From: Clostridioides difficile ATCC 9689 = DSM 1296
GTDB taxonomy: Bacteria; Bacillota; Clostridia; Peptostreptococcales; Peptostreptococcaceae
DNA length: 64,000 nt
Reading direction: 5' to 3'
NCBI RefSeq assembly: GCF_001077535.1
Contig: NZ_CP011968.1
Coordinates: forward strand, 3,224,001-3,288,000
Numbering within the stretch: position 1 is the first letter of the stretch; every line of letters begins with the position of its first letter. Positions 1-64,000 of this stretch are shown here, piece by piece. The notes below the pieces were generated by a model, which was not told the origin of the DNA, searched no databases, and saw only the letters and a program-made list of their open reading frames with translations. A program made the translations under genes and the position numbers.

Positions 1-648
1 GATTAGAGTACCTATTCCACCATCACTAAATACCATAAATTGACCTGAACTTGCCAACACTGGTAAATAAGTTTTTTCTCCATTCTTTTCTATAACTTCC
101 TTACCTAACTTTGTAGCTTTTTCATCATACTTCTGTAGCCAACTTTTAGCTTCTTCTTCTTTGTCAAATAACTTTGAAACATCAGTTAACTTGCTTCTCC
201 AGTCATTTGCATAATCTTTCATCATAACTACAGGAGCTATTTCTTTTAATTGGTCATATATTTTTTCTTGTCTTTGACTCATTATTATTAAATCAGGATT
301 TACTTCTAATATAGCTTCCATATCCATAGTATCCATCATTGAGTGCCCAACTATCTTTACACCTTTAAGCTCTTCTCTTATGTAACTTGGTAATTTATCA
401 GTTTCATATGAGTCTACATTTGCTGTTGCAACAGGCTTATAACCTGCTAATAATAGTTCTTCACTACTTCCTGATATATCAACTATTTTTTTAGGATTTG
501 ATGGTATCTTAACCTCTCCTTTAACAGATTGTACAACTCTTGTCTCTGATTTATCTTTATCCTCTGTATTCTTATCTGAACATGCTGTAACAAGTACTAA
601 TGTAGTTATAATAGATATAAATATTGCAAGTGATTTTATTTTTTTCAT
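1..648 (-). CDS. Iron-siderophore ABC transporter substrate-binding lipoprotein (partial)
   Basis: Surface lipoprotein that would capture an Fe(III)-siderophore and hand it to an ABC permease. I see 216 codons from the ATG at 648 running off the left edge without a stop, so the C-terminal part is missing. The N-terminus is a lipoprotein signal: basic MKKIK, a hydrophobic stretch and a V-T-A-C lipobox with Cys23. The mature part reads like the FepB/FhuD (TroA-like fold) family, with a PKKIVDISGSSEELLLAG segment and an EVNPDLIIMSQR segment typical of the N-lobe. A Fur-like box lies just upstream, which supports iron control. The permease and ATPase genes should lie outside the window to the left. 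Which siderophore is bound cannot be told. Confidence 0.85.
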   Translation of the reverse strand, partial: MKKIKSLAIFISIITTLVLVTACSDKNTEDKDKSETRVVQSVKGEVKIPSNPKKIVDISGSSEELLLAGYKPVATANVDSYETDKLPSYIREELKGVKIVGHSMMDTMDMEAILEVNPDLIIMSQRQEKIYDQLKEIAPVVMMKDYANDWRSKLTDVSKLFDKEEEAKSWLQKYDEKATKLGKEVIEKNGEKTYLPVLASSGQFMVFSDGGIGTLI

Positions 649-681
649 GATTACTTCTCCTACTTGTTTATTATACTTACA

Positions 682-696
682 TGATATTGATTATCA
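682..696. promoter_or_regulatory. Fur-like box
   Basis: TGATATTGATTATCA matches the 7-1-7 Fur core TGATAAT-N-ATTATCA at 13 of 14 non-central positions. It lies 34-48 bp upstream of the siderophore-binding lipoprotein start, where it could cover the promoter. Fur binding is inferred, not shown. Confidence 0.7.
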
Positions 697-917
697 TAAG
701 CACATATTTATTATAGCATTTTTCTATTTTTAGTCAATATTATTTTGTAAAAGGATAAAAATTCCTAATTAATCTTAATTATATATAGCTTAGATAAGGT
801 TTTCTTATATTAAACAGTATTTTTTTAAAGAATTGGACACAAATACAATGACTTTTCAGTTAAACAATGATAAAATGCAATTTATAGATAATGAATTTAG
901 TAAGGAGGATTCAAAAC

Positions 918-1382
918 ATGGTACATTTAGTATATTGTGATAATGCAGGAAAAAAAGGAGAAAAGGTCTTAGATAAAATCTTGGCTGGAACAAAAACAAT
1001 GGTTATTAGAGGTGCTGCTGGTAGAAAAATACCACATAGTAGAGTATTTGAAGATGAGTTACTTTATTTTATGGAAAAAGGAACTGCAAAAATATCTGCA
1101 AAAGCCACTGTTAAAAAGGTAGAAAACTATGTTAAATTAACAGAAGATGAAATTTCTAAAATTTTAAATGAAAATCAACCAAAATTAAATTTATCTGAAA
1201 AGCAAAAAGTTCGTTGGCATAAAAAATGTTTATGCTTAGTTGAATTTGAAAATGTTGAAGAAATAACACCTCTTGATTTTGACCATCAAGGAAATATGGA
1301 TGATTGGCTTATTGTTGAAAAAATTGAAGATGTAGTTGTTGGTACTAGTATACCTTACAATTATGAGAAGTCTAAATTCTAA
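918..1382 (+). CDS. Small ASCH/PUA-like domain protein
   Basis: Predicted soluble protein of 154 aa. The start at 918 is chosen over the in-frame ATG at 891 because AAGGAGG lies 9 bp upstream of it. The segment LDKILAGTKTMVIRGAAGRK followed by a short helix and a beta-rich AKISAKATVKKVENY stretch looks like ASCH domains, which are PUA-related folds linked to RNA or nucleic-acid binding. There are no membrane segments and no signal peptide. It stands alone on the plus strand between the iron lipoprotein and the chitobiose operon, with a terminator directly after it. The ASCH assignment is a guess from pattern only; calling it hypothetical would also be fair. Confidence 0.6.
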   Translation: MVHLVYCDNAGKKGEKVLDKILAGTKTMVIRGAAGRKIPHSRVFEDELLYFMEKGTAKISAKATVKKVENYVKLTEDEISKILNENQPKLNLSEKQKVRWHKKCLCLVEFENVEEITPLDFDHQGNMDDWLIVEKIEDVVVGTSIPYNYEKSKF

Positions 1383-1426
1383 AGTATCAATAACATAATA
1401 CTATATTGCTAAACTCTACTTAAATA

Positions 1427-1478
1427 AAAAAAGAGTGCATTTAATAATTATAAAAATTATTTTTATACACTCTTTTTT
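1427..1478. terminator. Bidirectional rho-independent terminator
   Basis: AAAAAAGAGTG at 1427-1437 pairs with CACTCTTTTTT at 1468-1478, giving A/T tails on both sides. It serves the plus-strand gene ending at 1382 and the minus-strand PTS operon ending at 1494. Confidence 0.8.
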
Positions 1479-1493
1479 AATAATAAATTTAAA

Positions 1494-1811
1494 TTACTTA
1501 CTTTCTAATCTTTCATATACATCTATAAATTCTTCTGCTAATTGTTGAAAATTCATAGCTGTCATTAAATGGTCTTGTGCATGAATAAGTATAACACTTA
1601 TTTCAGTTTTATTACCATTAGCTTCATTTTGTATCAATTCTGTTTGGAATTTATGAGCTTTATGAATTGATTCTTTCGACTTTTCAATACATTCTCTAGC
1701 TTTATCTATATTCCCGCTCTTTGCTTCTTTTATTGCTTCAAATGCTAGCCCTTTCGCATCACCTGCAAATCCAATTATTCCAAAAGATATCTCTATCATC
1801 TTCTCATCCAT
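1494..1811 (-). CDS. PTS lactose/cellobiose-family EIIA (chitobiose)
   Basis: Cytosolic phosphocarrier of 105 aa that would pass phosphate from HPr to the EIIB protein of the same operon. Length and helical pattern fit the LacA/CelC/ChbA family. The HAQDH motif at residues 77-81, followed by LMTAM, is the family's phospho-histidine region. AGGAGG precedes the ATG. It is the last gene of the operon, 12 nt after the ChbG-like gene, and the terminator follows. The deacetylase and GH4 enzyme next to it argue for chitobiose rather than plain cellobiose; the sugar is inferred from context only. Confidence 0.9.
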   Translation of the reverse strand: MDEKMIEISFGIIGFAGDAKGLAFEAIKEAKSGNIDKARECIEKSKESIHKAHKFQTELIQNEANGNKTEISVILIHAQDHLMTAMNFQQLAEEFIDVYERLESK

Positions 1812-1823
1812 TTATTCGACCTC

Positions 1824-2555
1824 CTAAATATCTCTATAGCTTGATATGACTAATCCATTCTTTTCTAAAAATTCTTTGACTTTTTTAGATGTAAGTATCT
1901 TGTGCTCTTTCGTTCTATCAATAGCATAAGATGTAGAATTTAAAATATAATCATCTAAAAAAGCTGGGTGAGACATAATATCCACTACATCATACTTCAT
2001 TATTTCGTCTATATTTTTTATAAAATATTCTTCACTTACATTTTCCTTATAAAAACTATCTATTAAAGGAACTACTTTAGAATACTCTAAATTATATTCA
2101 AATCCACCTCTTATCGGAAGATTATACTTGGTTACAATCTTCTCTATTACTGGCTTTAAACTTACTAAAGTATGGATATGATGGTGACTATCTAAATGAG
2201 ATATATCTATTCCAAGCCCTTTTACCCTATCTATTTGAGCACAAAGTTCTCTATAAATCTCATCACAATCCATTTTTTCAATAATTTCGTCTGTAATCCT
2301 CCTAATAAAAAAACCGTCTTTATCAACAATAGTTTTTAAGTTAGATAATAATGGTCTACCACAACTTAAAGTCATATGAACTCCACAATTTAAAGTTTTA
2401 TTTTCTTTAAGTAAGCCTACTCCATGTTCTACCCCAGGCATATTTGCCATCATAGAAGTAGACCTAACTATACCATTATTATGAGCTGAAATTATTCCAT
2501 AGTTCACAGCTTCACAATATCCAAAATCATCTGCATTTATTATAATTTTAGTCAT
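1824..2555 (-). CDS. chbG: ChbG/YdjC-family chito-oligosaccharide deacetylase
   Basis: Metal-dependent deacetylase of 243 aa. In E. coli, ChbG removes one acetyl group from phosphorylated N,N'-diacetylchitobiose so that ChbF can split it. Visible motifs are IINADDFGYC near the N-terminus (the family Asp-Asp), HMTLSCGRPL, and LDSHHHIHT (metal-binding histidines), with HPAFLDDYI near the C-terminus. The length fits the family (about 245-250 aa). It lies 25 nt downstream of the GH4 gene and 12 nt upstream of the EIIA gene, so it is co-transcribed with the PTS. Family assignment is strong; the exact substrate is inferred from the operon. Confidence 0.88.
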   Translation of the reverse strand: MTKIIINADDFGYCEAVNYGIISAHNNGIVRSTSMMANMPGVEHGVGLLKENKTLNCGVHMTLSCGRPLLSNLKTIVDKDGFFIRRITDEIIEKMDCDEIYRELCAQIDRVKGLGIDISHLDSHHHIHTLVSLKPVIEKIVTKYNLPIRGGFEYNLEYSKVVPLIDSFYKENVSEEYFIKNIDEIMKYDVVDIMSHPAFLDDYILNSTSYAIDRTKEHKILTSKKVKEFLEKNGLVISSYRDI

Positions 2556-2580
2556 ACCATAACCTACTTTCTATAGACAA

Positions 2581-3891
2581 CTATCTATTAAATCTAGGAA
2601 GATAATCTTTATGAGCTTCCAACATTTCGTCTAATATAGTTTTTGCTAAGTCATCAGATGGAATCAATGGGTTTGTACAAAGTGCCAAAAGAGCAGATTC
2701 ATAATCGCCATATACAGCTGCTTTAGCTGCCAATACTTCAAATGATTTGATTTGACTTACTAATCCATGCACAGAATCTGGTAAATATCCTATACTTATT
2801 GGTTTTGGACCATTTTTTGTTATTACACTACTTACTTCTACTGCTTGTTCATCTTTAAAATCTCTTATAGAACCCTTGTTTAATGTATTAACTACTTGGA
2901 TATCTTTTTTGTCATTGTATATAGAACTTATTAAATTACAAGCAGCATCACTATAGTAAGCCCCTCCTCTTTTTTCAAGTTGAGGTGGTTTTACATCTAA
3001 TTTTTCATCCTTATATAATTCAAATAATTGTTCTTCCAATTCTTTAACTACTTGACCTCTAGCTTTTCCCTCTTTAAACTCTCTCAACTCATCCTCAAGC
3101 ATTTCTTTAGTTTTATAGTAGTATCTATGATATGGACAAGGTATTGCACCCAAAGATTTTACAAATTCAGCATTAAAATCAATTGCCTTTATATTTTGCA
3201 TACTTATATCTGCTTTGACAAATTTATCAATTGCTTCTTTTGTAACATCTTCTCCATCTAAAGATACATTTAGACCATAAACCATATGATTAAGACCTGC
3301 AAAATCCATACTTATTCTGTCACTTTCTACATTAAATAGTTTGGCAACATCATTTTTTAAATGAATTGGCACGTTGCATAGACCTATATATCTTCTAAAA
3401 TTAGTATATTTGAATACAGCCTCTGTTATTATTCCTGTTGGATTTGTAAAATTCACCATCCATGCATTTGGACATAATTCTTCCACATCTTTTATTATAT
3501 CAAATATAACTGGTATTGTGCGAAGGGCTTTAAATAAACCTCCAGCACCATTAGTTTCCTGCCCCATAACTCCATGAGATAAAGGAATAGTTTCATCTTT
3601 TATTCTCGCATCTAAAAGACCTACTCTAAGTTGTGTTGTCACAAAGTCTGCATCTCTTAGAGCTTCTCTTCTATCTAAAGTAAGATTTATTTTCATATCT
3701 ACTCCAGCTTTTTTTACCATCCTCTTAGCTAGATTTCCAACTATCTCTAATTTTTCTTTTCCAGCTTCTATATCTACAAGCCATAATTCCTTTACAGGTA
3801 ACTCTTCATATCTATTTATAAAACCCTCTACAAGCTCAGGAGTATAACTTGAACCTCCTCCAATTGTAACTATTTTTAGTCCCTTTTTCAT
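2581..3891 (-). CDS. GH4 6-phospho-beta-glycosidase (ChbF/LicH type)
   Basis: NAD+- and metal-dependent glycosidase of 436 aa that splits 6-phospho-disaccharides delivered by the PTS. The N-terminal VTIGGGSSYTPELVEGF is the dinucleotide-binding loop of glycoside hydrolase family 4. GLCNVP (metal-binding Cys) and GLNHMVYG are further family motifs. Most likely it acts on deacetylated chitobiose-6-phosphate, because chbG follows; cellobiose-6-phosphate is the alternative. It sits between the EIIC gene (76 nt upstream) and chbG. A sequence resembling half of the operon operator (CTATACATTT, 3938-3947) lies in the gap before it. Confidence 0.9.
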   Translation of the reverse strand: MKKGLKIVTIGGGSSYTPELVEGFINRYEELPVKELWLVDIEAGKEKLEIVGNLAKRMVKKAGVDMKINLTLDRREALRDADFVTTQLRVGLLDARIKDETIPLSHGVMGQETNGAGGLFKALRTIPVIFDIIKDVEELCPNAWMVNFTNPTGIITEAVFKYTNFRRYIGLCNVPIHLKNDVAKLFNVESDRISMDFAGLNHMVYGLNVSLDGEDVTKEAIDKFVKADISMQNIKAIDFNAEFVKSLGAIPCPYHRYYYKTKEMLEDELREFKEGKARGQVVKELEEQLFELYKDEKLDVKPPQLEKRGGAYYSDAACNLISSIYNDKKDIQVVNTLNKGSIRDFKDEQAVEVSSVITKNGPKPISIGYLPDSVHGLVSQIKSFEVLAAKAAVYGDYESALLALCTNPLIPSDDLAKTILDEMLEAHKDYLPRFNR

Positions 3892-3967
3892 CTCATTATA
3901 CCATCCTTACCTATAATTTAATATACTCTACAAAACCCTATACATTTATTTACCGAAATAAAACTAC

Positions 3968-5281
3968 CTAGTTGTTAATTTTCAATTTATTAGCTTCCAT
4001 TTTTTCAGACGCTATGACAAATGGAATATATATTAATATTGATAATATTAAATTAAATAGTGCTAAAGCTCCACCAGTCCAGTCACCTGTAGCCATTGCT
4101 CCACCTAATATAGGAGGTGTTACCCAAGGTATTTTAGGTAAAATTACTGGTGCTACTAATCCAAAATCTATTGCTAAGTATGATACAGCACTACATATTA
4201 CTGGTGCAAGTACAAATGGAATCATAAATATAGGATTTAAAACTATTGGAAGTCCAAATATCAATGGTTCTCCTATGTTAAATATTGCAGGTGGACCACC
4301 TAATACTATCATCTCTTTACGTCTTCTTCCAGCTATTAATAAAGCTACTATTAATCCCAATACCATTCCAGAACCACCTAAATACACAAATGCATCAAAG
4401 AATGCACCTGCAAGTACATGGTATCCTTCCGTTGCTCCTGCTTGAGCCAAGGCAGCATTTTCTCCACCTAATTTCATAAGTATAGTTTCTGTAAAAGGAA
4501 GTGCTATATTTGCACCATGAAGTCCAACAGTCCAAAGTATATGAATTATAAATGCAATAAGCATTGTAGAACCTAGACTATCAGCTACATTTGATAGTGG
4601 TGCTCCTAAATAAGTATTTAAAATATCTGTTAAGAAACTTCCATTAGAAAGCATTTTTATAAATATTCCTATTACAGTAAATATCATTATAGTTAACATT
4701 CCTGGTATTAACTTTGCAAATGATCTTGAAACTGCTGGTGGAACTCCATCTGGCATTTTTATAGTTAATTTCTTTACCTTAGATAATCTTACAAATATCT
4801 CAGTTGATAATAATCCTATTAATATAGAAGAGAATAAAGCTGCTGTACCTAAGTAGGTTTGTTGTATCATTCCCCATCCTTCAACTACTGTAGTTCCTCC
4901 CTCAGGAACTATTTTACCAATTTGTGGAGCCATTATAAAAAAGATAGATAAAGCTATAAGCCCAGATTGTAACCCATCACTCTCATAAGATTTTGCTAGA
5001 AAATAAGCAACACCTATTACTAAGAATACTGCCATTGTACCTATTGCTCCCCACCAAAGGTCGCCTCCAAATGTGGTCCAGTTTTCTCCAAATATACTTG
5101 CCATCAAATTTTTGTATGCTTCCAATGGTAAGTTATTTATCAATGTTCCCAATGCACCTACCATAGTTATAGGTATCATTACTATAAATGCATCTCTTAC
5201 TGCTACTAAGTGCCTTTGAGCTCCTATTTTAGCAGCTACAGGCACTATATATTTATCCATAAATGACATGAATTTTTCCAT
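3968..5281 (-). CDS. PTS cellobiose/chitobiose-family EIIC permease
   Basis: Membrane permease of 437 aa with about ten hydrophobic segments, the size and layout of the CelB/ChbC group. N-terminal MEKFMSFMDKYIVPVAAKIG and the central GxNIGEPLIFGLPIVLNP-like segment (FNIGEPLIFGLPIVLNPI) are typical of this family. It transports the disaccharide while the separate EIIB protein phosphorylates it. GGAGG lies before the ATG, and the EIIB gene ends 21 nt upstream, so the two are translated from one message. Confidence 0.92.
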   Translation of the reverse strand: MEKFMSFMDKYIVPVAAKIGAQRHLVAVRDAFIVMIPITMVGALGTLINNLPLEAYKNLMASIFGENWTTFGGDLWWGAIGTMAVFLVIGVAYFLAKSYESDGLQSGLIALSIFFIMAPQIGKIVPEGGTTVVEGWGMIQQTYLGTAALFSSILIGLLSTEIFVRLSKVKKLTIKMPDGVPPAVSRSFAKLIPGMLTIMIFTVIGIFIKMLSNGSFLTDILNTYLGAPLSNVADSLGSTMLIAFIIHILWTVGLHGANIALPFTETILMKLGGENAALAQAGATEGYHVLAGAFFDAFVYLGGSGMVLGLIVALLIAGRRRKEMIVLGGPPAIFNIGEPLIFGLPIVLNPIFMIPFVLAPVICSAVSYLAIDFGLVAPVILPKIPWVTPPILGGAMATGDWTGGALALFNLILSILIYIPFVIASEKMEANKLKINN

Positions 5282-5302
5282 TTTACATCCTCCAGTACAA
5301 CT

Positions 5303-5614
5303 TTATTTTGAACTATTTAACTCTACAGCTCTATCTAACACAGCTTTTCCATTACATCTTCCATAATCCATCATATTTATAACTTCTACTGGAATATTAT
5401 ATGGTTTTGCCATTTCAGTTGCTTTTCCTAATACATATCTAACTTGAGGCCCTAAAAGTAAGACATCACAATTTTCTATTTCATTTTTTAAGTTCACTTC
5501 TGATATAGCCCATATTTTTGCTTCTATACCGTTTTCCTTTGCTGCATCCTCCATTTTTGTAACTAATAAACTAGTTGACATTCCTGCTGAACAAGCTAAC
5601 ATTATTTTTATCAT
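5303..5614 (-). CDS. PTS lactose/cellobiose-family EIIB
   Basis: Cytosolic phosphotransfer protein of 103 aa. LACSAGMSTSLLV at residues 6-18 holds the phospho-cysteine Cys8, and the length is standard for CelA/ChbB. It is the first gene of the five-gene operon, with GGAGGGG as ribosome binding site. The roughly 200 bp before it carry two perfect copies of a 16-bp palindrome that probably binds the GntR regulator encoded just upstream. Confidence 0.92.
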   Translation of the reverse strand: MIKIMLACSAGMSTSLLVTKMEDAAKENGIEAKIWAISEVNLKNEIENCDVLLLGPQVRYVLGKATEMAKPYNIPVEVINMMDYGRCNGKAVLDRAVELNSSK

Positions 5615-5729
5615 TTTTTCCCCTCCAAATTAGATTCATTAAATATTTTTTAAGTCATAAGTTTTTTAAACTATACATTTAAAATATGCTTTTCTATTAA
5701 TTTTTTCTTAATGTATATATCTTATTTTT

Positions 5730-5745
5730 AAATGTATATACATTT
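5730..5745. promoter_or_regulatory. Candidate GntR operator, copy 1
   Basis: AAATGTATATACATTT is a perfect 16-bp palindrome in the promoter region of the chitobiose PTS operon. An identical copy starts 39 bp away. It is AT-rich like many UTRA-type GntR sites. Repressor binding is inferred. Confidence 0.65.
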
Positions 5746-5768
5746 AATTCTTGATATTATTATATACC

Positions 5769-5784
5769 AAATGTATATACATTT
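5769..5784. promoter_or_regulatory. Candidate GntR operator, copy 2
   Basis: Second identical 16-bp palindrome AAATGTATATACATTT, between the gntR stop codon and the EIIB gene. With copy 1 it could allow cooperative binding. Confidence 0.65.
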
Positions 5785-5813
5785 CAAGAAAACTTTTTCA
5801 TTTTATTTAAATT

Positions 5814-6518
5814 TTATTCGACAACAGCATTCAAAGTTAATGTATATCCATAGTGATATGTGTGTGAGTACTCAAAAATCTCACTATTTTGTAACTTACA
5901 AATTTGGCTTATATATAAAAGTGGCTCTGGTTCTTCTAATTTTAGATTATCCATACACTCTTCATTCGATATTACAGCTTGTACTTCTCTCTCTGACATG
6001 GCTATCTTGTATCCACACACTTCTTCAACAAAATTATAAAGAGAATTTTCACAATGAGTCTTATTTAAATTTGGAAATAACTTAACTGGCATATAAGTAA
6101 TCATATATGAAACTCTTGCATCATTGGCTAATCTTACTCTTTTTATTTCCCAAACATTTTCTTCTAAACTTATATTCAACTTACTTGATAAATTTTCATC
6201 TGCCTGAACTATTTCAAGAGATACCAATATATTAGATACTTTATAGCCTTTACTTTCCATCTCTTTAGTAAATCCACTTACAGACGATATATTATCATAT
6301 ATATTATTTGCAATAACTATACTACCTACACCTCTTTGTCTAGTTATATAGCCTTCTTTAACTAGATTATTAAGTGCAGACCTTACAGTCATTCTAGTTA
6401 CATTAAATTCTTCACTCAGCTGTTTTTCAGAAGGGATTAAATCCCCTTCTTTCAAACTGTCTGAATTTATTAACTCTCTAACATGATTTTCTATAACTTT
6501 ATAAATTGGCTCTTTCAT
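5814..6518 (-). CDS. GntR-family regulator with UTRA domain, likely repressor of the chitobiose PTS operon
   Basis: DNA-binding regulator of 234 aa. The N-terminal winged helix (about residues 8-75) has LIPSEKQLSEEFNVTRMTVR and a GYITRQRGVGSIV wing, the HutC/GntR signature. The rest (about 90-234) is a UTRA ligand domain, which usually binds a sugar phosphate. It lies directly upstream of, and in the same direction as, the PTS genes. Two 16-bp palindromes follow it and a one-mismatch copy precedes it, so it probably represses both the operon and itself until phosphorylated sugar appears. E. coli uses an AraC-type regulator (ChbR) for the equivalent operon. Confidence 0.88.
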   Translation of the reverse strand: MKEPIYKVIENHVRELINSDSLKEGDLIPSEKQLSEEFNVTRMTVRSALNNLVKEGYITRQRGVGSIVIANNIYDNISSVSGFTKEMESKGYKVSNILVSLEIVQADENLSSKLNISLEENVWEIKRVRLANDARVSYMITYMPVKLFPNLNKTHCENSLYNFVEEVCGYKIAMSEREVQAVISNEECMDNLKLEEPEPLLYISQICKLQNSEIFEYSHTYHYGYTLTLNAVVE

Positions 6519-6577
6519 TTAATTCACTCCTTATTAAATCTTTTATATAATAAGATAATTTTATATACAAACAAAGA

Positions 6578-6593
6578 AAATGTCTATACATTT
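6578..6593. promoter_or_regulatory. Candidate GntR autoregulatory operator
   Basis: AAATGTCTATACATTT differs by one base from the two palindromes downstream of gntR and lies about 60 bp upstream of the gntR start. It suggests autoregulation. Confidence 0.55.
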
Positions 6594-6608
6594 AAGATAA
6601 TTTAAATT

Positions 6609-7970
6609 TTATTCAGAAATCTTGTACAACTTTCCGAGTTTTAATAAAGATATAAATAGACTTATCATTAATATACCTTTTAATATACTTGATAAGGTTA
6701 TACTCCACCATACACCATTTAGACCCAACATTTCTGGTCTAGATATAAAGTAAGCCAATGGTACTCTTGCACCAGTCAGTATAGTAATTATAATAGAAGG
6801 TATATAGGTTCTCCCTAATCCTTTGAAAGCTCCTGTTGTTATTATTTCTAAACACATAAAAAATTGAGAATAGCCTAATATTTTAAGATAAACTGCTCCT
6901 TTTTCTATTGCCTCACTTTCATCTATAAAAATAGAAAATATACTCTCTCCTGCAAACACTAATACTAAAGTAGTTATTATACCAAGTACAGAAGATACAG
7001 TTATAGCTATTTTGCAACCTTTATTTATTCTAGAATACTTCTTGGCACCATAATTTTGTCCAACAAAACTGCCTAATGCAACTGATAGCCCTTCAGCCGT
7101 CATCCAGGAAATTGCTTCTATTTGTGAGCCTACTTTTTGTACTGCAACAGCCACAGGCCCCCATGATGCTACTATTACTCCTAATAGCATTGAGAATACT
7201 GTAAACATACCACTTTGTATTGCTATAGGTAATCCCAATTTATACAGAACTTTATAATATTTAGTCTCTATTTCTTTAAATAGTCTTAATTTAAAATATT
7301 CTTCTTTACTTTTAACTATTATATATATAAAACATGTAGTAACTACTATCTGAGCAAATACAGTTGCAATAGCAGCTCCTGCAACACCAAGTTTTGGAGC
7401 AAATCCCCATCCAAAAATTAATATAGGGTCAAGTATAATATTAGTTATTAATCCTACTGTATTAATACGAAAAGGAGTTTTACTATTTCCAAGACCATTG
7501 AAAATTGCAGTAAATACTGGATTAATAAAATAAAATACCATACCTAGAGCTACTATTATCAAATACTGTCTAGACATGGTTATAACTTCTAAGTCTCCTA
7601 ATCTAAAAAAACCTATCAATTGTTTATTAAGTACTATTAAAGAAATTGTATATATTATTGCTAGTATAATATTTATTTCTATTGCTGACTTCATATATGA
7701 TTTAGTAGTGCTTATATTATTTGCACCAATACTTTGTGCTACTTTTATCTCTCCACCTACTTTTGAAATCATAATAAATGCTATTGCAAGCCATGGAAAA
7801 AAACCAGCTGTTCCAACTGCAGCTACTGCTTTACTTCCGGCTTTACCAACCCATATCATATCTATCATGTTATACCCCATCTGTATAAATGAAGTCCCCA
7901 TTATTGGAAGTGATAGCTTAAGTAATTTTTCTGTAATTCTTCCTTCTGTTAAATTAAGTCTGTCTTTCAT
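6609..7970 (-). CDS. MATE-family multidrug/Na+ efflux transporter
   Basis: Integral membrane protein of 453 aa with about twelve hydrophobic segments in two similar halves. The N-terminal LLKLSLPIMGTSFIQMGYNMIDMIWVGKAG segment is the classic MATE start, and GSFVGQNYGAKKYSR in the second half is the matching repeat motif. It would export cationic compounds in exchange for Na+ or H+. It reads in the same direction as gntR but is separated from it by 90 bp holding the gntR operator, so it is probably a separate unit. Substrate unknown. Confidence 0.9.
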   Translation of the reverse strand: MKDRLNLTEGRITEKLLKLSLPIMGTSFIQMGYNMIDMIWVGKAGSKAVAAVGTAGFFPWLAIAFIMISKVGGEIKVAQSIGANNISTTKSYMKSAIEINIILAIIYTISLIVLNKQLIGFFRLGDLEVITMSRQYLIIVALGMVFYFINPVFTAIFNGLGNSKTPFRINTVGLITNIILDPILIFGWGFAPKLGVAGAAIATVFAQIVVTTCFIYIIVKSKEEYFKLRLFKEIETKYYKVLYKLGLPIAIQSGMFTVFSMLLGVIVASWGPVAVAVQKVGSQIEAISWMTAEGLSVALGSFVGQNYGAKKYSRINKGCKIAITVSSVLGIITTLVLVFAGESIFSIFIDESEAIEKGAVYLKILGYSQFFMCLEIITTGAFKGLGRTYIPSIIITILTGARVPLAYFISRPEMLGLNGVWWSITLSSILKGILMISLFISLLKLGKLYKISE

Positions 7971-8013
7971 TTTCCACCTCTTTTATATTAAATTTATTTG
8001 CTTATATAGCTAG

Positions 8014-8468
8014 ATTAATCATTTTATTTGATTGAGTTCACTATCCTTCAATTTATATTATCATATCTCAGGATTGCATCTCAATCATACTTATGTTTAA
8101 GATACAGTATTTTACCTATCTATGATAAAATTAATACTTATGAATATAAATCTAGCCATTTCATCAATACATATTCTAACCCTTAACTTAACTTCAATTA
8201 AGTATACATATCGTAACCAATTAGAATATTTTATACGGTATCTTCCATTAATAAACAACCAATATCAATGATTTATATATAATTTTATTTATACATAAAA
8301 TAGTATACTATAATAATAAAAAAACTATATTTGAATGCTTTAAGCATGTTTACTAATTGTAATTTCCACACAAATTTGATAATATATGAATATATTATGG
8401 TGAAATTTATAGATATATATTAATTATGGGGAGATTGTGGGAGGTTCTTTTCACAAGACATTTAAGCT
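8014..8468. other. Intergenic region before the diguanylate cyclase gene
   Basis: About 455 bp between two divergent genes. No open reading frame of interest was seen. Near its right end a G-rich leader (about 8428-8445) contains GGGAGG inside a small possible hairpin, TTGTG pairing with CACAA (about 8434-8455). No c-di-GMP riboswitch core was recognised. Confidence 0.5.
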
Positions 8469-9623
8469 ATGAAAATAAATAAAAAATTCAATAGAGTTGA
8501 TATGCAGGTTTCAATACTTACTGCAATTATTGTAATAATATCTTCCTCATGTGTATATTTTTTTAATTATACACTAACTTATAAGAGCATGATATACTCT
8601 TTAAGTGAGAGGTCAAAACATATCTATGAATATGTAGAAAGAAATATTGATAAAAATACCTTTACTGAAATTAATTCTAAAGAAGACCAATCAAAAAAGT
8701 CTTATAAAAGTTCTAAAATCCTTTTAGAATCTGTAAAAAATACTACTGGAGTCATGTATCTATATACTGCTAAAAAAACAAAAGATGGATCACTAGTATA
8801 TGTTGTTGATGGTTTAAATTCATCTAGGAGTGATTTTAGAAATGCTGGTGATTTGATAGAAAAAGAGATTTGGGGAGACCTTAACAAAGCATTAGATAAT
8901 CATATATTGTTACCTAAAAAGATTAAATCAACATCTTGGGGATACATATTTATATCGTATTTTCCTATTCACAATGATGTTGGTAAGGTTGTTGGAGTAA
9001 TAGGAATTGAATTTGAAGCAAAACATCAATACAATACATTTAAATTTATAAGTATAGTTACACCAATAATAGCATTATTAACTTGTCTAATATCAGCATT
9101 GATTGCAGTGATTCTATTTAAAAGAATATCTAATCCTACATATACTGATTTTGCTAATACAGATTATTTAACAGGCCTAAAAAATAGAAATGCTTTTGAA
9201 ATAGATATGAATAACTTAAACAATTCAAATCTAAAGAATCTAATATCTATCATATCAATAGATTTAGACGGTTTAAAAAAGATTAATGATAAATTTGGCC
9301 ATCAGACAGGAGACTTATATATTAAGCAAGCAAGTAAAATTATACAATATGTAATAAATAAAAAATATATAGTTTATCGTATTGGAGGTGATGAATACAT
9401 AATTATTCTAAAAAATTTATCTCACAAAGAAATAAATAATATTATAAATAATATTAATTTAAAAATAGTTGAAGAAAACTCAACTAATGAATTAAAATTA
9501 TCAATGTCTATTGGATATGCTATTTTTGATGAAAAAGTAGATGTTTCTTTATTTGATACATATCGTCGTGCAGATTCTCAAATGTATGATAACAAAAGGA
9601 AAATTAATAAACAATATCAATAA
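8469..9623 (+). CDS. Membrane-anchored GGDEF protein (probable diguanylate cyclase)
   Basis: Predicted to make cyclic di-GMP from two GTP. The 384 residues show a transmembrane helix at about 15-35, an extracellular sensor-like region, a second helix at about 195-217 and a C-terminal GGDEF domain. The active-site motif is GGDEY at 306-310, and IDLDGLKKINDKFGH holds the metal and substrate residues. The RxxD inhibitory site normally five residues before the motif is absent (KYIV instead), so product inhibition there is unlikely. No good ribosome binding site lies close to the ATG; an in-frame stop at 8463 excludes a longer protein. It is one of few plus-strand genes here and ends in a strong terminator. 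Confidence 0.88.
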   Translation: MKINKKFNRVDMQVSILTAIIVIISSSCVYFFNYTLTYKSMIYSLSERSKHIYEYVERNIDKNTFTEINSKEDQSKKSYKSSKILLESVKNTTGVMYLYTAKKTKDGSLVYVVDGLNSSRSDFRNAGDLIEKEIWGDLNKALDNHILLPKKIKSTSWGYIFISYFPIHNDVGKVVGVIGIEFEAKHQYNTFKFISIVTPIIALLTCLISALIAVILFKRISNPTYTDFANTDYLTGLKNRNAFEIDMNNLNNSNLKNLISIISIDLDGLKKINDKFGHQTGDLYIKQASKIIQYVINKKYIVYRIGGDEYIIILKNLSHKEINNIINNINLKIVEENSTNELKLSMSIGYAIFDEKVDVSLFDTYRRADSQMYDNKRKINKQYQ

Positions 9624-9630
9624 TAAATTT

Positions 9631-9676
9631 AAAAAGTCTATTCTTTAAATAATAAATCACAAGAATAGACTTTTTT
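9631..9676. terminator. Bidirectional rho-independent terminator
   Basis: AAAAAGTCTATTCTT pairs with AAGAATAGACTTTTTT across a short loop. It lies between the convergent GGDEF gene and the ABC permease gene. Confidence 0.85.
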
Positions 9677-9704
9677 AAATTTGTGTTTTTATAAGATAAA
9701 TTAT

Positions 9705-11423
9705 TTAATTAAAGTTTGTTCTTTTTTCTAAACGATTCTTTATAAATTCATATATTACTTTCACTAATATATTTGTGACTAATATTAACACAGCTAGTGC
9801 TGCTGCCTGTGCAGTACTCCCCTTATCATCTAGTTGTACAATTGATATTGCAGCTACTTTTGAACTTGCAGTATATATAAAAACTAATGCTGATATTGTC
9901 ACCATGGAGTTTAGGAAAAAGTACATAAAGTTCTCTAAAACTGCTGGCAAACAAAGTGGTATAGTTACGTTCTTAAGAATTGATGCGCTGTTTATTCCCA
10001 TTGATTTAGCTACCATATCTAATTCTTTATCTACTTTCTTAATAGCAGTAGTAGCTGTTATAAATGCTACTGAAAAGAAATGAACTATATTACATATAAC
10101 CATTATAAGTAATGTTCCATATAATCCATTAAACAAATTCTTAATGTATATTGTATCCATAAAATTAAACTCTAATTTATTAAAAAATAATACATAAGCT
10201 ATACCTAAAACTAATCCTGGCAATGCCATAGGCAATGTACTTAAAAAATACCCAAATGATTTTAAATATGGAGCTTTTTCTGTTTTTTCATTCAAATATG
10301 CAAATAAGAAAACAAAGCTCGTCCCTAGAATAGCTGTAAATAGTGACATTTTTATTGAATTTATAAATGGTTTAATCCCATCAATACTGTTTTTCATAGA
10401 AAAATGTTCCAGTGTCAGTCTTAAATCATATGGCCAAACTGATATTAATGAAGATAAGATTACAGTTAACATTACAGCTATTATACCAAATGCAATAATT
10501 CCTACAACCCCTCCTAAAATACTATCTCTTAACTTATTAGTTTTAACCTTATATGGAATTGACTTTGAAGTTATATATGAATTTTGATTTTTTTCAATTT
10601 TTTTAGTTACTATAAACGATATTATTGCAGGTATTAAAAGTAATATTGATACAGTTGCTCCCATTGGCATATTCTGTTGCCCTATAATTTGCTTATATAC
10701 ATCTATTGATAATACATTAAACTCTCCTCCTATCACCTTTGGAGCTCCAAAATCTGTAAAACATAATGTAAACGATACGAATGCAGAACTTATTAAAGAG
10801 TATTTTATACTTGGGATTGTTATGCTTATAAATTCTCTTATCTTGCTTATCCCCATAGTATTACTAGCTTCATATAGTCTATAATCGGTTGAACTTAGAG
10901 ATATATAAAGTATTTGAAAGGATTGAGGAAATACATATATAATTTGTGCCAATATTATTCCCACTGCTCCATATATTGGAACATGCACTCCAAGTAAATT
11001 AGTTACCAAACCTTGATTTCCAAATAAATATACTAGACCTATTGCATGCATCATTGTTGGAGCAAACATAGGAAACATAGCTAATGATTTAAAAAAACCT
11101 TTAAATTTAATCTTTGTTCTAGTTAATGCATATGCATATACTAATGCAAGTGTTAGTGATATTACAGTTGATATAACTGATACAAATACTGTATTTTTTA
11201 GAGAATTTAATAGAGATTCAGAAGCCAAGTATTCTTGAAAGTTTTGTAATCCTACAAAGACTCCATCTTTATCTAAAAAAGCCTGTACAAATAGATATAT
11301 TATAGGTGCTAATAAAAATATTACTAAAGACATAACTAATACTGTAAGCATACATTTTTTTATATCTAAATTCATTTTTGATTTAAGACTTATACTTTTA
11401 GAACTTATAGCATTATTATTCAT
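9705..11423 (-). CDS. ABC importer permease, fused two-half type (2-aminoethylphosphonate/Fe3+ family)
   Basis: Membrane permease of 572 aa with about twelve hydrophobic segments in two halves, each with a BPD-type loop (around EASNTMGISKIREFISITIP and DMVAKSMGINSASILKNVTIP). Double-length permeases of this kind occur in Fe(III) (FbpB) and phosphonate (PhnU2-like) importers. It ends the three-gene operon, 4 nt after the ATPase gene. Together with the binding protein I favour an aminoethylphosphonate-type system, but polyamine or iron import cannot be excluded, and no phosphonate-degrading enzyme lies nearby. Confidence 0.82.
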   Translation of the reverse strand: MNNNAISSKSISLKSKMNLDIKKCMLTVLVMSLVIFLLAPIIYLFVQAFLDKDGVFVGLQNFQEYLASESLLNSLKNTVFVSVISTVISLTLALVYAYALTRTKIKFKGFFKSLAMFPMFAPTMMHAIGLVYLFGNQGLVTNLLGVHVPIYGAVGIILAQIIYVFPQSFQILYISLSSTDYRLYEASNTMGISKIREFISITIPSIKYSLISSAFVSFTLCFTDFGAPKVIGGEFNVLSIDVYKQIIGQQNMPMGATVSILLLIPAIISFIVTKKIEKNQNSYITSKSIPYKVKTNKLRDSILGGVVGIIAFGIIAVMLTVILSSLISVWPYDLRLTLEHFSMKNSIDGIKPFINSIKMSLFTAILGTSFVFLFAYLNEKTEKAPYLKSFGYFLSTLPMALPGLVLGIAYVLFFNKLEFNFMDTIYIKNLFNGLYGTLLIMVICNIVHFFSVAFITATTAIKKVDKELDMVAKSMGINSASILKNVTIPLCLPAVLENFMYFFLNSMVTISALVFIYTASSKVAAISIVQLDDKGSTAQAAALAVLILVTNILVKVIYEFIKNRLEKRTNFN

Positions 11424-11427
11424 ACAC

Positions 11428-12417
11428 TTATGCTCCTTTAACTTTTGGATACTTTAAATAGTATTTTTCGTCTATACTTATTTTTACAAGGTCACCTTCT
11501 ACTAAATTTAAATTAACCCACTCTTTTATAGAAACATCACTTATTATGAAATTTTCATTTAATTTATCTTTTATTTCAACTCTCAATAAATTCCCTCTAA
11601 ACTCTATATTTGATATTATCCCTTGGTAGTTTTCTTTTGTCGATTTCTCTATTTGAACATATTCTGGTCTTACAGTTAATATAGAATCTCCATTATCAAA
11701 ACAGTTTGTATCTCCTATAAATTGAGCTGTAAATAGGTTTTGAGGATTTTGGTATATTTCTTCTGGAGTCCCTATTTGCATTATATCTCCTCCATTTAGA
11801 ATAGCTATTTTATCTGCCATAGTTATAGCTTCTTCTTGGTCATGTGTTACCATTATTGTCGTTATATTAAGTTCTTTTTGTAATCTTTTAATGTCCATTC
11901 TAAGCTTGTGTCTAACCTTTGCATCTAATGCAGACATTGGTTCATCTAAAAGTAAAAACTTTGGTTCAAGAGCTAATGCTCTTGCTATTGCAATCCTCTG
12001 TTGTTGTCCACCTGATAATGCTTTAGGGTATTTATGAGCTTCATTAGTCAATCCAACTGTTTCAAGTACTTCCTTAACTTTATTATCTATTTTTTCTTTT
12101 GAAACTTTTCTCTCTTTTAGTGGAAAAGCTATATTGTTATAAGCAGTCATATTCGGAAATAATGCATATGATTGAAATACTATACCAAAACCTCTCTTTG
12201 ATGGCTCTAAATTTGTAATATCTTTATCCTGGAGAATTATAGTTCCACTATTTACATCTTCAAGACCTGCTATTATTCTAAGTAATGTAGTTTTACCACA
12301 TCCACTAGGTCCGAGTAAACATAGAAATTCCCCTTCTTCAATATCCAAACTAATATTATTTAAAACCTTTTTTTGGTCATAACTTTTAAACACATTATTT
12401 ATTTTTAAGTAACTCAT
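11428..12417 (-). CDS. ABC importer ATP-binding protein (PotA/FbpC/PhnT type)
   Basis: Cytosolic ATPase of 329 aa that powers the adjacent permease. Walker A is GPSGCGKTT, the Q-loop region is FQSYALFPNMT, the signature is LSGGQQQR, Walker B is FLLLDEPMSALD, and the switch His is in VTHDQEEA. The roughly 90 residues after the nucleotide-binding domain form a TOBE-like beta region (RPEYVQIE and beyond), usual for sugar, iron, polyamine and phosphonate importers. The middle gene of the operon, 95 bp after the binding-protein gene. Confidence 0.9.
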   Translation of the reverse strand: MSYLKINNVFKSYDQKKVLNNISLDIEEGEFLCLLGPSGCGKTTLLRIIAGLEDVNSGTIILQDKDITNLEPSKRGFGIVFQSYALFPNMTAYNNIAFPLKERKVSKEKIDNKVKEVLETVGLTNEAHKYPKALSGGQQQRIAIARALALEPKFLLLDEPMSALDAKVRHKLRMDIKRLQKELNITTIMVTHDQEEAITMADKIAILNGGDIMQIGTPEEIYQNPQNLFTAQFIGDTNCFDNGDSILTVRPEYVQIEKSTKENYQGIISNIEFRGNLLRVEIKDKLNENFIISDVSIKEWVNLNLVEGDLVKISIDEKYYLKYPKVKGA

Positions 12418-12512
12418 ATCTTATCTCTCCTTATATAGTTATTTTTTTATTTTAAATTTTATATCCTACTTTTTCTTCTAAAATTCTTTCATCTAAATTA
12501 TTAATTTAAACT

Positions 12513-13562
12513 TTACTTACTTTCAGATTTTGAACCGTATTTTGATTCCCAAGTTTTAAGTACTGTACTTCTGTTTTTGGCAGCAGAGTTTAAATCAACT
12601 TCTTTTATAAGCTGTTCAAATGGTTGTTTAGAATAACCTTTTGGAACTGGATTATCTGTCTTTATGGAAGTAACTGCTACTTCATGTGCATATCTATCCA
12701 TAGCTGAATCACTTATTGCCCAATCTAAAAATAGCTTTGCTTCTTTTTTTATATTATCTTTTTTAACTAAGGCATTTGCTTCTAAGTCCCAACCTGAACC
12801 TTCCTTTGGAAATACAACCTCTATAGGTTCTCCACTAGATAATTGTTGTGTAGCTCTATATCCAAGTGTAATACCTATTGGATACTCTCCAGAGCCAGCT
12901 AACTTCGCAGGTTTTGAACCTGAGTGTGTATATGTGGCTATATTTTTATGTAATTTATCCATGTAATTGTAAGCATCTTTTTCACCCATCATTTGAATAA
13001 GCCCTGATACTGTAAGATACCCCGTTCCAGATGATGCTGGATTTGGCATTGTTATAAGTCCTTTATATTCTGGTTTTATTAAATCTTCATAACTTTTTGG
13101 AATATCTATACCTAGTTTCTTAAGTTCCTTATAATTAACTACTATTGCTGTCTCTGGGACACTCATTCCTACCCAAGACACATCATCTTCAGTATCTTTA
13201 AATTTTTTATCAACTTTATCATAATTTTTAGGCTTATATGCTTCAAGTGCACCATCTTTTTTTAGCTCTATCATGTTCATTGCTGATAATCCCCATATAA
13301 TATCTGCTTGTGGATTATCTTTTTCTGCTAATAGTTTTGAAGCTATTACACCATGAGAATCCATAACTATCTCTACATCTATATTGGGATACTCTTCTCT
13401 AAAACCTTCCATATAATAAGCTATCTGCTCTTCCTCTAGTGCTGCATATATTGTAAGTTTATTATTTCCTTTTCCTTGAGTAGTTTGTGGTGTTGTTGAT
13501 ATGCAACTTGTCATAAATGTAATCACTACAATGCACAGACAAGTAAATATAAATTCTTTCAT
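12513..13562 (-). CDS. ABC importer substrate-binding lipoprotein (2-aminoethylphosphonate/Fe3+ family)
   Basis: Extracellular solute-binding lipoprotein of 349 aa. I place the start at 13562 rather than the longer in-frame 13634 because GGGGGAAG precedes it and it opens directly with a signal peptide ending in lipobox M-T-S-C (Cys20). The mature protein starts KLTIYAALEEEQIAYYMEGF and contains VNYKELKKLGIDIPKSYEDL, the pattern of family 1 binding proteins related to AfuA/FbpA and PhnS2. It is the first gene of the importer operon. Ligand not provable from sequence. Confidence 0.85.
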   Translation of the reverse strand: MKEFIFTCLCIVVITFMTSCISTTPQTTQGKGNNKLTIYAALEEEQIAYYMEGFREEYPNIDVEIVMDSHGVIASKLLAEKDNPQADIIWGLSAMNMIELKKDGALEAYKPKNYDKVDKKFKDTEDDVSWVGMSVPETAIVVNYKELKKLGIDIPKSYEDLIKPEYKGLITMPNPASSGTGYLTVSGLIQMMGEKDAYNYMDKLHKNIATYTHSGSKPAKLAGSGEYPIGITLGYRATQQLSSGEPIEVVFPKEGSGWDLEANALVKKDNIKKEAKLFLDWAISDSAMDRYAHEVAVTSIKTDNPVPKGYSKQPFEQLIKEVDLNSAAKNRSTVLKTWESKYGSKSESK

Positions 13563-13661
13563 ATCTTCCCCCTTTGTGTTTTTTCCTTTTTTTATTTGTT
13601 TTTTATTGTTTTTGCTTATGTTTATATAATACACCTAATTTGTTAATATAAAGTTAAGTGT

Positions 13662-13682
13662 AAATTAACAGTTCGTTAATTT
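13662..13682. promoter_or_regulatory. Inverted repeat upstream of the ABC importer operon
   Basis: AAATTAAC-N5-GTTAATTT, perfect 8-bp arms, centred about 110 bp upstream of the binding-protein start. Possible operator for an unknown regulator; AT-rich palindromes are common here, so caution is needed. Confidence 0.35.
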
Positions 13683-13780
13683 TTAGAAATTTTTGTTAAA
13701 TATATTATTTTTAGTTAAATACAGTCTGTTTTTAAACAATATATTAATTTTTATAGTATCTACATTTTAATTTAAACATA

Positions 13781-13826
13781 AAAAATAAGTCTAACCTCTA
13801 TAAAGTAGAATGTTAGACTTATTTTT
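13781..13826. terminator. Bidirectional rho-independent terminator
   Basis: AAAAATAAGTCTAAC pairs with GTTAGACTTATTTTT (15 bp). In minus-strand orientation it ends the V-ATPase operon just after ntpD. Confidence 0.85.
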
Positions 13827-13838
13827 ATAAGTATTTAA

Positions 13839-14516
13839 TTATACAACCAAATCATTTTTTTTCTTTTCTTCAAGTGCTTTTTTAAGCACCATATCCTTAA
13901 CCTTCATAAGTCTAGTAGTACTTGCTCTCTCATTTTCTTCAAGCTTCATAGCTATATACTTAATAGTCTCAATGTAATTTGGTATCATTACATTTTCAAG
14001 AGCATTAACACGTCTACGTGTCTTTTCTATCTCTTGTGCAAGAAGCTGTGCACTTTTTTCACTTTCTGCAAGTCTTAAAAGTGGTTGCATAGCATCTGAG
14101 AAAGCTTCCATAGCAGAATCTAATTCACCTGATGTAAAAGCAAGACCATAAGGATAAATATCACTTTGATTGTTTTCAGTTTTAAAGTCAAACACAGGAA
14201 CATCAACACTCATTATATTTCTCGTAGAAACATCTACTGAAACTGATTGCTTTGGCATCATAAGTGCTGAACCCAGATACTCCTGACTCATAACTGCTCT
14301 TGCGATTATAAAGTTTTTATAAGCAGTATCAAGAGCATTTTCTGCTTCTTCACGCAATCGCTTATTTTCTCTTACAATCTCAAGAAATTGTTTCATAAGT
14401 TCATCAAGTTTATCTTTAAGAAGCTTATGACCTCTTGTAGCAGTTTTAAGGAGTTTCTTAAGTCTAGTCATTTCCATACGTGTTGGATTTATATTTAATC
14501 TAGCCACAGATATCAC
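13839..14516 (-). CDS. ntpD: V-type ATPase subunit D (central stalk)
   Basis: Central rotor stalk subunit of 225 aa, which turns inside the A3B3 head. The start [31 protein letters not shown] is the conserved N-terminal coiled coil of subunit D, and [14 protein letters not shown] in the C-terminal half is the second family motif. Its ATG overlaps the ntpB stop by 4 nt, so translation is coupled. It is the last gene of the operon; a terminator follows after 13 bp. Confidence 0.95.
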
Positions 14517-15886
14517 TCCTTAGGCATATATTTTTCAAAATATTCATCACGGATACGTTTAAGTTCACTTTTTGGTAACATACTAAGAAGCTTCCATCCG
14601 ATTTCTAATGTCTGCTCAATAGTTCTATCAGTTCTAAATCCTTGTGAAACATATTCTTTCTCAAATTCATCTGCAAACTTAGCATACATTAAATCAATCT
14701 CAGAAAGTGCAGATTCACCAAGTATAGCCATAAGTTCTTTTGCATCCTTACCTCTTGAATAAGCTGCAAAAAGCTGGTTCATTGTATCTGCATGGTCTTC
14801 ACGAGTCTTACCTTTACCAATACCTTTATCTTTTAGACGAGAAAGTGATGGTAAAACATCTATAGGAGGCTGTATATCTTTTTTATAAAGTTCACGGCTA
14901 AGTATAATTTGCCCTTCTGTAATGTATCCTGTAAGGTCAGGAATTGGATGTGTCTTATCATCCTCAGGCATTGTAAGTATTGGAATCATAGTTATAGACC
15001 CTTCATGCCCTTTCATTTTTCCTGCTCTTTCATACATAGTAGCAAGGTCAGTATAAAGATATCCTGGATATCCACGACGTCCTGGAACTTCTTTTTTAGC
15101 TGCTGAAACTTCACGCAATGCCTCTGCATAGTTTGTAATATCCGTTATTATAACAAGTACATGCATATCTTGCTCGAAAGCAAGGTATTCTGCTGCTGTA
15201 AGTGCCATTCTAGGTGTAGATACACGCTCTACAGCTGGGTCATTTGCAAGGTTTACAAACACTACAGAACGGTCGATTGCACCAGTTGCTTTAAAATCGC
15301 TTATAAAAAATTCAGCATCTTCAAAAGTTATACCAACTGCAGCAAATACAACGGCGAACTTAGAATCAGTTCCACGTACTTTTGCCTGTCTTGCAATCTG
15401 AACTGCAAGATTGGCATGTGGCAAACCAGACCCTGAGAATATAGGAAGTTTTTGCCCTCTAACCAATGTATTAAGTCCATCTATAGCAGAGACTCCAGTT
15501 TGTATAAACTCGGCCGGATAATCACGTGCTGCTGGATTTATTGGAGCTCCATTTATATCAAGTCTTTTATCTGGTATAATTTCTGGACCTCCATCAATAG
15601 GTCTACCCATTCCACTAAAAACACGACCTAATATATCTGGTGAAACTCCAAAGTCAAGACTCTTTCCTAAAAAACGAACTTTACTTTCAGCAAGGTTTAT
15701 ACCTGTTGAGCTTTCGAAAAGCTGAACAAGTGCAGTATCTCCATTTACCTCTAGAACTTTGCAACGGCGAATTTCTCCATTTGAAAGTTCAATTTCTCCA
15801 AGTTCATCAAATTTTACACCTTCTACGCCGTTTATTAACATAAGAGGACCGGCTACCTCTTGTATTGACTTATATTCCTTTATCAT
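14513..15886 (-). CDS. ntpB: V-type ATPase subunit B (non-catalytic)
   Basis: Non-catalytic head subunit of 457 aa, the usual length. It keeps the family's [19 protein letters not shown] segment instead of a true P-loop, and has [24 protein letters not shown]. It alternates with subunit A in the hexameric head and contributes to the nucleotide site. Overlaps ntpA upstream and ntpD downstream by 4 nt each. Confidence 0.96.
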
Positions 15887-17661
15887 AGTTCTTCAGCCCC
15901 CCTCTTTTTAATAAGGTCTGCAAGCTCGTTGTCTATTTCATCTTCAATTGAATCGTAAGCTGCATCTATATCGCCTTCTTCTACATACTTAGCACGACCA
16001 ATCTTTTCAAGAACTGAAAGCTTGATAATATCGTTTATAGTAACATTTTGCTTGATAGCATCTTGTGCTGACTTATAGAATTTTAATATAAGTCCCATCA
16101 TTCTATATTGTTTATGAAGTGATGTATAAGTATCAACTTCATGGAAAGAGTTTTGATGAAGGAAGTCTTCTCTTATAGAACGAGTAACCTCTAGTATCAA
16201 TCTATCTCCATCTGAAAGTGAATCAACACCAACCAATTGAACTATTTCTTGAAGTTCAGATTCAACTTGTAAAAGTTTCATAGCTTGAGCTCTTTGAGCT
16301 GAGAAATTATCATTTACATTTTTATCTGCCCATACATCAACTTTTTCCTGATAGAGTGAATAACTAGTCAACCAGTTAATTGCTGGGAAATGACGTTTAT
16401 ATGCTAAAGATGCATCAAGACCCCAGAATACTTTTACTATACGAAGAGTTGCTTGGCTGACAGGTTCTGATGTATCACCACCAGGAGGAGAAACTGCACC
16501 AATTGCTGTAAGTGTTCCTTCTCTTTCATCCATACCTAGACAATTTACCTTTCCTGCTCTCTCATAGAATTGAGCAAGACGTGAACCTAAGTATGCAGGA
16601 TAACCTTCTTCACCAGGCATCTCCTCTAAACGACCACTCATCTCTCTAAGAGCCTCAGCCCATCTTGATGTAGAGTCTGCCATAAGTGCAACACTATATC
16701 CCATATCTCTAAAATATTCAGCTATTGTAATACCAGTGTATATAGAAGCTTCACGTGCAGCAACCGGCATATCTGATGTATTTGCTATAAGCACAGTTCT
16801 TTGCATAAGTGACTCGCCTGTTCTTGGGTCTTTTAATTCAGGAAATTCAAGAAGAACATCTGTCATTTCATTTCCACGCTCGCCACAGCCTATATATACA
16901 ACTATATCTGCATCTGCCCATTTAGCAAGCTGATGCTGTGTAACAGTTTTTCCACTTCCAAAAGGTCCCGGTATAGCTGCTACCCCACCTTTTGTGATTG
17001 GGAAAAATGTATCTATAACTCTTTGACCTGTAACAAGAAGTGAATCTGGTGTTTTCTTTTCTCTATATGGTCTTTCTTTTCTAACTGGCCATTTTTGCAT
17101 CATAGTTACAGGTATATCATTACCTTTTTCATCTGTAATAACACAAACTGTATCTTCAACAGTAAATTCACCAGAATATATTTCTTTTATAGTACCCTTA
17201 ACTCCATAAGGAACCATAATTTTACATTCTACTACTGCTGTTTCTTGAACGCCACCAATTATATCTCCTGCTACAACCTTATCACCAACAGATTTTTTAG
17301 GTTTAAATTCCCACTTAGTTGTTCTATCAAGTGAAGATACTTCAACACCTTTAGTTATATTAGTACCTGAAATATCATACATTTTTTCAAGTGGACGTTG
17401 AATACCATCATAAATAGTTGAAATAAGACCTGGTCCAAGTTCAACACTCATAGGCATTCCAAGAGAAACTACTTCTTCCCCTGGTCCTAGACCGGAAGTT
17501 TCCTCATAAACCTGTATAGAAGCTTTATCTCCATGCATTTCTATAATCTCGCCTATAAGATGTTTATCTGAAACTCTTACGACGTCAAACATATTCGCAT
17601 CTCTCATGCCCTCCGCTACAACAAGCGGTCCTGACACCTTTACAATTGTGCCTGTTTTCAT
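15883..17661 (-). CDS. ntpA: V-type ATPase catalytic subunit A
   Basis: Catalytic subunit of 592 aa. The P-loop is GPFGSGKT, followed by [19 protein letters not shown], with the catalytic Glu in the GERGNE motif. The extra non-homologous region before the P-loop (about residues 110-200), which distinguishes V-type A from F-type beta, is present. Separated from the subunit F gene by 116 bp, the largest gap in the operon, with no terminator seen there. Confidence 0.96.
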
Positions 17662-17777
17662 ATTCTCTCACCTGCAATCATATACTTTATCAAAATTTAA
17701 ATATTCCCTCCTATATTTTATTAGCACATATATTTAGCACCAATAAAATTTGAGATTGTCTTTTATTCAACTTTCAT

Positions 17778-18095
17778 CTATTCTTTAAATAATATATCTG
17801 CACCTATAGCACGTTTACTAGATTCTCTTACTTCATTCATACCTAATCCCATACTTCCTCCAATACCTGGAATAACTATAATGGCAGGAAGTTGGTAATC
17901 TTTGTATTTTGCTATTGATTCTTTTGCAAGCAATGATGCCTGTTCTGTAATATAAATTATCGCATATTCATCTTCAACCAACTTATGTATACTTTTTTTA
18001 ATTTCGTCACTATCATAGGCTGGGAAGATATCTATTCCAAGAGCTAAAAATCCCATGATGCTATCTTTATCTCCAACTACTCCTACCTTATACAT
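17778..18095 (-). CDS. ntpG: V-type ATPase subunit F (central stalk)
   Basis: Small central-stalk subunit of 105 aa that binds subunit D. MYKVGVVGDKDSIMGFLALGIDIFP is the Rossmann-like start of the family. I chose the second of two in-frame ATGs (18095 over 18101) because the AAGGG lies at a better distance from it. The gene overlaps the end of ntpC. Named ntpG after the Enterococcus hirae operon. Confidence 0.92.
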   Translation of the reverse strand: MYKVGVVGDKDSIMGFLALGIDIFPAYDSDEIKKSIHKLVEDEYAIIYITEQASLLAKESIAKYKDYQLPAIIVIPGIGGSMGLGMNEVRESSKRAIGADILFKE

Positions 18096-19065
18096 AAGCA
18101 TCCCTTAGCCTTTCTTTTATAGTATCTGCGTCTATATTATTAAGCTTACTAGTCAAAATAATTCTAATTGTTTTTATCTCTGATTCTTTAGCATATAAAT
18201 ATGCAATTAGTGGTTCTAATGTAAGAGGCTTAAATTTTGCTCCTCTAACATATTCCATAAGATAGTCATCACAAAGTTTTTCAAAGACAGTAAAACCACT
18301 ATCCATGCCATTTTTACAGACATCAGAGTAAGAAGTAGATTTAAAACATGATGCTGGAGTATCTGAGGAAAAAGCTTCTAAGAATTTTTCCTTATCAAGT
18401 GAGCCACCTGAAACAAACACATTCATAAACATATCAAAATCTTTCTTCATATTTTTGACTCTTATAAAACTCTTTAGATTTGTTAAATCACAAACTTTCA
18501 TAACATAATCTATTACAAATTTGTTTTGGCTTTCTTTAGCAGTTTCTTTCATACTGGTAAAGGTTGCTTTATCTAGAACAATATCAACCATCTGGCCATT
18601 TTGTGTCTTATTATAAACATCAAATGCCTCTAATATAGCTGATGACATTATCTTAGGTAAATCACTAAAACTACGATTTGCTAAAGATTCTCTAAGCTTA
18701 ATAAGAGGAATTGTACCTCCATCAATTAAATATTTCTCACCATCTACACCAGAAATTTCTTCTTTAATCAGCACTTTTAAATTGTGATAGTCATTTTTAT
18801 AAAGAAATACATCAACAAATTTTTCTTCAGGAGCTAGACTTTTAAGAATTTCATATGTCTTTGATAATTCTTGAGTCAAAATATTCTCAAAATTATGTAT
18901 ATTATTATTTGATGTATCAGCATAACCTGCCTCAGCTATAATTCTTAAAGAGTCTTCAGGGCTTTTGGCTTCTGCCATTTGAATAAACATTTGTCTGTTA
19001 AGAAGCTGTTTTTCAAGCACTCTTATTCGTGCAACGGCATAGGGATAAGTTTTTTCTTCTGCCAT
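18088..19065 (-). CDS. ntpC: V-type ATPase subunit C (rotor adaptor)
   Basis: Funnel-shaped subunit of 325 aa (eukaryotic subunit d equivalent) that joins the central stalk to the membrane ring. YPYAVARIRVLEKQLLNRQ at the N-terminus and YLYAKESEIKTIRIILTSKLN near the C-terminus are family hallmarks. AGGAGG lies upstream; ntpE ends 14 nt before it. Confidence 0.93.
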   Translation of the reverse strand: MAEEKTYPYAVARIRVLEKQLLNRQMFIQMAEAKSPEDSLRIIAEAGYADTSNNNIHNFENILTQELSKTYEILKSLAPEEKFVDVFLYKNDYHNLKVLIKEEISGVDGEKYLIDGGTIPLIKLRESLANRSFSDLPKIMSSAILEAFDVYNKTQNGQMVDIVLDKATFTSMKETAKESQNKFVIDYVMKVCDLTNLKSFIRVKNMKKDFDMFMNVFVSGGSLDKEKFLEAFSSDTPASCFKSTSYSDVCKNGMDSGFTVFEKLCDDYLMEYVRGAKFKPLTLEPLIAYLYAKESEIKTIRIILTSKLNNIDADTIKERLRDAYV

Positions 19066-19079
19066 TTTTTAACCCCTCC

Positions 19080-19643
19080 TTAATTAAACAAAATTTCTGC
19101 TGCAATTTGTTCAATATATTCATGCTCTACTGCAATTATGGCTTCAAATGAATAATTGTACTCAATGTCACCTTTTTTAACTATGAAACCTCCAGTAATA
19201 TCTCTAGTTTCATCAGACACTTTAATGCCTTTTTTTGATAGCACATCTTTTAATGTTTTTTTATCTTTTTTAGATAATACTATCTCTGAATCATCTGTAC
19301 AATTTGATTTTTCAATCATGTTTAGTATAATCTCTTCATATTCATTATCTTTAAGATTTAAAAGTTTGTTTTTAGCTTCTAAAATTACCTCTTCTAAAAT
19401 CTCTTGTTTTTTTGATAATATTTGCTTTTTAGCCTCCATATAAGCTCCTGATATTTCCTTAGAAGCCGCTTTTTCTGCTTCTGCCTCTGCAAGCTTTGTA
19501 TAGGAAGCCATTTCCTTTTCAGCTTTTTCATTAGCTGAATTTACTTTTAAATCTGCTTCACTTTTAGCTTTATCCAATATTTCTTGTGCTTCTTGTTTGG
19601 CATCAGCTATAATTCTGTCAATCATTTTTTGTTCATTACCCAT
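19080..19643 (-). CDS. ntpE: V-type ATPase subunit E (peripheral stalk)
   Basis: Peripheral stalk subunit of 187 aa. The N-terminal half (to about residue 100) is a long charged Ala/Lys/Glu-rich helix, expected to form a coiled coil with the G-type subunit encoded first in the operon. The C-terminal half is mixed alpha/beta and would bind the top of the head. GGAGG precedes the ATG. Confidence 0.9.
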   Translation of the reverse strand: MGNEQKMIDRIIADAKQEAQEILDKAKSEADLKVNSANEKAEKEMASYTKLAEAEAEKAASKEISGAYMEAKKQILSKKQEILEEVILEAKNKLLNLKDNEYEEIILNMIEKSNCTDDSEIVLSKKDKKTLKDVLSKKGIKVSDETRDITGGFIVKKGDIEYNYSFEAIIAVEHEYIEQIAAEILFN

Positions 19644-19694
19644 AGGAGTGCTTCCTCCTTTTCATTTTTTTTACTTATGAATTATAATTTATAA

Positions 19695-22114
<2,420 letters not shown>

Positions 22115-22115
22115 A

Positions 22116-22427
22116 TTATCTCACTACCTTTCCAATAACCGCTTCAATAGCCTTACTTTTTCTTTCTTCAGCAGTTTTTTCAATTTTCAGACATTCACTT
22201 TTAGCATTAGCTAAGATTTTATCAACCTCTGCTCTACTGTCGGTGACTGCCTTCTCAATAAGAGTTTCTTCCATAAGCTTTGCTTGTTTTTTTACATCAG
22301 CAAATATGCTTTCACATTTGTTTACAGCATCAGCTCTGATAGACTCTGCATCAGTAACAGCTTTTACTTTGATACTGTCTGCTGTCTGCTCTGCCTCAAC
22401 AATGCTTTTTATTATTTCAAAAGCCAT
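22116..22427 (-). CDS. ntpF: V-type ATPase G-type peripheral stalk subunit
   Basis: Peripheral stalk partner of subunit E, 103 aa, almost wholly a charged Ala/Glu/Lys helix. The start at 22427 is preferred over the in-frame GTG at 22436 because AGAGGTGAT lies just upstream of the former and overlaps the latter. It is the first gene of the nine-gene operon, whose order (G-type, I, K, E, C, F, A, B, D) equals that of E. hirae ntpFIKECGABD. Confidence 0.85.
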   Translation of the reverse strand: MAFEIIKSIVEAEQTADSIKVKAVTDAESIRADAVNKCESIFADVKKQAKLMEETLIEKAVTDSRAEVDKILANAKSECLKIEKTAEERKSKAIEAVIGKVVR

Positions 22428-23056
22428 CCAAATCACCTCTCTTACCTTTTTACTATGTATATAACCAATTAGATTTTTTTATTCTAATTAGATTACTACC
22501 TCATTGTTAAAGTATAAACAGCATTTTTATATAATAATTAATATTTTTCAACGTTTATTTCTTAATAAAACATATTTTAGAATAGTACTTGCCTAGATTT
22601 ACATCCTTTTTTGACTTACTTTTAGACTATGACATGAGTATGGTTTTTAAATACCATTATTTTCAATAATTATAATTTAAAGCGATATAGTTTGTCAATA
22701 GCGTTATTTTGTTTTAAAATTAACGTTATGTCGACATTTTAAATTTTTATTTTATTTTTTTTATAATTTTAATTTAATTTATTACATATAAAAGTTTTTT
22801 ATATTCTTTTTCAACCTCTAACCATTGAAGTTTATTGTTTTTTTTGAATTTTTAGAAATATCTCGCACTATTTTATCTAACTTTTATAAATCATCAAGCT
22901 ATATCGATTTTTGTCACCTTATTTTTAATCTAATTTTTTTATATCTAGTTAGAAATAAATCAATATTTTTAAAGATTGATAAAACTTACACCTAGTTCTA
23001 ATAGTTTTATTTTAAGGCAATGTATTAATCTTAAGTAGATAATATCATTAGTTACT
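22428..23056. other. Long AT-rich intergenic region upstream of the V-ATPase operon
   Basis: About 630 bp without a credible gene. The right side follows the Nif11-like gene; the left side must hold the V-ATPase promoter. Near 22465-22497 the sequence ATCTAATT occurs twice, once within TCTAATTAGA. No riboswitch or known operator was recognised. Confidence 0.5.
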
Positions 23057-23332
23057 CTATATATTCGACAACATTATAAAAAAATCCTCGTACCAATCAC
23101 TCCAATCTTCAATAGGATATGCTGCTCCTCCATTTACACTTTTCAGTAGATTGGATGTATATTCTTCTCCCATAGAAAAAAGTTCCCCTACTGTCATATC
23201 ATAACCTCTAGATGTAACAACCTTACAAAATGAATCCATAACATCACGTTGTTCTCTTGTTTTTATAAGTTCCTTTCTAAATTCATCATCATTCTTAGCT
23301 TCTTCTAAAATTTTAGTTAATTTTTCATTCAT
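23057..23332 (-). CDS. Nif11-like (nitrile hydratase-like leader) small protein, possible RiPP precursor
   Basis: Small protein of 91 aa. Residues 1-67 form an acidic/basic helical leader-like region with DSFCKVVTSRGYDMTVGELFSMGEE, the pattern of Nif11-type leader peptides. A Gly-Gly motif follows at 68-69 (KSVNGGA). The last 22 residues are rich in Trp, Tyr, Phe, Asp and Glu (W77, W80, Y72, Y81, F84, F85). Nif11-family proteins often serve as precursors of modified peptides cut after Gly-Gly, but no modifying enzyme or peptide exporter lies nearby, so this would be an orphan, or a Nif11 protein with another job. AAAGGAG precedes the ATG; a terminator separates it from the transpeptidase gene upstream. 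Confidence 0.72.
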   Translation of the reverse strand: MNEKLTKILEEAKNDDEFRKELIKTREQRDVMDSFCKVVTSRGYDMTVGELFSMGEEYTSNLLKSVNGGAAYPIEDWSDWYEDFFIMLSNI

Positions 23333-23384
23333 TATGTATTTCTCCTTTTAAGTAGTCTTTCTGTAAACTTCAATAAGCTTTATA

Positions 23385-23422
23385 TAAAAAGGAAGCCATC
23401 CTAAATAAACTAAGATGACTTC
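23385..23422 (-). terminator. Rho-independent terminator of the L,D-transpeptidase gene
   Basis: On the minus strand GAAGTCATC (23414-23422) pairs with GATGGCTTC (23392-23400) with one G-U pair, followed by CTTTTT. Confidence 0.7.
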
Positions 23423-23446
23423 GCTTAACTGTTAGCAACACATTTA

Positions 23447-24856
23447 CTAGTATAAAATAATTGGTGTACCTGGTTCTATATTTTCATATATTTTCTTTGC
23501 CTTAGAAAAAGGTGTATTTACACATCCATGTGAACCTGAAGACTTATATATACTTCCACCAAAAGAATTTCTCCAAGTAGCATCATGAATGCCTATGTTC
23601 CCATTAAATGGAAGCCAATAACTTACAGGTGAACTGTAACCTTGACCAGTTAATGAAACATTTCTAGCCTTATAATTAAGAGGATATATACCTGATGGTG
23701 TAGCAAATCCTCTAGCTAAATCACCTGTTACAACGTCTGTTGATACAAGCATTTCTCCATTTTTAAAGAACCACATATGTTGGCCAGAAAGACTAATCTC
23801 TACATATGTATTTCCAATATCATCTTTATTACGAGATACAGCTTTTTGTATGTAAATAGGTTCTCTTGTAACATTTTTACCAGCTTTTACAACATCAACT
23901 AATGCTTCAGCTTCTTTCTTTTTATCTATCAACCAACCATAAATTCCACCTGAAATTGTAATATCTTTACCTGTGGCAGTTTTAAATGGTCTTGAGTCAC
24001 CAAAAGTACTGTATTTTTTACTTAAACCTCTTGTATATTCTACCATAGCATCATTATCAAAAGTTATGTCATAATTCTTTTCTGAGTCTACTTTTAACCA
24101 TTTATTAATTTCAGAACCATCTAAAGTTTCCTTACGGTCACTAAAATCATATGTAACGACTACACCAACATACTTATCTAATGTCTTAATAGCTTGTTTC
24201 AACTTTTCTGAATCCTTTGTGTTGTTTGGTGCTTCATAAACTTTACTTTCATCCAGAGAAATAGAAGTATTCCCAGAATTAATTGAGTTTTGTACTAACT
24301 TATAAAAATCATCTTTTTTCACTTTGTTTCCAAGTACCTCTGGTACTATAACATAAGCGTTTTTAGTGCTATCATACTTAGGATAAGCACTCTTAGGTTC
24401 TACAACATTTTTACTATCAAAACAAGATAAAGCATTAAACCTTTTTTCTAGTAAATCTTTATTATATGAAAGAGTTATCATATTATTATACTCTTTAGAT
24501 TTAAATATTCCACCAATCCATCCAATAGCGCTCTGACTATCTTTTATCTTTTGAACTTTATCATCTGGTGTAAATTTTAAATCAATATCTTTTGCTTTTA
24601 TTTGTTCTTTCTTATTGTTTCTTTCCTCTAAGTTTAAAGTATAGGAATTAGTACTAGATGCTAACAAATCATTTACTTGCTCAACTGTTTTTCCTGAAGC
24701 CTTTACGCCATTAATAGTCGTTCCAAAGTAAAAATGATTTCTAAAAAAGATTGCCATTCCTATATAAGCTACAAACAAAACACCTACTACTATAGCTATC
24801 TTAAATTTTAGATTTTTTTGTCCACTTTCTTGTTTTACCTCTTTTCCATCAATCAT
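23447..24856 (-). CDS. ldtA: L,D-transpeptidase (Ldt-Cd1 type)
   Basis: Peptidoglycan cross-linking enzyme of 469 aa. It makes 3-3 bonds between meso-diaminopimelate residues, which predominate in C. difficile walls and resist most beta-lactams. A membrane anchor lies at about residues 24-44. Two putative PG_binding_4-type repeats fill about 60-340. The C-terminal YkuD domain ends in SGSHGCVNTPFSKA with catalytic Cys445 and His443. Family and species context point to Ldt-Cd1. The symbol is given on resemblance, not on a database match. It is transcribed alone and closes with its own terminator. Confidence 0.88.
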   Translation of the reverse strand: MIDGKEVKQESGQKNLKFKIAIVVGVLFVAYIGMAIFFRNHFYFGTTINGVKASGKTVEQVNDLLASSTNSYTLNLEERNNKKEQIKAKDIDLKFTPDDKVQKIKDSQSAIGWIGGIFKSKEYNNMITLSYNKDLLEKRFNALSCFDSKNVVEPKSAYPKYDSTKNAYVIVPEVLGNKVKKDDFYKLVQNSINSGNTSISLDESKVYEAPNNTKDSEKLKQAIKTLDKYVGVVVTYDFSDRKETLDGSEINKWLKVDSEKNYDITFDNDAMVEYTRGLSKKYSTFGDSRPFKTATGKDITISGGIYGWLIDKKKEAEALVDVVKAGKNVTREPIYIQKAVSRNKDDIGNTYVEISLSGQHMWFFKNGEMLVSTDVVTGDLARGFATPSGIYPLNYKARNVSLTGQGYSSPVSYWLPFNGNIGIHDATWRNSFGGSIYKSSGSHGCVNTPFSKAKKIYENIEPGTPIILY

Positions 24857-24993
24857 AATTAAATCCTTCCTTACATTGTAATTACCTATGTACCTTATTG
24901 GTTTTTAAACAAAACCATGTATGCCTTATTTTATATACCCAAATTACTGTATCATTATTTATATTTTTAAATATATAGTTATTTCTATAAAAC

Positions 24994-25016
24994 CATTTTA
25001 TCTTTTAGATAAAATG
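24994..25016. other. Perfect inverted repeat in the intergenic region upstream of the L,D-transpeptidase gene
   Basis: CATTTTATC-N5-GATAAAATG, 9-bp arms, about 140-160 bp upstream of the transpeptidase start. No T-run follows on either strand, so it is not an obvious terminator and could be an operator. The rest of 24857-25226 holds only the terminator at 25138-25170. Confidence 0.35.
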
Positions 25017-25137
25017 ATTATTATAAATCCCCCCTTTCAAAATCCCTTAAACACAATCTCTGCTATATTAATATATTACCATACTTTTAATAATCGTGGG
25101 ACTATCTATCTATTTTTGTAACACTAAACTACTATTT

Positions 25138-25170
25138 TAAAAAAGAAACTAATTTTGTGTTAGTTTCTTT
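25138..25170 (-). terminator. Rho-independent terminator of the B3/B4-domain gene
   Basis: AAAGAAACTAA (25142-25152) pairs with TTAGTTTCTTT (25160-25170); on the minus strand a run of T follows. Confidence 0.8.
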
Positions 25171-25226
25171 ATCTTAACTTATTTTTATATTGAATTTTAG
25201 CTTAACATAACGTTGTTATATAGATT

Positions 25227-25889
25227 CTATTTAATTATTTTAGTTTCTATATCTTTTCCATCTGCATATTCTTTAAGTAATTCCTTAGCATATCCAAAAT
25301 ATTCTTCAATATCAGATTCTTGACTAAAAGAAAATATACAAATTAATATTTCATTTGCATCTTCTGTTATCATTGCTCTTTCAGAATCACTAGTTGGACT
25401 CCCAAATTTACCCACTGAATCAGACAATATAGGAAGATTTTCTATATTTATTAATTCTTTCCCAATACCCTTATACTGTTCTCCTTCATCTCCTACAGTA
25501 AAACATACTGGTGAATGTAATTTGCTTACATTATATGTACCTACTGGATATAATGATTTTATTGATATTAAATTGTTTATTTCTACTATATTATTTATTG
25601 TATAAAGACCCTTCCCTTGAATAATTCTTCTAACCAATGCTTCTGAAGATGTTCTATATCTACTTGGATTTTTTCCAAGCTCTTTATAAGCATTTCTTGC
25701 ATCTTTAATTTTATCTAGTTTCGTAATGTCTTCAACTTTTAGACTTTGATTTATAGTATCACAAAACTCATTTATTTCATTAATTAATTTTTCTGAGCTT
25801 TTATTTACTGCTACTTTTGCTTGAATGCAACCCAGCTTAGCATTAGGCCATCTTTCCTTAAGTTTGTCATCAATACTTATATCTATCAT
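25227..25889 (-). CDS. B3/B4 (tRNA-binding-like) domain protein
   Basis: Protein of 220 aa resembling the B3/B4 editing/binding domain of phenylalanyl-tRNA synthetase beta subunits as a free-standing protein. Seen are AYKELGKNPSRYRTSSEALVRRII and LYTINNIVEINNLISIKSLYPVG, both hallmarks, plus DSERAMITEDA near the end. Such stand-alone proteins may edit mischarged tRNAs or D-amino acids, but the role is mostly unknown. The start at 25889 is chosen because AGGAG lies 10 nt before it; the longer frame begins within that site. Monocistronic with its own terminator. Confidence 0.8.
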   Translation of the reverse strand: MIDISIDDKLKERWPNAKLGCIQAKVAVNKSSEKLINEINEFCDTINQSLKVEDITKLDKIKDARNAYKELGKNPSRYRTSSEALVRRIIQGKGLYTINNIVEINNLISIKSLYPVGTYNVSKLHSPVCFTVGDEGEQYKGIGKELINIENLPILSDSVGKFGSPTSDSERAMITEDANEILICIFSFSQESDIEEYFGYAKELLKEYADGKDIETKIIK

Positions 25890-26142
25890 ACTTAAACAAC
25901 TCCTATACACTAAATTTTTATTAAAGTTTTTATCATCTATACATTATAGTACTATTCTTTTGTTAATAACATGTTTATTAGCAAAATAAATTTATTTTTA
26001 ATATAATTTTTATAAAATACAATTATTTTTTGCTTTATATTAGACAATACATTGATAAAATAAAAAAACACTAATTATTTAGCAATGATTTATTAAAATC
26101 AAGCATTCATAATAGTGCTTTATATAAAAATCAAATTTTGTT

Positions 26143-28362
26143 TTAAAGTAAATCTAAAAAATTCTTAGCTGGCATTGGTCGTGCAAAATAAAATCCTTGA
26201 ACTAAATCACATCCAAATTGTTTCATTAACTCAGCTTGTTCTTTACTCTCAACACCTTCTATAATTACAACTAAATCTAGGGATTTTGCTAGAGACACTA
26301 TTGATTTTGCTATATTGCGACTTCTCTCATCATGTTCAATGCCACCAAGAAAAGACTTATCTAGCTTCAATATATCAATTGGCATATCTCTTAAACAACT
26401 AATAGAAGAATATCCTGTACCAAAGTCATCCATAGAAATAGAAAATCCATACGTCCTCAACTCATTTAAAACATTCTTTAAAATATTTAACTCATTAATA
26501 GCCACAGTTTCTGTTATCTCTATTTCAATGAAATCTGAACTTAAATTATACATTTTTATTGTTTTATTGATAAATTTTACAATATCTGGTTGATACAACT
26601 CGACCCTAGATAAATTTACTGAAACTGGAACTATCTTTTTACCTTGCTTTTTCCATTCATATAAATCATTGCAAACCCTTTCAAATACAAATCTCCCAAT
26701 TTTTAAAATCAACTTACTTTTCTCTGCTATTGGAATAAATACTGCGGGACTTATAAAACCATGTTCTGGATGATTCCATCTTATTAGTGCTTCACTCCCT
26801 ATCATTTCTCCAGTTACAAGTGAAAACTTAGGTTGATAATACACTTCAAATTGATTTTTTACCAATGCTATTTTTATATCATCTAAAATCATTGATTCCT
26901 CACTAAGCTTATTCCTAACATCTTCATTATAAATAGCATAATTTATATTTTTACCTTTAGCAACAGACCTAGCCATATTTGCTTTATTTACAGCCTTTTG
27001 AATATCTACTTCACCTTCTTCAACAAAATAAATACCCACACACAGAGAAATTTCAAAGACTATACTCAAATTACTTTCAATATTACTTCGTATATTATCA
27101 AGTTTTCTTATAATTTTATTTCTTCCATTTTTATAATCACAGAAAATTGCAAAATAATCACTTGAAAGTCGTGCATATACCTCACCTTCTGTTAATTCTT
27201 CTTTTAAAGCTTTTGCTATTGTAATTAATAAATTGTCACCAAATTCATATCCAAAAGTATCATTAATCATCTTAAAGTTATTAATATCAAAATATACTAT
27301 AATATAATTTAAAGATGGTTTATCTAAAAGATACTTACTACATTCTCTATAAAATTTATTTTGATTTCCTATATATGTAACTTTATCTTCATAAGCCAAA
27401 CTTAATATTTCTTTTTCATTAGATTTTTTTATATAAATTATATAAAAAATAATTGCAATAAATATTAATACAATAGATAACACTGCATATACAGCTCTGT
27501 TGATTATTTGTTTTGAATTACTAAATACAACAGTTTCTGGAATTGAAAAAATTAAATTCCAGTCTTTTATATAATTATTTTCACTATTCCCATTATCCAT
27601 AGTGGCATATCCTAAATATCTTCTTTCTTCCAACATATTTAATACAGTTGCACCTGTTTTATTTTCTTGCAATTCTTTTTTTAATCTATTTACTTCTTGA
27701 ATATCATTATCCTGTTTTAACAATTTATAAATATTTTTTGATAGGCTATCCCCTTGTGGATGAAGGATAATTGTACCATTATTTTTTACAACATAAGATA
27801 TACTATTATTTTCATAAAAAGATATATTAATAAGTTTCATCAGAGTATTGATATTGTAAGTACAATATAAAACTCCAACTACTTTATCATTATTTAATAA
27901 TGGTACTGAAATAGCAATCTTCTTTATAGACTTATTTACTTCATCAACATATGGACTTGAAACATACTTCTTACCTTTAATTGAGTTTTTGAAAAATTCT
28001 CTATCTTTCACTGAAAACTTATCACCTTTGGTATTTTCAGCATTACCATTTATATCAACTATTGCCATAGTGTAAAATTTTTGATTTTCCATTTCATCTA
28101 AAAGATTTTTCATTTTTTCCTCATTAGGTATATCTGGATTTGAAGCATAATAGTTAGAAAAAATATTTAAAACATCTAAATCTTTTTCAATTTGTCTTTG
28201 TGCTAGTTGAGAGCCTTGTACTGCAACTTCTTTTATATGTATTTTTGCCTCTGACATAAGAAGATGTTTTGTATCTTCTATATAGATATACCCCATTGTC
28301 AAAAATAATGATGTTAAAAAAAGAATTGTAATTAATGTAAAACTTTTATTTCTCCCTGTCAT
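26143..28362 (-). CDS. Membrane-bound c-di-GMP phosphodiesterase (dCache-GGDEF-EAL)
   Basis: Probable c-di-GMP phosphodiesterase of 739 aa. Two membrane helices (about 7-27 and 285-310) flank an extracellular Cache-type sensor region. A degenerate GGDEF domain follows, with SSDYF where GGDEF belongs, so it should not make c-di-GMP but might bind GTP. The C-terminal EAL domain looks intact: EALIRW, VNLSR, EITET, MDDFGTGYSS, KLDKS, IIEGVES and QGFYFARP hold the expected metal and catalytic residues. It stands alone between the B3/B4 gene and adhE. The signal sensed is unknown. Confidence 0.9.
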   Translation of the reverse strand: MTGRNKSFTLITILFLTSLFLTMGYIYIEDTKHLLMSEAKIHIKEVAVQGSQLAQRQIEKDLDVLNIFSNYYASNPDIPNEEKMKNLLDEMENQKFYTMAIVDINGNAENTKGDKFSVKDREFFKNSIKGKKYVSSPYVDEVNKSIKKIAISVPLLNNDKVVGVLYCTYNINTLMKLINISFYENNSISYVVKNNGTIILHPQGDSLSKNIYKLLKQDNDIQEVNRLKKELQENKTGATVLNMLEERRYLGYATMDNGNSENNYIKDWNLIFSIPETVVFSNSKQIINRAVYAVLSIVLIFIAIIFYIIYIKKSNEKEILSLAYEDKVTYIGNQNKFYRECSKYLLDKPSLNYIIVYFDINNFKMINDTFGYEFGDNLLITIAKALKEELTEGEVYARLSSDYFAIFCDYKNGRNKIIRKLDNIRSNIESNLSIVFEISLCVGIYFVEEGEVDIQKAVNKANMARSVAKGKNINYAIYNEDVRNKLSEESMILDDIKIALVKNQFEVYYQPKFSLVTGEMIGSEALIRWNHPEHGFISPAVFIPIAEKSKLILKIGRFVFERVCNDLYEWKKQGKKIVPVSVNLSRVELYQPDIVKFINKTIKMYNLSSDFIEIEITETVAINELNILKNVLNELRTYGFSISMDDFGTGYSSISCLRDMPIDILKLDKSFLGGIEHDERSRNIAKSIVSLAKSLDLVVIIEGVESKEQAELMKQFGCDLVQGFYFARPMPAKNFLDLL

Positions 28363-28565
28363 TCGACTCCTCCCCTAATTAGTCAATACTTCATATAGAT
28401 AATATATCCTTTTTATACCAATTCATCATTTATATTGTATATAACTATTCTTAAATGTTACACATAAAATCAACATAATAACCATAAAAACATTCTTTTA
28501 TTATTATAATAACACTATTTAATTGAATTTTAAATTAAAGAATAAAAACTATCCATTTTCTCAAA

Positions 28566-28615
28566 CAAAAAAACTCTTATACAATAAAACTTTGTTTTAT
28601 GTATAAGAGTTTTTA
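28566..28615. terminator. Strong terminator after adhE
   Basis: AAAAACTCTTATAC (28569-28582) pairs with GTATAAGAGTTTTT (28601-28614), with a further inner stem. It ends adhE on the minus strand. Confidence 0.85.
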
Positions 28616-28637
28616 TTTTATCTATTTTATAGCAAAC

Positions 28638-31292
28638 TTATCTTCCATAATATGAATTTAAATACATATCTTTTATTTCATTCATAAGTGGATATCTTGG
28701 ATTTGCTCCTGTACATTGGTCATCAAATGCTTGAATTACCATTTCATCTATTGAATCCATAAACTTAGATTCTTCAACGCCAAACTCTTTTATAGATTTA
28801 GGAATACCAACTTTAAGTTTTAAATCTTCAATAGCTACCAATAAACTTTGGAATTTCTCTTCATCAGAATTTCCTTTTAATCCTAAAAATGAAGCTATTT
28901 CAGCATATCTCTTTAATGCTTCTGGATATTTATATTGAGAGAATGCTCCCATTTTCTTTGGTGCATCTGAAGAATTAAATTTCATAACTTCTGTTATCAA
29001 AAGAGCATTTGCAACACCATGTGGTACATGGTGGAAAGCACCTAATTTATGAGCCATAGAGTGACAAACACCCAAAAATGCATTTGCAAAAGCCATACCT
29101 GCCATTGTAGAAGCATTTGCCATTTTTTCTCTAGCTTCTGGGTCTTTTGCACCATTATCATATGCACGTGGAAGATATTCAAATATACTCTTAATAGCTT
29201 GTAACGCTAATCCATTTGTATAATCGGTTGCAAGCATAGATACATATGCTTCTAATGCATGAGTTAAAGCATCTATACCAGAAGCAGATGTTAAGCTTTT
29301 TGGCATATTCATCATCATATCAGAATCAACTATAGCCATATTTGGCATCAGTTCATAATCTGCTAATGGATATTTTACTCCTGTATCTTGGTCAGTTATA
29401 ACAGCAAATGGTGTTACTTCTGAACCAGTACCTGCTGATGTTGGTATAGCTACAAAATTAGCTTTTTCACCCATTTTAGGGAATGTATATACCCTTTTTC
29501 TTATATCCATAAATCTCATAGCTAGGTCTTGGAAATCTACATCTGGATGCTCATACAATGTCCACATTATTTTTCCTGCATCCATTGCACTTCCTCCACC
29601 TATAGATATTATTACATCTGGATTAAATTCTCTCATAGCTTTAGCGCCTATCTTAGCACATTCCAAAGTTGGGTCTGGTTCTACTTCAAAGAATGTAGTG
29701 TGCTTAATATTCATTTCATCTAATAAATCAGTAACTGCTTTAGTATATCCATTATTGTAAAGGAATGTATCTGTTACAATAAAAGCTCTCTTCTTATTCA
29801 TTACATCTTTAAGTTCTTTTAATGCTACTCCTAAACAACCTTTTTTGAAATAAACTTTTTCTGGTGCTCTAAACCAAAGCATATTTTCTCTCCTCTCAGC
29901 TACTGTTTTAATATTAAGTAAATGCTTAACTCCTACATTTTCAGATACTGAATTTCCACCCCAAGACCCACATCCTAAAGTAAGAGAAGGAGCTAGTTTA
30001 AAATTATATAAGTCCCCTATACCACCTTGAGAAGAAGGAGTATTAATTAAAATTCTACAAGTTTTCATGGCTGAAGTAAACTTATCAAGTTTTTCTCTTT
30101 GATTTACATCATCAATATATAATGAAGATGTATGCCCAAATCCACCATCTTCTACTAATTTTTCTGCTTTTCTAACTGCATCATCAAAATCACTTGCCTT
30201 GTACATTGCAAGTACTGGTGAAAGTTTCTCATGAGCAAAAGCTTCTTCTATTTCAACTGATTCTACTTCACCTATTAAAACCTTAGTATCTACTGGGACT
30301 TCAAAGCCTGCAAGTTTTGCTATAGTACAAGCTGTTTGCCCAACTATTTTAGAATTTAATCCTCCATTTACTAAAATTATATTTCTTATTTTTTCTGTTT
30401 CATCTTTATCTAATAAATAAGCACCACGCTCTTTAAATTCTTTTTTGACTTCATTGTATATATTTTCTAATACTATAACCGATTGTTCAGAAGCACATAT
30501 CATACCATTGTCAAAAGTCTTAGATACAAGAATTGAGTTTACAGCAGTTTTTATATCTGCACTATCATCAATTATTGCTGGAGTATTACCTGCACCAACT
30601 CCAATAGCTGGTTTTCCAGATGAATACGCTGATTTAACCATTCCAGGACCTCCTGTAGCAAGGGTCAAATCCACTTCTTTCATAACAGTTGTAGTTAATT
30701 CTAAAGATGGCTCATCTATCCATCCTATTATACCTTCAGGAGCTCCAGCTAAAACAGCAGCCTCAAGAACAACTTTTGCAGCCTCTATAGTAGAATTTTT
30801 TGCTCTTGGATGTGGAGAGAAAATTATTCCATTTCTAGTTTTTAAAGCTAAAAGTGCTTTAAAGATAGCAGTAGAAGTTGGATTAGTTGTAGGTACAACT
30901 GCTGCAATAACACCTATTGGCTCAGCAATTTTAGTCATACCAAATGCTTCGTCTTTCTCTATAACACCACAAGTTTTAGTTTCTTTATATGCATTATATA
31001 TATACTCTGAGGCATAATGATTCTTTATAACCTTATCTTCAGCAATTCCCATACCAGTTTCTTTTTGTGCCATTATAGCTAGAGGAACTCTTTGCTTATT
31101 AGCTGCCAAAGATGCTGCTAAAAAAATTTTATCTACCTGCTCTTGACTATATGTAGCAAATATTTTTTGAGCTTCTCTGATTTTTGCTAGTTTTTTAACT
31201 AAGCTTTCAACGTTATTTACAGTATCTAAACCAACTGACATAACTTCATTTTCTTTTTTATTTTCTATTATTACTTGTTCTTTATGAGCCAT
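28638..31292 (-). CDS. adhE: Bifunctional acetaldehyde-CoA/alcohol dehydrogenase
   Basis: Converts acetyl-CoA to acetaldehyde and then ethanol, using two NADH. The 884-aa protein has an N-terminal aldehyde dehydrogenase half, with the catalytic Cys in NGMICASEQSV and NAD contacts around TGGPGMVKSAYSSG. Its C-terminal Fe-dependent alcohol dehydrogenase half shows IGGGSAMDAGK, TSAGTGSEVTPFAV and the metal histidines in HSMAHKLGAFHHVPHG. The start at 31292 (MAHKEQV) is supported by AGGAGG 8 nt upstream; a longer frame to 31328 has no such site. Three Rex-type palindromes upstream suggest induction when NADH is high. Monocistronic. Confidence 0.96.
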   Translation of the reverse strand: MAHKEQVIIENKKENEVMSVGLDTVNNVESLVKKLAKIREAQKIFATYSQEQVDKIFLAASLAANKQRVPLAIMAQKETGMGIAEDKVIKNHYASEYIYNAYKETKTCGVIEKDEAFGMTKIAEPIGVIAAVVPTTNPTSTAIFKALLALKTRNGIIFSPHPRAKNSTIEAAKVVLEAAVLAGAPEGIIGWIDEPSLELTTTVMKEVDLTLATGGPGMVKSAYSSGKPAIGVGAGNTPAIIDDSADIKTAVNSILVSKTFDNGMICASEQSVIVLENIYNEVKKEFKERGAYLLDKDETEKIRNIILVNGGLNSKIVGQTACTIAKLAGFEVPVDTKVLIGEVESVEIEEAFAHEKLSPVLAMYKASDFDDAVRKAEKLVEDGGFGHTSSLYIDDVNQREKLDKFTSAMKTCRILINTPSSQGGIGDLYNFKLAPSLTLGCGSWGGNSVSENVGVKHLLNIKTVAERRENMLWFRAPEKVYFKKGCLGVALKELKDVMNKKRAFIVTDTFLYNNGYTKAVTDLLDEMNIKHTTFFEVEPDPTLECAKIGAKAMREFNPDVIISIGGGSAMDAGKIMWTLYEHPDVDFQDLAMRFMDIRKRVYTFPKMGEKANFVAIPTSAGTGSEVTPFAVITDQDTGVKYPLADYELMPNMAIVDSDMMMNMPKSLTSASGIDALTHALEAYVSMLATDYTNGLALQAIKSIFEYLPRAYDNGAKDPEAREKMANASTMAGMAFANAFLGVCHSMAHKLGAFHHVPHGVANALLITEVMKFNSSDAPKKMGAFSQYKYPEALKRYAEIASFLGLKGNSDEEKFQSLLVAIEDLKLKVGIPKSIKEFGVEESKFMDSIDEMVIQAFDDQCTGANPRYPLMNEIKDMYLNSYYGR

Positions 31293-31328
31293 TTTAACAA
31301 CCTCCTGAGATAGTTTTTTATTTATCAT

Positions 31329-31342
31329 GTTAATTTATTAAC
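31329..31342. promoter_or_regulatory. Rex-type operator 1 (adhE)
   Basis: GTTAATTTATTAAC fits the Rex core GTTAA-N4-TTAAC exactly and is flanked as TGTTAA...TTAACA. It lies 37-50 bp upstream of the adhE start codon. Confidence 0.65.
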
Positions 31343-31371
31343 ATTATAGCATTTACTTTTTCTATTTTCAA

Positions 31372-31385
31372 GTTATTTTTTTAAC
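31372..31385. promoter_or_regulatory. Rex-type operator 2 (adhE)
   Basis: GTTATTTTTTTAAC has the GTTA-N6-TAAC core spacing of Rex sites, 43 bp upstream of operator 1. Confidence 0.5.
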
Positions 31386-31517
31386 ATTTTATTTTTTATC
31401 TAATATAACACCATTTCTACTAATAATATCTAGCTTTACAAATACTTAATTTAACTAGATATCACTTTATTTTTTACGCAAATCACTAATGAAATCATCT
31501 AAAAACTTAAGGATAAC

Positions 31518-31531
31518 GTTATTTTTTTAAC
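31518..31531. promoter_or_regulatory. Rex-type operator 3 (adhE, distal)
   Basis: GTTATTTTTTTAAC again, within the larger palindrome ACGTTA-N6-TAACGT, about 225-240 bp upstream of the adhE start. The rest of the roughly 500 bp between adhE and the next gene shows no open reading frame. Confidence 0.5.
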
Positions 31532-31795
31532 GTTTATATTTTTGTATTTTTTACAAATAAAACTTTATAAAAAGAATTTTTAATATGATACTCTATCAAG
31601 TTTAAAAATAAAAATACTTGAAAATGAAAATAAAAACTTAATTAACAAGTTAAAGTAAATATAGTTAAATGTACAAACATTTACAACATATAGTATAATT
31701 AAAAAAATATATATTCATGATTTTTATATACTATGAAATAAAATATATTTAATATTATATAGATAAATTTGAAGTTTATAAGAAGGAGGATAAGC

Positions 31796-31996
31796 ATGAA
31801 AAAATTAAAAACAATTAGCATTTTTTCTTTGATTATAAGTGTAATTTTAACGATTGGAGGTATTGGAATAGTAACTTATTATGTAGATAATTTGTTTATT
31901 AGAGGACTATCGGTATTTGTTTTAATTATGTCCTCTTCTTTTGTATCAACAACAGTTAGATTGATATTTGAAGAGTCAAAACGATATAAATTCTAA
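31796..31996 (+). CDS. Small two-helix membrane protein
   Basis: Protein of 66 aa with two hydrophobic segments (about 7-27 and 34-54) and a basic tail ending SKRYKF. The ATG at 31796 follows AAGGAGGA; the longer in-frame start at 31769 has no ribosome binding site. Divergent from adhE and alone on this strand. Function unknown. Confidence 0.6.
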   Translation: MKKLKTISIFSLIISVILTIGGIGIVTYYVDNLFIRGLSVFVLIMSSSFVSTTVRLIFEESKRYKF

Positions 31997-32051
31997 TTTA
32001 AAAATTGGATTAAGTAAATAATTTTAATATACCAAAAATTACGGAGATTAG

Positions 32052-32150
32052 CTCAAAATAGACTTTTTAGTCCATGAGGCATTTTTTTGTATGAAATTAA
32101 ATATATTTTCATCATTTCAACAAGAAAAAGAGGCTTCTCTCTATTTTGAG
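32052..32150. repeat. Inverted CTCAAAATAGA arms, about 100 bp apart
   Basis: CTCAAAATAGA at 32052-32062 recurs inverted as TCTATTTTGAG at 32140-32150. The right arm overlaps the loop and stem of the terminator after dpaB. It could be the remnant of a small MITE-like element or a terminator duplication. No target-site duplication was established. Confidence 0.35.
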
Positions 32151-32161
32151 ACAGCCTCTTT
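32123..32161 (-). terminator. Terminator after dpaB
   Basis: AAGAGGCT (32128-32135) pairs with AGCCTCTT (32153-32160); on the minus strand TTTTTC follows. Confidence 0.75.
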
Positions 32162-32202
32162 GCTAGTATTGTATCTAATACATAATATTATAAGAACCAA
32201 TT

Positions 32203-32793
32203 CTATTGATGTGGACTTTTTATAACAGGCTGTAGCTGTTTGTTCTCTAGAGCAAGTTCTATAGTTGGAATTATTAGCTCAGTATGTGCAATCATAGAAT
32301 TAGGCTTTGCTTTGCAATTATCTTGACCAAAAGGTACAAAATATATATTTTTAGAATTAAGGAGAATGCCAATATTTTTGAAATTAAAGCTTAGAGCATC
32401 ATTCGTTGATATTGATATTACTAGTGGTTTATCATTACGAAGATGACCTTTTGCTGCCATTAATACTGGTGAATCTGTAATACCATTTGCTAATTTTGCA
32501 GCAGTATTTCCAGTACAAGGAGCTATTATTATAATATCAGCAATTCCTTTAGGTCCAAATGGCTCTGCCTCTTCAATCGTAACTATAGGTTTATTTCCTG
32601 TAAGTTCATATGCTTTTTTCATAAACTCTTCAGAATTTCCAAATCTACAATCGATATTTTGTGATACATCTGAAAATATAGTGTGTACATTAGCTCCTTC
32701 TTTAACCAAATTCTCTAACTCTATAAATATTTTATCATAAGTACAAAACGAACCAGTAAATCCTACTCCAATTGTAAGTCCTTCAAGTCTCAT
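32203..32793 (-). CDS. dpaB: Dipicolinate synthase subunit B
   Basis: Flavoprotein-fold subunit of 196 aa (SpoVFB) of the enzyme that makes dipicolinic acid for the spore core. GLTIGVGFTGSFCTYDK at the N-terminus and IIIAPCTGNTAAKLANGITDSPVLMAAK in the centre are typical. It begins 2 nt after the dpaA stop, with AGAAGGGA as binding site, so the two subunits are made together in the mother cell. Confidence 0.93.
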   Translation of the reverse strand: MRLEGLTIGVGFTGSFCTYDKIFIELENLVKEGANVHTIFSDVSQNIDCRFGNSEEFMKKAYELTGNKPIVTIEEAEPFGPKGIADIIIIAPCTGNTAAKLANGITDSPVLMAAKGHLRNDKPLVISISTNDALSFNFKNIGILLNSKNIYFVPFGQDNCKAKPNSMIAHTELIIPTIELALENKQLQPVIKSPHQ

Positions 32794-32795
32794 TT

Positions 32796-33671
32796 CTAAT
32801 CCCTTCTTTCATTTATAATATTTTCTATAGCGTTAACAAGAATTTCACCAGATGTCTTTGGTGAATATTTACCAGGAAGCCCAAGGCAAAGAGTCGCATT
32901 AATCCCTGCTTCTTTAACAACAGAATAATCTACTCCTCCAGGAGAAGAAGCTATATCTATAATAGTTACTTCTTGTGATACTTTTTCTAACCTTTCTTTC
33001 GTTAAAATACACTCTGGTATGGTGTTAAAAATATAATCAAATTGTAAAAGTTTTTCATCAAGTTGACTTAAAGAAATACTGGAATATCCAAATGCATTAG
33101 CCGTACTTCTTGCATCATTATTTCTTGCGCCAACACATACATTTGCATCCAAAGTGTATAATTTTTTTGCAAGTATTTGTGCACATCTTCCATAACCTAA
33201 TACTAAACAGTTACTTTGATGTATATTGATTATACTTCTTTTAATAGCTTCTGCTATAGCCCCTTCAGCTGTAGCAACTGCATTTAAAATAGCAACATCA
33301 TTCATTTTCATAAAATCATAAATCTGAATAGAGTGTTGCTCGCAAAATTTACAAACTTTAGTTGGTATGTTACCTCCAAATAATATTTGATTAGGAGATA
33401 AATTAATTAGCAAGTTATCAATAGTAGCATCAAGACAATCATCCGTATTTTCAATATTAACTTGATTCTTTGTAAATGGAATTGGACATAAAATAATGGA
33501 ACTTTTGGATAGTGCTTCAGCTAGTGAAGTTGATTTTCCAACGATTCCATTTATAATTTCATTTGATATCCCATAAGTGACTACAGAATACCCTTTATTA
33601 ATTAGTTTTTTTACCATGTACACTTGTCGCAGGTCTCCCCCAATAACAGTTATATCGTATTGATTTGACAT
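32796..33671 (-). CDS. dpaA: Dipicolinate synthase subunit A
   Basis: NAD(P)-binding subunit of 291 aa (SpoVFA). It converts the lysine-pathway intermediate dihydrodipicolinate, with DpaB, to dipicolinate. DITVIGGDLRQVYMVKKLI at the N-terminus and LVLGYGRCAQILAKKL (second Rossmann motif, about residue 155) match the family. The start at 33671 has AAGGAGG 8 nt upstream; the in-frame start at 33725 lacks one. A candidate sigma-K promoter lies directly upstream, after the acyl ligase gene, so dpaAB can be switched on in the mother cell independently of the biotin-type genes before it. Confidence 0.93.
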   Translation of the reverse strand: MSNQYDITVIGGDLRQVYMVKKLINKGYSVVTYGISNEIINGIVGKSTSLAEALSKSSIILCPIPFTKNQVNIENTDDCLDATIDNLLINLSPNQILFGGNIPTKVCKFCEQHSIQIYDFMKMNDVAILNAVATAEGAIAEAIKRSIINIHQSNCLVLGYGRCAQILAKKLYTLDANVCVGARNNDARSTANAFGYSSISLSQLDEKLLQFDYIFNTIPECILTKERLEKVSQEVTIIDIASSPGGVDYSVVKEAGINATLCLGLPGKYSPKTSGEILVNAIENIINERRD

Positions 33672-33693
33672 ATTGTAAGCCTCCTTTACTATA

Positions 33694-33721
33694 TACAATA
33701 TGTTTTTATCAATACATTGGT
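33694..33721 (-). promoter_or_regulatory. Candidate sigma-K promoter of dpaAB
   Basis: On the minus strand CATATTGTA fits the sigma-K -10 CATANNNTA, and AC lies 17 bp upstream as the -35. The predicted start is only about 15 nt before the dpaA start codon and just includes the AAGGAGG site. The -35 motif is weak in information. Confidence 0.5.
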
Positions 33722-33746
33722 TCACTAAAATTACTAAATATTATAC

Positions 33747-35138
33747 TTATAACATTTTTAATAATGCTAATCTATCTATCTTTTCAGAAGAGGTATATGG
33801 AAATGAATTTAAAAAGATAATTTTCTTTGGGATTTCATTTTTCATTAGATTATCTTTCATTTTAATCAACAAATCTTTCTTCGTAATTTTGTCTATAGTT
33901 ATTACAAATAATACAATTTGATTTCCTCTTATAGTGTCTGAGTACGGCAATACAATTGCATCTTCAATTTGAGGAATTTTTTTAACTTCATTTTCAATCT
34001 TAGTAGAACTAACTTTAAATCCTCCAATATTTAAAATGTCATCACTTCTTCCTTCAAATATTAAGTATCCATCATTATCATAATATCCAATATCATTGAC
34101 AGAATAAGGTTTGGTTGCATTATATACTGCATATTCTGTATTCACAAAAATTTTTCCTTCTCTAATATATATATCTATTCCTGGAAATGGTCTGCCTACA
34201 CTTAGAGGTTTTTCAATTAGTTCATCATAGCATAAATATGTAATATAATTTAATTCACTTGCCCCATAGTATAAAATAATTTCAGACTTTGGCATATATT
34301 TTTTTAGATTTCTTGCAGTATCTTCAAATAATAATTGAGACCCTGTAAAAATACTTACAACTTTGAGTACTGGTTCTTTTAAGTGTTTAACCAAAAGTTG
34401 AAGTTTTGTAGGTATAAGGTATATGTTAGTTACATTATATTGTTTTATTGTCCTTATCCATGATTTACAATTAAGACCTGAACTTATTACAATACTACCT
34501 CCTTCATATAATACTGACATTATAGAATTTAGATTCCCTGTAAAACTAAGTGTTCCATTAACAAACAAGATTGATTCCCCAGAGATATTAAAAATACCAT
34601 TTTGTATAGGAAAAAATCCAGCCCAACTCTCATATGTTCTATATAATACCTTTGGAACACTTGTAGAACCTGAAGATAAAGCTCCCATACAAATACTTTT
34701 ATCTAAATAATTTATAAGCTTCTTATATTGATACATATATATATTAAATTTAGGATTAAAAATAGAAAAATTAACTTTTTTTGCTACTTCATTATTGTTA
34801 TCATCATATAAATCAATAACGTCCATAGATTCATCAGATATAATGATTGAAATATTATTTTTTAATAAAATATCATCTAATACTTTTTTAGAAAGATTAT
34901 AATGACAAATAATAGGAATATTTTTTGAATAATTAATAGCAAAAAAACTAATCAACTGAAACATTATATTTTTAGAATATATTAAAATTGGGATATTTTC
35001 ACCTAAAGAAATTTGTTTTCCTAGTTCCTCACTATAACTCAATAGATTTTCATAAGTATATTTTTCTCCATCTATAATTAAAAAATTTTTATTTTTATGC
35101 CTCTCTTTTTTTATTCTTAAAAGTTCATAATAGTTCAT
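33747..35138 (-). CDS. AMP-dependent acyl-CoA ligase (YhfT-like)
   Basis: Adenylate-forming ligase of 463 aa that would activate a carboxylic acid as acyl-AMP and then acyl-CoA. Motifs are GALSSGSTSVPKVLYRT (phosphate loop), YYGASELNYITY, VGRPFPGIDIYI, and FEGRSDDILNIGGFKVS (hinge and C-terminal lid). The C-terminal SSEKIDRLAL replaces the usual catalytic-lysine segment SGKIDR, keeping Lys. It is flanked by a thiolase and BioY, the same trio as B. subtilis yhfT-yhfS-yhfU, which suggests a role in supplying or recycling a pimelate-like biotin precursor. The acid is unknown. Confidence 0.82.
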   Translation of the reverse strand: MNYYELLRIKKERHKNKNFLIIDGEKYTYENLLSYSEELGKQISLGENIPILIYSKNIMFQLISFFAINYSKNIPIICHYNLSKKVLDDILLKNNISIIISDESMDVIDLYDDNNNEVAKKVNFSIFNPKFNIYMYQYKKLINYLDKSICMGALSSGSTSVPKVLYRTYESWAGFFPIQNGIFNISGESILFVNGTLSFTGNLNSIMSVLYEGGSIVISSGLNCKSWIRTIKQYNVTNIYLIPTKLQLLVKHLKEPVLKVVSIFTGSQLLFEDTARNLKKYMPKSEIILYYGASELNYITYLCYDELIEKPLSVGRPFPGIDIYIREGKIFVNTEYAVYNATKPYSVNDIGYYDNDGYLIFEGRSDDILNIGGFKVSSTKIENEVKKIPQIEDAIVLPYSDTIRGNQIVLFVITIDKITKKDLLIKMKDNLMKNEIPKKIIFLNSFPYTSSEKIDRLALLKML

Positions 35139-35141
35139 AAT

Positions 35142-36278
35142 CTACACCCTTTCAAGCAGTAAAGCTGAACCTAGACCACCAGCTGCAGCTATAGAGCAAA
35201 TTCCATATCTACCCTTAGTCTCTTCTAATGCTTTTAAAAGATGTAATGCAATAATTGCACCTGAAGCACCATATGGATGTCCATACGCTAAAGCTCCACC
35301 AAATATATTATATCTATCTATTAACTCTGGATACTTTCTTTGAAACAACACATCTATAACTGCAAATGCTTCATTAAATTCAACAGCAGATACATCTAAA
35401 TAATTAAGGCTTTCTATCTCTAAAAGTTTATCCATTGCTTGTATCGCTGATGTTGGACTTAAGGTTGCATCTGTTCCTATCGTGCATGTGTTAATAATTT
35501 TTGCTTTAGGCTTCTTTTTTACATGTTCTAAATACTTCTTAGAACATATTATAATAAATGAAGCTCCATCATTAATAAGACATGAATTTGCTGCATTTGT
35601 AATAGTTTCTTTTCCTAAAATTGATGGCATCCTATCTAATAACCTTTGACTCATCTTATCACGTATACCTTCATCATAGGTACTATTATTTATAGGAGAT
35701 ATAATATCTTCAAGTATTTTTTCCTCTCTTGCTTCTTTTGCTCTTTTATGACTTTCCTTTACCCAAAAATCCAAGTCTGCTTTCTCAATTTGATATAACT
35801 CTGCTACTCTTTCCGCACCTTCGAGCATACTATTTTGGCTATTATCATCAGGAGAAAATTGAGCAACTGTATAATTTGGATTATTTGTATTATATCGCTT
35901 ATCATTCTTATGATATGTGCGCATTGGTTGTAGAGAACTACTTTCAAAACCACCTGCAATAATTAAATCACACTGACCAGATTTAACCTTTGAAAAAGCT
36001 ATGTCTATACTCATCATAGCAGAAGCACACTGCATATCCACAGTAAAAGCAGGTACTTCATTTGACACTCCTGCTGTTAAAGTCATTAATCTAGCTATAT
36101 TCCCTCCTGTCCCAACTGCATTTCCACATATAATCTCATCAATTTTGTCAATTTCATACTTTTTAATTAAATCTTTTAAAACACTTGCTCCTAGTAATTC
36201 AGGTTGAACAAATTGAAAAATTCCATTTTTTAGACCTATATGACTTCTCAATCCTCCTAATATAAAAACTTCCTTCAT
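35142..36278 (-). CDS. Thiolase-family acyltransferase (YhfS-like)
   Basis: Thiolase of 378 aa, slightly shorter than typical (about 390). The nucleophile is in DMQCASAMMSID, the second catalytic region is GGALAYGHPYGASGA, and the C-terminal Cys is in YGICSIAAAGGLG. It could either split or condense acyl-CoA units. The ligase gene starts 3 nt downstream and bioY ends 31 nt upstream, so it is part of a biotin-linked operon. Its Ala-Tyr-Gly-His-Pro motif differs a little from the usual Gly-Gly-His-Pro in front of the histidine. Confidence 0.88.
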   Translation of the reverse strand: MKEVFILGGLRSHIGLKNGIFQFVQPELLGASVLKDLIKKYEIDKIDEIICGNAVGTGGNIARLMTLTAGVSNEVPAFTVDMQCASAMMSIDIAFSKVKSGQCDLIIAGGFESSSLQPMRTYHKNDKRYNTNNPNYTVAQFSPDDNSQNSMLEGAERVAELYQIEKADLDFWVKESHKRAKEAREEKILEDIISPINNSTYDEGIRDKMSQRLLDRMPSILGKETITNAANSCLINDGASFIIICSKKYLEHVKKKPKAKIINTCTIGTDATLSPTSAIQAMDKLLEIESLNYLDVSAVEFNEAFAVIDVLFQRKYPELIDRYNIFGGALAYGHPYGASGAIIALHLLKALEETKGRYGICSIAAAGGLGSALLLERV

Positions 36279-36309
36279 ACATTACACCCTTCCTTATATT
36301 ATAGATTTA

Positions 36310-36855
36310 TCATAGATTTCTTCTGAGTACATTGTTCAGTTTAGTGCCTAAAAAAGATGCAATAACTGACTTTATTGTATCTCCAATTAAAAATGGTACT
36401 ACTGCTGCAAAAAGTGCTGCTTCTACTGTCATTTGATTAAAATAGCACATAAATACTGTTCCCATAAAATATATAATAGGCATTCCAACAAAAATTGTTA
36501 TTAGTATATATCTCTTAATATCATTGTTTCGTCCTTTTAATAAACTAATAATTAGTGCTGCAAACAAAAACCCAAAATAAAAACCACCTGTTGGGCTTAA
36601 CAACTTTCCAATACCAGATGTACCTCCACCAAATACTGGAATCCCAATTAAACCTATCATTATATATACACCAACTGTACTAAATGCTTGTCTTGGTGTT
36701 AAAATCAAAGCTATTAAATTTATCATTATTGTTTGTGCTGTTACTCCTGCTGGAGTAAATGGCAATGGTATATATATGTAAGATGATATACACAATAATG
36801 CTACACATATTGACATTTTAGTTAAATCTTGAATATTTACTTTAGTATTTTTCAT
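36310..36855 (-). CDS. bioY: Biotin transporter BioY
   Basis: Substrate-binding membrane component (S component) of a biotin ECF transporter, 181 aa with about six hydrophobic segments. YIPLPFTPAGVTAQTIMINL and GKLLSPTGGFYFGFLFAALI are BioY hallmarks. The second of two close ATGs (36855) is chosen since AAGGGA lies 9-10 nt before it and inside the longer frame. No EcfA/EcfT genes lie here; the shared energy module would be encoded elsewhere. First gene of the bioY-thiolase-ligase run. Confidence 0.93.
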   Translation of the reverse strand: MKNTKVNIQDLTKMSICVALLCISSYIYIPLPFTPAGVTAQTIMINLIALILTPRQAFSTVGVYIMIGLIGIPVFGGGTSGIGKLLSPTGGFYFGFLFAALIISLLKGRNNDIKRYILITIFVGMPIIYFMGTVFMCYFNQMTVEAALFAAVVPFLIGDTIKSVIASFLGTKLNNVLRRNL

Positions 36856-36907
36856 TTTTATAATTCCCTTCATATGTCTTATTTCATTTAGTTTATATGT
36901 ACATATA

Positions 36908-37004
36908 CAAAGCTTCTATTAAAGCTTTGTTTTAGTATAAAATAAAGACGTTTTTTTGTCAACTATTATAAGTATTTAGGTTTACATTTAATTTATAAGT
37001 AAAC
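36908..37004. promoter_or_regulatory. bioY leader hairpin and upstream inverted repeat
   Basis: Within the roughly 320 bp before bioY, CAAAGCTT at 36908-36915 and AAGCTTTG at 36922-36929 form a perfect 8-bp hairpin. Further upstream GGTTTAC (36979-36985) and GTAAAC (36999-37004) form an inverted pair 13 bp apart. The latter uses the half-site letters of BirA operators but in the reverse orientation, so a BirA site is possible at best. Confidence 0.4.
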
Positions 37005-37178
37005 TTTATACTGTTACTTTATACTTTAATAGTCATTTATAAAACTTTGCTTAAAAACAGCTCTATTTAGACTATACTTGTAAATTATAATATGATATAT
37101 TTTTATATAAGATTTTATTTTATATAAAAAATAGTAACAAATAGTTTATACACAAGATATTTAAAAGGAAGTGATGAT

Positions 37179-37958
37179 ATGAAAGTTAATGAAAATAATA
37201 TAAATAATATAGATGAAGAGTTAGATGAACTTAGTAGGAAAGTTTACTTAGAGTCACCAGATTTTTGGATAAGTATTTCTGACAAAATAATAGATAAAGT
37301 ATTTGATGAAATGTTATTATTTTTTGCAGTTAAATATAACTATTTCAATATAGTATGCTTTGCTATTGAAAACAATTATCTGGATTTAAACATGCCTTCA
37401 AAAAACAAAAAATACACTAATATAATGGAGCATTTGTTAGATACATCAAAACAGAATGAAGATAAAAAAATTTATAATTATCTTCTAAGCTTAAATAAAG
37501 GTAATAACCTAGATGAAAGACCAATTTTAGATGAATTAAACTGTAATATTAGTAGTGATACTTTTGAAAAAAAAGATATATATCTTCCAAAGTACTTATG
37601 TCCAAGTTGTAATTCTAATATATTTGATACAGGTTATAAAGTATCAAATGACATAACATATAAATTTTCTTCTAAAGAAGCTGAACCTATTGAAATGTGT
37701 AGTGAAGTTTCTTCTATCAGATGTTGTAATTGTGATGAATTATTAGAAGATATTACACTTGATAAACTATATAACCTATGCAAAATTCAAAACTGTAATA
37801 ATTGTGGTTCTAATTTAACTAAGGTAGGAATTATTGCAAAGAAAAAAATGAACTTTGATGAGAATACTGAAAAATTTAAAGATGTCTCAACATCTTACTG
37901 TTGTGGAAATTGTGACTCTGAAATAAACTTATCTCAAAGAGAACATTTTAAGATTTAA
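37179..37958 (+). CDS. Ankyrin-like and zinc-ribbon protein of unknown function
   Basis: Protein of 259 aa in two parts. Residues 47-107 (LLFFAVKYNYFNIVCFAIENNYLDLN and a following helix pair) resemble one or two degenerate ankyrin repeats. Residues 141-246 hold Cys pairs C141-x2-C144, C182/183-x1-2-C185, C206-x2-C209 and C241/242-x2-C245, which look like two zinc ribbons. GGAAGTGATGAT precedes the ATG. Alone on the plus strand, followed by a terminator. No known function recognised; protein-protein or nucleic-acid binding is a guess. Confidence 0.7.
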   Translation: MKVNENNINNIDEELDELSRKVYLESPDFWISISDKIIDKVFDEMLLFFAVKYNYFNIVCFAIENNYLDLNMPSKNKKYTNIMEHLLDTSKQNEDKKIYNYLLSLNKGNNLDERPILDELNCNISSDTFEKKDIYLPKYLCPSCNSNIFDTGYKVSNDITYKFSSKEAEPIEMCSEVSSIRCCNCDELLEDITLDKLYNLCKIQNCNNCGSNLTKVGIIAKKKMNFDENTEKFKDVSTSYCCGNCDSEINLSQREHFKI

Positions 37959-38046
37959 ATATTTATAGGCTAAAGTAATAAGATTACATTATTAGATACT
38001 GTATAAGTTTTTTAAATCTGTAAAAATAAATACACTTATACGAATT

Positions 38047-38095
38047 AAAATTGCTATGAAACTAGTTCTTGATGAACTAATTTCACGGCAATTTT
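38047..38095. terminator. Bidirectional terminator
   Basis: AAAATTGC at 38047-38054 pairs with GCAATTTT at 38088-38095, with an inner CTAGTTC/GAACTA stem. It lies after the zinc-ribbon gene. Confidence 0.75.
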
Positions 38096-38119
38096 CTATA
38101 ATCTAATAATTATTAAATT

Positions 38120-38340
38120 TTAACAAACCTTTATTAGCATTCCATAATTATTTAAAATTCTTTCAAATACCCTATAGTTTATAGGTGAAAGTATCTTTAA
38201 TATTATATCAAACTTATTATCTTTAAATAGTAAATTTGTTAAATCTGAAATACACCATACAATTTTATTTTCCTCTTTTGTAGCTATATCAATTCTGATT
38301 AACTTACATCTATAATAAATATCTTTATCTTCATATAGTC
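38120..38340 (-). pseudogene. Remnant of an RlmA-like rRNA (guanine-N1) methyltransferase
   Basis: An open minus-strand frame without a start encodes about 70 residues: KLIRIDIATKEE, NKIVWCISDLTNLLFKDNKF, DIILKILSPINY, RVFERILNNYGMLIKVC and a stop. The ID-A, LPFKD-like, ILSP and GLLIKV-like pieces line up with the central part of RlmA-type SAM methyltransferases. The zinc-ribbon and SAM-binding DxGCGEG parts expected upstream are missing, and the end is cut after GMLIKV. It looks like a decayed fragment. Confidence 0.6.
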
Positions 38341-38412
38341 TATTTTAAAAATTACTCTTAAAAAATCAAATGGCAAATAAATTAATTATCCTTTTAATAG
38401 AATGTAATCATA

Positions 38413-38841
38413 TTATTTACTATATTCCATTATGTACTCTTTAAATCCTGAATCTTCATTTACTTGTTCTTTTACTATATTAAAACCTTTTTTATTATAA
38501 AACACAACTGCTTTTTTATTATCTTTATATACTGCTAAGCTTAGACTTTTATATTTTTTAGTTGCATAATCTAAAAGTTTACCTCCGATACCTAGATTTT
38601 GGTATTTGGGCTTTATAAATAAAGCTCCTATAAAGCTTTTATCTATTATGCTTATAAATCCTTTTATTTCATCTCCATCATCATATACAAATGTATCTGA
38701 TATAGGTATATATTCGTTTTTAACAGTATTATAGTTATTTTGCCAGTATTCTTTACTTATAAAGTCATGTGCTTTGATTGTACTTTTTTCCCATATTTCC
38801 ATGATTTTATTTATGTCTTTATTGTTTAATTTCTTTATCAT
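38413..38841 (-). CDS. GNAT-family N-acetyltransferase
   Basis: Acetyl-CoA-dependent acetyltransferase of 142 aa. FIGALFIKPKYQNLGIGGKLLDYA is motif A with the Q/R-x-x-G-x-G/A acetyl-CoA loop (QNLGIGG), and VVFYNKKGFNIVKE is motif B. GAGGTGAA lies before the ATG. The substrate is not predictable; small single-domain members modify amino acids, antibiotics or protein ends. It sits between the methyltransferase remnant and the decayed end of the CRISPR array. Confidence 0.85.
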   Translation of the reverse strand: MIKKLNNKDINKIMEIWEKSTIKAHDFISKEYWQNNYNTVKNEYIPISDTFVYDDGDEIKGFISIIDKSFIGALFIKPKYQNLGIGGKLLDYATKKYKSLSLAVYKDNKKAVVFYNKKGFNIVKEQVNEDSGFKEYIMEYSK

Positions 38842-38901
38842 AAATTTTATTTCACCTCATTTTTGTATTGATTTTATAATGTTTATAGGTAAGTGTATTT
38901 T

Positions 38902-39058
38902 ATTTAGATATGATTTAGTTAATATAAGGTGGATGTTTTAGTATATGCTATTGTTGATTCTACAATTTTATATACTGCTTTATTAATATAAAATAAGTTT
39001 CTAAATACTCGTTGATATTGCTAATATTCTACTTATCTACCCTTAGTTGATATAAAAC
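38902..39058 (-). repeat. Decayed leader-distal end of the CRISPR array (three degenerate repeats)
   Basis: Three degenerate copies of the CRISPR repeat continue the array: 38902-38930 (22 of 29 bases match), 38966-38994 (22 of 29) and 39031-39058 (24 of 29 with one deleted base). The intervals between them and to the first intact repeat are 35, 36 and 37 bases, the same as true spacers here. Mutated repeats are expected at the oldest, leader-distal end. Confidence 0.85.
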
Positions 39059-39095
39059 CTGACACTGTGCCTTGTGTGAGTCTTTTCTTTATCCT

Positions 39096-39644
39096 ATTTA
39101 CATACCACTTAGTTAATATAAAACGTTGTTAGATAAATCATATGCTTTAGTTGCTTTAGATTTACATACCACTTAGTTAATATAAAACACTTCGAAATTG
39201 CAGTTTTCAGCATGTTATTGCGCAATTTACATACCACTTAGTTAATATAAAACAAATTCGAGGTCTTGATTTTGAAGTTTTTGGTTATGCATTTACATAC
39301 CACTTAGTTAATATAAAACGGTTTCTACCAATCAAATCACGCATAATTATAGAATTTACATACCACTTAGTTAATATAAAACAATCATTTTGTATGATTG
39401 TTCCATTTTTTTTGAAAACATTTACATACCACTTAGTTAATATAAAACCTCTGTGACTCCATATTTTTTTGCAATATATAATTCATTTACATACCACTTA
39501 GTTAATATAAAACCATTTGTAAATCTTTATGATTATGTAATATATTCATAATTTACATACCACTTAGTTAATATAAAACTTTTTGAATGTTGAAGATTTT
39601 GTTAATGCAGGGAAAATTTACATACCACTTAGTTAATATAAAAC
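39096..39644 (-). CRISPR. Type I-B CRISPR array, nine intact repeats and eight spacers
   Basis: A 29-bp repeat (plus strand begins ATTTACATACCAC and ends TTAATATAAAAC) occurs identically at 39096, 39160, 39225, 39291, 39354, 39420, 39485, 39551 and 39616. The eight spacers are 34-37 bp. The repeat is the C. difficile I-B type, whose transcript form starts GTTTTATATTAAC, so the array reads on the minus strand, in line with the cas operon. The leader lies at 39645-39827, and degenerate repeats lie at the far end. No spacer target could be found within this window. Confidence 0.97.
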
Positions 39645-39827
39645 CCCAAAATAGGTATAATTGAATACATTGAAAATACTTCAATCAAGCAATTATAATT
39701 CAATAAAAACATCAAAATTTGCAGTGAGCGAGCAGTAGTGCAATTGATAACAGTTATCATACACCTTCAATCCCTTATATTCCAACTGTTAACACCTATT
39801 TTAGCATAAATATCGCTCACTGCAAAC
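39645..39827 (-). promoter_or_regulatory. CRISPR leader with nested palindromes
   Basis: The stretch between cas2 and the first repeat. TTTGCAGTGAGCGA at 39718-39731 is repeated inverted at 39813-39826, directly after the cas2 stop, 81 bp apart. Between them sits a perfect palindrome TGATAACAGTTATCA (39745-39759). The segment is expected to hold the array promoter and the signals for spacer insertion. Confidence 0.75.
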
Positions 39828-40094
39828 CTATATAAACATTTCATCAGAATACTTATCAATCCCATAACATTTCTTTTTAATTGAATTAGGATTTTTTATC
39901 TCATAAACATAGATTGAATCCTCGCTATTATCAATAATATTTTCTATTTCAGAAATACATTTATGTAACTTTCCTTCAGTAATATTGCCTTCAAAAACAG
40001 AATTTTGCGTCCAAGTCAAATATTTTCTAAGTATCCTTCTAATTCTATTTAACGACCTTGCTTCAACAATATCATAAGTAACAATAACAAACAT
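39828..40094 (-). CDS. cas2: CRISPR-associated Cas2
   Basis: Structural partner of Cas1 in spacer capture, 88 aa, with a ferredoxin-like fold: FVIVTYDI (strand 1, conserved Asp) and TWTQNSVFEGNITEGKL. I set the start at 40094, two nt after the cas1 stop; the longer frame from a GTG at 40106 overlaps cas1 and adds only MVVS. The last gene of the cas operon; the leader begins at its stop codon. Confidence 0.95.
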   Translation of the reverse strand: MFVIVTYDIVEARSLNRIRRILRKYLTWTQNSVFEGNITEGKLHKCISEIENIIDNSEDSIYVYEIKNPNSIKKKCYGIDKYSDEMFI

Positions 40095-40096
40095 AC

Positions 40097-41077
40097 TTAC
40101 CACCACACCTTTAAAACTTTGTACCTTTCATCATTTATAAAATGTTTAATTAATTTATAACACTCTAACCTTATAAACATTCTATATGAAACTTTTCTAT
40201 TTAGATTTCTATGTTTTATAGTTGTCTGCATCTTATTTTCAAATTCTTGCAAAAATTTCTTCTTTCCTTTTTCACTTAAATAACAAATTTTGTCTTGATA
40301 TTCAAAATCATTCTTATTAATTCTTTTATTATTAATCAGGCTAAAAATTATTGTGTCAACTATAATTGGCTTAAAAATTTCTGCAATATCTAAACTTAAA
40401 GAAAATCTCTTTGTTGATGGTTCATGTAAAAAGCTTATTGTAGGGTCAAGTTGTGTCTTATATATCTCACTTAAAACATTCGTATACATTATGCTATTTC
40501 CAAAAGACATAAGAGCATTTACTGGGTCTTTGGGAGGTCTTTTTTCTCTTTTATAAAATTCAAAATCATCTTTTAATATTTGATTAAATGATTTATAGTA
40601 TGTTTTTCTTATTCTGCCTTCTTTACCCATAAGTTCTGATATTTCTTTGACATCATTCAAATCATTTAGTTCATCCTTTATAGTATCAATTAAACTTTCA
40701 TCAACTTTGTAATATCTCATATTTCTTAAAATATGGTATGATGCACTTTCCACAAAGGATTTTGCTAAGTATAATCTTTCATTTTTATCTAAATAGCAGG
40801 CTGATTGACATACTAAACTGAATCCTGATACATTTTTCTTCCTTGGATAATATGTACCTGAATAATATCCATAGTAATTGTAGAAATGAAGCATCACCCC
40901 ATATTTACTTATGTAATTTATAAGTTTTGTGTTTAAATCTACTTCTCCATATATATGAATATCATCAACTTGTTCTACTGGTAATATTTTTTTCTCACCT
41001 TCTAAATTGTAATAGTAAATCGTATTTTCTTTCCTTTTTATATCCCCATTACTTATAATATAATAGTCTTTATACAT
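40097..41077 (-). CDS. cas1: CRISPR-associated integrase Cas1
   Basis: Metal-dependent integrase of 326 aa that inserts new spacers. Catalytic regions are GKEGRIRKTYY (Glu), SFLHEPSTKRFSLSLDIAEIFKP (His and Asp), both intact. The start at 41077 follows AAGGAGGAG. In the undamaged reading of cas4 the two genes would be only 2 nt apart, but the amber codon in cas4 leaves an 83-nt untranslated stretch before cas1. Confidence 0.96.
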   Translation of the reverse strand: MYKDYYIISNGDIKRKENTIYYYNLEGEKKILPVEQVDDIHIYGEVDLNTKLINYISKYGVMLHFYNYYGYYSGTYYPRKKNVSGFSLVCQSACYLDKNERLYLAKSFVESASYHILRNMRYYKVDESLIDTIKDELNDLNDVKEISELMGKEGRIRKTYYKSFNQILKDDFEFYKREKRPPKDPVNALMSFGNSIMYTNVLSEIYKTQLDPTISFLHEPSTKRFSLSLDIAEIFKPIIVDTIIFSLINNKRINKNDFEYQDKICYLSEKGKKKFLQEFENKMQTTIKHRNLNRKVSYRMFIRLECYKLIKHFINDERYKVLKVWW

Positions 41078-41079
41078 TG

Positions 41080-41598
41080 TTACTCCTCCTTCACAAAACA
41101 AAATTCATAATAAGCACATTTTGTACAATAATGTTTTTTCTCAATTTTGGGAGGAGATAACTACATATTTATTTCATTTATATTTATAAGTGTGTTTTCA
41201 ATAATTCTTTCTTTTTCTTCTGTCAATATCAATTCTTCTTGTTTCTTTTCCTTAACATAATTTATAGTTCCTTTTTTCTCTATACCCATACTATTCTTTA
41301 AATAGTATAAGTAATAGTATAACTGCATTTCATCTGCTTCTTTCATCTTTGAACTTATTTTTACTTCTTTTACATACTCATCCTTTATTATATCTAGCTT
41401 CAAGATATCATCAATCAATATTTCTTTATTTTTCATTCTTTTATATGAATCTTCATGTACTATCTTCCCAGACAATACTCTACTACTATTTTGTTCCATG
41501 GTTATTCCTTTAGAAAATAGCCATAGTTTTCTTTTACATACATAATAATAATTTATTTTTACACCTTGAACTTTTAATACTTCTAAATCTATTGGCAC
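41080..41598 (-). pseudogene. cas4: cas4 interrupted by an in-frame amber codon
   Basis: Cas4 is a RecB-like nuclease with a [4Fe-4S] cluster that trims prespacers and helps choose PAMs. From the GTG at 41598 (AAGGTG site) the frame shows the first cluster Cys (YYYVCKRKLWLF), GKIVHE, an Asp and EVK nuclease residues, and QLYYYLYYLK. It then stops at TAG (41161-41163) after 145 residues. In the same frame, immediately after, comes LSPPKIEKKHYCTKCAYYEF and then CFVKEE before TAA at 41080-41082, exactly the missing C-terminal cluster cysteines. Full length would be 172 aa, normal for the family. The product should lack three of four cluster ligands. Confidence 0.85.
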
Positions 41599-41645
41599 AA
41601 AATCACCTTCTTTAGTAAATTTTAGCCACATTGTTAATATAAAAA

Positions 41646-43967
41646 TCAAATAAATTGGTCTATTTCATTACTTATAAGCACACCTTTACCAAATATCTGT
41701 TTTGTGTGCTTATTTTCGTGTATATCATATTTATATAAAAGTATTTTTAAATCTTCAAGACCTTTCACCTGTATGTCAATTACATTTTGTTTAGCTTTAT
41801 ATATTGGTAAATTTACAGTTTTTTTAATTATCTCTCTTCTTGCTTTTTTTCTCTTAGACTTTATTTTATTTATCAATTGTCTATCATCATTACTATATGC
41901 ATTTATAAGCTCTTGTCCCAACTCTTCATAATCTTTGATTAAAGTTTCTTCAATTTTATTATATATATCCTCTGGAATTACTGTATATCCTTCAATATTT
42001 CTAAGTATATTTTGTGCATCTTTAGAACCTAAACTATATGGCGTTATAGTATCTAAAATATTTAAAGCACTGGTAAATCTCTTTTCAAAAGCTGTACCTT
42101 CTAGACTTTCTTTAGAGTATAGTATCTTAACCATTTCTACCTTATATTTTTCTTTCATCTTCACACATTCTTTTCCATTTATAAAAGTTTTCAGTAGCTC
42201 AAGTCCTTTTTCTACAATATCCTTATCATAAATACTACCTATTCCTGTAGCTTTTTCTGTATATATAAATATATTTGGGCTATTTTCTTCATACTCACGA
42301 CTTCTATAACATCTACCAAATCGTTGAAATAGACTGTCAAGTGTTGAATTTTCTGTATGAAGCTCATCAAAATCAATATCAAGGGATGCTTCCACTAATT
42401 GTGTAGTAATCCAAATACCATTACTATCACTATCTGCAAATTCTTTTATATATTTTTCTAATTTTGCTCTATCTTCTTGTATATACATAGAATGTAAAAG
42501 ATTTAAGTTGACATCTATTCCTTTTGGTTTAACTATTTCTTCTATTAACTCATATTTTTCTACAGCACTTTTAACTGTATTTACTATTACAAGAACTTTT
42601 TTATTCATTCCACTTTGTATTATTTTACCTAAGTTTTCATCTATTGAATTTTCTACAATAGACACACAGTGTCTTATTTTTTCTGTGTTACATGTCAAGT
42701 CAGCTAAGTTACTATTCATTACACCTCTTTTTTTTAATTCATCTATATATATGGTTGGCATAGTAGCTGTCATTATCATAAATCTGCCACCTATCTTATG
42801 TATCATTTCTATACCTTTTACCAATACAGCTGCTATTTCTGGTGAATATGCTTGTATCTCATCTATTACTACTTTTGAATATGCTAATGTTGAGTACACT
42901 TTTTCATAGCCTCTATACAAAAAAGGAAATTTAAATATTTGGTCTATTGTGGAAAATGTCAGTTTACAAGATAATAACTTTGCTAAATCTACAATCTCAC
43001 TTGAATTTTCTTGATTACTTTCTTCTAGATAATCTATTGCTGTTGAATGTAACAAACCTAAGAATGTATCATTTGATTCTCCAACTCCAACTATATTTTT
43101 TGCTCTATCAAATAATGCATTTATACTTACTCTTAATGGAAGTGTAAAAAATGCCTTGTCTTTATCTATCCAAATTAAGGCAGTTTCTGTTTTTCCCATT
43201 CCTGTAGATGCAATCAGTATTATATTCTTATTTCTATTAGATTTAGCAAATGATTGAGCCTCTCTCAAACTACCAAACTCTTTCATTAAATAATTTTCTG
43301 TCTGTTCTCCTATATTTATAACATTATTGCATTCCACAACTTCATGAGCAGAAGCACTATGGTCTAGTCTATGTAGTATTCCTTTTAACATAATATATAA
43401 ATTATAGTACTTATGATTTTTATCTATTCTTTTTTCTACACTTTGTAGATATACTTTACTCAATCTTTCTGTTTTTATTGGATATCTAACTTTAAATTCA
43501 TGCTGTAGTTCATAAACTTTATTTATTAAATCTTCATCTAATATTTTTTGTATTAAATTTTTAAAATCTTTATCTATAAAGATATCTCTTTCATGATGAT
43601 ATACAATAACTTGATTTAATACTGCTCTAAGTTCTTTATTTTTTTTCCTGTCTATATAACTATAATCAATAAATGCAGGAGAAAGATAATTATGGCCTAC
43701 ATTATTTTCTAAATGAGTTACTATTTTAGGTTCATTTATTTTAGTATCCATTCTGCTTTTTATTAACTCTTGAAACGGTGAAAATGCCTTTCCAATATCA
43801 TGAAATTCTATAACAAAGTCAAGTAATTGCCAAAATATCTCCTCTTCTAGAAAATCTAAGCTATTTATATTTTTTCCATAACTTTCTCTTAATACATTCA
43901 TTTGTTTTAAAAGTTCATCAGTATGCTCTCTAAGTGTTTCCACTGGATTAGATTTAGCATATAACAT
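41646..43967 (-). CDS. cas3: CRISPR-associated helicase-nuclease Cas3
   Basis: Effector that unwinds and shreds DNA marked by Cascade. The 773-aa protein starts with an HD nuclease domain (His15, FHDIGKAFSPF with His56-Asp57, then GHNYLSPAF and YHHERD). A superfamily 2 helicase follows: STGMGKTETA (motif I), VIDEIQAY (motif II), MTATMP (motif III), TTQLVEASLDIDF and FQRFGRCYR (motif VI). HD and helicase are fused as usual in I-B. It begins 10 nt after cas5. Confidence 0.96.
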   Translation of the reverse strand: MLYAKSNPVETLREHTDELLKQMNVLRESYGKNINSLDFLEEEIFWQLLDFVIEFHDIGKAFSPFQELIKSRMDTKINEPKIVTHLENNVGHNYLSPAFIDYSYIDRKKNKELRAVLNQVIVYHHERDIFIDKDFKNLIQKILDEDLINKVYELQHEFKVRYPIKTERLSKVYLQSVEKRIDKNHKYYNLYIMLKGILHRLDHSASAHEVVECNNVINIGEQTENYLMKEFGSLREAQSFAKSNRNKNIILIASTGMGKTETALIWIDKDKAFFTLPLRVSINALFDRAKNIVGVGESNDTFLGLLHSTAIDYLEESNQENSSEIVDLAKLLSCKLTFSTIDQIFKFPFLYRGYEKVYSTLAYSKVVIDEIQAYSPEIAAVLVKGIEMIHKIGGRFMIMTATMPTIYIDELKKRGVMNSNLADLTCNTEKIRHCVSIVENSIDENLGKIIQSGMNKKVLVIVNTVKSAVEKYELIEEIVKPKGIDVNLNLLHSMYIQEDRAKLEKYIKEFADSDSNGIWITTQLVEASLDIDFDELHTENSTLDSLFQRFGRCYRSREYEENSPNIFIYTEKATGIGSIYDKDIVEKGLELLKTFINGKECVKMKEKYKVEMVKILYSKESLEGTAFEKRFTSALNILDTITPYSLGSKDAQNILRNIEGYTVIPEDIYNKIEETLIKDYEELGQELINAYSNDDRQLINKIKSKRKKARREIIKKTVNLPIYKAKQNVIDIQVKGLEDLKILLYKYDIHENKHTKQIFGKGVLISNEIDQFI

Positions 43968-43977
43968 ACTCTCCCTC

Positions 43978-44679
43978 CTAATTTATATTATTAAAATATA
44001 ATAAATCTCCTTCATTATCTAATAATATATCTCCAATTGATATAGTATTTCCATCCTCAACATAATAACTATCTACCTTATTCCAAACCCTTTTTTTATC
44101 TTCCACAGCATTATTATCATAGTAATTATTGAGCCTATAACTTATACCATCTATATCTGTATCTTGTAAACTTGTTTTTGGTATATATATAGGCATTCTT
44201 ATATTACATTCTGATAACTTATAATTTTCATAATCATCTAATTGTATATCCTCATCTACTTCAAATTTATTGACTTCTACAAATCTAATATCATTAATTC
44301 TTACTAAATCTTCTTTTCTACCTAATGATAAATGCTCGTCATAATTTAATAAACTATCATATATTTCTTCCAATAAATCAAAATCCCCACCTATATGAAT
44401 TATCAAATTTACATTCAATAGCATATGACTATTCATTGGCATAGATGTAATACTATCTTTTTTATAAAAATACGTTGTCTGGTAATTATTAAATATACTT
44501 TCATATGTTCCCTGTACACTTATATTAAACGGTATATATTCTGTAGCATTTAATACTTTGTGAATTAATCCATTTATTGTAGAATATGGAGGCAGTGGAT
44601 ATGTCTCTGTAATCTTCATAGCAAATGGTTTTTTATAGCATGCAGTTTCTTGAAATAAATCTAATTTCAAAACCTTCAT
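43978..44679 (-). CDS. cas5: Type I-B Cascade subunit Cas5
   Basis: RAMP protein of 233 aa that would cap the 5' handle of the crRNA. MKVLKLDLFQETACYKKPFA and TYPLPPYSTINGLIHKVL form the RNA-recognition fold start of Cas5b. It follows cas7 by one nt and precedes cas3. Confidence 0.9.
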   Translation of the reverse strand: MKVLKLDLFQETACYKKPFAMKITETYPLPPYSTINGLIHKVLNATEYIPFNISVQGTYESIFNNYQTTYFYKKDSITSMPMNSHMLLNVNLIIHIGGDFDLLEEIYDSLLNYDEHLSLGRKEDLVRINDIRFVEVNKFEVDEDIQLDDYENYKLSECNIRMPIYIPKTSLQDTDIDGISYRLNNYYDNNAVEDKKRVWNKVDSYYVEDGNTISIGDILLDNEGDLLYFNNIN

Positions 44680-44680
44680 A

Positions 44681-45595
44681 TTAATTCACCCCATAATATT
44701 CCTTTACTTCTTTAACTAGTTGTCCAAAAAATTTATCTACACTTAAAAAATTATCTTCAAACAATCCCTTAAATTCTTCTTTATTTATAAATACCCCATC
44801 TACCATTCCAACATAGGTAAATTCTTTTAAATCTTTTCCTAAAAAAGTACCTTGAATTACTTCTTCTATAGCTTGCTTATTTATTTTAAATCCATTTTTA
44901 TCTCCTTTTAATTTAATTCTACCCAAGAAAAATGGATTTGCTATTTCATATACTCCTCCTACTACAAATAGAGGAGATAAGTTTTCTTGTCTACCTCTAA
45001 TATTTCTATTCAATACTTTTATTATTTCTAAAAATTCTACTACTCTTCTACATTTCTCTTTATTATCAAGTTCTATATCTCCATCCTTACCTATTTTAGA
45101 TAAATCTATAGTAACCGTATATGTATAGTAACTTAAATGTTGCTCTATGTTGGCAAGATTAGGGTGTTCTCCTATTCTATCTGCAAATCCTTTATTATTT
45201 AAAAAATCCATATCACTTCTATATGGCTCAAGAGAAATCGCATTACTTAATCTTACAGTAGCTTCTCTAGTCAAAGAACCTCCTTTTTTATCTTTCTCAT
45301 CTTTTTTATTTGTTTTCATATATCCAAATAAATCCATTTCTTCTGATTCTCTTATACTTATATTATCTTTAAATTGAATAGTACCTTTTTCTTTATCGAC
45401 AACCTGTAAATTCCAATTAAACAATTCTGCTGCTAATCGTACTATGTCATATCTTAAACACTGGCGAGATGCAAATGTATACATATTTCCATCAGCTCTA
45501 CTTAATTTTTTTAATTCTGATATATTGCCTATCCCTTCACCATAGTTTAAACTTTGAGCCTGTGCTATTACTGTAAATGTTAATCCTCTTTTCAT
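44681..45595 (-). CDS. cas7: Type I-B Cascade backbone subunit Cas7
   Basis: Backbone RAMP of 304 aa that lines the crRNA. LTFTVIAQAQSLNYGEGIGN, DGNMYTFASRQCLRYD and LTREATVRLSNAISLEPYRS are DevR/Cst2-type signatures (I-B Tneap subgroup). The start at 45595 follows AAGGAGG inside the end of cas8; the longer frame to 45640 overlaps cas8. Only one nucleotide separates the cas8 stop and this start. Confidence 0.93.
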   Translation of the reverse strand: MKRGLTFTVIAQAQSLNYGEGIGNISELKKLSRADGNMYTFASRQCLRYDIVRLAAELFNWNLQVVDKEKGTIQFKDNISIRESEEMDLFGYMKTNKKDEKDKKGGSLTREATVRLSNAISLEPYRSDMDFLNNKGFADRIGEHPNLANIEQHLSYYTYTVTIDLSKIGKDGDIELDNKEKCRRVVEFLEIIKVLNRNIRGRQENLSPLFVVGGVYEIANPFFLGRIKLKGDKNGFKINKQAIEEVIQGTFLGKDLKEFTYVGMVDGVFINKEEFKGLFEDNFLSVDKFFGQLVKEVKEYYGVN

Positions 45596-45596
45596 C

Positions 45597-47474
45597 TTAT
45601 TTTTCCTCCTTTTCGTTTGGTAGTTTATCTTTTCCTTCATATTTTCCAGAAATTAATCCAGATATAAAAGCATGACCTATAGATTCAAAGTCTAAATCTT
45701 TTTCAATTTCTATATCTAAAATAAATGCTGGAATCTGTTTTTCAGCTGACATAAAAACTCTTATAATTGTATCCATAAAATCACTTTTATTTCCGACTTT
45801 AACTGAATTTAAAAGTTTATAGCTTACTCCATCTATTTTATTTTTAGAATTTTTATTAACAAAATAGTCATGTATATCACAACCTAAATAATAAATTATT
45901 TTCAGCTTTTCATCATTCTTCTCCAAATTTTTACTATCCATTTTATATACCCCCTTTTTGTAGCTATTTATTAATACTCTTAATTGGACTACTCTAAAAC
46001 AATCTATTCCTGATATATTTGATTTGTTGTTGCTTTCCATATCATTTTTAACTTTATTTCTTAAAATGTTATTAGTTAGATGCTTCAAGTCCCTATTTTT
46101 CAAGAGTAAATCTAGTACATTTGATTTAAGCTTGTAATCATAGATACTTTGTATTTTTTTATTTGCATACTTGTCTGTAAAAAATTTTGCTAAATAAGTT
46201 GGAATATTAAAATAATTTATTTTACATTTTTTAGAATCTATACTTGCTTTAAATTCCACAAAAAGTATATTACGAAGTTGCCATTCACTTTTTAATGTAT
46301 TTTCTTCTACTATACTTTTTATAAGCTGATTAAAAGGATTTTCATCTTTGGAATCTGAAGACTCACTTTTTTGAGCTTTTAAACTATTATTTCTTTCAAA
46401 AAGCTCATTTATAGAAGTATCCATGTTAACAAATAAATAAAACTCATTTTCTTCATTAATTAAATAATTCTTTCTTGTATAAGTAGCCCCTGCTGGAGTA
46501 CAGAACAATATTAGCTTACAAACATCACATATTGATGATACATACTCCTGATTCCAAAACATATTCCTAGCATTATTGGTGCTTACTCCAAGTGGAGCAA
46601 AATTACTTTCTGAGTATTCATCTAATATTCCCTTATATAAACCACACATTTCACATACTTCTAAACTATCCATATACTCTTTTATATCTTCTATGCTTTT
46701 ATTTTTCTTTATAAAGTTTTTATTTATTTCCTTCATAATTTTTTCTATAGTATTTATACTAGACTTACTAACTTTTTTTTCATTTATATCCTTAGCTATA
46801 CTATTTAATCTATCATTTAAATAGTTTTTCAACTTATCATAGTCATTCTCTTCTAATAAATCTTCTAACTCTCCAAAATATATAATTTGTCTTAAATAAT
46901 CATTAAACATTACCTGTTTTAATCCATCTAAATCTAATTTCGCCTTAGCAACATTAAAAAAACTAACTTGTCCAAAATAATTATCTTGAACTACATATTT
47001 ATAAAGATTTGCTGTAAGCCTGTCATTTATTGATTTTATTTTAAATATATCTATAGTCTCATCTACTAAAGATTCTAAACTATCAAATTCATCATAACTT
47101 TTTATCTTAGACATACTATCTAGCTTCTCTTTTATCAGGTTAAATTTTTCTTCATCAAATTTTTTAATCTTATCATTTTGTTGTTTCACACTATCTTTAA
47201 TTTTCTTAATTCCATCTTTGATTCTATCAGGCTTAGATTTAATAAAATTTATACTATAATCAATATTTTTTTTAATTCTTTTTGATACATCATATTCATC
47301 CATAAAGTAATTAAAATAATACTCATGAAAGTTTTCAAGAAATAAGCTATCAAATTCGATATAATCTTCCATAATAAATATTTCAGCTTGTTTATCTGCT
47401 TTCTTTATTATATTTAAAAATCCAACTATACCCATATTAAAAAACCAATCTCCTCTATAAACTCTTAACTTCAT
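45597..47474 (-). CDS. cas8: Type I-B Cascade large subunit Cas8
   Basis: Large Cascade subunit of 625 aa that should recognise the PAM. It is highly charged, with long helices in the first third. A zinc-finger pair, CEMCGLYKG and CDVCKLILFC, lies near its middle, typical of the Cst1/Cas8a1-like I-B group. RGDWFFNMGIVGFLNIIKKA opens the protein. It follows cas6 by 5 nt. Confidence 0.9.
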   Translation of the reverse strand: MKLRVYRGDWFFNMGIVGFLNIIKKADKQAEIFIMEDYIEFDSLFLENFHEYYFNYFMDEYDVSKRIKKNIDYSINFIKSKPDRIKDGIKKIKDSVKQQNDKIKKFDEEKFNLIKEKLDSMSKIKSYDEFDSLESLVDETIDIFKIKSINDRLTANLYKYVVQDNYFGQVSFFNVAKAKLDLDGLKQVMFNDYLRQIIYFGELEDLLEENDYDKLKNYLNDRLNSIAKDINEKKVSKSSINTIEKIMKEINKNFIKKNKSIEDIKEYMDSLEVCEMCGLYKGILDEYSESNFAPLGVSTNNARNMFWNQEYVSSICDVCKLILFCTPAGATYTRKNYLINEENEFYLFVNMDTSINELFERNNSLKAQKSESSDSKDENPFNQLIKSIVEENTLKSEWQLRNILFVEFKASIDSKKCKINYFNIPTYLAKFFTDKYANKKIQSIYDYKLKSNVLDLLLKNRDLKHLTNNILRNKVKNDMESNNKSNISGIDCFRVVQLRVLINSYKKGVYKMDSKNLEKNDEKLKIIYYLGCDIHDYFVNKNSKNKIDGVSYKLLNSVKVGNKSDFMDTIIRVFMSAEKQIPAFILDIEIEKDLDFESIGHAFISGLISGKYEGKDKLPNEKEEK

Positions 47475-47479
47475 TTATC

Positions 47480-48217
47480 TCACCTCCATTCTAAAATATC
47501 TACATCTCCAAATCCATGAGCACGTCTAAAACCAATTCCTAGATTGTAGATAAGATTTAAATCATCAATATCACCTTTCAATATAAATTTACCTTTGTAA
47601 CCATTAATATATTGATACTCTTTACCTGTTATTTTTTTAAATTCTCTTAAACTCTCTTTAACTACTACCTTTTTGAGACCTATATTTTCAAATTCTAACT
47701 TTCTTTTTAATCCATTCCCCCTATAATTTTTAACCACTTCATTAGTTATATAGTTTAGTTCTTCTATGTATCTATCATCAGTTATCTCCAAGAATTTTCC
47801 TTCTTTAGACTTTACACAGATTGGAGACAATGCATTAAATAGTACCCTTTCTTCTGTTACCTTCTTTTCTCTTGATAAATCGATTCTAATTCTTGTAAGT
47901 TCATAGGCTTTATATAAACATTTTTTAGAAGTCATTAACCCATTGTATATATGAAAACCCAATTCTAAATCTGGAGTACTTATATTTAATATTACTTTAT
48001 CTTCTATAATAAAATTGTCACCTTCAATACTATACTTTTTTATATAAACCGAAAATGTAAAATTTTTAGTTTTTTTATTATTCTTTTCTTTATAATAGTA
48101 CATGTTTTTATAGTAATCTTCATTAGATTTTCTTATTGCTTCTTTTATAATACTCATAAAGAGCGAATTATAAGATATTGGTATACAACCTGTACTAAAT
48201 TCAATTTTCATTTTCAT
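47480..48217 (-). CDS. cas6: CRISPR RNA endonuclease Cas6
   Basis: Cuts the array transcript within each repeat; 245 aa. KIEFSTGCIPISYNSLFMSIIKEAI is the family start, and the C-terminal Gly-rich loop GIGFRRAHGFGDVDI is clear. The start at 48217 follows GAGGTGATATT; the frame to 48274 has no binding site. First gene of the eight-gene cas operon. Confidence 0.93.
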   Translation of the reverse strand: MKMKIEFSTGCIPISYNSLFMSIIKEAIRKSNEDYYKNMYYYKEKNNKKTKNFTFSVYIKKYSIEGDNFIIEDKVILNISTPDLELGFHIYNGLMTSKKCLYKAYELTRIRIDLSREKKVTEERVLFNALSPICVKSKEGKFLEITDDRYIEELNYITNEVVKNYRGNGLKRKLEFENIGLKKVVVKESLREFKKITGKEYQYINGYKGKFILKGDIDDLNLIYNLGIGFRRAHGFGDVDILEWR

Positions 48218-48294
48218 AATATCACCTCTCTCAATTAATATATTAACACTAGACCGTGAAGTATATTGGTCCAAGTATAAATTATTTGAAAAAA

Positions 48295-49212
48295 TCAGTA
48301 AATTTTTTTCATTTTTTCAATCTCTGACAATATATCATTTCTAAGTCTATCTGGTTCTACAACCTCAACATAAGCTCCCATACTTAAAATCCAACTTTTT
48401 ATCTCCTCATAACCTCTCATTTTAGCTTTAAACATTATAGATTTATCATCATATTCTATGATTTGTTGATTATTAACCCAAACTTTCTCCTTTATAATTG
48501 TTGAAAATGGATGACTAATTTTTATAACAACATTAATTTCTTCTCCCTTATAAATTCCTATACTATTTTTACTATATTCATCCCAACTAAAACTTTTATC
48601 TACATTATATTTTTCTTCTAAAACCTTATAATCTTTAATCCTACATAATTTAAAGTCTATAAACTTAAATCTTTTTTCACAAAAAGCTACCATATAAGTA
48701 TCTGATTTATAATTAAATAAACCATATGGATGAACAATTCTTTCACTATTTCCTGAATTTAATGAATAATATTCTATCCAAAATTTGTGTTTTGTGGTAT
48801 ATGCTCTAATTATTTCATTACACTTATTTTTTTCAGACTCATAATCACAATTACGTTGTGCTTGAACTGTAAAATAATCCATATATGTATCGCTTTTTTC
48901 TCCTGTATTTAATACTGCTTTTATTTTTTCTACAATATTATTAAATTCATTTTTGTAAATATCATTATTATACTCTAACTGTGAATTTATCATATCTAGA
49001 ATTGAAACTTCACTATCTAATAATTTAATTAATGATATGCTATTACATTTATCTATTTCATAACCACCATAAATCCCAGGTGTTGAATTTATAAATATAC
49101 CTGCTTGCTCTAAATACATCTTGTAACTTTTTATTTGCCTTTCACTTACTTCCAACTCTTCTGATAATTCTTTGCATTTCATTTTGCCTCTGCTTTGAAT
49201 TAATATCATCAT
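48295..49212 (-). CDS. WYL-domain transcriptional regulator next to the cas operon
   Basis: Regulator with an N-terminal winged helix (KMKCKELSEELEVSERQIKSY) and a WYL ligand domain (KFWIEYYSLNSGNSERIVHPYGL). WYL regulators often accompany CRISPR and other defence genes. The start is uncertain: ATG 49212 has no ribosome binding site and would cut off the first helix (ISKLANTLR), which is encoded in frame upstream to about 49239. A run of seven G (plus-strand C at 49246-49252) lies there; see the findings. At least 305 aa. Confidence 0.85.
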   Translation of the reverse strand: MMILIQSRGKMKCKELSEELEVSERQIKSYKMYLEQAGIFINSTPGIYGGYEIDKCNSISLIKLLDSEVSILDMINSQLEYNNDIYKNEFNNIVEKIKAVLNTGEKSDTYMDYFTVQAQRNCDYESEKNKCNEIIRAYTTKHKFWIEYYSLNSGNSERIVHPYGLFNYKSDTYMVAFCEKRFKFIDFKLCRIKDYKVLEEKYNVDKSFSWDEYSKNSIGIYKGEEINVVIKISHPFSTIIKEKVWVNNQQIIEYDDKSIMFKAKMRGYEEIKSWILSMGAYVEVVEPDRLRNDILSEIEKMKKIY

Positions 49213-49400
49213 TCTAAGTGTATTAGCTAATTTACTAATGAGTAACCCCCCCTAATAACATTAATTGATATTTTTATTATTTATTTCTACACATATGTAC
49301 ATATAACCTCTTTATATTTTATATAAGTAGAATTTTTTTATAATTTTGACATTTACCATATTATATTTTATATTTGTACAAAATTTTAATAGTTAATACA

Positions 49401-49448
49401 ATAAAAAATATTACTGAAAAAATAAACATCTATAATTCCAGTAATATT
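49401..49448 (-). terminator. Terminator after the Bce-type permease gene
   Basis: AATATTACTG (49407-49416) pairs with CAGTAATATT (49439-49448); a T-run follows on the minus strand. Confidence 0.7.
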
Positions 49449-49490
49449 AATTAATTTTAAACCCTTTTTATTATCATTTAATAATAGTAA

Positions 49491-51407
49491 CTAAAAATTG
49501 ACTAAATTTAACCTTATCTCTTTTAAATAATTATTTCTTACAATTAAAAAATAAACTATTTGAACCAAGAACAAGCTTCCCATTACCAAAACAGCTGATG
49601 ATGCTACTTCTATATCAAAAGAATTTTTCAGTGCAGTAAGTGCAAATATTGAATGTATAACAGCCACTACATAAGGAAACAAAAATACTATTCCAATCTC
49701 AATTGTTGAAGCTTTTTTAATCTCATTATATGTCATACCCAATTTATTTAACTGTTCATACTTTTTCTTATCAACTTGGCAATCCATATAAAATTTATTA
49801 TATAAAAAACTACTTGTAGTAACAAAGAAAATTAAACCTATAAATATTGCTAAAAATATAAATGTAGAATACATTAATTTCCCAGTTCCTATCATTAATT
49901 CTTTAGAGAAAAACAAATATGGTTGCATCCCTGACTCATTATTAAATTTATTTTCAAATTCTCTGCATATCTCTATAGTTTTACTTGAATCCTCTACTTC
50001 AAATGCGGTAAATCTATCCACTATAAATTTTGATTCTATACTATCATAAAAATTATCCTTTACCACATACATATTTTTGTAATATGCTGGCATAACACAT
50101 TCTTCCACTTGTTTTGCCACCTTTAAACCTCTATTCCCTACAATAATATTTTCTTTGACGTTATTATTTCCTGGTAAACTTGATGATAATAATGATATAC
50201 ATTCATTATCTTCAAAACTTATAGGCTTAACCCCTATAGTTTCTGTAATTTCTAAGTACTTAGATTCTTTCATAATTCTGACATTAAAATCACTTTTCTT
50301 GGGAAATACAGTTTTAAATTCACCATTAGTCCTTGTATAGTCTACATCCTCTTTTTTTAGATTATTTTCTATAAACATCATTCTTTCCTTGTCTTTTTCT
50401 TTGCTATCAGGCTTTTTAGGGTCATTATGCAATGTCATTGTTGAATAATATATTGTGTTAGGATATATTAAATTAATTTGACGCTCTACATCTTTCCAAA
50501 AGGAATAAACTGTACCTATAGCAGTAAATGCTACTGCAGAAGTTATAGTTATCAAGAAAAATATTCTAGCATTATCCTTTACCTTATAAATCAAGTTCGA
50601 AATCCAAAGCATATTTGTATTTTTTCTATAAAATCTCTTGTTTAATTTTAGCTTCTTCATAAAAAATACACTAAATTGAGAAAAGAACAAGTAAGTTGCT
50701 ACTATAGTAAGGGATGTAACTGGAACTAAGCGCAGATATGTTGTATATTGGTCGGTTGAGGTAATAGCATTATAATACGCTATTATAAACAAACAAATAC
50801 TTAATATAGCAAGCATTAGTGATGTTTTAGGCTCTGGTTTTGGAGTTTTTGTACCTTTAAGTAACTTCAACACCTGATTTTCTTTAACTATAAAAGAAGT
50901 AAATATTGATGTTAATACAGCTAAAATCATAAAATAGATTAAAGTAGACAATATCGCATTAAATGGTATATAGAATTTTAATGGTGATAATTCTAAAAAA
51001 GTAGACATAACCACTAAAAATATCTTTGCAAAGATTAAGCCTATTATTATTCCAATTACAGAAGATACTATATTTATTATCATATTTTCTATAAAGATTA
51101 ATTTCATTACTTGGCGCTTTGATATACCTGTAATATAAAGTATTCCAAATTCTTTATATCTACTTTTAAGAAACACACTAACTGAATAAAACACAAAGAA
51201 GAATAAGAATAGATATGCAATTATCTTACTCATCTTGAGACCTTCTTTTAAATAATCAGGAAATTGAGATACATCTAAATCTGGATGACTTGTAAACATA
51301 ATAAAAGAAAATAGCAGTGAAGATGATATAACAATACTTGCTAAGTATCCTAAATACGCTTTAATATTTCTTGAAATATTGTTAATAGCAAACTGTTTTA
51401 TATTCAT
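49491..51407 (-). CDS. BceB-type ABC permease (peptide-antibiotic defence)
   Basis: FtsX-family permease of 638 aa with about ten hydrophobic helices and a large extracellular domain (about residues 310-530), the BceB layout. Such transporters free lipid II-cycle intermediates from bacitracin-like or lantibiotic peptides and also act as the sensor for the partner kinase. MNIKQFAINNISRNIKAYLGYL and FGILYITGISKRQVMKLIFIEN are typical. Its first base is the last base of the ATPase gene stop, so translation is coupled. Confidence 0.92.
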   Translation of the reverse strand: MNIKQFAINNISRNIKAYLGYLASIVISSSLLFSFIMFTSHPDLDVSQFPDYLKEGLKMSKIIAYLFLFFFVFYSVSVFLKSRYKEFGILYITGISKRQVMKLIFIENMIINIVSSVIGIIIGLIFAKIFLVVMSTFLELSPLKFYIPFNAILSTLIYFMILAVLTSIFTSFIVKENQVLKLLKGTKTPKPEPKTSLMLAILSICLFIIAYYNAITSTDQYTTYLRLVPVTSLTIVATYLFFSQFSVFFMKKLKLNKRFYRKNTNMLWISNLIYKVKDNARIFFLITITSAVAFTAIGTVYSFWKDVERQINLIYPNTIYYSTMTLHNDPKKPDSKEKDKERMMFIENNLKKEDVDYTRTNGEFKTVFPKKSDFNVRIMKESKYLEITETIGVKPISFEDNECISLLSSSLPGNNNVKENIIVGNRGLKVAKQVEECVMPAYYKNMYVVKDNFYDSIESKFIVDRFTAFEVEDSSKTIEICREFENKFNNESGMQPYLFFSKELMIGTGKLMYSTFIFLAIFIGLIFFVTTSSFLYNKFYMDCQVDKKKYEQLNKLGMTYNEIKKASTIEIGIVFLFPYVVAVIHSIFALTALKNSFDIEVASSAVLVMGSLFLVQIVYFLIVRNNYLKEIRLNLVNF

Positions 51408-52153
51408 TAGTTATCGCCTCCCAATAATGTAAGTACATCCATTATCTCTTGATAAAACTGCTCTCTACTACTACCCTTATATATTTCATTATATATATAC
51501 CCATCTTTTATGAATAAGATTCTACTACAGTAGCTCGCTGCTAATGGGTCATGAGTTACCATCATAGTAGTAACTTTATTTTCTTTATTTATCTTTTGAA
51601 ATAGCTCCATTACAACCTTTGATGACTTTGAATCTAAATTACCTGTTGGTTCATCTGCTAAAAGTATTGATGGATTGTTAATCAATGCTCTAGCAATAGC
51701 AGTCCTCTGAGCTTGACCACCTGATACTTCAAAAGTTCTTTTTCCTAATAAATCTTTTATACCTAATATTGTAGATACTTCATTCAATCTCTCATCTTGC
51801 TCTTTTACACTGACCTTATCTAATGTCAATGGCAATACTATATTTTCTCCTATAGTTAATGTATCCAATAAATTAAAATCCTGAAATACAAAACCTAACT
51901 CTCTTCTTCTAAATAATGCAAGTTCCTCACCTCTTAACAATAAAGGATTCTTGCCCTTTAATTCCATAGTTCCTGTAGTTGGCTTGTCAATAGTAGAAAT
52001 CATATTTAAAAGAGTAGTTTTTCCACTACCAGATGGACCCATAATTCCTACAAATTCTCCATCTTCTATACTAAAATTTATGTCATTTAATGCGTTGAAA
52101 ATTATTTTTTTACCATATACTTTACTTAAATTATTTACAGTTAAAATTTTCAT
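51407..52153 (-). CDS. BceA-type ABC ATP-binding protein
   Basis: MacB/LolD-type ATPase of 248 aa that drives the adjacent permease. GPSGSGKTT (Walker A), FVFQDFNLLDTLT (Q-loop), VSGGQAQR (signature), ILLADEPTGNLD (Walker B) and MVTHD (switch). It starts 103 bp after uppP, with no terminator between, so it can be read from the BceR-type operator upstream of uppP. Confidence 0.94.
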   Translation of the reverse strand: MKILTVNNLSKVYGKKIIFNALNDINFSIEDGEFVGIMGPSGSGKTTLLNMISTIDKPTTGTMELKGKNPLLLRGEELALFRRRELGFVFQDFNLLDTLTIGENIVLPLTLDKVSVKEQDERLNEVSTILGIKDLLGKRTFEVSGGQAQRTAIARALINNPSILLADEPTGNLDSKSSKVVMELFQKINKENKVTTMMVTHDPLAASYCSRILFIKDGYIYNEIYKGSSREQFYQEIMDVLTLLGGDN

Positions 52154-52256
52154 TATTTAACTATCCTTCCTAATTTAATTTTTGAAATAACATATATATA
52201 ATTGTTAATTATAATTTATCTTAGTTTAATTTTTATAGATAATAAATCTATTTTTT

Positions 52257-53108
52257 CTATACACTAATTATGTTAGTAAAAGCTAATACTGCAAGTACTA
52301 CACCCATGATTATTCTGTATACAGCAAACACTCTCATTGGTTTTTTCTTTAAAAAATTCACGAATTTTTCCATAACTATTATTGATACAATAAAAGCTAC
52401 TATAAACCCAACTACCAAAGCAATCCACAATGTTGGTGTCATTATTGAATAATCAAATTCAAATAAATCTTTTCCTGAAGAAGCCACCATAGCTGGTACT
52501 GCTAAAAAGAAAGAAAACTCAGCTGCTGTAGGAGAATTAAGTCCTGCTATCCATCCACCCATAATAGTAGATGCACTCCTTGACATACCTGGCCATGCAG
52601 ACAAAACTTGTAATGTCCCAACCTTTAAAACTTGTATTGGAGTAATTTTATCTATATTATCTGTGGAATGATTCTTTTTTCTAAACAAAGTTTCTACTAC
52701 TAATAATAAAATCCCACCCACTATAAATCCTATAATTACAGATTGTAAATTAAACAATGATTTTATATTATCGTAAAATAGAACTCCTATAATCGCAAAT
52801 GGTATACAACCTATAATTACATTCATTCCAAATCTAAAACCAATCTTTCCTTCTTTTCCGCCAGTAAATATAAATTTAAAAAATTCTATAACGCTATCTT
52901 TTATCTTTTTCCAATAAAGTACTACTACTGCTAATATAGCCCCAAGTTGTATTACAACCTCAAACATTTCAGCAAATTGCCCCTTAAAATCTATTAAATT
53001 ACCAACCAAAATCATATGACCTGTAGATGAAACTGGAATAAATTCTGTAAGCCCCTCTACTATAGCTATTATGACTGATTTCAATATAAAAATAACATCT
53101 AAACTCAT
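52257..53108 (-). CDS. uppP: Undecaprenyl-diphosphatase
   Basis: Membrane phosphatase of 283 aa (BacA/UppP) that recycles the lipid carrier C55-PP to C55-P; its extra copies protect against bacitracin. VEGLTEFIPVSSTGH (E-x3-E region) and WPGMSRSASTIMGG (P-G-x-S-R-S) are the catalytic motifs. ATG 53108 is chosen; a TTG immediately precedes it. It sits inside the Bce-type module, between kinase and transporter genes, and behind a perfect BceR-type operator. Confidence 0.95.
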   Translation of the reverse strand: MSLDVIFILKSVIIAIVEGLTEFIPVSSTGHMILVGNLIDFKGQFAEMFEVVIQLGAILAVVVLYWKKIKDSVIEFFKFIFTGGKEGKIGFRFGMNVIIGCIPFAIIGVLFYDNIKSLFNLQSVIIGFIVGGILLLVVETLFRKKNHSTDNIDKITPIQVLKVGTLQVLSAWPGMSRSASTIMGGWIAGLNSPTAAEFSFFLAVPAMVASSGKDLFEFDYSIMTPTLWIALVVGFIVAFIVSIIVMEKFVNFLKKKPMRVFAVYRIIMGVVLAVLAFTNIISV

Positions 53109-53223
53109 CAATAAACATCCTTCCTTTTTTACAAAATTTCTTTTTTTATGTTATTTCTCTTATGTTATTTCTTATATTAATTGTAATTTAGATTAGAAAA
53201 TTTAACTATCTGCAAACATTACA

Positions 53224-53249
53224 CAAACCTTACATCTATGTAAGGTTTG
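53224..53249. promoter_or_regulatory. BceR-type operator upstream of uppP-bceAB
   Basis: CAAACCTTACA-TCTA-TGTAAGGTTTG, a perfect inverted repeat with 11-bp arms. Its core TTACA-N4-TGTAA (53230-53243) equals the BceR-type response-regulator motif TnACA-N4-TGTAA. It lies about 115-140 bp upstream of uppP. No T-run follows on either strand, against a terminator. Confidence 0.75.
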
Positions 53250-53355
53250 CAAATAAACTCTCTTAAATTTTGATTATTTAACTATGAATATTTCATTTAA
53301 TAAATTGTATAATAAAAAAGTACAATTAACTAAAAACCCTATTGTAACAGATAAT

Positions 53356-54360
53356 TTACACCTTTATTAAACTATTTACATCTTTATTAAAGTAGATTGA
53401 AACTTCTGTACCTTTTCCTACTTCTGATTTTATACTTACTTTATGACCTAAATCATCACATACCTTTTTTACTAGATAAAGACCCATACCTGTAGATTCT
53501 CCAAACTTACGACCATTTTCTCCTGTAAAAAATGGGTCAAATACCCTTTTTAAATCTTTAGAAACAATTCCAATTCCTTCATCTATTATACTTAAAATTA
53601 CATATTTATTATTTTCTTCAGATTTTATAGTTAGGTAGTTACTATAATCTTTAGAATATTTCACTCCATTTGTAATTAATTGACCTATTATAAATTTCAT
53701 CCATTTTACATCTGTATAAACATAAGTAAATTTGTCTACTTGAATCTTAGGAATCATTCCACTTTTTATAAATAACCTTTTTTCTTCATTTACAATACTA
53801 GATACAATTTCATTTAATTTGGCTTTTTCAACTATAAAGTCTTTCTGAAAATTATCTGCCCTTGCAAAATGCATAGCCATATCTAACCCTTTATTTAATC
53901 TATCTATTTCTTTTCTTATATTTTCAGTTACTTCTTCTCCCTCATAATCTTGAAGCTGAAGGCTTATAACTGATATTGGTGTTTTCATCTGATGAATCCA
54001 TTGGTTGATGAAAGTTAAATGTTCACTATGTATCTTTTTATGCTCTTGTATCATTGATTGATACAATTTATGTTGTTGTTTTAAAATAACTGATATATTT
54101 CTCCCCAAGAATGAGCTTCCTAAATACAAAAATGACTCCTCCAAAGAATGTACTCCTTTTTCAAACAGATTATATACTTCTCTATTTTTATAATACTTAT
54201 ATATTAAAAAACATAACAATATAAAAGAACTAAATAAAAGAATATATAAACTCTCTCCAAAACTAATAAACTTCATAAGATTACAGTAAATAATTGTCAT
54301 AACTATGCCTATATAATATATAAAAATATAACCTTTATAATCTTTTAAAAATAACTTCAT
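53356..54360 (-). CDS. BceS-type intramembrane-sensing histidine kinase
   Basis: Kinase of 334 aa with only two N-terminal helices and a very short loop between them, so it cannot sense on its own; family members take the signal from the BceAB-type transporter. The H-box is INQWIHQMKTPISVISL, and the ATPase motifs are FIIGQLITNGVKYS (N-box), DEGIGI (G1) and GESTGMGLYLVK (G2). Starts 9 nt after the regulator gene. Confidence 0.92.
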   Translation of the reverse strand: MKLFLKDYKGYIFIYYIGIVMTIIYCNLMKFISFGESLYILLFSSFILLCFLIYKYYKNREVYNLFEKGVHSLEESFLYLGSSFLGRNISVILKQQHKLYQSMIQEHKKIHSEHLTFINQWIHQMKTPISVISLQLQDYEGEEVTENIRKEIDRLNKGLDMAMHFARADNFQKDFIVEKAKLNEIVSSIVNEEKRLFIKSGMIPKIQVDKFTYVYTDVKWMKFIIGQLITNGVKYSKDYSNYLTIKSEENNKYVILSIIDEGIGIVSKDLKRVFDPFFTGENGRKFGESTGMGLYLVKKVCDDLGHKVSIKSEVGKGTEVSIYFNKDVNSLIKV

Positions 54361-54369
54361 ACTTTCTCC

Positions 54370-55062
54370 TTACCAATTCTTATTTAATTTATATCCTAAC
54401 CCTCGGACAGTCTGAACAGCATTATCTATACCTAATTCCTCAAATCTTTTCCTTATCCTGCTAACATTTACATTTAAAGTATTTTCCTCTACAAACTCAA
54501 TATCATCCCATATCTTTTCTAAAAGATAATCTCTACTTACTACTTTTGGGTATCTCTTGATAAGACATTCAATCAGTATACCTTCTTTTTTAGTTATAAT
54601 TAGATTCTCACCATTTAATTCTAGTTCTAACCTTTCTGGATAAAACTTTAATCCATCTAGCTCCACTATTCTTTCGTCTATTTTAGGTGAATATTCACCA
54701 TATACCCTTCTTATATGACTCTTTATTTTTGCCATTACTACATCATAGTAAAAAGGTTTTGTTATATAATCATCTGCTCCACTTTCTAAAGCTCTAATTT
54801 GGTCTACATTACCATCTCTAGCTGATATAAAAATTATAGGTAAATTCGACTGTTGCCTAATACATCTACACCAGTAGAAACCATCAAATTTAGGTAAATT
54901 TACATCTAATAGAACTAAGTGTGGCTTAAAACTTTCAAATGTAATCATTATATCATCAAAGTTTTCTTCAACAATCACTTCAAATCCATATTTCTCAATA
55001 TAATCTTTAAGTAATGTACTTATTGATATATCATCTTCCACAATATATACTTTATAACTCAT
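54370..55062 (-). CDS. BceR-type response regulator (OmpR/PhoB family)
   Basis: Response regulator of 230 aa. The receiver (1-115) has the phospho-acceptor Asp in LVLLDVNLPKFDG, ISARD and ITKPF. The C-terminal winged helix (130-228) ends TVRGLGYKLNKNW, as in the OmpR/PhoB group. AGGAGGAA precedes the ATG. First gene of the module; it probably binds the TTACA-N4-TGTAA site before uppP. Confidence 0.94.
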   Translation of the reverse strand: MSYKVYIVEDDISISTLLKDYIEKYGFEVIVEENFDDIMITFESFKPHLVLLDVNLPKFDGFYWCRCIRQQSNLPIIFISARDGNVDQIRALESGADDYITKPFYYDVVMAKIKSHIRRVYGEYSPKIDERIVELDGLKFYPERLELELNGENLIITKKEGILIECLIKRYPKVVSRDYLLEKIWDDIEFVEENTLNVNVSRIRKRFEELGIDNAVQTVRGLGYKLNKNW

Positions 55063-55375
55063 ATAATTCCTCCTAATATACCTATTTACTCATTATATAA
55101 CAGTCCAATTTTAATATATTATAATCTTTTTACAATATATAAATTTAATCATATTACTAACTTCACAATTACTGACTTCATAAGTATAACCATATTATTA
55201 GACATCTTAATAAAACTCTATAAAAAAGTATCTTTTTATGATTAATTAATCATTATTATCAACTAATCATTCTAAAATAAATTGAAATTACTAATTCAAA
55301 ATAGAAAAAGTTACCTTAATAAGGTAACTTAAACTTTTATTATATTTCTTACTTAGTATTATTTTATCATAGTTT
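55063..55375. other. Intergenic region between the Bce module and the TauT-type operon
   Basis: Holds the terminator of the importer operon at 55305-55330 and the promoter of the regulator gene. No gene and no second TTACA-N4-TGTAA site were seen. Confidence 0.5.
55305..55330 (-). terminator. Terminator of the TauT-type ABC operon
   Basis: AAGTTACCTT (55309-55318) pairs with AAGGTAACTT (55321-55330), loop of two bases, with T-run on the minus strand. Confidence 0.75.
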
Positions 55376-56335
55376 CTACTTAGCATTATAGATTAATTCT
55401 TTTATGTTCACTTTTTTCTCTTGTAACTTATTTTTTATTAAGAAGTCTTGTGTATCTTCAAGCGAAGATATGTCTTTATCTGTTATATCTAAACTAAAAT
55501 CATACCAAGCATATAATTCTTTAGTTTCTTCAAGACTTAAATCAACTTCTTTAGCTACTTTTTCCATAGCTTCATCAAAATTATTATTTACATATTCTAA
55601 AGTTTCCTTTTCAACCTTCATAAATCTTTCAACTATTTCTGGATGTTTCTCTGCAAAGTCTGTGCTAACAGCAGTTACTATTATACCATCTACTAAACCT
55701 TCACCATTTGCTATAAGTTTACTACCTGACTTCATAGCTTTAAGAGCTGCTGGACCAGCAATCAATGCAGCATCTACGCTGCCATCAGAAAGAGCTGCTG
55801 ATGCCTCTGGAATACCCATATTAACAAATTCCACATCATCCATACTTAATCCTTCTTTATCAAGTGCTGAAATCAATACCTGATGTAATATAGTCCCTTT
55901 TGGGCCTGCCACCTTCTTACCTACTAAATCTGCTGCTGATTTTATTGAATTATTATTAGTCAAAATCATAAATCCTTTTGGTGACCTGCTATAAGTGTTT
56001 AATATCTTTAACTCTACTCCATTAGATGCAGCTATTAAAGCTGATGTACCACCTAGTGCATGTAAGAAGTCTATTTCTCCAGCAGCTAAAGCTTGTGTTT
56101 GCTCTGGACCTGTAGTAATTTCGTGGAAGTTAACTTTTATATTATCCTTTTTAAATTCCTTTCCAAATAAATCATCCTGTTTCTGAATTATAGAAGGAAC
56201 ATTTAATGGTGATTTTACATAAGTTAAATTTATTTCTGAAAGTTTTTCTCCATTATTTTTTTTAGCACATCCAGCTAAAGATGCTGTTGCAAGTGTTAAT
56301 ATCGTTATACCTATCAATAGCTTTTTTAATTTCAT
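55376..56335 (-). CDS. TauT/SsuA-type substrate-binding lipoprotein
   Basis: Binding lipoprotein of 319 aa, NMT1/SsuA family (sulfonates, taurine, nitrate, thiamin-precursor types). The signal peptide ends in lipobox L-A-G-C (Cys23). EINLTYVKSPLNVPSIIQ, LAAGEIDFLHALGGTSALIA and LVGKKVAGPKGTILHQVL follow the family pattern. Last gene of the four-gene unit. The ligand is open: the hydrogenase-like partner is not a usual sulfonate enzyme. Confidence 0.88.
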   Translation of the reverse strand: MKLKKLLIGITILTLATASLAGCAKKNNGEKLSEINLTYVKSPLNVPSIIQKQDDLFGKEFKKDNIKVNFHEITTGPEQTQALAAGEIDFLHALGGTSALIAASNGVELKILNTYSRSPKGFMILTNNNSIKSAADLVGKKVAGPKGTILHQVLISALDKEGLSMDDVEFVNMGIPEASAALSDGSVDAALIAGPAALKAMKSGSKLIANGEGLVDGIIVTAVSTDFAEKHPEIVERFMKVEKETLEYVNNNFDEAMEKVAKEVDLSLEETKELYAWYDFSLDITDKDISSLEDTQDFLIKNKLQEKKVNIKELIYNAK

Positions 56336-56367
56336 TTACTTTACTCCTTAAAATATTATTAATTTCT

Positions 56368-57246
56368 TTAAATGCCTTTATTTGATTTCATTGTCATTAA
56401 AATATCTTTTTTTAATTTAATATAGTAATCTGAAGTTAAATCTCTATTATAACCATCTTCTATATTAAATTCTTTTATTTTTCTTTCGTCTGTGAAAACA
56501 ACTATTTTCTTGCCTATCTTTAACGCTTCATCAATATCATGAGTTACAAATATCACGCCTTTATTAGTTGACTTATGTATTCTTATAACTTCATTTTGCA
56601 TATCAATCCTTGTAAAATAATCTAATGCCGAAAAAGGCTCGTCCATAAGCAACATATCTGGATTGAAAGAAAGAGCTCTAGCTATGCTTACTCTCTGTGC
56701 CATACCTCCTGACAATTCATTTGGATAAGAGTTTTTAAATTTCTGCAAGTTCATCATCTTAAGATATTTTTCTACATCAATATTACTTTTCCTATTATAT
56801 TTATTTGATTTGTTCAAATTATCATTTGTTTCTAAGCTTCTAAAATTATCATTTATAATTTTACTGCTAATTCTTTTATTGTGTTTAAATTTTCTAAGCA
56901 CCTTGTTTAAAATAGTATTTTTTCTTTGATTATGAAAAGCTATATTTTCACTTACGTTTAACCAAGGCATTAATCTGCTCTCCTGAAAAACAAAACCAAC
57001 ATTAGGTCTATACTCTTTATTATCATTAATAAACCTAATTTCACCACTATTTATACCTTCAAGTGATGCAATTGCTCTAAGCAAGGTAGTCTTTCCACAA
57101 CCACTTTCACCTAAAATTACTGTTATATGGTTTCTATCTATGTTTAAAGAGATATCACTAAGAACTACATGTTCTTCATTGTCAACTTTATAACTTTTAT
57201 ATAAATTTCTAATTATATATCCAGAGTCACATACTAAATTATTCAT
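56368..57246 (-). CDS. TauT/SsuB-type ABC ATP-binding protein with an insertion
   Basis: ATPase of 292 aa for the adjacent permease. GESGCGKTT (Walker A), FVFQESRLMPWL (Q-loop), LSGGMAQR (signature), LLMDEPFSALD (Walker B), VTHDIDEA (switch). Compared with ordinary SsuB (about 250 aa) there is an extra stretch of about 45 residues, positions 108-152, rich in Asn, Lys, Arg and Ser, between the Q-loop and the signature. Its start overlaps the permease gene end by 8 nt. Confidence 0.9.
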   Translation of the reverse strand: MNNLVCDSGYIIRNLYKSYKVDNEEHVVLSDISLNIDRNHITVILGESGCGKTTLLRAIASLEGINSGEIRFINDNKEYRPNVGFVFQESRLMPWLNVSENIAFHNQRKNTILNKVLRKFKHNKRISSKIINDNFRSLETNDNLNKSNKYNRKSNIDVEKYLKMMNLQKFKNSYPNELSGGMAQRVSIARALSFNPDMLLMDEPFSALDYFTRIDMQNEVIRIHKSTNKGVIFVTHDIDEALKIGKKIVVFTDERKIKEFNIEDGYNRDLTSDYYIKLKKDILMTMKSNKGI

Positions 57247-58021
57247 ATGCTTCCACCATCTTTCCCTTACTTACCTTCTTCACAATAATCGAAAATATGT
57301 AATCTGTAATTATTCCTAAAAGTCCAATTACGATTATACCTACAATAACAACATCTGTTCTAGACATTTCTTTTCCATCAGATATCAAGTATCCAAGACC
57401 AGATGAAGCTGCTACAAGTTCTGCCCCAATAATTGCTCTAAAGCTATATCCAAGAGCTAACTTTAACCCAACAGCAATATCAAGAATGGCATTTGGTATT
57501 ATTATTTTAAATATTATCTGAAGCTTTGAAAACTCAAATACTCTACCCACTTCAATCAGTTTTGAGTCACAATTTTTAATCCCTTTCAATGTGCTTGTAA
57601 AGATTGGGAAAAAGGATGCTAAAACTATAATTATAATTTTTGATTCCTCTCCTATACCAAACCATAATATAAGCATTGGTATTAAAGCAAGGGGAGGTGT
57701 ATTCCTTAAAAAATTTATTAGAGATTTAAAGTATTCATATACTCCACTATAAATTCCAAAGAATATCCCTAAAGGCACACCTATAGCAGTACTTATTGCA
57801 AAACCTATCAAAACTCTTTTCATACTTGCATATACATTAATAAATATTGAACCATCACTTATCATATTTAAAAATGTACTATATACCTTTTCGGGTGATG
57901 GTAATATATAATCACTCCAAATACCAAGATAATTTGTAATTTTCCATAATAAAAGAATTATAAAAAATATCAGAACACTCTTTACTAGCCTTAAAAACTT
58001 ATTATTAAATTTATTGACCAT
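57239..58021 (-). CDS. TauT/SsuC-type ABC permease
   Basis: Permease of 260 aa with about six helices. LINFLRNTPPLALIPMLILWFGIGEESKI is the loop typical of the TauC/SsuC family, and FKIIIPNAILDIAVGLKLALGYSFRAIIGAEL its coupling region. It starts one nt after the hydrogenase-like gene stop. Confidence 0.92.
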   Translation of the reverse strand: MVNKFNNKFLRLVKSVLIFFIILLLWKITNYLGIWSDYILPSPEKVYSTFLNMISDGSIFINVYASMKRVLIGFAISTAIGVPLGIFFGIYSGVYEYFKSLINFLRNTPPLALIPMLILWFGIGEESKIIIIVLASFFPIFTSTLKGIKNCDSKLIEVGRVFEFSKLQIIFKIIIPNAILDIAVGLKLALGYSFRAIIGAELVAASSGLGYLISDGKEMSRTDVVIVGIIVIGLLGIITDYIFSIIVKKVSKGKMVEAYE

Positions 58022-58651
58022 TTACAAACCATCTCCATTATTACAACCATCTTTACAATAAAACATTTCTACTATGTCATACTTATCTTCAAAGCCATTT
58101 CTTATTTTTTGTATTTCACTTAATATTTCGTCTTCACTTGATACTTCAAGAACTTTTTCAAAAGTATCTTTGAAATATCCTAATGGAATTGGTGATTCAT
58201 CTATTTTTCCAAGTGATTTTACACCTTCTTGTTCAGCAAACTCTTTCCATGTATAAAACATAGCATTACCCTTATCCTTAAACTTTTCACTTGCAAAGTC
58301 TCTTAATTGTGTACATGGACAGGTTACTACCAACATATCATCTTTACTTTTTATATATTTATCGTATAAAACCCTACAAGTCCTTACTAATATTGGTTCT
58401 ATCATAGGTACTTCAAAATCATTTATCAAATTATTTCTTTTTAAAAGACTTATACTTTCTGGACATCTACAATCCAACATTGTATTTTTAGTCTTTTTTG
58501 TATACTCTTTGTACTGCTTTTTTACATATTCTAACTGTGGTTCACATTCTGCTATTATGTACCCCTTTTTTATCAAATTTGCTTTAATAAGGTGAAACTT
58601 TTCTCCATACATTCTTTCTGCCACTGGATTTATTAGAAGATATTTATTCAT
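58022..58651 (-). CDS. Short [FeFe]-hydrogenase-like cysteine protein
   Basis: Protein of 209 aa with three paired-cysteine motifs in the order of the hydrogenase large-subunit C-terminal domain: DCRCPES (C61, C63; compare TSCCP), VTCPCTQLRDF (C111, C113; compare PCTAKK), and FYCKDGCNNGDGL at the end (C199, C203; compare CPGGCINGGG). The FYTWKEFA segment at 132-139 resembles the TTRELA segment between the last two motifs. It lacks the N-terminal iron-sulfur domains, is much shorter than a true hydrogenase, and is first in the TauT-type transporter operon. It may bind a metal cluster with a non-hydrogenase role. Assignment is by motif only. Confidence 0.6.
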   Translation of the reverse strand: MNKYLLINPVAERMYGEKFHLIKANLIKKGYIIAECEPQLEYVKKQYKEYTKKTKNTMLDCRCPESISLLKRNNLINDFEVPMIEPILVRTCRVLYDKYIKSKDDMLVVTCPCTQLRDFASEKFKDKGNAMFYTWKEFAEQEGVKSLGKIDESPIPLGYFKDTFEKVLEVSSEDEILSEIQKIRNGFEDKYDIVEMFYCKDGCNNGDGL

Positions 58652-59045
58652 AACGCCTCCTATTATTTAATATTGAATATTATTATCAATTAATAGTTTA
58701 AATGAGCACTTAAATTTTGTCAATATATTAATTTTTTCTTAATAAAACAATTTTTATCTACATTTTTTAATATTTTAAATGAAATATTAAATAGTATATG
58801 TAATTTATTTTAATTAATAATGCATACATCTTACTAATAATCTACTTATATAATAATCTATAAATATTATATAATAATACTTATATAATTAGTATTATTA
58901 TTTAATAGCAACAGTTATTCACACTAATAAAAGTAGAAAGTTTTTAAAATATTATGAAACATCAAATTTAATTTTAAAATTGCATCAAAAAATGAAGTCT
59001 CAACAGACTTCACTTTTTATAACTCTTATAAATTATTCAAAATAT
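58652..59045. other. AT-rich intergenic region upstream of the TauT-type operon
   Basis: About 390 bp. It holds the terminator of the GyrI-like gene at 58985-59012 and presumably the transporter promoter. No gene or known operator was recognised. Confidence 0.5.
58985..59012 (-). terminator. Terminator of the GyrI-like gene
   Basis: TGAAGTCT (58993-59000) pairs with AGACTTCA (59005-59012), loop CAAC; T-run on the minus strand. Confidence 0.8.
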
Positions 59046-59672
59046 TTATACTTCCCTTTCTACTTCAAAACGTAAAACCGTCTTCAATGATTCAGGCGAT
59101 ACTTTTCTAGCATCACTTATATAAATTTCACGATGTGTGTAAGATTTTCTTATAAGTTTATTTTTTTTGCAAAATTCGTTCATAATGTCAAAGCTTTCTG
59201 GTTCATTATCATATGAACCTATATGAAGCATTTGAACACATAGCCCTTCATTAATAGACCCAAATCTAACTTTTTCAAGAAGATTATGAGGTTTTTTCTT
59301 CTTTACTATATCAGTAGCTTTATCCAACAGGTCTTGTGTAACAAAATCTGGCTGACGTATCATTATAGTGTAAATTAAATCTTCTTTAATAAGTACATCT
59401 AAGCCTTTACTTTTTTCTCCCTTATCCCATATACCTTCTAAAGGAAAAACCGTATAGTCAAAATACCCTTCTGGTACAATTCCTTTTTTAGGCATGGTTT
59501 TTATTGCATATGCCAAAGAATAAAGTACTCCTATTGCTTCAGTAAATTCTTTAGAATTTGGGTCTCCACTCCCTTTTAACATGATAAATTTCTGTTCTGG
59601 TATTTCAACTATTACAGGATTCTTTTTAGGTAAATATAACTCTTTATCTCTTTTTCTCCATTCATATTTCAT
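59046..59672 (-). CDS. GyrI-like small-molecule-binding domain protein
   Basis: Soluble protein of 208 aa of the GyrI-like/SOUL-type effector-binding group without a DNA-binding part. VIVEIPEQKFIMLKGSGDPN, YFDYTVFPLEGIW and LCVQMLHIGSYDNEP with REIYISDARKVSPESLKTVLRFEV are characteristic. Such stand-alone domains bind or hydrolyse small xenobiotics or act as regulator partners. Monocistronic, with terminator. Confidence 0.85.
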   Translation of the reverse strand: MKYEWRKRDKELYLPKKNPVIVEIPEQKFIMLKGSGDPNSKEFTEAIGVLYSLAYAIKTMPKKGIVPEGYFDYTVFPLEGIWDKGEKSKGLDVLIKEDLIYTIMIRQPDFVTQDLLDKATDIVKKKKPHNLLEKVRFGSINEGLCVQMLHIGSYDNEPESFDIMNEFCKKNKLIRKSYTHREIYISDARKVSPESLKTVLRFEVEREV

Positions 59673-59747
59673 AAAAATACCTCCATATATATTTTATACA
59701 TTGATATTATCACGCTAAAAGTGACAACAGTGTGTCATAATTATAAA

Positions 59748-60719
59748 TTATATTATAAAATCTTCATCCTCTAATTCCTCATACACTCCTTTTTGGTATC
59801 CATTACCCTTAGTTGAAAAGAAATCATGTGTTTTGGTTTCAGTGCTAAGACCATTTAATACAATTGGATTTATAGCATCTACAGTATATAGCTTCTCAAA
59901 CCCTAGATTTTCTAAAGCTCTATTCGCATTGTATTTTAAAAAGTTTACAACCTCTTTTTCAAGCCCACTTTCTCTGTATATAACATTTGTATACTCTATC
60001 TCATTCTCCATAAGGCTATAAAGTATAGAATACATCTTCTCTTCTAACATCTCCTTATCCATTTTATCAAATGAATCGTATATTTCTTGTGCTAGCAATC
60101 CTATATACTTACCATGTAAAGACTCATCTCTAAGAATAAGCGATATTATTTCTCCACTAGCTACCATCTTTCCTTGACCAGATAGATACAATGGATAAAA
60201 GAATCCTGAATAAAACAAGAAACTCTCTAAAAATACACTTGTAACCATTGATAGGTATAATCCCTCTTGATTTGTAGTATTTTCGTATTGAGCTAAAACT
60301 AAATCAGCCTTTCTTTGTAATGTTGGTTCTGTTTCTATCCATTCAAATAATTCATCTATTTCTAAATTAGAAAGTAGAGTCATAAATATAGAAGAATAAC
60401 TTTTTGCATGTATTTCTTCCATAGTCCCCATAAAAGACAAGACAGCTTTTCTTTGTAGGTTTTCTGTTAAACTCATCATAGATGGTATTCCATTATTTCC
60501 CTGTTTTGTATCCAGTAATGTTAAACCACCCAATACTTTTTTATATAATTCCTTTTCTTTATTACTTAGTTCATTCCATACCTTTATGTCTTTAGAAACA
60601 GATATTTCTTCAGGAAGCCAAAATTGTTTTACATTTTGTTCCCAAAAAGCTTGTGTAAATCCATCTTCTTCTCTATTCCAGTTAACTGCATTATGTATTT
60701 TATGTAAATTAAATGTCAT
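59748..60719 (-). CDS. nrdF: Class Ib ribonucleotide reductase beta subunit
   Basis: Radical-carrying subunit of 323 aa. Metal ligands and radical Tyr are visible: TLLDTKQG (Asp), EEIHAKSYSSIF (Glu, His and the Tyr four residues after His), and RDESLHGKYIG (Glu, His). It transfers the radical to NrdE for DNA precursor synthesis. 12 nt after nrdE. The flavodoxin NrdI that loads Mn in class Ib is not encoded beside it. Confidence 0.93.
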   Translation of the reverse strand: MTFNLHKIHNAVNWNREEDGFTQAFWEQNVKQFWLPEEISVSKDIKVWNELSNKEKELYKKVLGGLTLLDTKQGNNGIPSMMSLTENLQRKAVLSFMGTMEEIHAKSYSSIFMTLLSNLEIDELFEWIETEPTLQRKADLVLAQYENTTNQEGLYLSMVTSVFLESFLFYSGFFYPLYLSGQGKMVASGEIISLILRDESLHGKYIGLLAQEIYDSFDKMDKEMLEEKMYSILYSLMENEIEYTNVIYRESGLEKEVVNFLKYNANRALENLGFEKLYTVDAINPIVLNGLSTETKTHDFFSTKGNGYQKGVYEELEDEDFII

Positions 60720-60731
60720 ATATTTCTCTCC

Positions 60732-62831
60732 CTATACTGAACACACTAGACACTCATGAGTATCTCTTGTCATCTTTGTTCTTGTGTAATATAAACTTTT
60801 CAAACCTTTTTTATAGGCATATATGTAATGTCTAGCTATATCTCTAGTTGTCTTTTCATCTGTAACAAACAGTGTTGTTGATATACCTTGGTCAACATGG
60901 TTTTGAACTGTTGCCACTAAATCTATGACCTTTCTCATATCCATCCTGTATGCTGATTGATAATACAACATATTATCATTTGTTAAAAATGGCATTGGAT
61001 ATATTGTAGTAGAGTCTCCATATGTTCTTACTTCTACTGGCTCAGTAATTGGCATTATACTTGATGTAGCATTTTGAACATAACTAATGCTTTGAGTTGG
61101 TGCTACTGCCATTAAATATGCATTATATATCCCTTTTTCTTTTACCTCATCCAATAATTTTGTCCAGTCTTCTTTTGTTGGTATATAAATCCCTTCAAAT
61201 AATGCTCTTACCTTTTCTGACTTAGGTAGATAAGATTGTTCATAGTATTTTGATAAAACCTTGCTATTTCTTCCCTTAACATATTCTGATTTATCAAATC
61301 CTTCAAAAGTTTGATTTCTTTCTATAGCTATTTTCATAGAAGCTTTAATTGAATAGTATCTAACCATTGCAAAAAATACATTAGAAAAATCTATAGCATC
61401 ATCTGAAGTATATAAAATATTTTCTCTTACTAAGTATCCATGTAAATTCATAGCTCCTAATCCTATAGAATGAGACTTGCTGTTACTATTGCTTACCGTT
61501 GGCACTGGTTTTATATCTGTGCTATCTGCTACAAATGACAGTGCTCTTATTGCTGTTTCAACTGTACTTTCTATAGTTTTATTATCCATTACATTGGCTA
61601 TGTTTAAAGAACCTAGGTTACAACTTATATCTTGTCCCCATTCATTTTTTCCTCCATATCCCTCTATTTCTGAAGGTGTTTGATATTGAAATATCTCACA
61701 ACATAAGTTAGACATTTTAATAATTCCAACATCTTTTAATGTATGTTCTCTATTAGCTGTATCTATGTACACTACATATGGATATCCACTTTCTTGTTGC
61801 ATCTGTGCTATTTTTGTCAACATCTGCCTAGGATTTATTTCTTTTTTTCTTATATCACTATCATTAACCAATTTATCATACCACTCATCCATTTCTATCT
61901 CATCAAGAGAAACTCCATATTTCTTATACACAGTATGAGGATAAAATGCATATGCTACTTCATTTTTTTCTGCCAACTCCATAAATTTATCTGGTATTAT
62001 AGCTCCTAATGATAATGTAGCAAGCCTTATTTTTTCATCTGCATTTATCTTTTTAGTATCCATCAACAATTCAAAATCAGGATGGAATACAGTAAGGTAC
62101 ACCGCACCAGAACCTTGTCTAGCTCCCATTTGATTAAAGTAACTAAATGATTGTTCTAACATTTTAGCTACTCCAACAACACCTCCAGCTGCACCTTCTA
62201 TATCTTTGATAGATTCGCCAGATGCTCTAAGTTTAGATAAATTTAGTGCAACTCCTCCACCAATCTTTGATAAGTGATTTGATGAAGATATAGCATACGA
62301 TATACCTTCTGTACTATCTTCTACAGATAGTAAAAAACATGATACCATTTCTCCAGCCCTTTTTCTTCCAGCATTTAAAAAAGTAGGTGTAGCTGGTTGA
62401 AATTCTTGTTTTACTATTTTATCTGCCAAGTTTAAAGCTAAATCTTTATCGCCATTTCCTAGTGTCAAAGCTACAATTAACACTTTATCATTATATGTTT
62501 CTAATATTTCCTTTCCATCATTGCTCTTTAATGCATAATTTTGATAAAACTTATTTGCACTCATATATGATTGAAATTCAAACTTATGTTTATCAATCAT
62601 ATCATATATATTTTTAATAACATCTATGCTATACTGATTTATTACTTCTTTTGAATAATAACCTTCATCTATTAAATACTTCAATCTTTCTTCTAGGTTA
62701 TTAAATTTTCTCAACTTTGGCTGTATAAATGCTTCTATGTAACTACTTAAGGCTTCCTTATCCTTTTCCAATTGGTACTTGCCTTGTTCATTTTTAATTA
62801 TCACTTGATTGTTAAGCTCTATCCAATTCAT
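60732..62831 (-). CDS. nrdE: Class Ib ribonucleotide reductase alpha subunit
   Basis: Catalytic subunit of 699 aa, without the ATP-cone found in class Ia. MVSCFLLSVEDS holds the first active-site Cys, and NLCCEIFQYQTPSE with CNLGSLNIANV the remaining ones. The C-terminal CLVCSV is the re-reducing Cys pair. First of the nrdEF pair. Two tandem NrdR-type boxes lie upstream, so repression when deoxyATP is high is predicted. Confidence 0.95.
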   Translation of the reverse strand: MNWIELNNQVIIKNEQGKYQLEKDKEALSSYIEAFIQPKLRKFNNLEERLKYLIDEGYYSKEVINQYSIDVIKNIYDMIDKHKFEFQSYMSANKFYQNYALKSNDGKEILETYNDKVLIVALTLGNGDKDLALNLADKIVKQEFQPATPTFLNAGRKRAGEMVSCFLLSVEDSTEGISYAISSSNHLSKIGGGVALNLSKLRASGESIKDIEGAAGGVVGVAKMLEQSFSYFNQMGARQGSGAVYLTVFHPDFELLMDTKKINADEKIRLATLSLGAIIPDKFMELAEKNEVAYAFYPHTVYKKYGVSLDEIEMDEWYDKLVNDSDIRKKEINPRQMLTKIAQMQQESGYPYVVYIDTANREHTLKDVGIIKMSNLCCEIFQYQTPSEIEGYGGKNEWGQDISCNLGSLNIANVMDNKTIESTVETAIRALSFVADSTDIKPVPTVSNSNSKSHSIGLGAMNLHGYLVRENILYTSDDAIDFSNVFFAMVRYYSIKASMKIAIERNQTFEGFDKSEYVKGRNSKVLSKYYEQSYLPKSEKVRALFEGIYIPTKEDWTKLLDEVKEKGIYNAYLMAVAPTQSISYVQNATSSIMPITEPVEVRTYGDSTTIYPMPFLTNDNMLYYQSAYRMDMRKVIDLVATVQNHVDQGISTTLFVTDEKTTRDIARHYIYAYKKGLKSLYYTRTKMTRDTHECLVCSV

Positions 62832-63308
62832 TATTTACCGTCCTTTTAACATAATCTTGTGCCATAATTTCACTTAATTTGCTTATTATTTCTTTTGGTA
62901 CTTATCAGTTGAAATCCCAAAATTAATCTATAATTATAGAAATGCAATAAGTATTTTTCAAAAACAAAAGCACTACATATAGTCAGTGCTTTATCTATTA
63001 TATACTACATATAGTATATACACAAATTTTTTTATATCTAAACTTTTATTACTTTATAATTGACATTATTTTTATTTAAAGAAATTTTTATCAACTCAAA
63101 TATAAAACAATACAAGCTTATTATGTCCTGTTTAAAAATTTAAATTATCTCTAAATAGCTTAAAAATATATTCTGATATATTGAAAAAAGTACTTTCAAG
63201 ATGATATTTTATATATTATTTAGAAGTTTTTTATTTATTGTTATATAATTAAATATATGACTATTTTGCTACTACATATATAAAAATAAATTTATGAAGG
63301 TGATTTTA
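62832..63308. other. Intergenic region between nrdE and the pentapeptide-repeat gene
   Basis: About 480 bp between divergent genes. It holds the NrdR-type boxes (62971-63017), the first of which lies within an AAAGCACT...AGTGCTTT hairpin (62968-62991). No gene was seen. Confidence 0.6.
62971..63017. promoter_or_regulatory. Tandem NrdR-type boxes
   Basis: CACTACATATAGTCAG at 62971-62986 and ATACTACATATAGTAT at 63002-63017 share ACTACATATAGT, close to the NrdR box ACACTATATATAGTGT. Box starts are 31 bp apart, about three helix turns, the usual NrdR spacing, about 140-190 bp upstream of nrdE. Confidence 0.75.
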
Positions 63309-64000
63309 ATGAAAACTATTTCTAAACAAGAATTAGAAAAAACACTTGAGAAACATTATTTATGGCTTAAAAACAATAATGCTGGAGAAAAGGCAGATTT
63401 AAAAGAATTAAGATTAGAAAATATGGACTTAAGAGGATACTGCTTAAGTAATATTGACTTTTCGTGGTCTGACCTTATCAATTTAAATTTAGAAAAAGCA
63501 GATTTAGAAAACTCTATTTTTAATAATTCTTATCTTTCGGATTGTTCATTAAAAAATTCTATATTAAAAAATGCAGACTTAAGTGGTGCAAGTTTTAGAT
63601 TTTGTGACTTATCTAACTCAGATATTAGAGGAGCTAATTTAGAAAATTCAAATTTAGAACATGCTACTTTAAATGGAGTAATATCAGATGAAAGTACCCG
63701 TTTTTTTAAATTGTATTGTCCTGAAACAGGAGCATTTATAGGCTATAAAAAATGTTTTAATTTTAGAATGGTACAATTATTAATACCCAGCGACGCAAAA
63801 AGAGTGTCTGCTACATCAAACGCTTGTAGATGTGATAAGGCAAAAGTACTGTCAATTACTAGTATAGATGGTAAAGAATCTTTTAAAAGTGCTCGTGCAT
63901 ATGCTGATGAAAATTTTATATATAGAGTAGGAGAAACGATTGTAGCTGAAGATTTTAATGAAAATAGATGGAAAGAATCGACTACAGGGATTCACTTTTT
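63309..64000 (+). CDS. Pentapeptide-repeat protein with C-terminal DUF5758-like domain (partial)
   Basis: At least 230 residues, cut by the right edge. After a short N-terminal helical part, residues 30-125 consist of pentapeptide repeats with Leu or Phe at the centre (ADLKE, LRLEN, MDLRG, ADLEN, ADLSG, ASFRF, SDIRG, ANLEN, SNLEH, ATLNG), which fold as a square right-handed helix. From about 140 comes CPETGAFIGYKKC, LLIPSDAKRVSATSNACR and STTGIHFF, typical of a domain often found after such repeats. GAAGGTGAT precedes the ATG. Role unknown; DNA mimicry as in quinolone-resistance proteins is not implied by the repeats alone. Confidence 0.85.
   Translation, partial: MKTISKQELEKTLEKHYLWLKNNNAGEKADLKELRLENMDLRGYCLSNIDFSWSDLINLNLEKADLENSIFNNSYLSDCSLKNSILKNADLSGASFRFCDLSNSDIRGANLENSNLEHATLNGVISDESTRFFKLYCPETGAFIGYKKCFNFRMVQLLIPSDAKRVSATSNACRCDKAKVLSITSIDGKESFKSARAYADENFIYRVGETIVAEDFNENRWKESTTGIHF

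What the first reader, a model, noticed from the sequence alone, without database searches (positions are those of the whole stretch)
41080..41598. Amber codon removes the iron-sulfur cysteines of Cas4
The cas4 frame stops at TAG (41161-41163), yet the same frame then encodes the entire C-terminal cluster region (YCTKC, then YYEFC) and ends 2 nt before cas1. One base change explains it. Truncated Cas4 keeps the nuclease motifs but only one of four cluster cysteines. Since Cas4 trims prespacers and enforces PAM and orientation, Cas1-Cas2 might now add spacers poorly or with wrong PAMs, in line with a small array with a decaying end. Amber suppression or read-through would rescue it.
Basis: seen in the sequence. 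Interest (0 to 1): 0.75.

Follow-up and report, generated by a model that had tools for sequence, protein, structure and literature searches.

The report
Nonsense mutation in CRISPR gene cas4
In this Clostridioides difficile strain a single stop codon cuts the last sixth off Cas4, a helper that trims DNA for CRISPR memory, so the cell probably stores new phage memories badly while old memories still work; it looks like an ordinary broken gene rather than a new mechanism.

Summary
On the minus strand the cas4 frame (41598-41080) meets TAG at 41161-41163, codon 146 of 172. The same frame continues with the three C-terminal cluster cysteines and ends 2 nt before cas1. The searches found one cas4 and one cas1 in the genome. 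In 6 of 6 sister-species copies of this operon the frame is open there, so the stop is derived. The 26-codon tail has no indel and few changes, so the mutation looks recent. Best reading: a plain nonsense mutation. The product keeps the nuclease residues, loses three of four Fe-S cysteines and is probably unstable or inactive; interference should be unaffected. Read-through is poorly supported: no sister has the stop, PylS is below cut-off, and ARAGORN's four 'tRNA-Pyl' are mis-registered tRNA-Arg(UCU). The decaying array end is the leader-distal one and says nothing about Cas4. Among 13 spacers matched to fetched phage or plasmid protospacers, 10 have a 5' CCN PAM, including the first spacer of one array. 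Whether other C. difficile strains share the stop could not be tested.

The parts
41080..41598 (-). cas4 frame from GTG at 41598 to TAA at 41080-41082, 172 codons if the TAG is passed over; the mechanical ORF opens earlier, at TTG 41649
41161..41163 (-). in-frame TAG, codon 146; a sense codon in 6 of 6 sister operons
41164..41598 (-). truncated Cas4, 145 aa, with C21 and H48, D69, E78, K80, Q92, Y96 (17 of 17 in the alignment; catalytic roles recalled from the family)
41083..41160 (-). cas4 remnant behind the stop: 26 codons with C158, C161, C167; its only in-frame ATG/GTG/TTG is a GTG four codons from the end
40097..41077 (-). cas1, open; only Cas1 match in the genome; a GGAGG-type ribosome site lies inside the cas4 remnant
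39828..40094 (-). cas2, open
41646..47474 (-). cas3, cas5, cas7 and cas8b (name cas8b from the published gene order; Pfam match Cas_CXXC_CXXC); no internal stop
39096..39644 (-). CRISPR array: 9 perfect 29-nt repeats, 8 spacers, leader at the cas2 side
38902..39058 (-). three degenerate repeats at the leader-distal end of the same array

Best explanation
A recent point (nonsense) mutation has inactivated the single cas4 of a type I-B CRISPR-Cas operon in this C. difficile strain. Shown: the stop is in frame, derived relative to 6 of 6 sister operons, and removes three of four Fe-S cluster cysteines. Inferred: the 145-aa product cannot hold its cluster and is unstable or inactive, so Cas1-Cas2, if expressed, would acquire few spacers or spacers with wrong PAMs and orientation. 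Interference with spacers already stored is expected to be unaffected. Ending translation about 83 nt before cas1 may also lower Cas1 output by weakening translational coupling (inference).
For: (stop and intact continuation). (6 of 6 sister operons open; tail with 0 indels, 1-4 synonymous and 1-3 nonsynonymous codon changes per sister, against 13-21 and 3-8 in the 145 codons before the stop). (C158, C161, C167 in 16 of 16 untruncated relatives). (no second cas4 or cas1). Literature, passages seen: alanine at any one of the four cysteines of Sso0001 gave insoluble protein, 'data not shown' there (PMC3466216); in vivo, cas4 deletion lowered adaptation or gave spacers from sites without a correct PAM in other systems (PMC6519985 introduction); in C. 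difficile 630 Derm induced Cas1-Cas2 without Cas4 gave no growth, while Cas1-2-4 gave growth and spacers with CCN PAM (PMC8406132).
Against: No reads were seen, so an assembly error is not excluded. No second C. difficile chromosome was available to confirm the stop. No functional data exist for this strain. The conserved tail is also what an intact gene behind a sequencing error would give. Existing spacers look normal (10 of 13 CCN), so no adaptation defect is visible yet. The AlphaFold model of a sister Cas4 had low confidence (mean pLDDT 63.9; residues 160-172 under 50), so the structural effect was not modelled.
Confidence: 0.84

Rival explanations
1. Assembly or sequencing error: the strain has an intact cas4.
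For: The frame behind the stop looks conserved, and no reads were available.
Against: The genome is near complete (99.98%, 2 contigs). A substitution is less typical of long-read error than an indel (general knowledge; the sequencing method of this genome is not known to me). The six other cas genes tested carry no stop.
Confidence: 0.08
2. The TAG is read through or suppressed, so full-length Cas4 is still made at low level.
For: The frame is otherwise intact and the tail conserved. ARAGORN reports four tRNAs with anticodon CTA.
Against: All four have the anticodon loop CTTCTAA; the Rfam alignment of one of them centres the loop on TCT, i.e. tRNA-Arg(UCU), and the CTA register needs a C-C mismatch in the stem. 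PylS matches reach 27.5 and 20.6 bits against a cut-off of 178.15. No sister has a stop there. Caveat: the tRNA search scored 150 of 375 candidates, so an odd tRNA could be missed.
Confidence: 0.04
3. The truncated Cas4 is a stable partner that still guides Cas1-Cas2 without an Fe-S cluster.
For: The nuclease residues are retained, and most matched spacers have normal PAMs.
Against: Single cysteine replacements made Sso0001 insoluble. The cysteines are kept in 16 of 16 untruncated relatives. The spacers may predate the mutation.
Confidence: 0.04

Closest known systems
Cas4 of C. difficile type I-B (strain 630 Derm, PMC8406132, passages seen)
   Same: Same gene order cas4-cas1-cas2; the published clone end (+1773 from the cas4 start) fits the 1771 nt from GTG 41598 to the end of cas2 here; same CCN PAM preference in most matched spacers.
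   Different: 630's cas4, overexpressed with cas1-cas2, supported growth and acquisition; here the frame is cut at codon 146. The 630 sequence itself was not seen.
Sso0001, archaeal Cas4 with a 4Fe-4S cluster (PMC3466216, passages seen)
   Same: One N-terminal and three C-terminal cysteines plus a RecB-like nuclease core.
   Different: The window's product lacks the three C-terminal cysteines.
Cas4 of the type I-C Cas4-Cas1-Cas2 complex (PDB 8d3l)
   Same: Only PDB hit of the family profile at E <= 0.1 (E 0.012) and top Foldseek hit of the sister model (E 0.013); the C-terminal cysteines align.
   Different: Remote similarity, another subtype; a single-sequence PDB search with the window frame found nothing at E <= 0.01.

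Membership tests
Cas4 (PF01930) | profile match over the curated cut-off | tested here: met
   147.1 bits truncated, 187.7 bits with the stop read as X, cut-off 22.7
Cas4 (PF01930) | RecB-type catalytic residues H, D, E-x-K, Q-x3-Y (recalled) | tested here: met
   H48, D69, E78, K80, Q92, Y96 in 17 of 17 sequences
Cas4 (PF01930) | four cysteines for an Fe-S cluster in the translated product | tested here: not met
   only C21 lies before the stop
Cas4 (PF01930) | prespacer trimming with Cas1-Cas2 | not testable with these tools
   needs biochemistry
Type I-B CRISPR-Cas | cas8b-cas7-cas5-cas3-cas4-cas1-cas2 order beside an array | tested here: met
   subtype name from the order in PMC6079278, cas6 not tested
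Programmed read-through or pyrrolysine decoding | conserved stop, or suppressor tRNA and PylS | tested here: not met
   stop in 0 of 6 sisters; the 4 CTA calls among 89 tRNAs are mis-registered; PylS below cut-off
Pseudogene by nonsense mutation | intact relatives at the same locus and one disabling change | tested here: met
   raw reads not seen

The most novel reading that the evidence does not exclude
The stop is fixed in a C. difficile lineage and works as a 'memory freeze': the cluster-less Cas4 still binds Cas1-Cas2 and blocks integration of unprocessed DNA, preventing the toxicity seen with Cas1-Cas2 alone, while new spacer uptake is off and interference stays on.
Probability: 0.04. Interest if true: 0.55.

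Novelty: new member of a known kind. Interest (0 to 1): 0.2.

Why it matters
If the stop is real, this strain is a natural cas4 mutant in which the other adaptation and interference genes tested are open. It would be a convenient comparison for what Cas4 does in bacterial type I-B adaptation. It also warns against assuming that a 'complete' cas operon called by annotation can acquire spacers. The finding itself is most likely an ordinary loss of function.

Tried and rejected
Second cas4 or cas1 copy: none listed. Plasmid-, phage- or virus-borne copies of this cas4: no blastn match in plasmids or phages; in viral contigs 10 stretches matched a peptide pattern and none encodes a relative. Split-gene rescue by reinitiation: rejected, the only in-frame ATG/GTG/TTG after the stop is four codons from the end. 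Amber suppression: rejected (see rivals). First spacers of four arrays in IMG/VR: four exact 25-mer scans, 0 hits each. Structure: the sister Cas4 model had low confidence with no regular structure after residue 145, so it was not used as evidence; Foldseek against PDB put Cas4 chains on top but none at E <= 0.001; the second prediction job was not used. Strain identity: the genome's second contig (45,187 bases) has the length of NZ_CP020425.2 of strain FDAARGOS_267 and is identical to it over 14,322 overlapping bases of the two 19-kb stretches compared, but starts at another point; so this is that strain, another assembly of it, or a very close one; not settled further. Kieper 2018 (PMC5896167) and Lemak 2013 (PMC3889865) are not held. 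No report of a cas4 stop in C. difficile appeared in the searches (titles and abstract starts seen; passages only for PMC8406132, PMC6079278, PMC10806358, PMC10778935, PMC11316560, PMC8447795 and PMC6807378); most subscription papers are not in that library.

Full report
What is there. The window carries a cas operon on the minus strand: cas8b, cas7, cas5, cas3, cas4, cas1, cas2, followed by a CRISPR array. This is the gene order given for C. difficile type I-B in PMC6079278 (passage). The mechanical ORF opens at TTG 41649; the likely cas4 start is GTG at 41598, 17 codons further in. The published clone of cas4-cas1-cas2 of strain 630 ends at +1773 from its cas4 start (PMC8406132), and GTG 41598 to the end of cas2 here is 1771 nt. 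The frame is stopped by TAG at 41161-41163, codon 146, and continues for 26 codons, holding YCTKC and YYEFC, to TAA at 41080-41082; cas1 starts with ATG at 41077.

It is not chance. Pfam Cas_Cas4 covers profile positions 1-135 of 160 before the stop (147.1 bits) and 1-159 with the stop read as X (187.7 bits). The whole-genome search scored this place independently with one TAG inside and listed no other Cas4; Cas1 is single too. A second, weaker Cas7/DevR match at 2.688 Mb (20.8 bits, under the cut-off of 23.8) may be the partial cas set that C. difficile strains are reported to carry without an adaptation module (PMC6079278).

The stop is derived. Eight genomes of the genus were searched (own included); 8 of 8 have a Cas4 match and only the own one has a stop in it. 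One of the seven others (G006) has only a distant Cas4 (39% identity). The other six carry the same operon: 6 of 6 have a sense codon at position 146 and no stop in the aligned parts of cas4, cas1, cas2, cas3, cas5, cas7 and cas8. Twelve relatives from outside the genus (L013-L024) run without a stop to the C-terminal cysteines as well; L025 matched only query residues 6-79 and was left out of the alignment. The three C-terminal cysteines are present in 16 of 16 untruncated sequences of the alignment.

Age. Against each sister the 26-codon tail has no indel, 1-4 synonymous and 1-3 nonsynonymous codon changes; the 145 codons before the stop have 13-21 and 3-8. The tail shows no clear decay, which fits a recent mutation; it is too short to date. 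The sisters differ by about 10% in DNA over the operon (89-91% identity), so they cannot resolve events inside C. difficile. No other C. difficile chromosome was available.

Effect on the protein. The product keeps H48, D69, E78, K80, Q92 and Y96 and one cysteine, C21 (catalytic roles recalled). In Sso0001 each single cysteine-to-alanine change gave insoluble protein ('data not shown' there; PMC3466216, passage). Loss of three cysteines and 27 residues is therefore expected to destroy or destabilise Cas4; this is inference. The C-terminal cysteines align with those of the Cas4 chain of the type I-C Cas4-Cas1-Cas2 complex 8d3l, the only PDB hit of the family profile at E <= 0.1 (E 0.012).

Effect on adaptation. 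Reported elsewhere: cas4 deletion lowers adaptation efficiency or gives spacers from sites without a correct PAM (PMC6519985 introduction). In C. difficile 630 Derm no natural acquisition was seen in the laboratory, Cas1-Cas2 overexpression without Cas4 gave no growth, and Cas1-2-4 gave spacers mostly with CCN PAM, except those taken from the chromosome (PMC8406132, passages). By analogy this strain should be a poor or erratic adapter with normal interference, and the loss would go unnoticed in laboratory culture. The cas1 ribosome site lies within the cas4 remnant, so early termination about 83 nt upstream may also reduce coupled cas1 translation (inference).

From nine regions 51 spacers of 25-50 nt were extracted, and two more of one array were added later. 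Four arrays were searched against phages and plasmids: 45 of these 53 spacers, one of them (the last of the 1.534-Mb array) only in part. Only some of the hits were fetched, and 14 plasmid records were not listed. With at most 4 mismatches, 13 spacers matched a fetched protospacer. Ten have CCN directly 5' of the protospacer in spacer orientation: L067_1, _5, _11; L069_5, _9, _14; L068_5, _7; W_4, _8 (number = position from the leader). Three do not: L067_3 (CTA), L067_9 (CTA in three targets, GTA in one), L069_7 (GCA in both targets). One weaker match (L069_6, 7 mismatches, CAG) was dropped, as were the chance-level matches with 10 or more mismatches. CCN background in these stretches is 2.2%; for 7 of 10, the count before the last three were added, the binomial chance is 2.6e-10; it was not recomputed for 10 of 13. 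Spacer 1 of the 1.534-Mb array has CCA, with 2 mismatches to a C. difficile plasmid. The exceptions sit at positions 3, 7 and 9. So there is no sign of PAM-blind acquisition, but all of these spacers may predate the mutation, and only two matched spacers lie in positions 1-3 (one CCN, one not). In the window's own array, spacers 1-3 had no fetched match.

The array argument. The array beside cas2 has nine perfect repeats; three degenerate repeats are at the end far from the leader. Old ends commonly decay (general knowledge), and further arrays exist elsewhere in the genome. This does not bear on Cas4.

Read-through. All 89 tRNA matches lie in the stretches rescanned, where ARAGORN found 89 genes and named four of them tRNA-Pyl(cta). 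Their loop is CTTCTAA in every case; the Rfam alignment, made for one of them, places a 7-base loop centred on TCT, so these are tRNA-Arg(UCU), the CTA register requiring a C-C mismatch in the stem. The search scored 150 of 375 candidates, so an unusual tRNA could be missed. PylS has two matches, both far below its cut-off. After the stop the only in-frame ATG/GTG/TTG is four codons from the end. No sister has the stop. Suppression or recoding is therefore unlikely.

Verdict. A probably real and recent nonsense mutation in a known gene: good observation, ordinary explanation. Interest rests on its value as a natural cas4 mutant and would rise only if the stop proved fixed in a lineage.

Noticed in passing
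L078:1030-1106, L078:2955-3031, L079:4348-4424, L080:9819-9894 (own genome): ARAGORN labels four tRNA-Arg(UCU) genes as tRNA-Pyl(CTA) by shifting the anticodon loop one base; a trap for anyone inferring amber decoding in C. difficile.
   Followed up: yes
G000:C1:1820045-1820078 against the own 45,187-base contig G000:C2 (record NZ_CP020425.2, L108): Spacer 7 of the 1.82-Mb array matches the resident plasmid-like contig with 4 mismatches and GCA instead of a CCN PAM, as if the resident element escapes this spacer.
   Followed up: partly
NZ_CP149754.1, CP103805.1, CP103976.1, PP767789.1: These C. difficile plasmid and phage records match the arrays at many places, probably through CRISPR repeats, so they may carry arrays of their own.
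   Followed up: no
41646-47474: cas3, cas5 and cas8b are 79-92% identical in protein to the sisters, cas1 and cas4 93-97%, suggesting faster change of part of the interference module.
   Followed up: no
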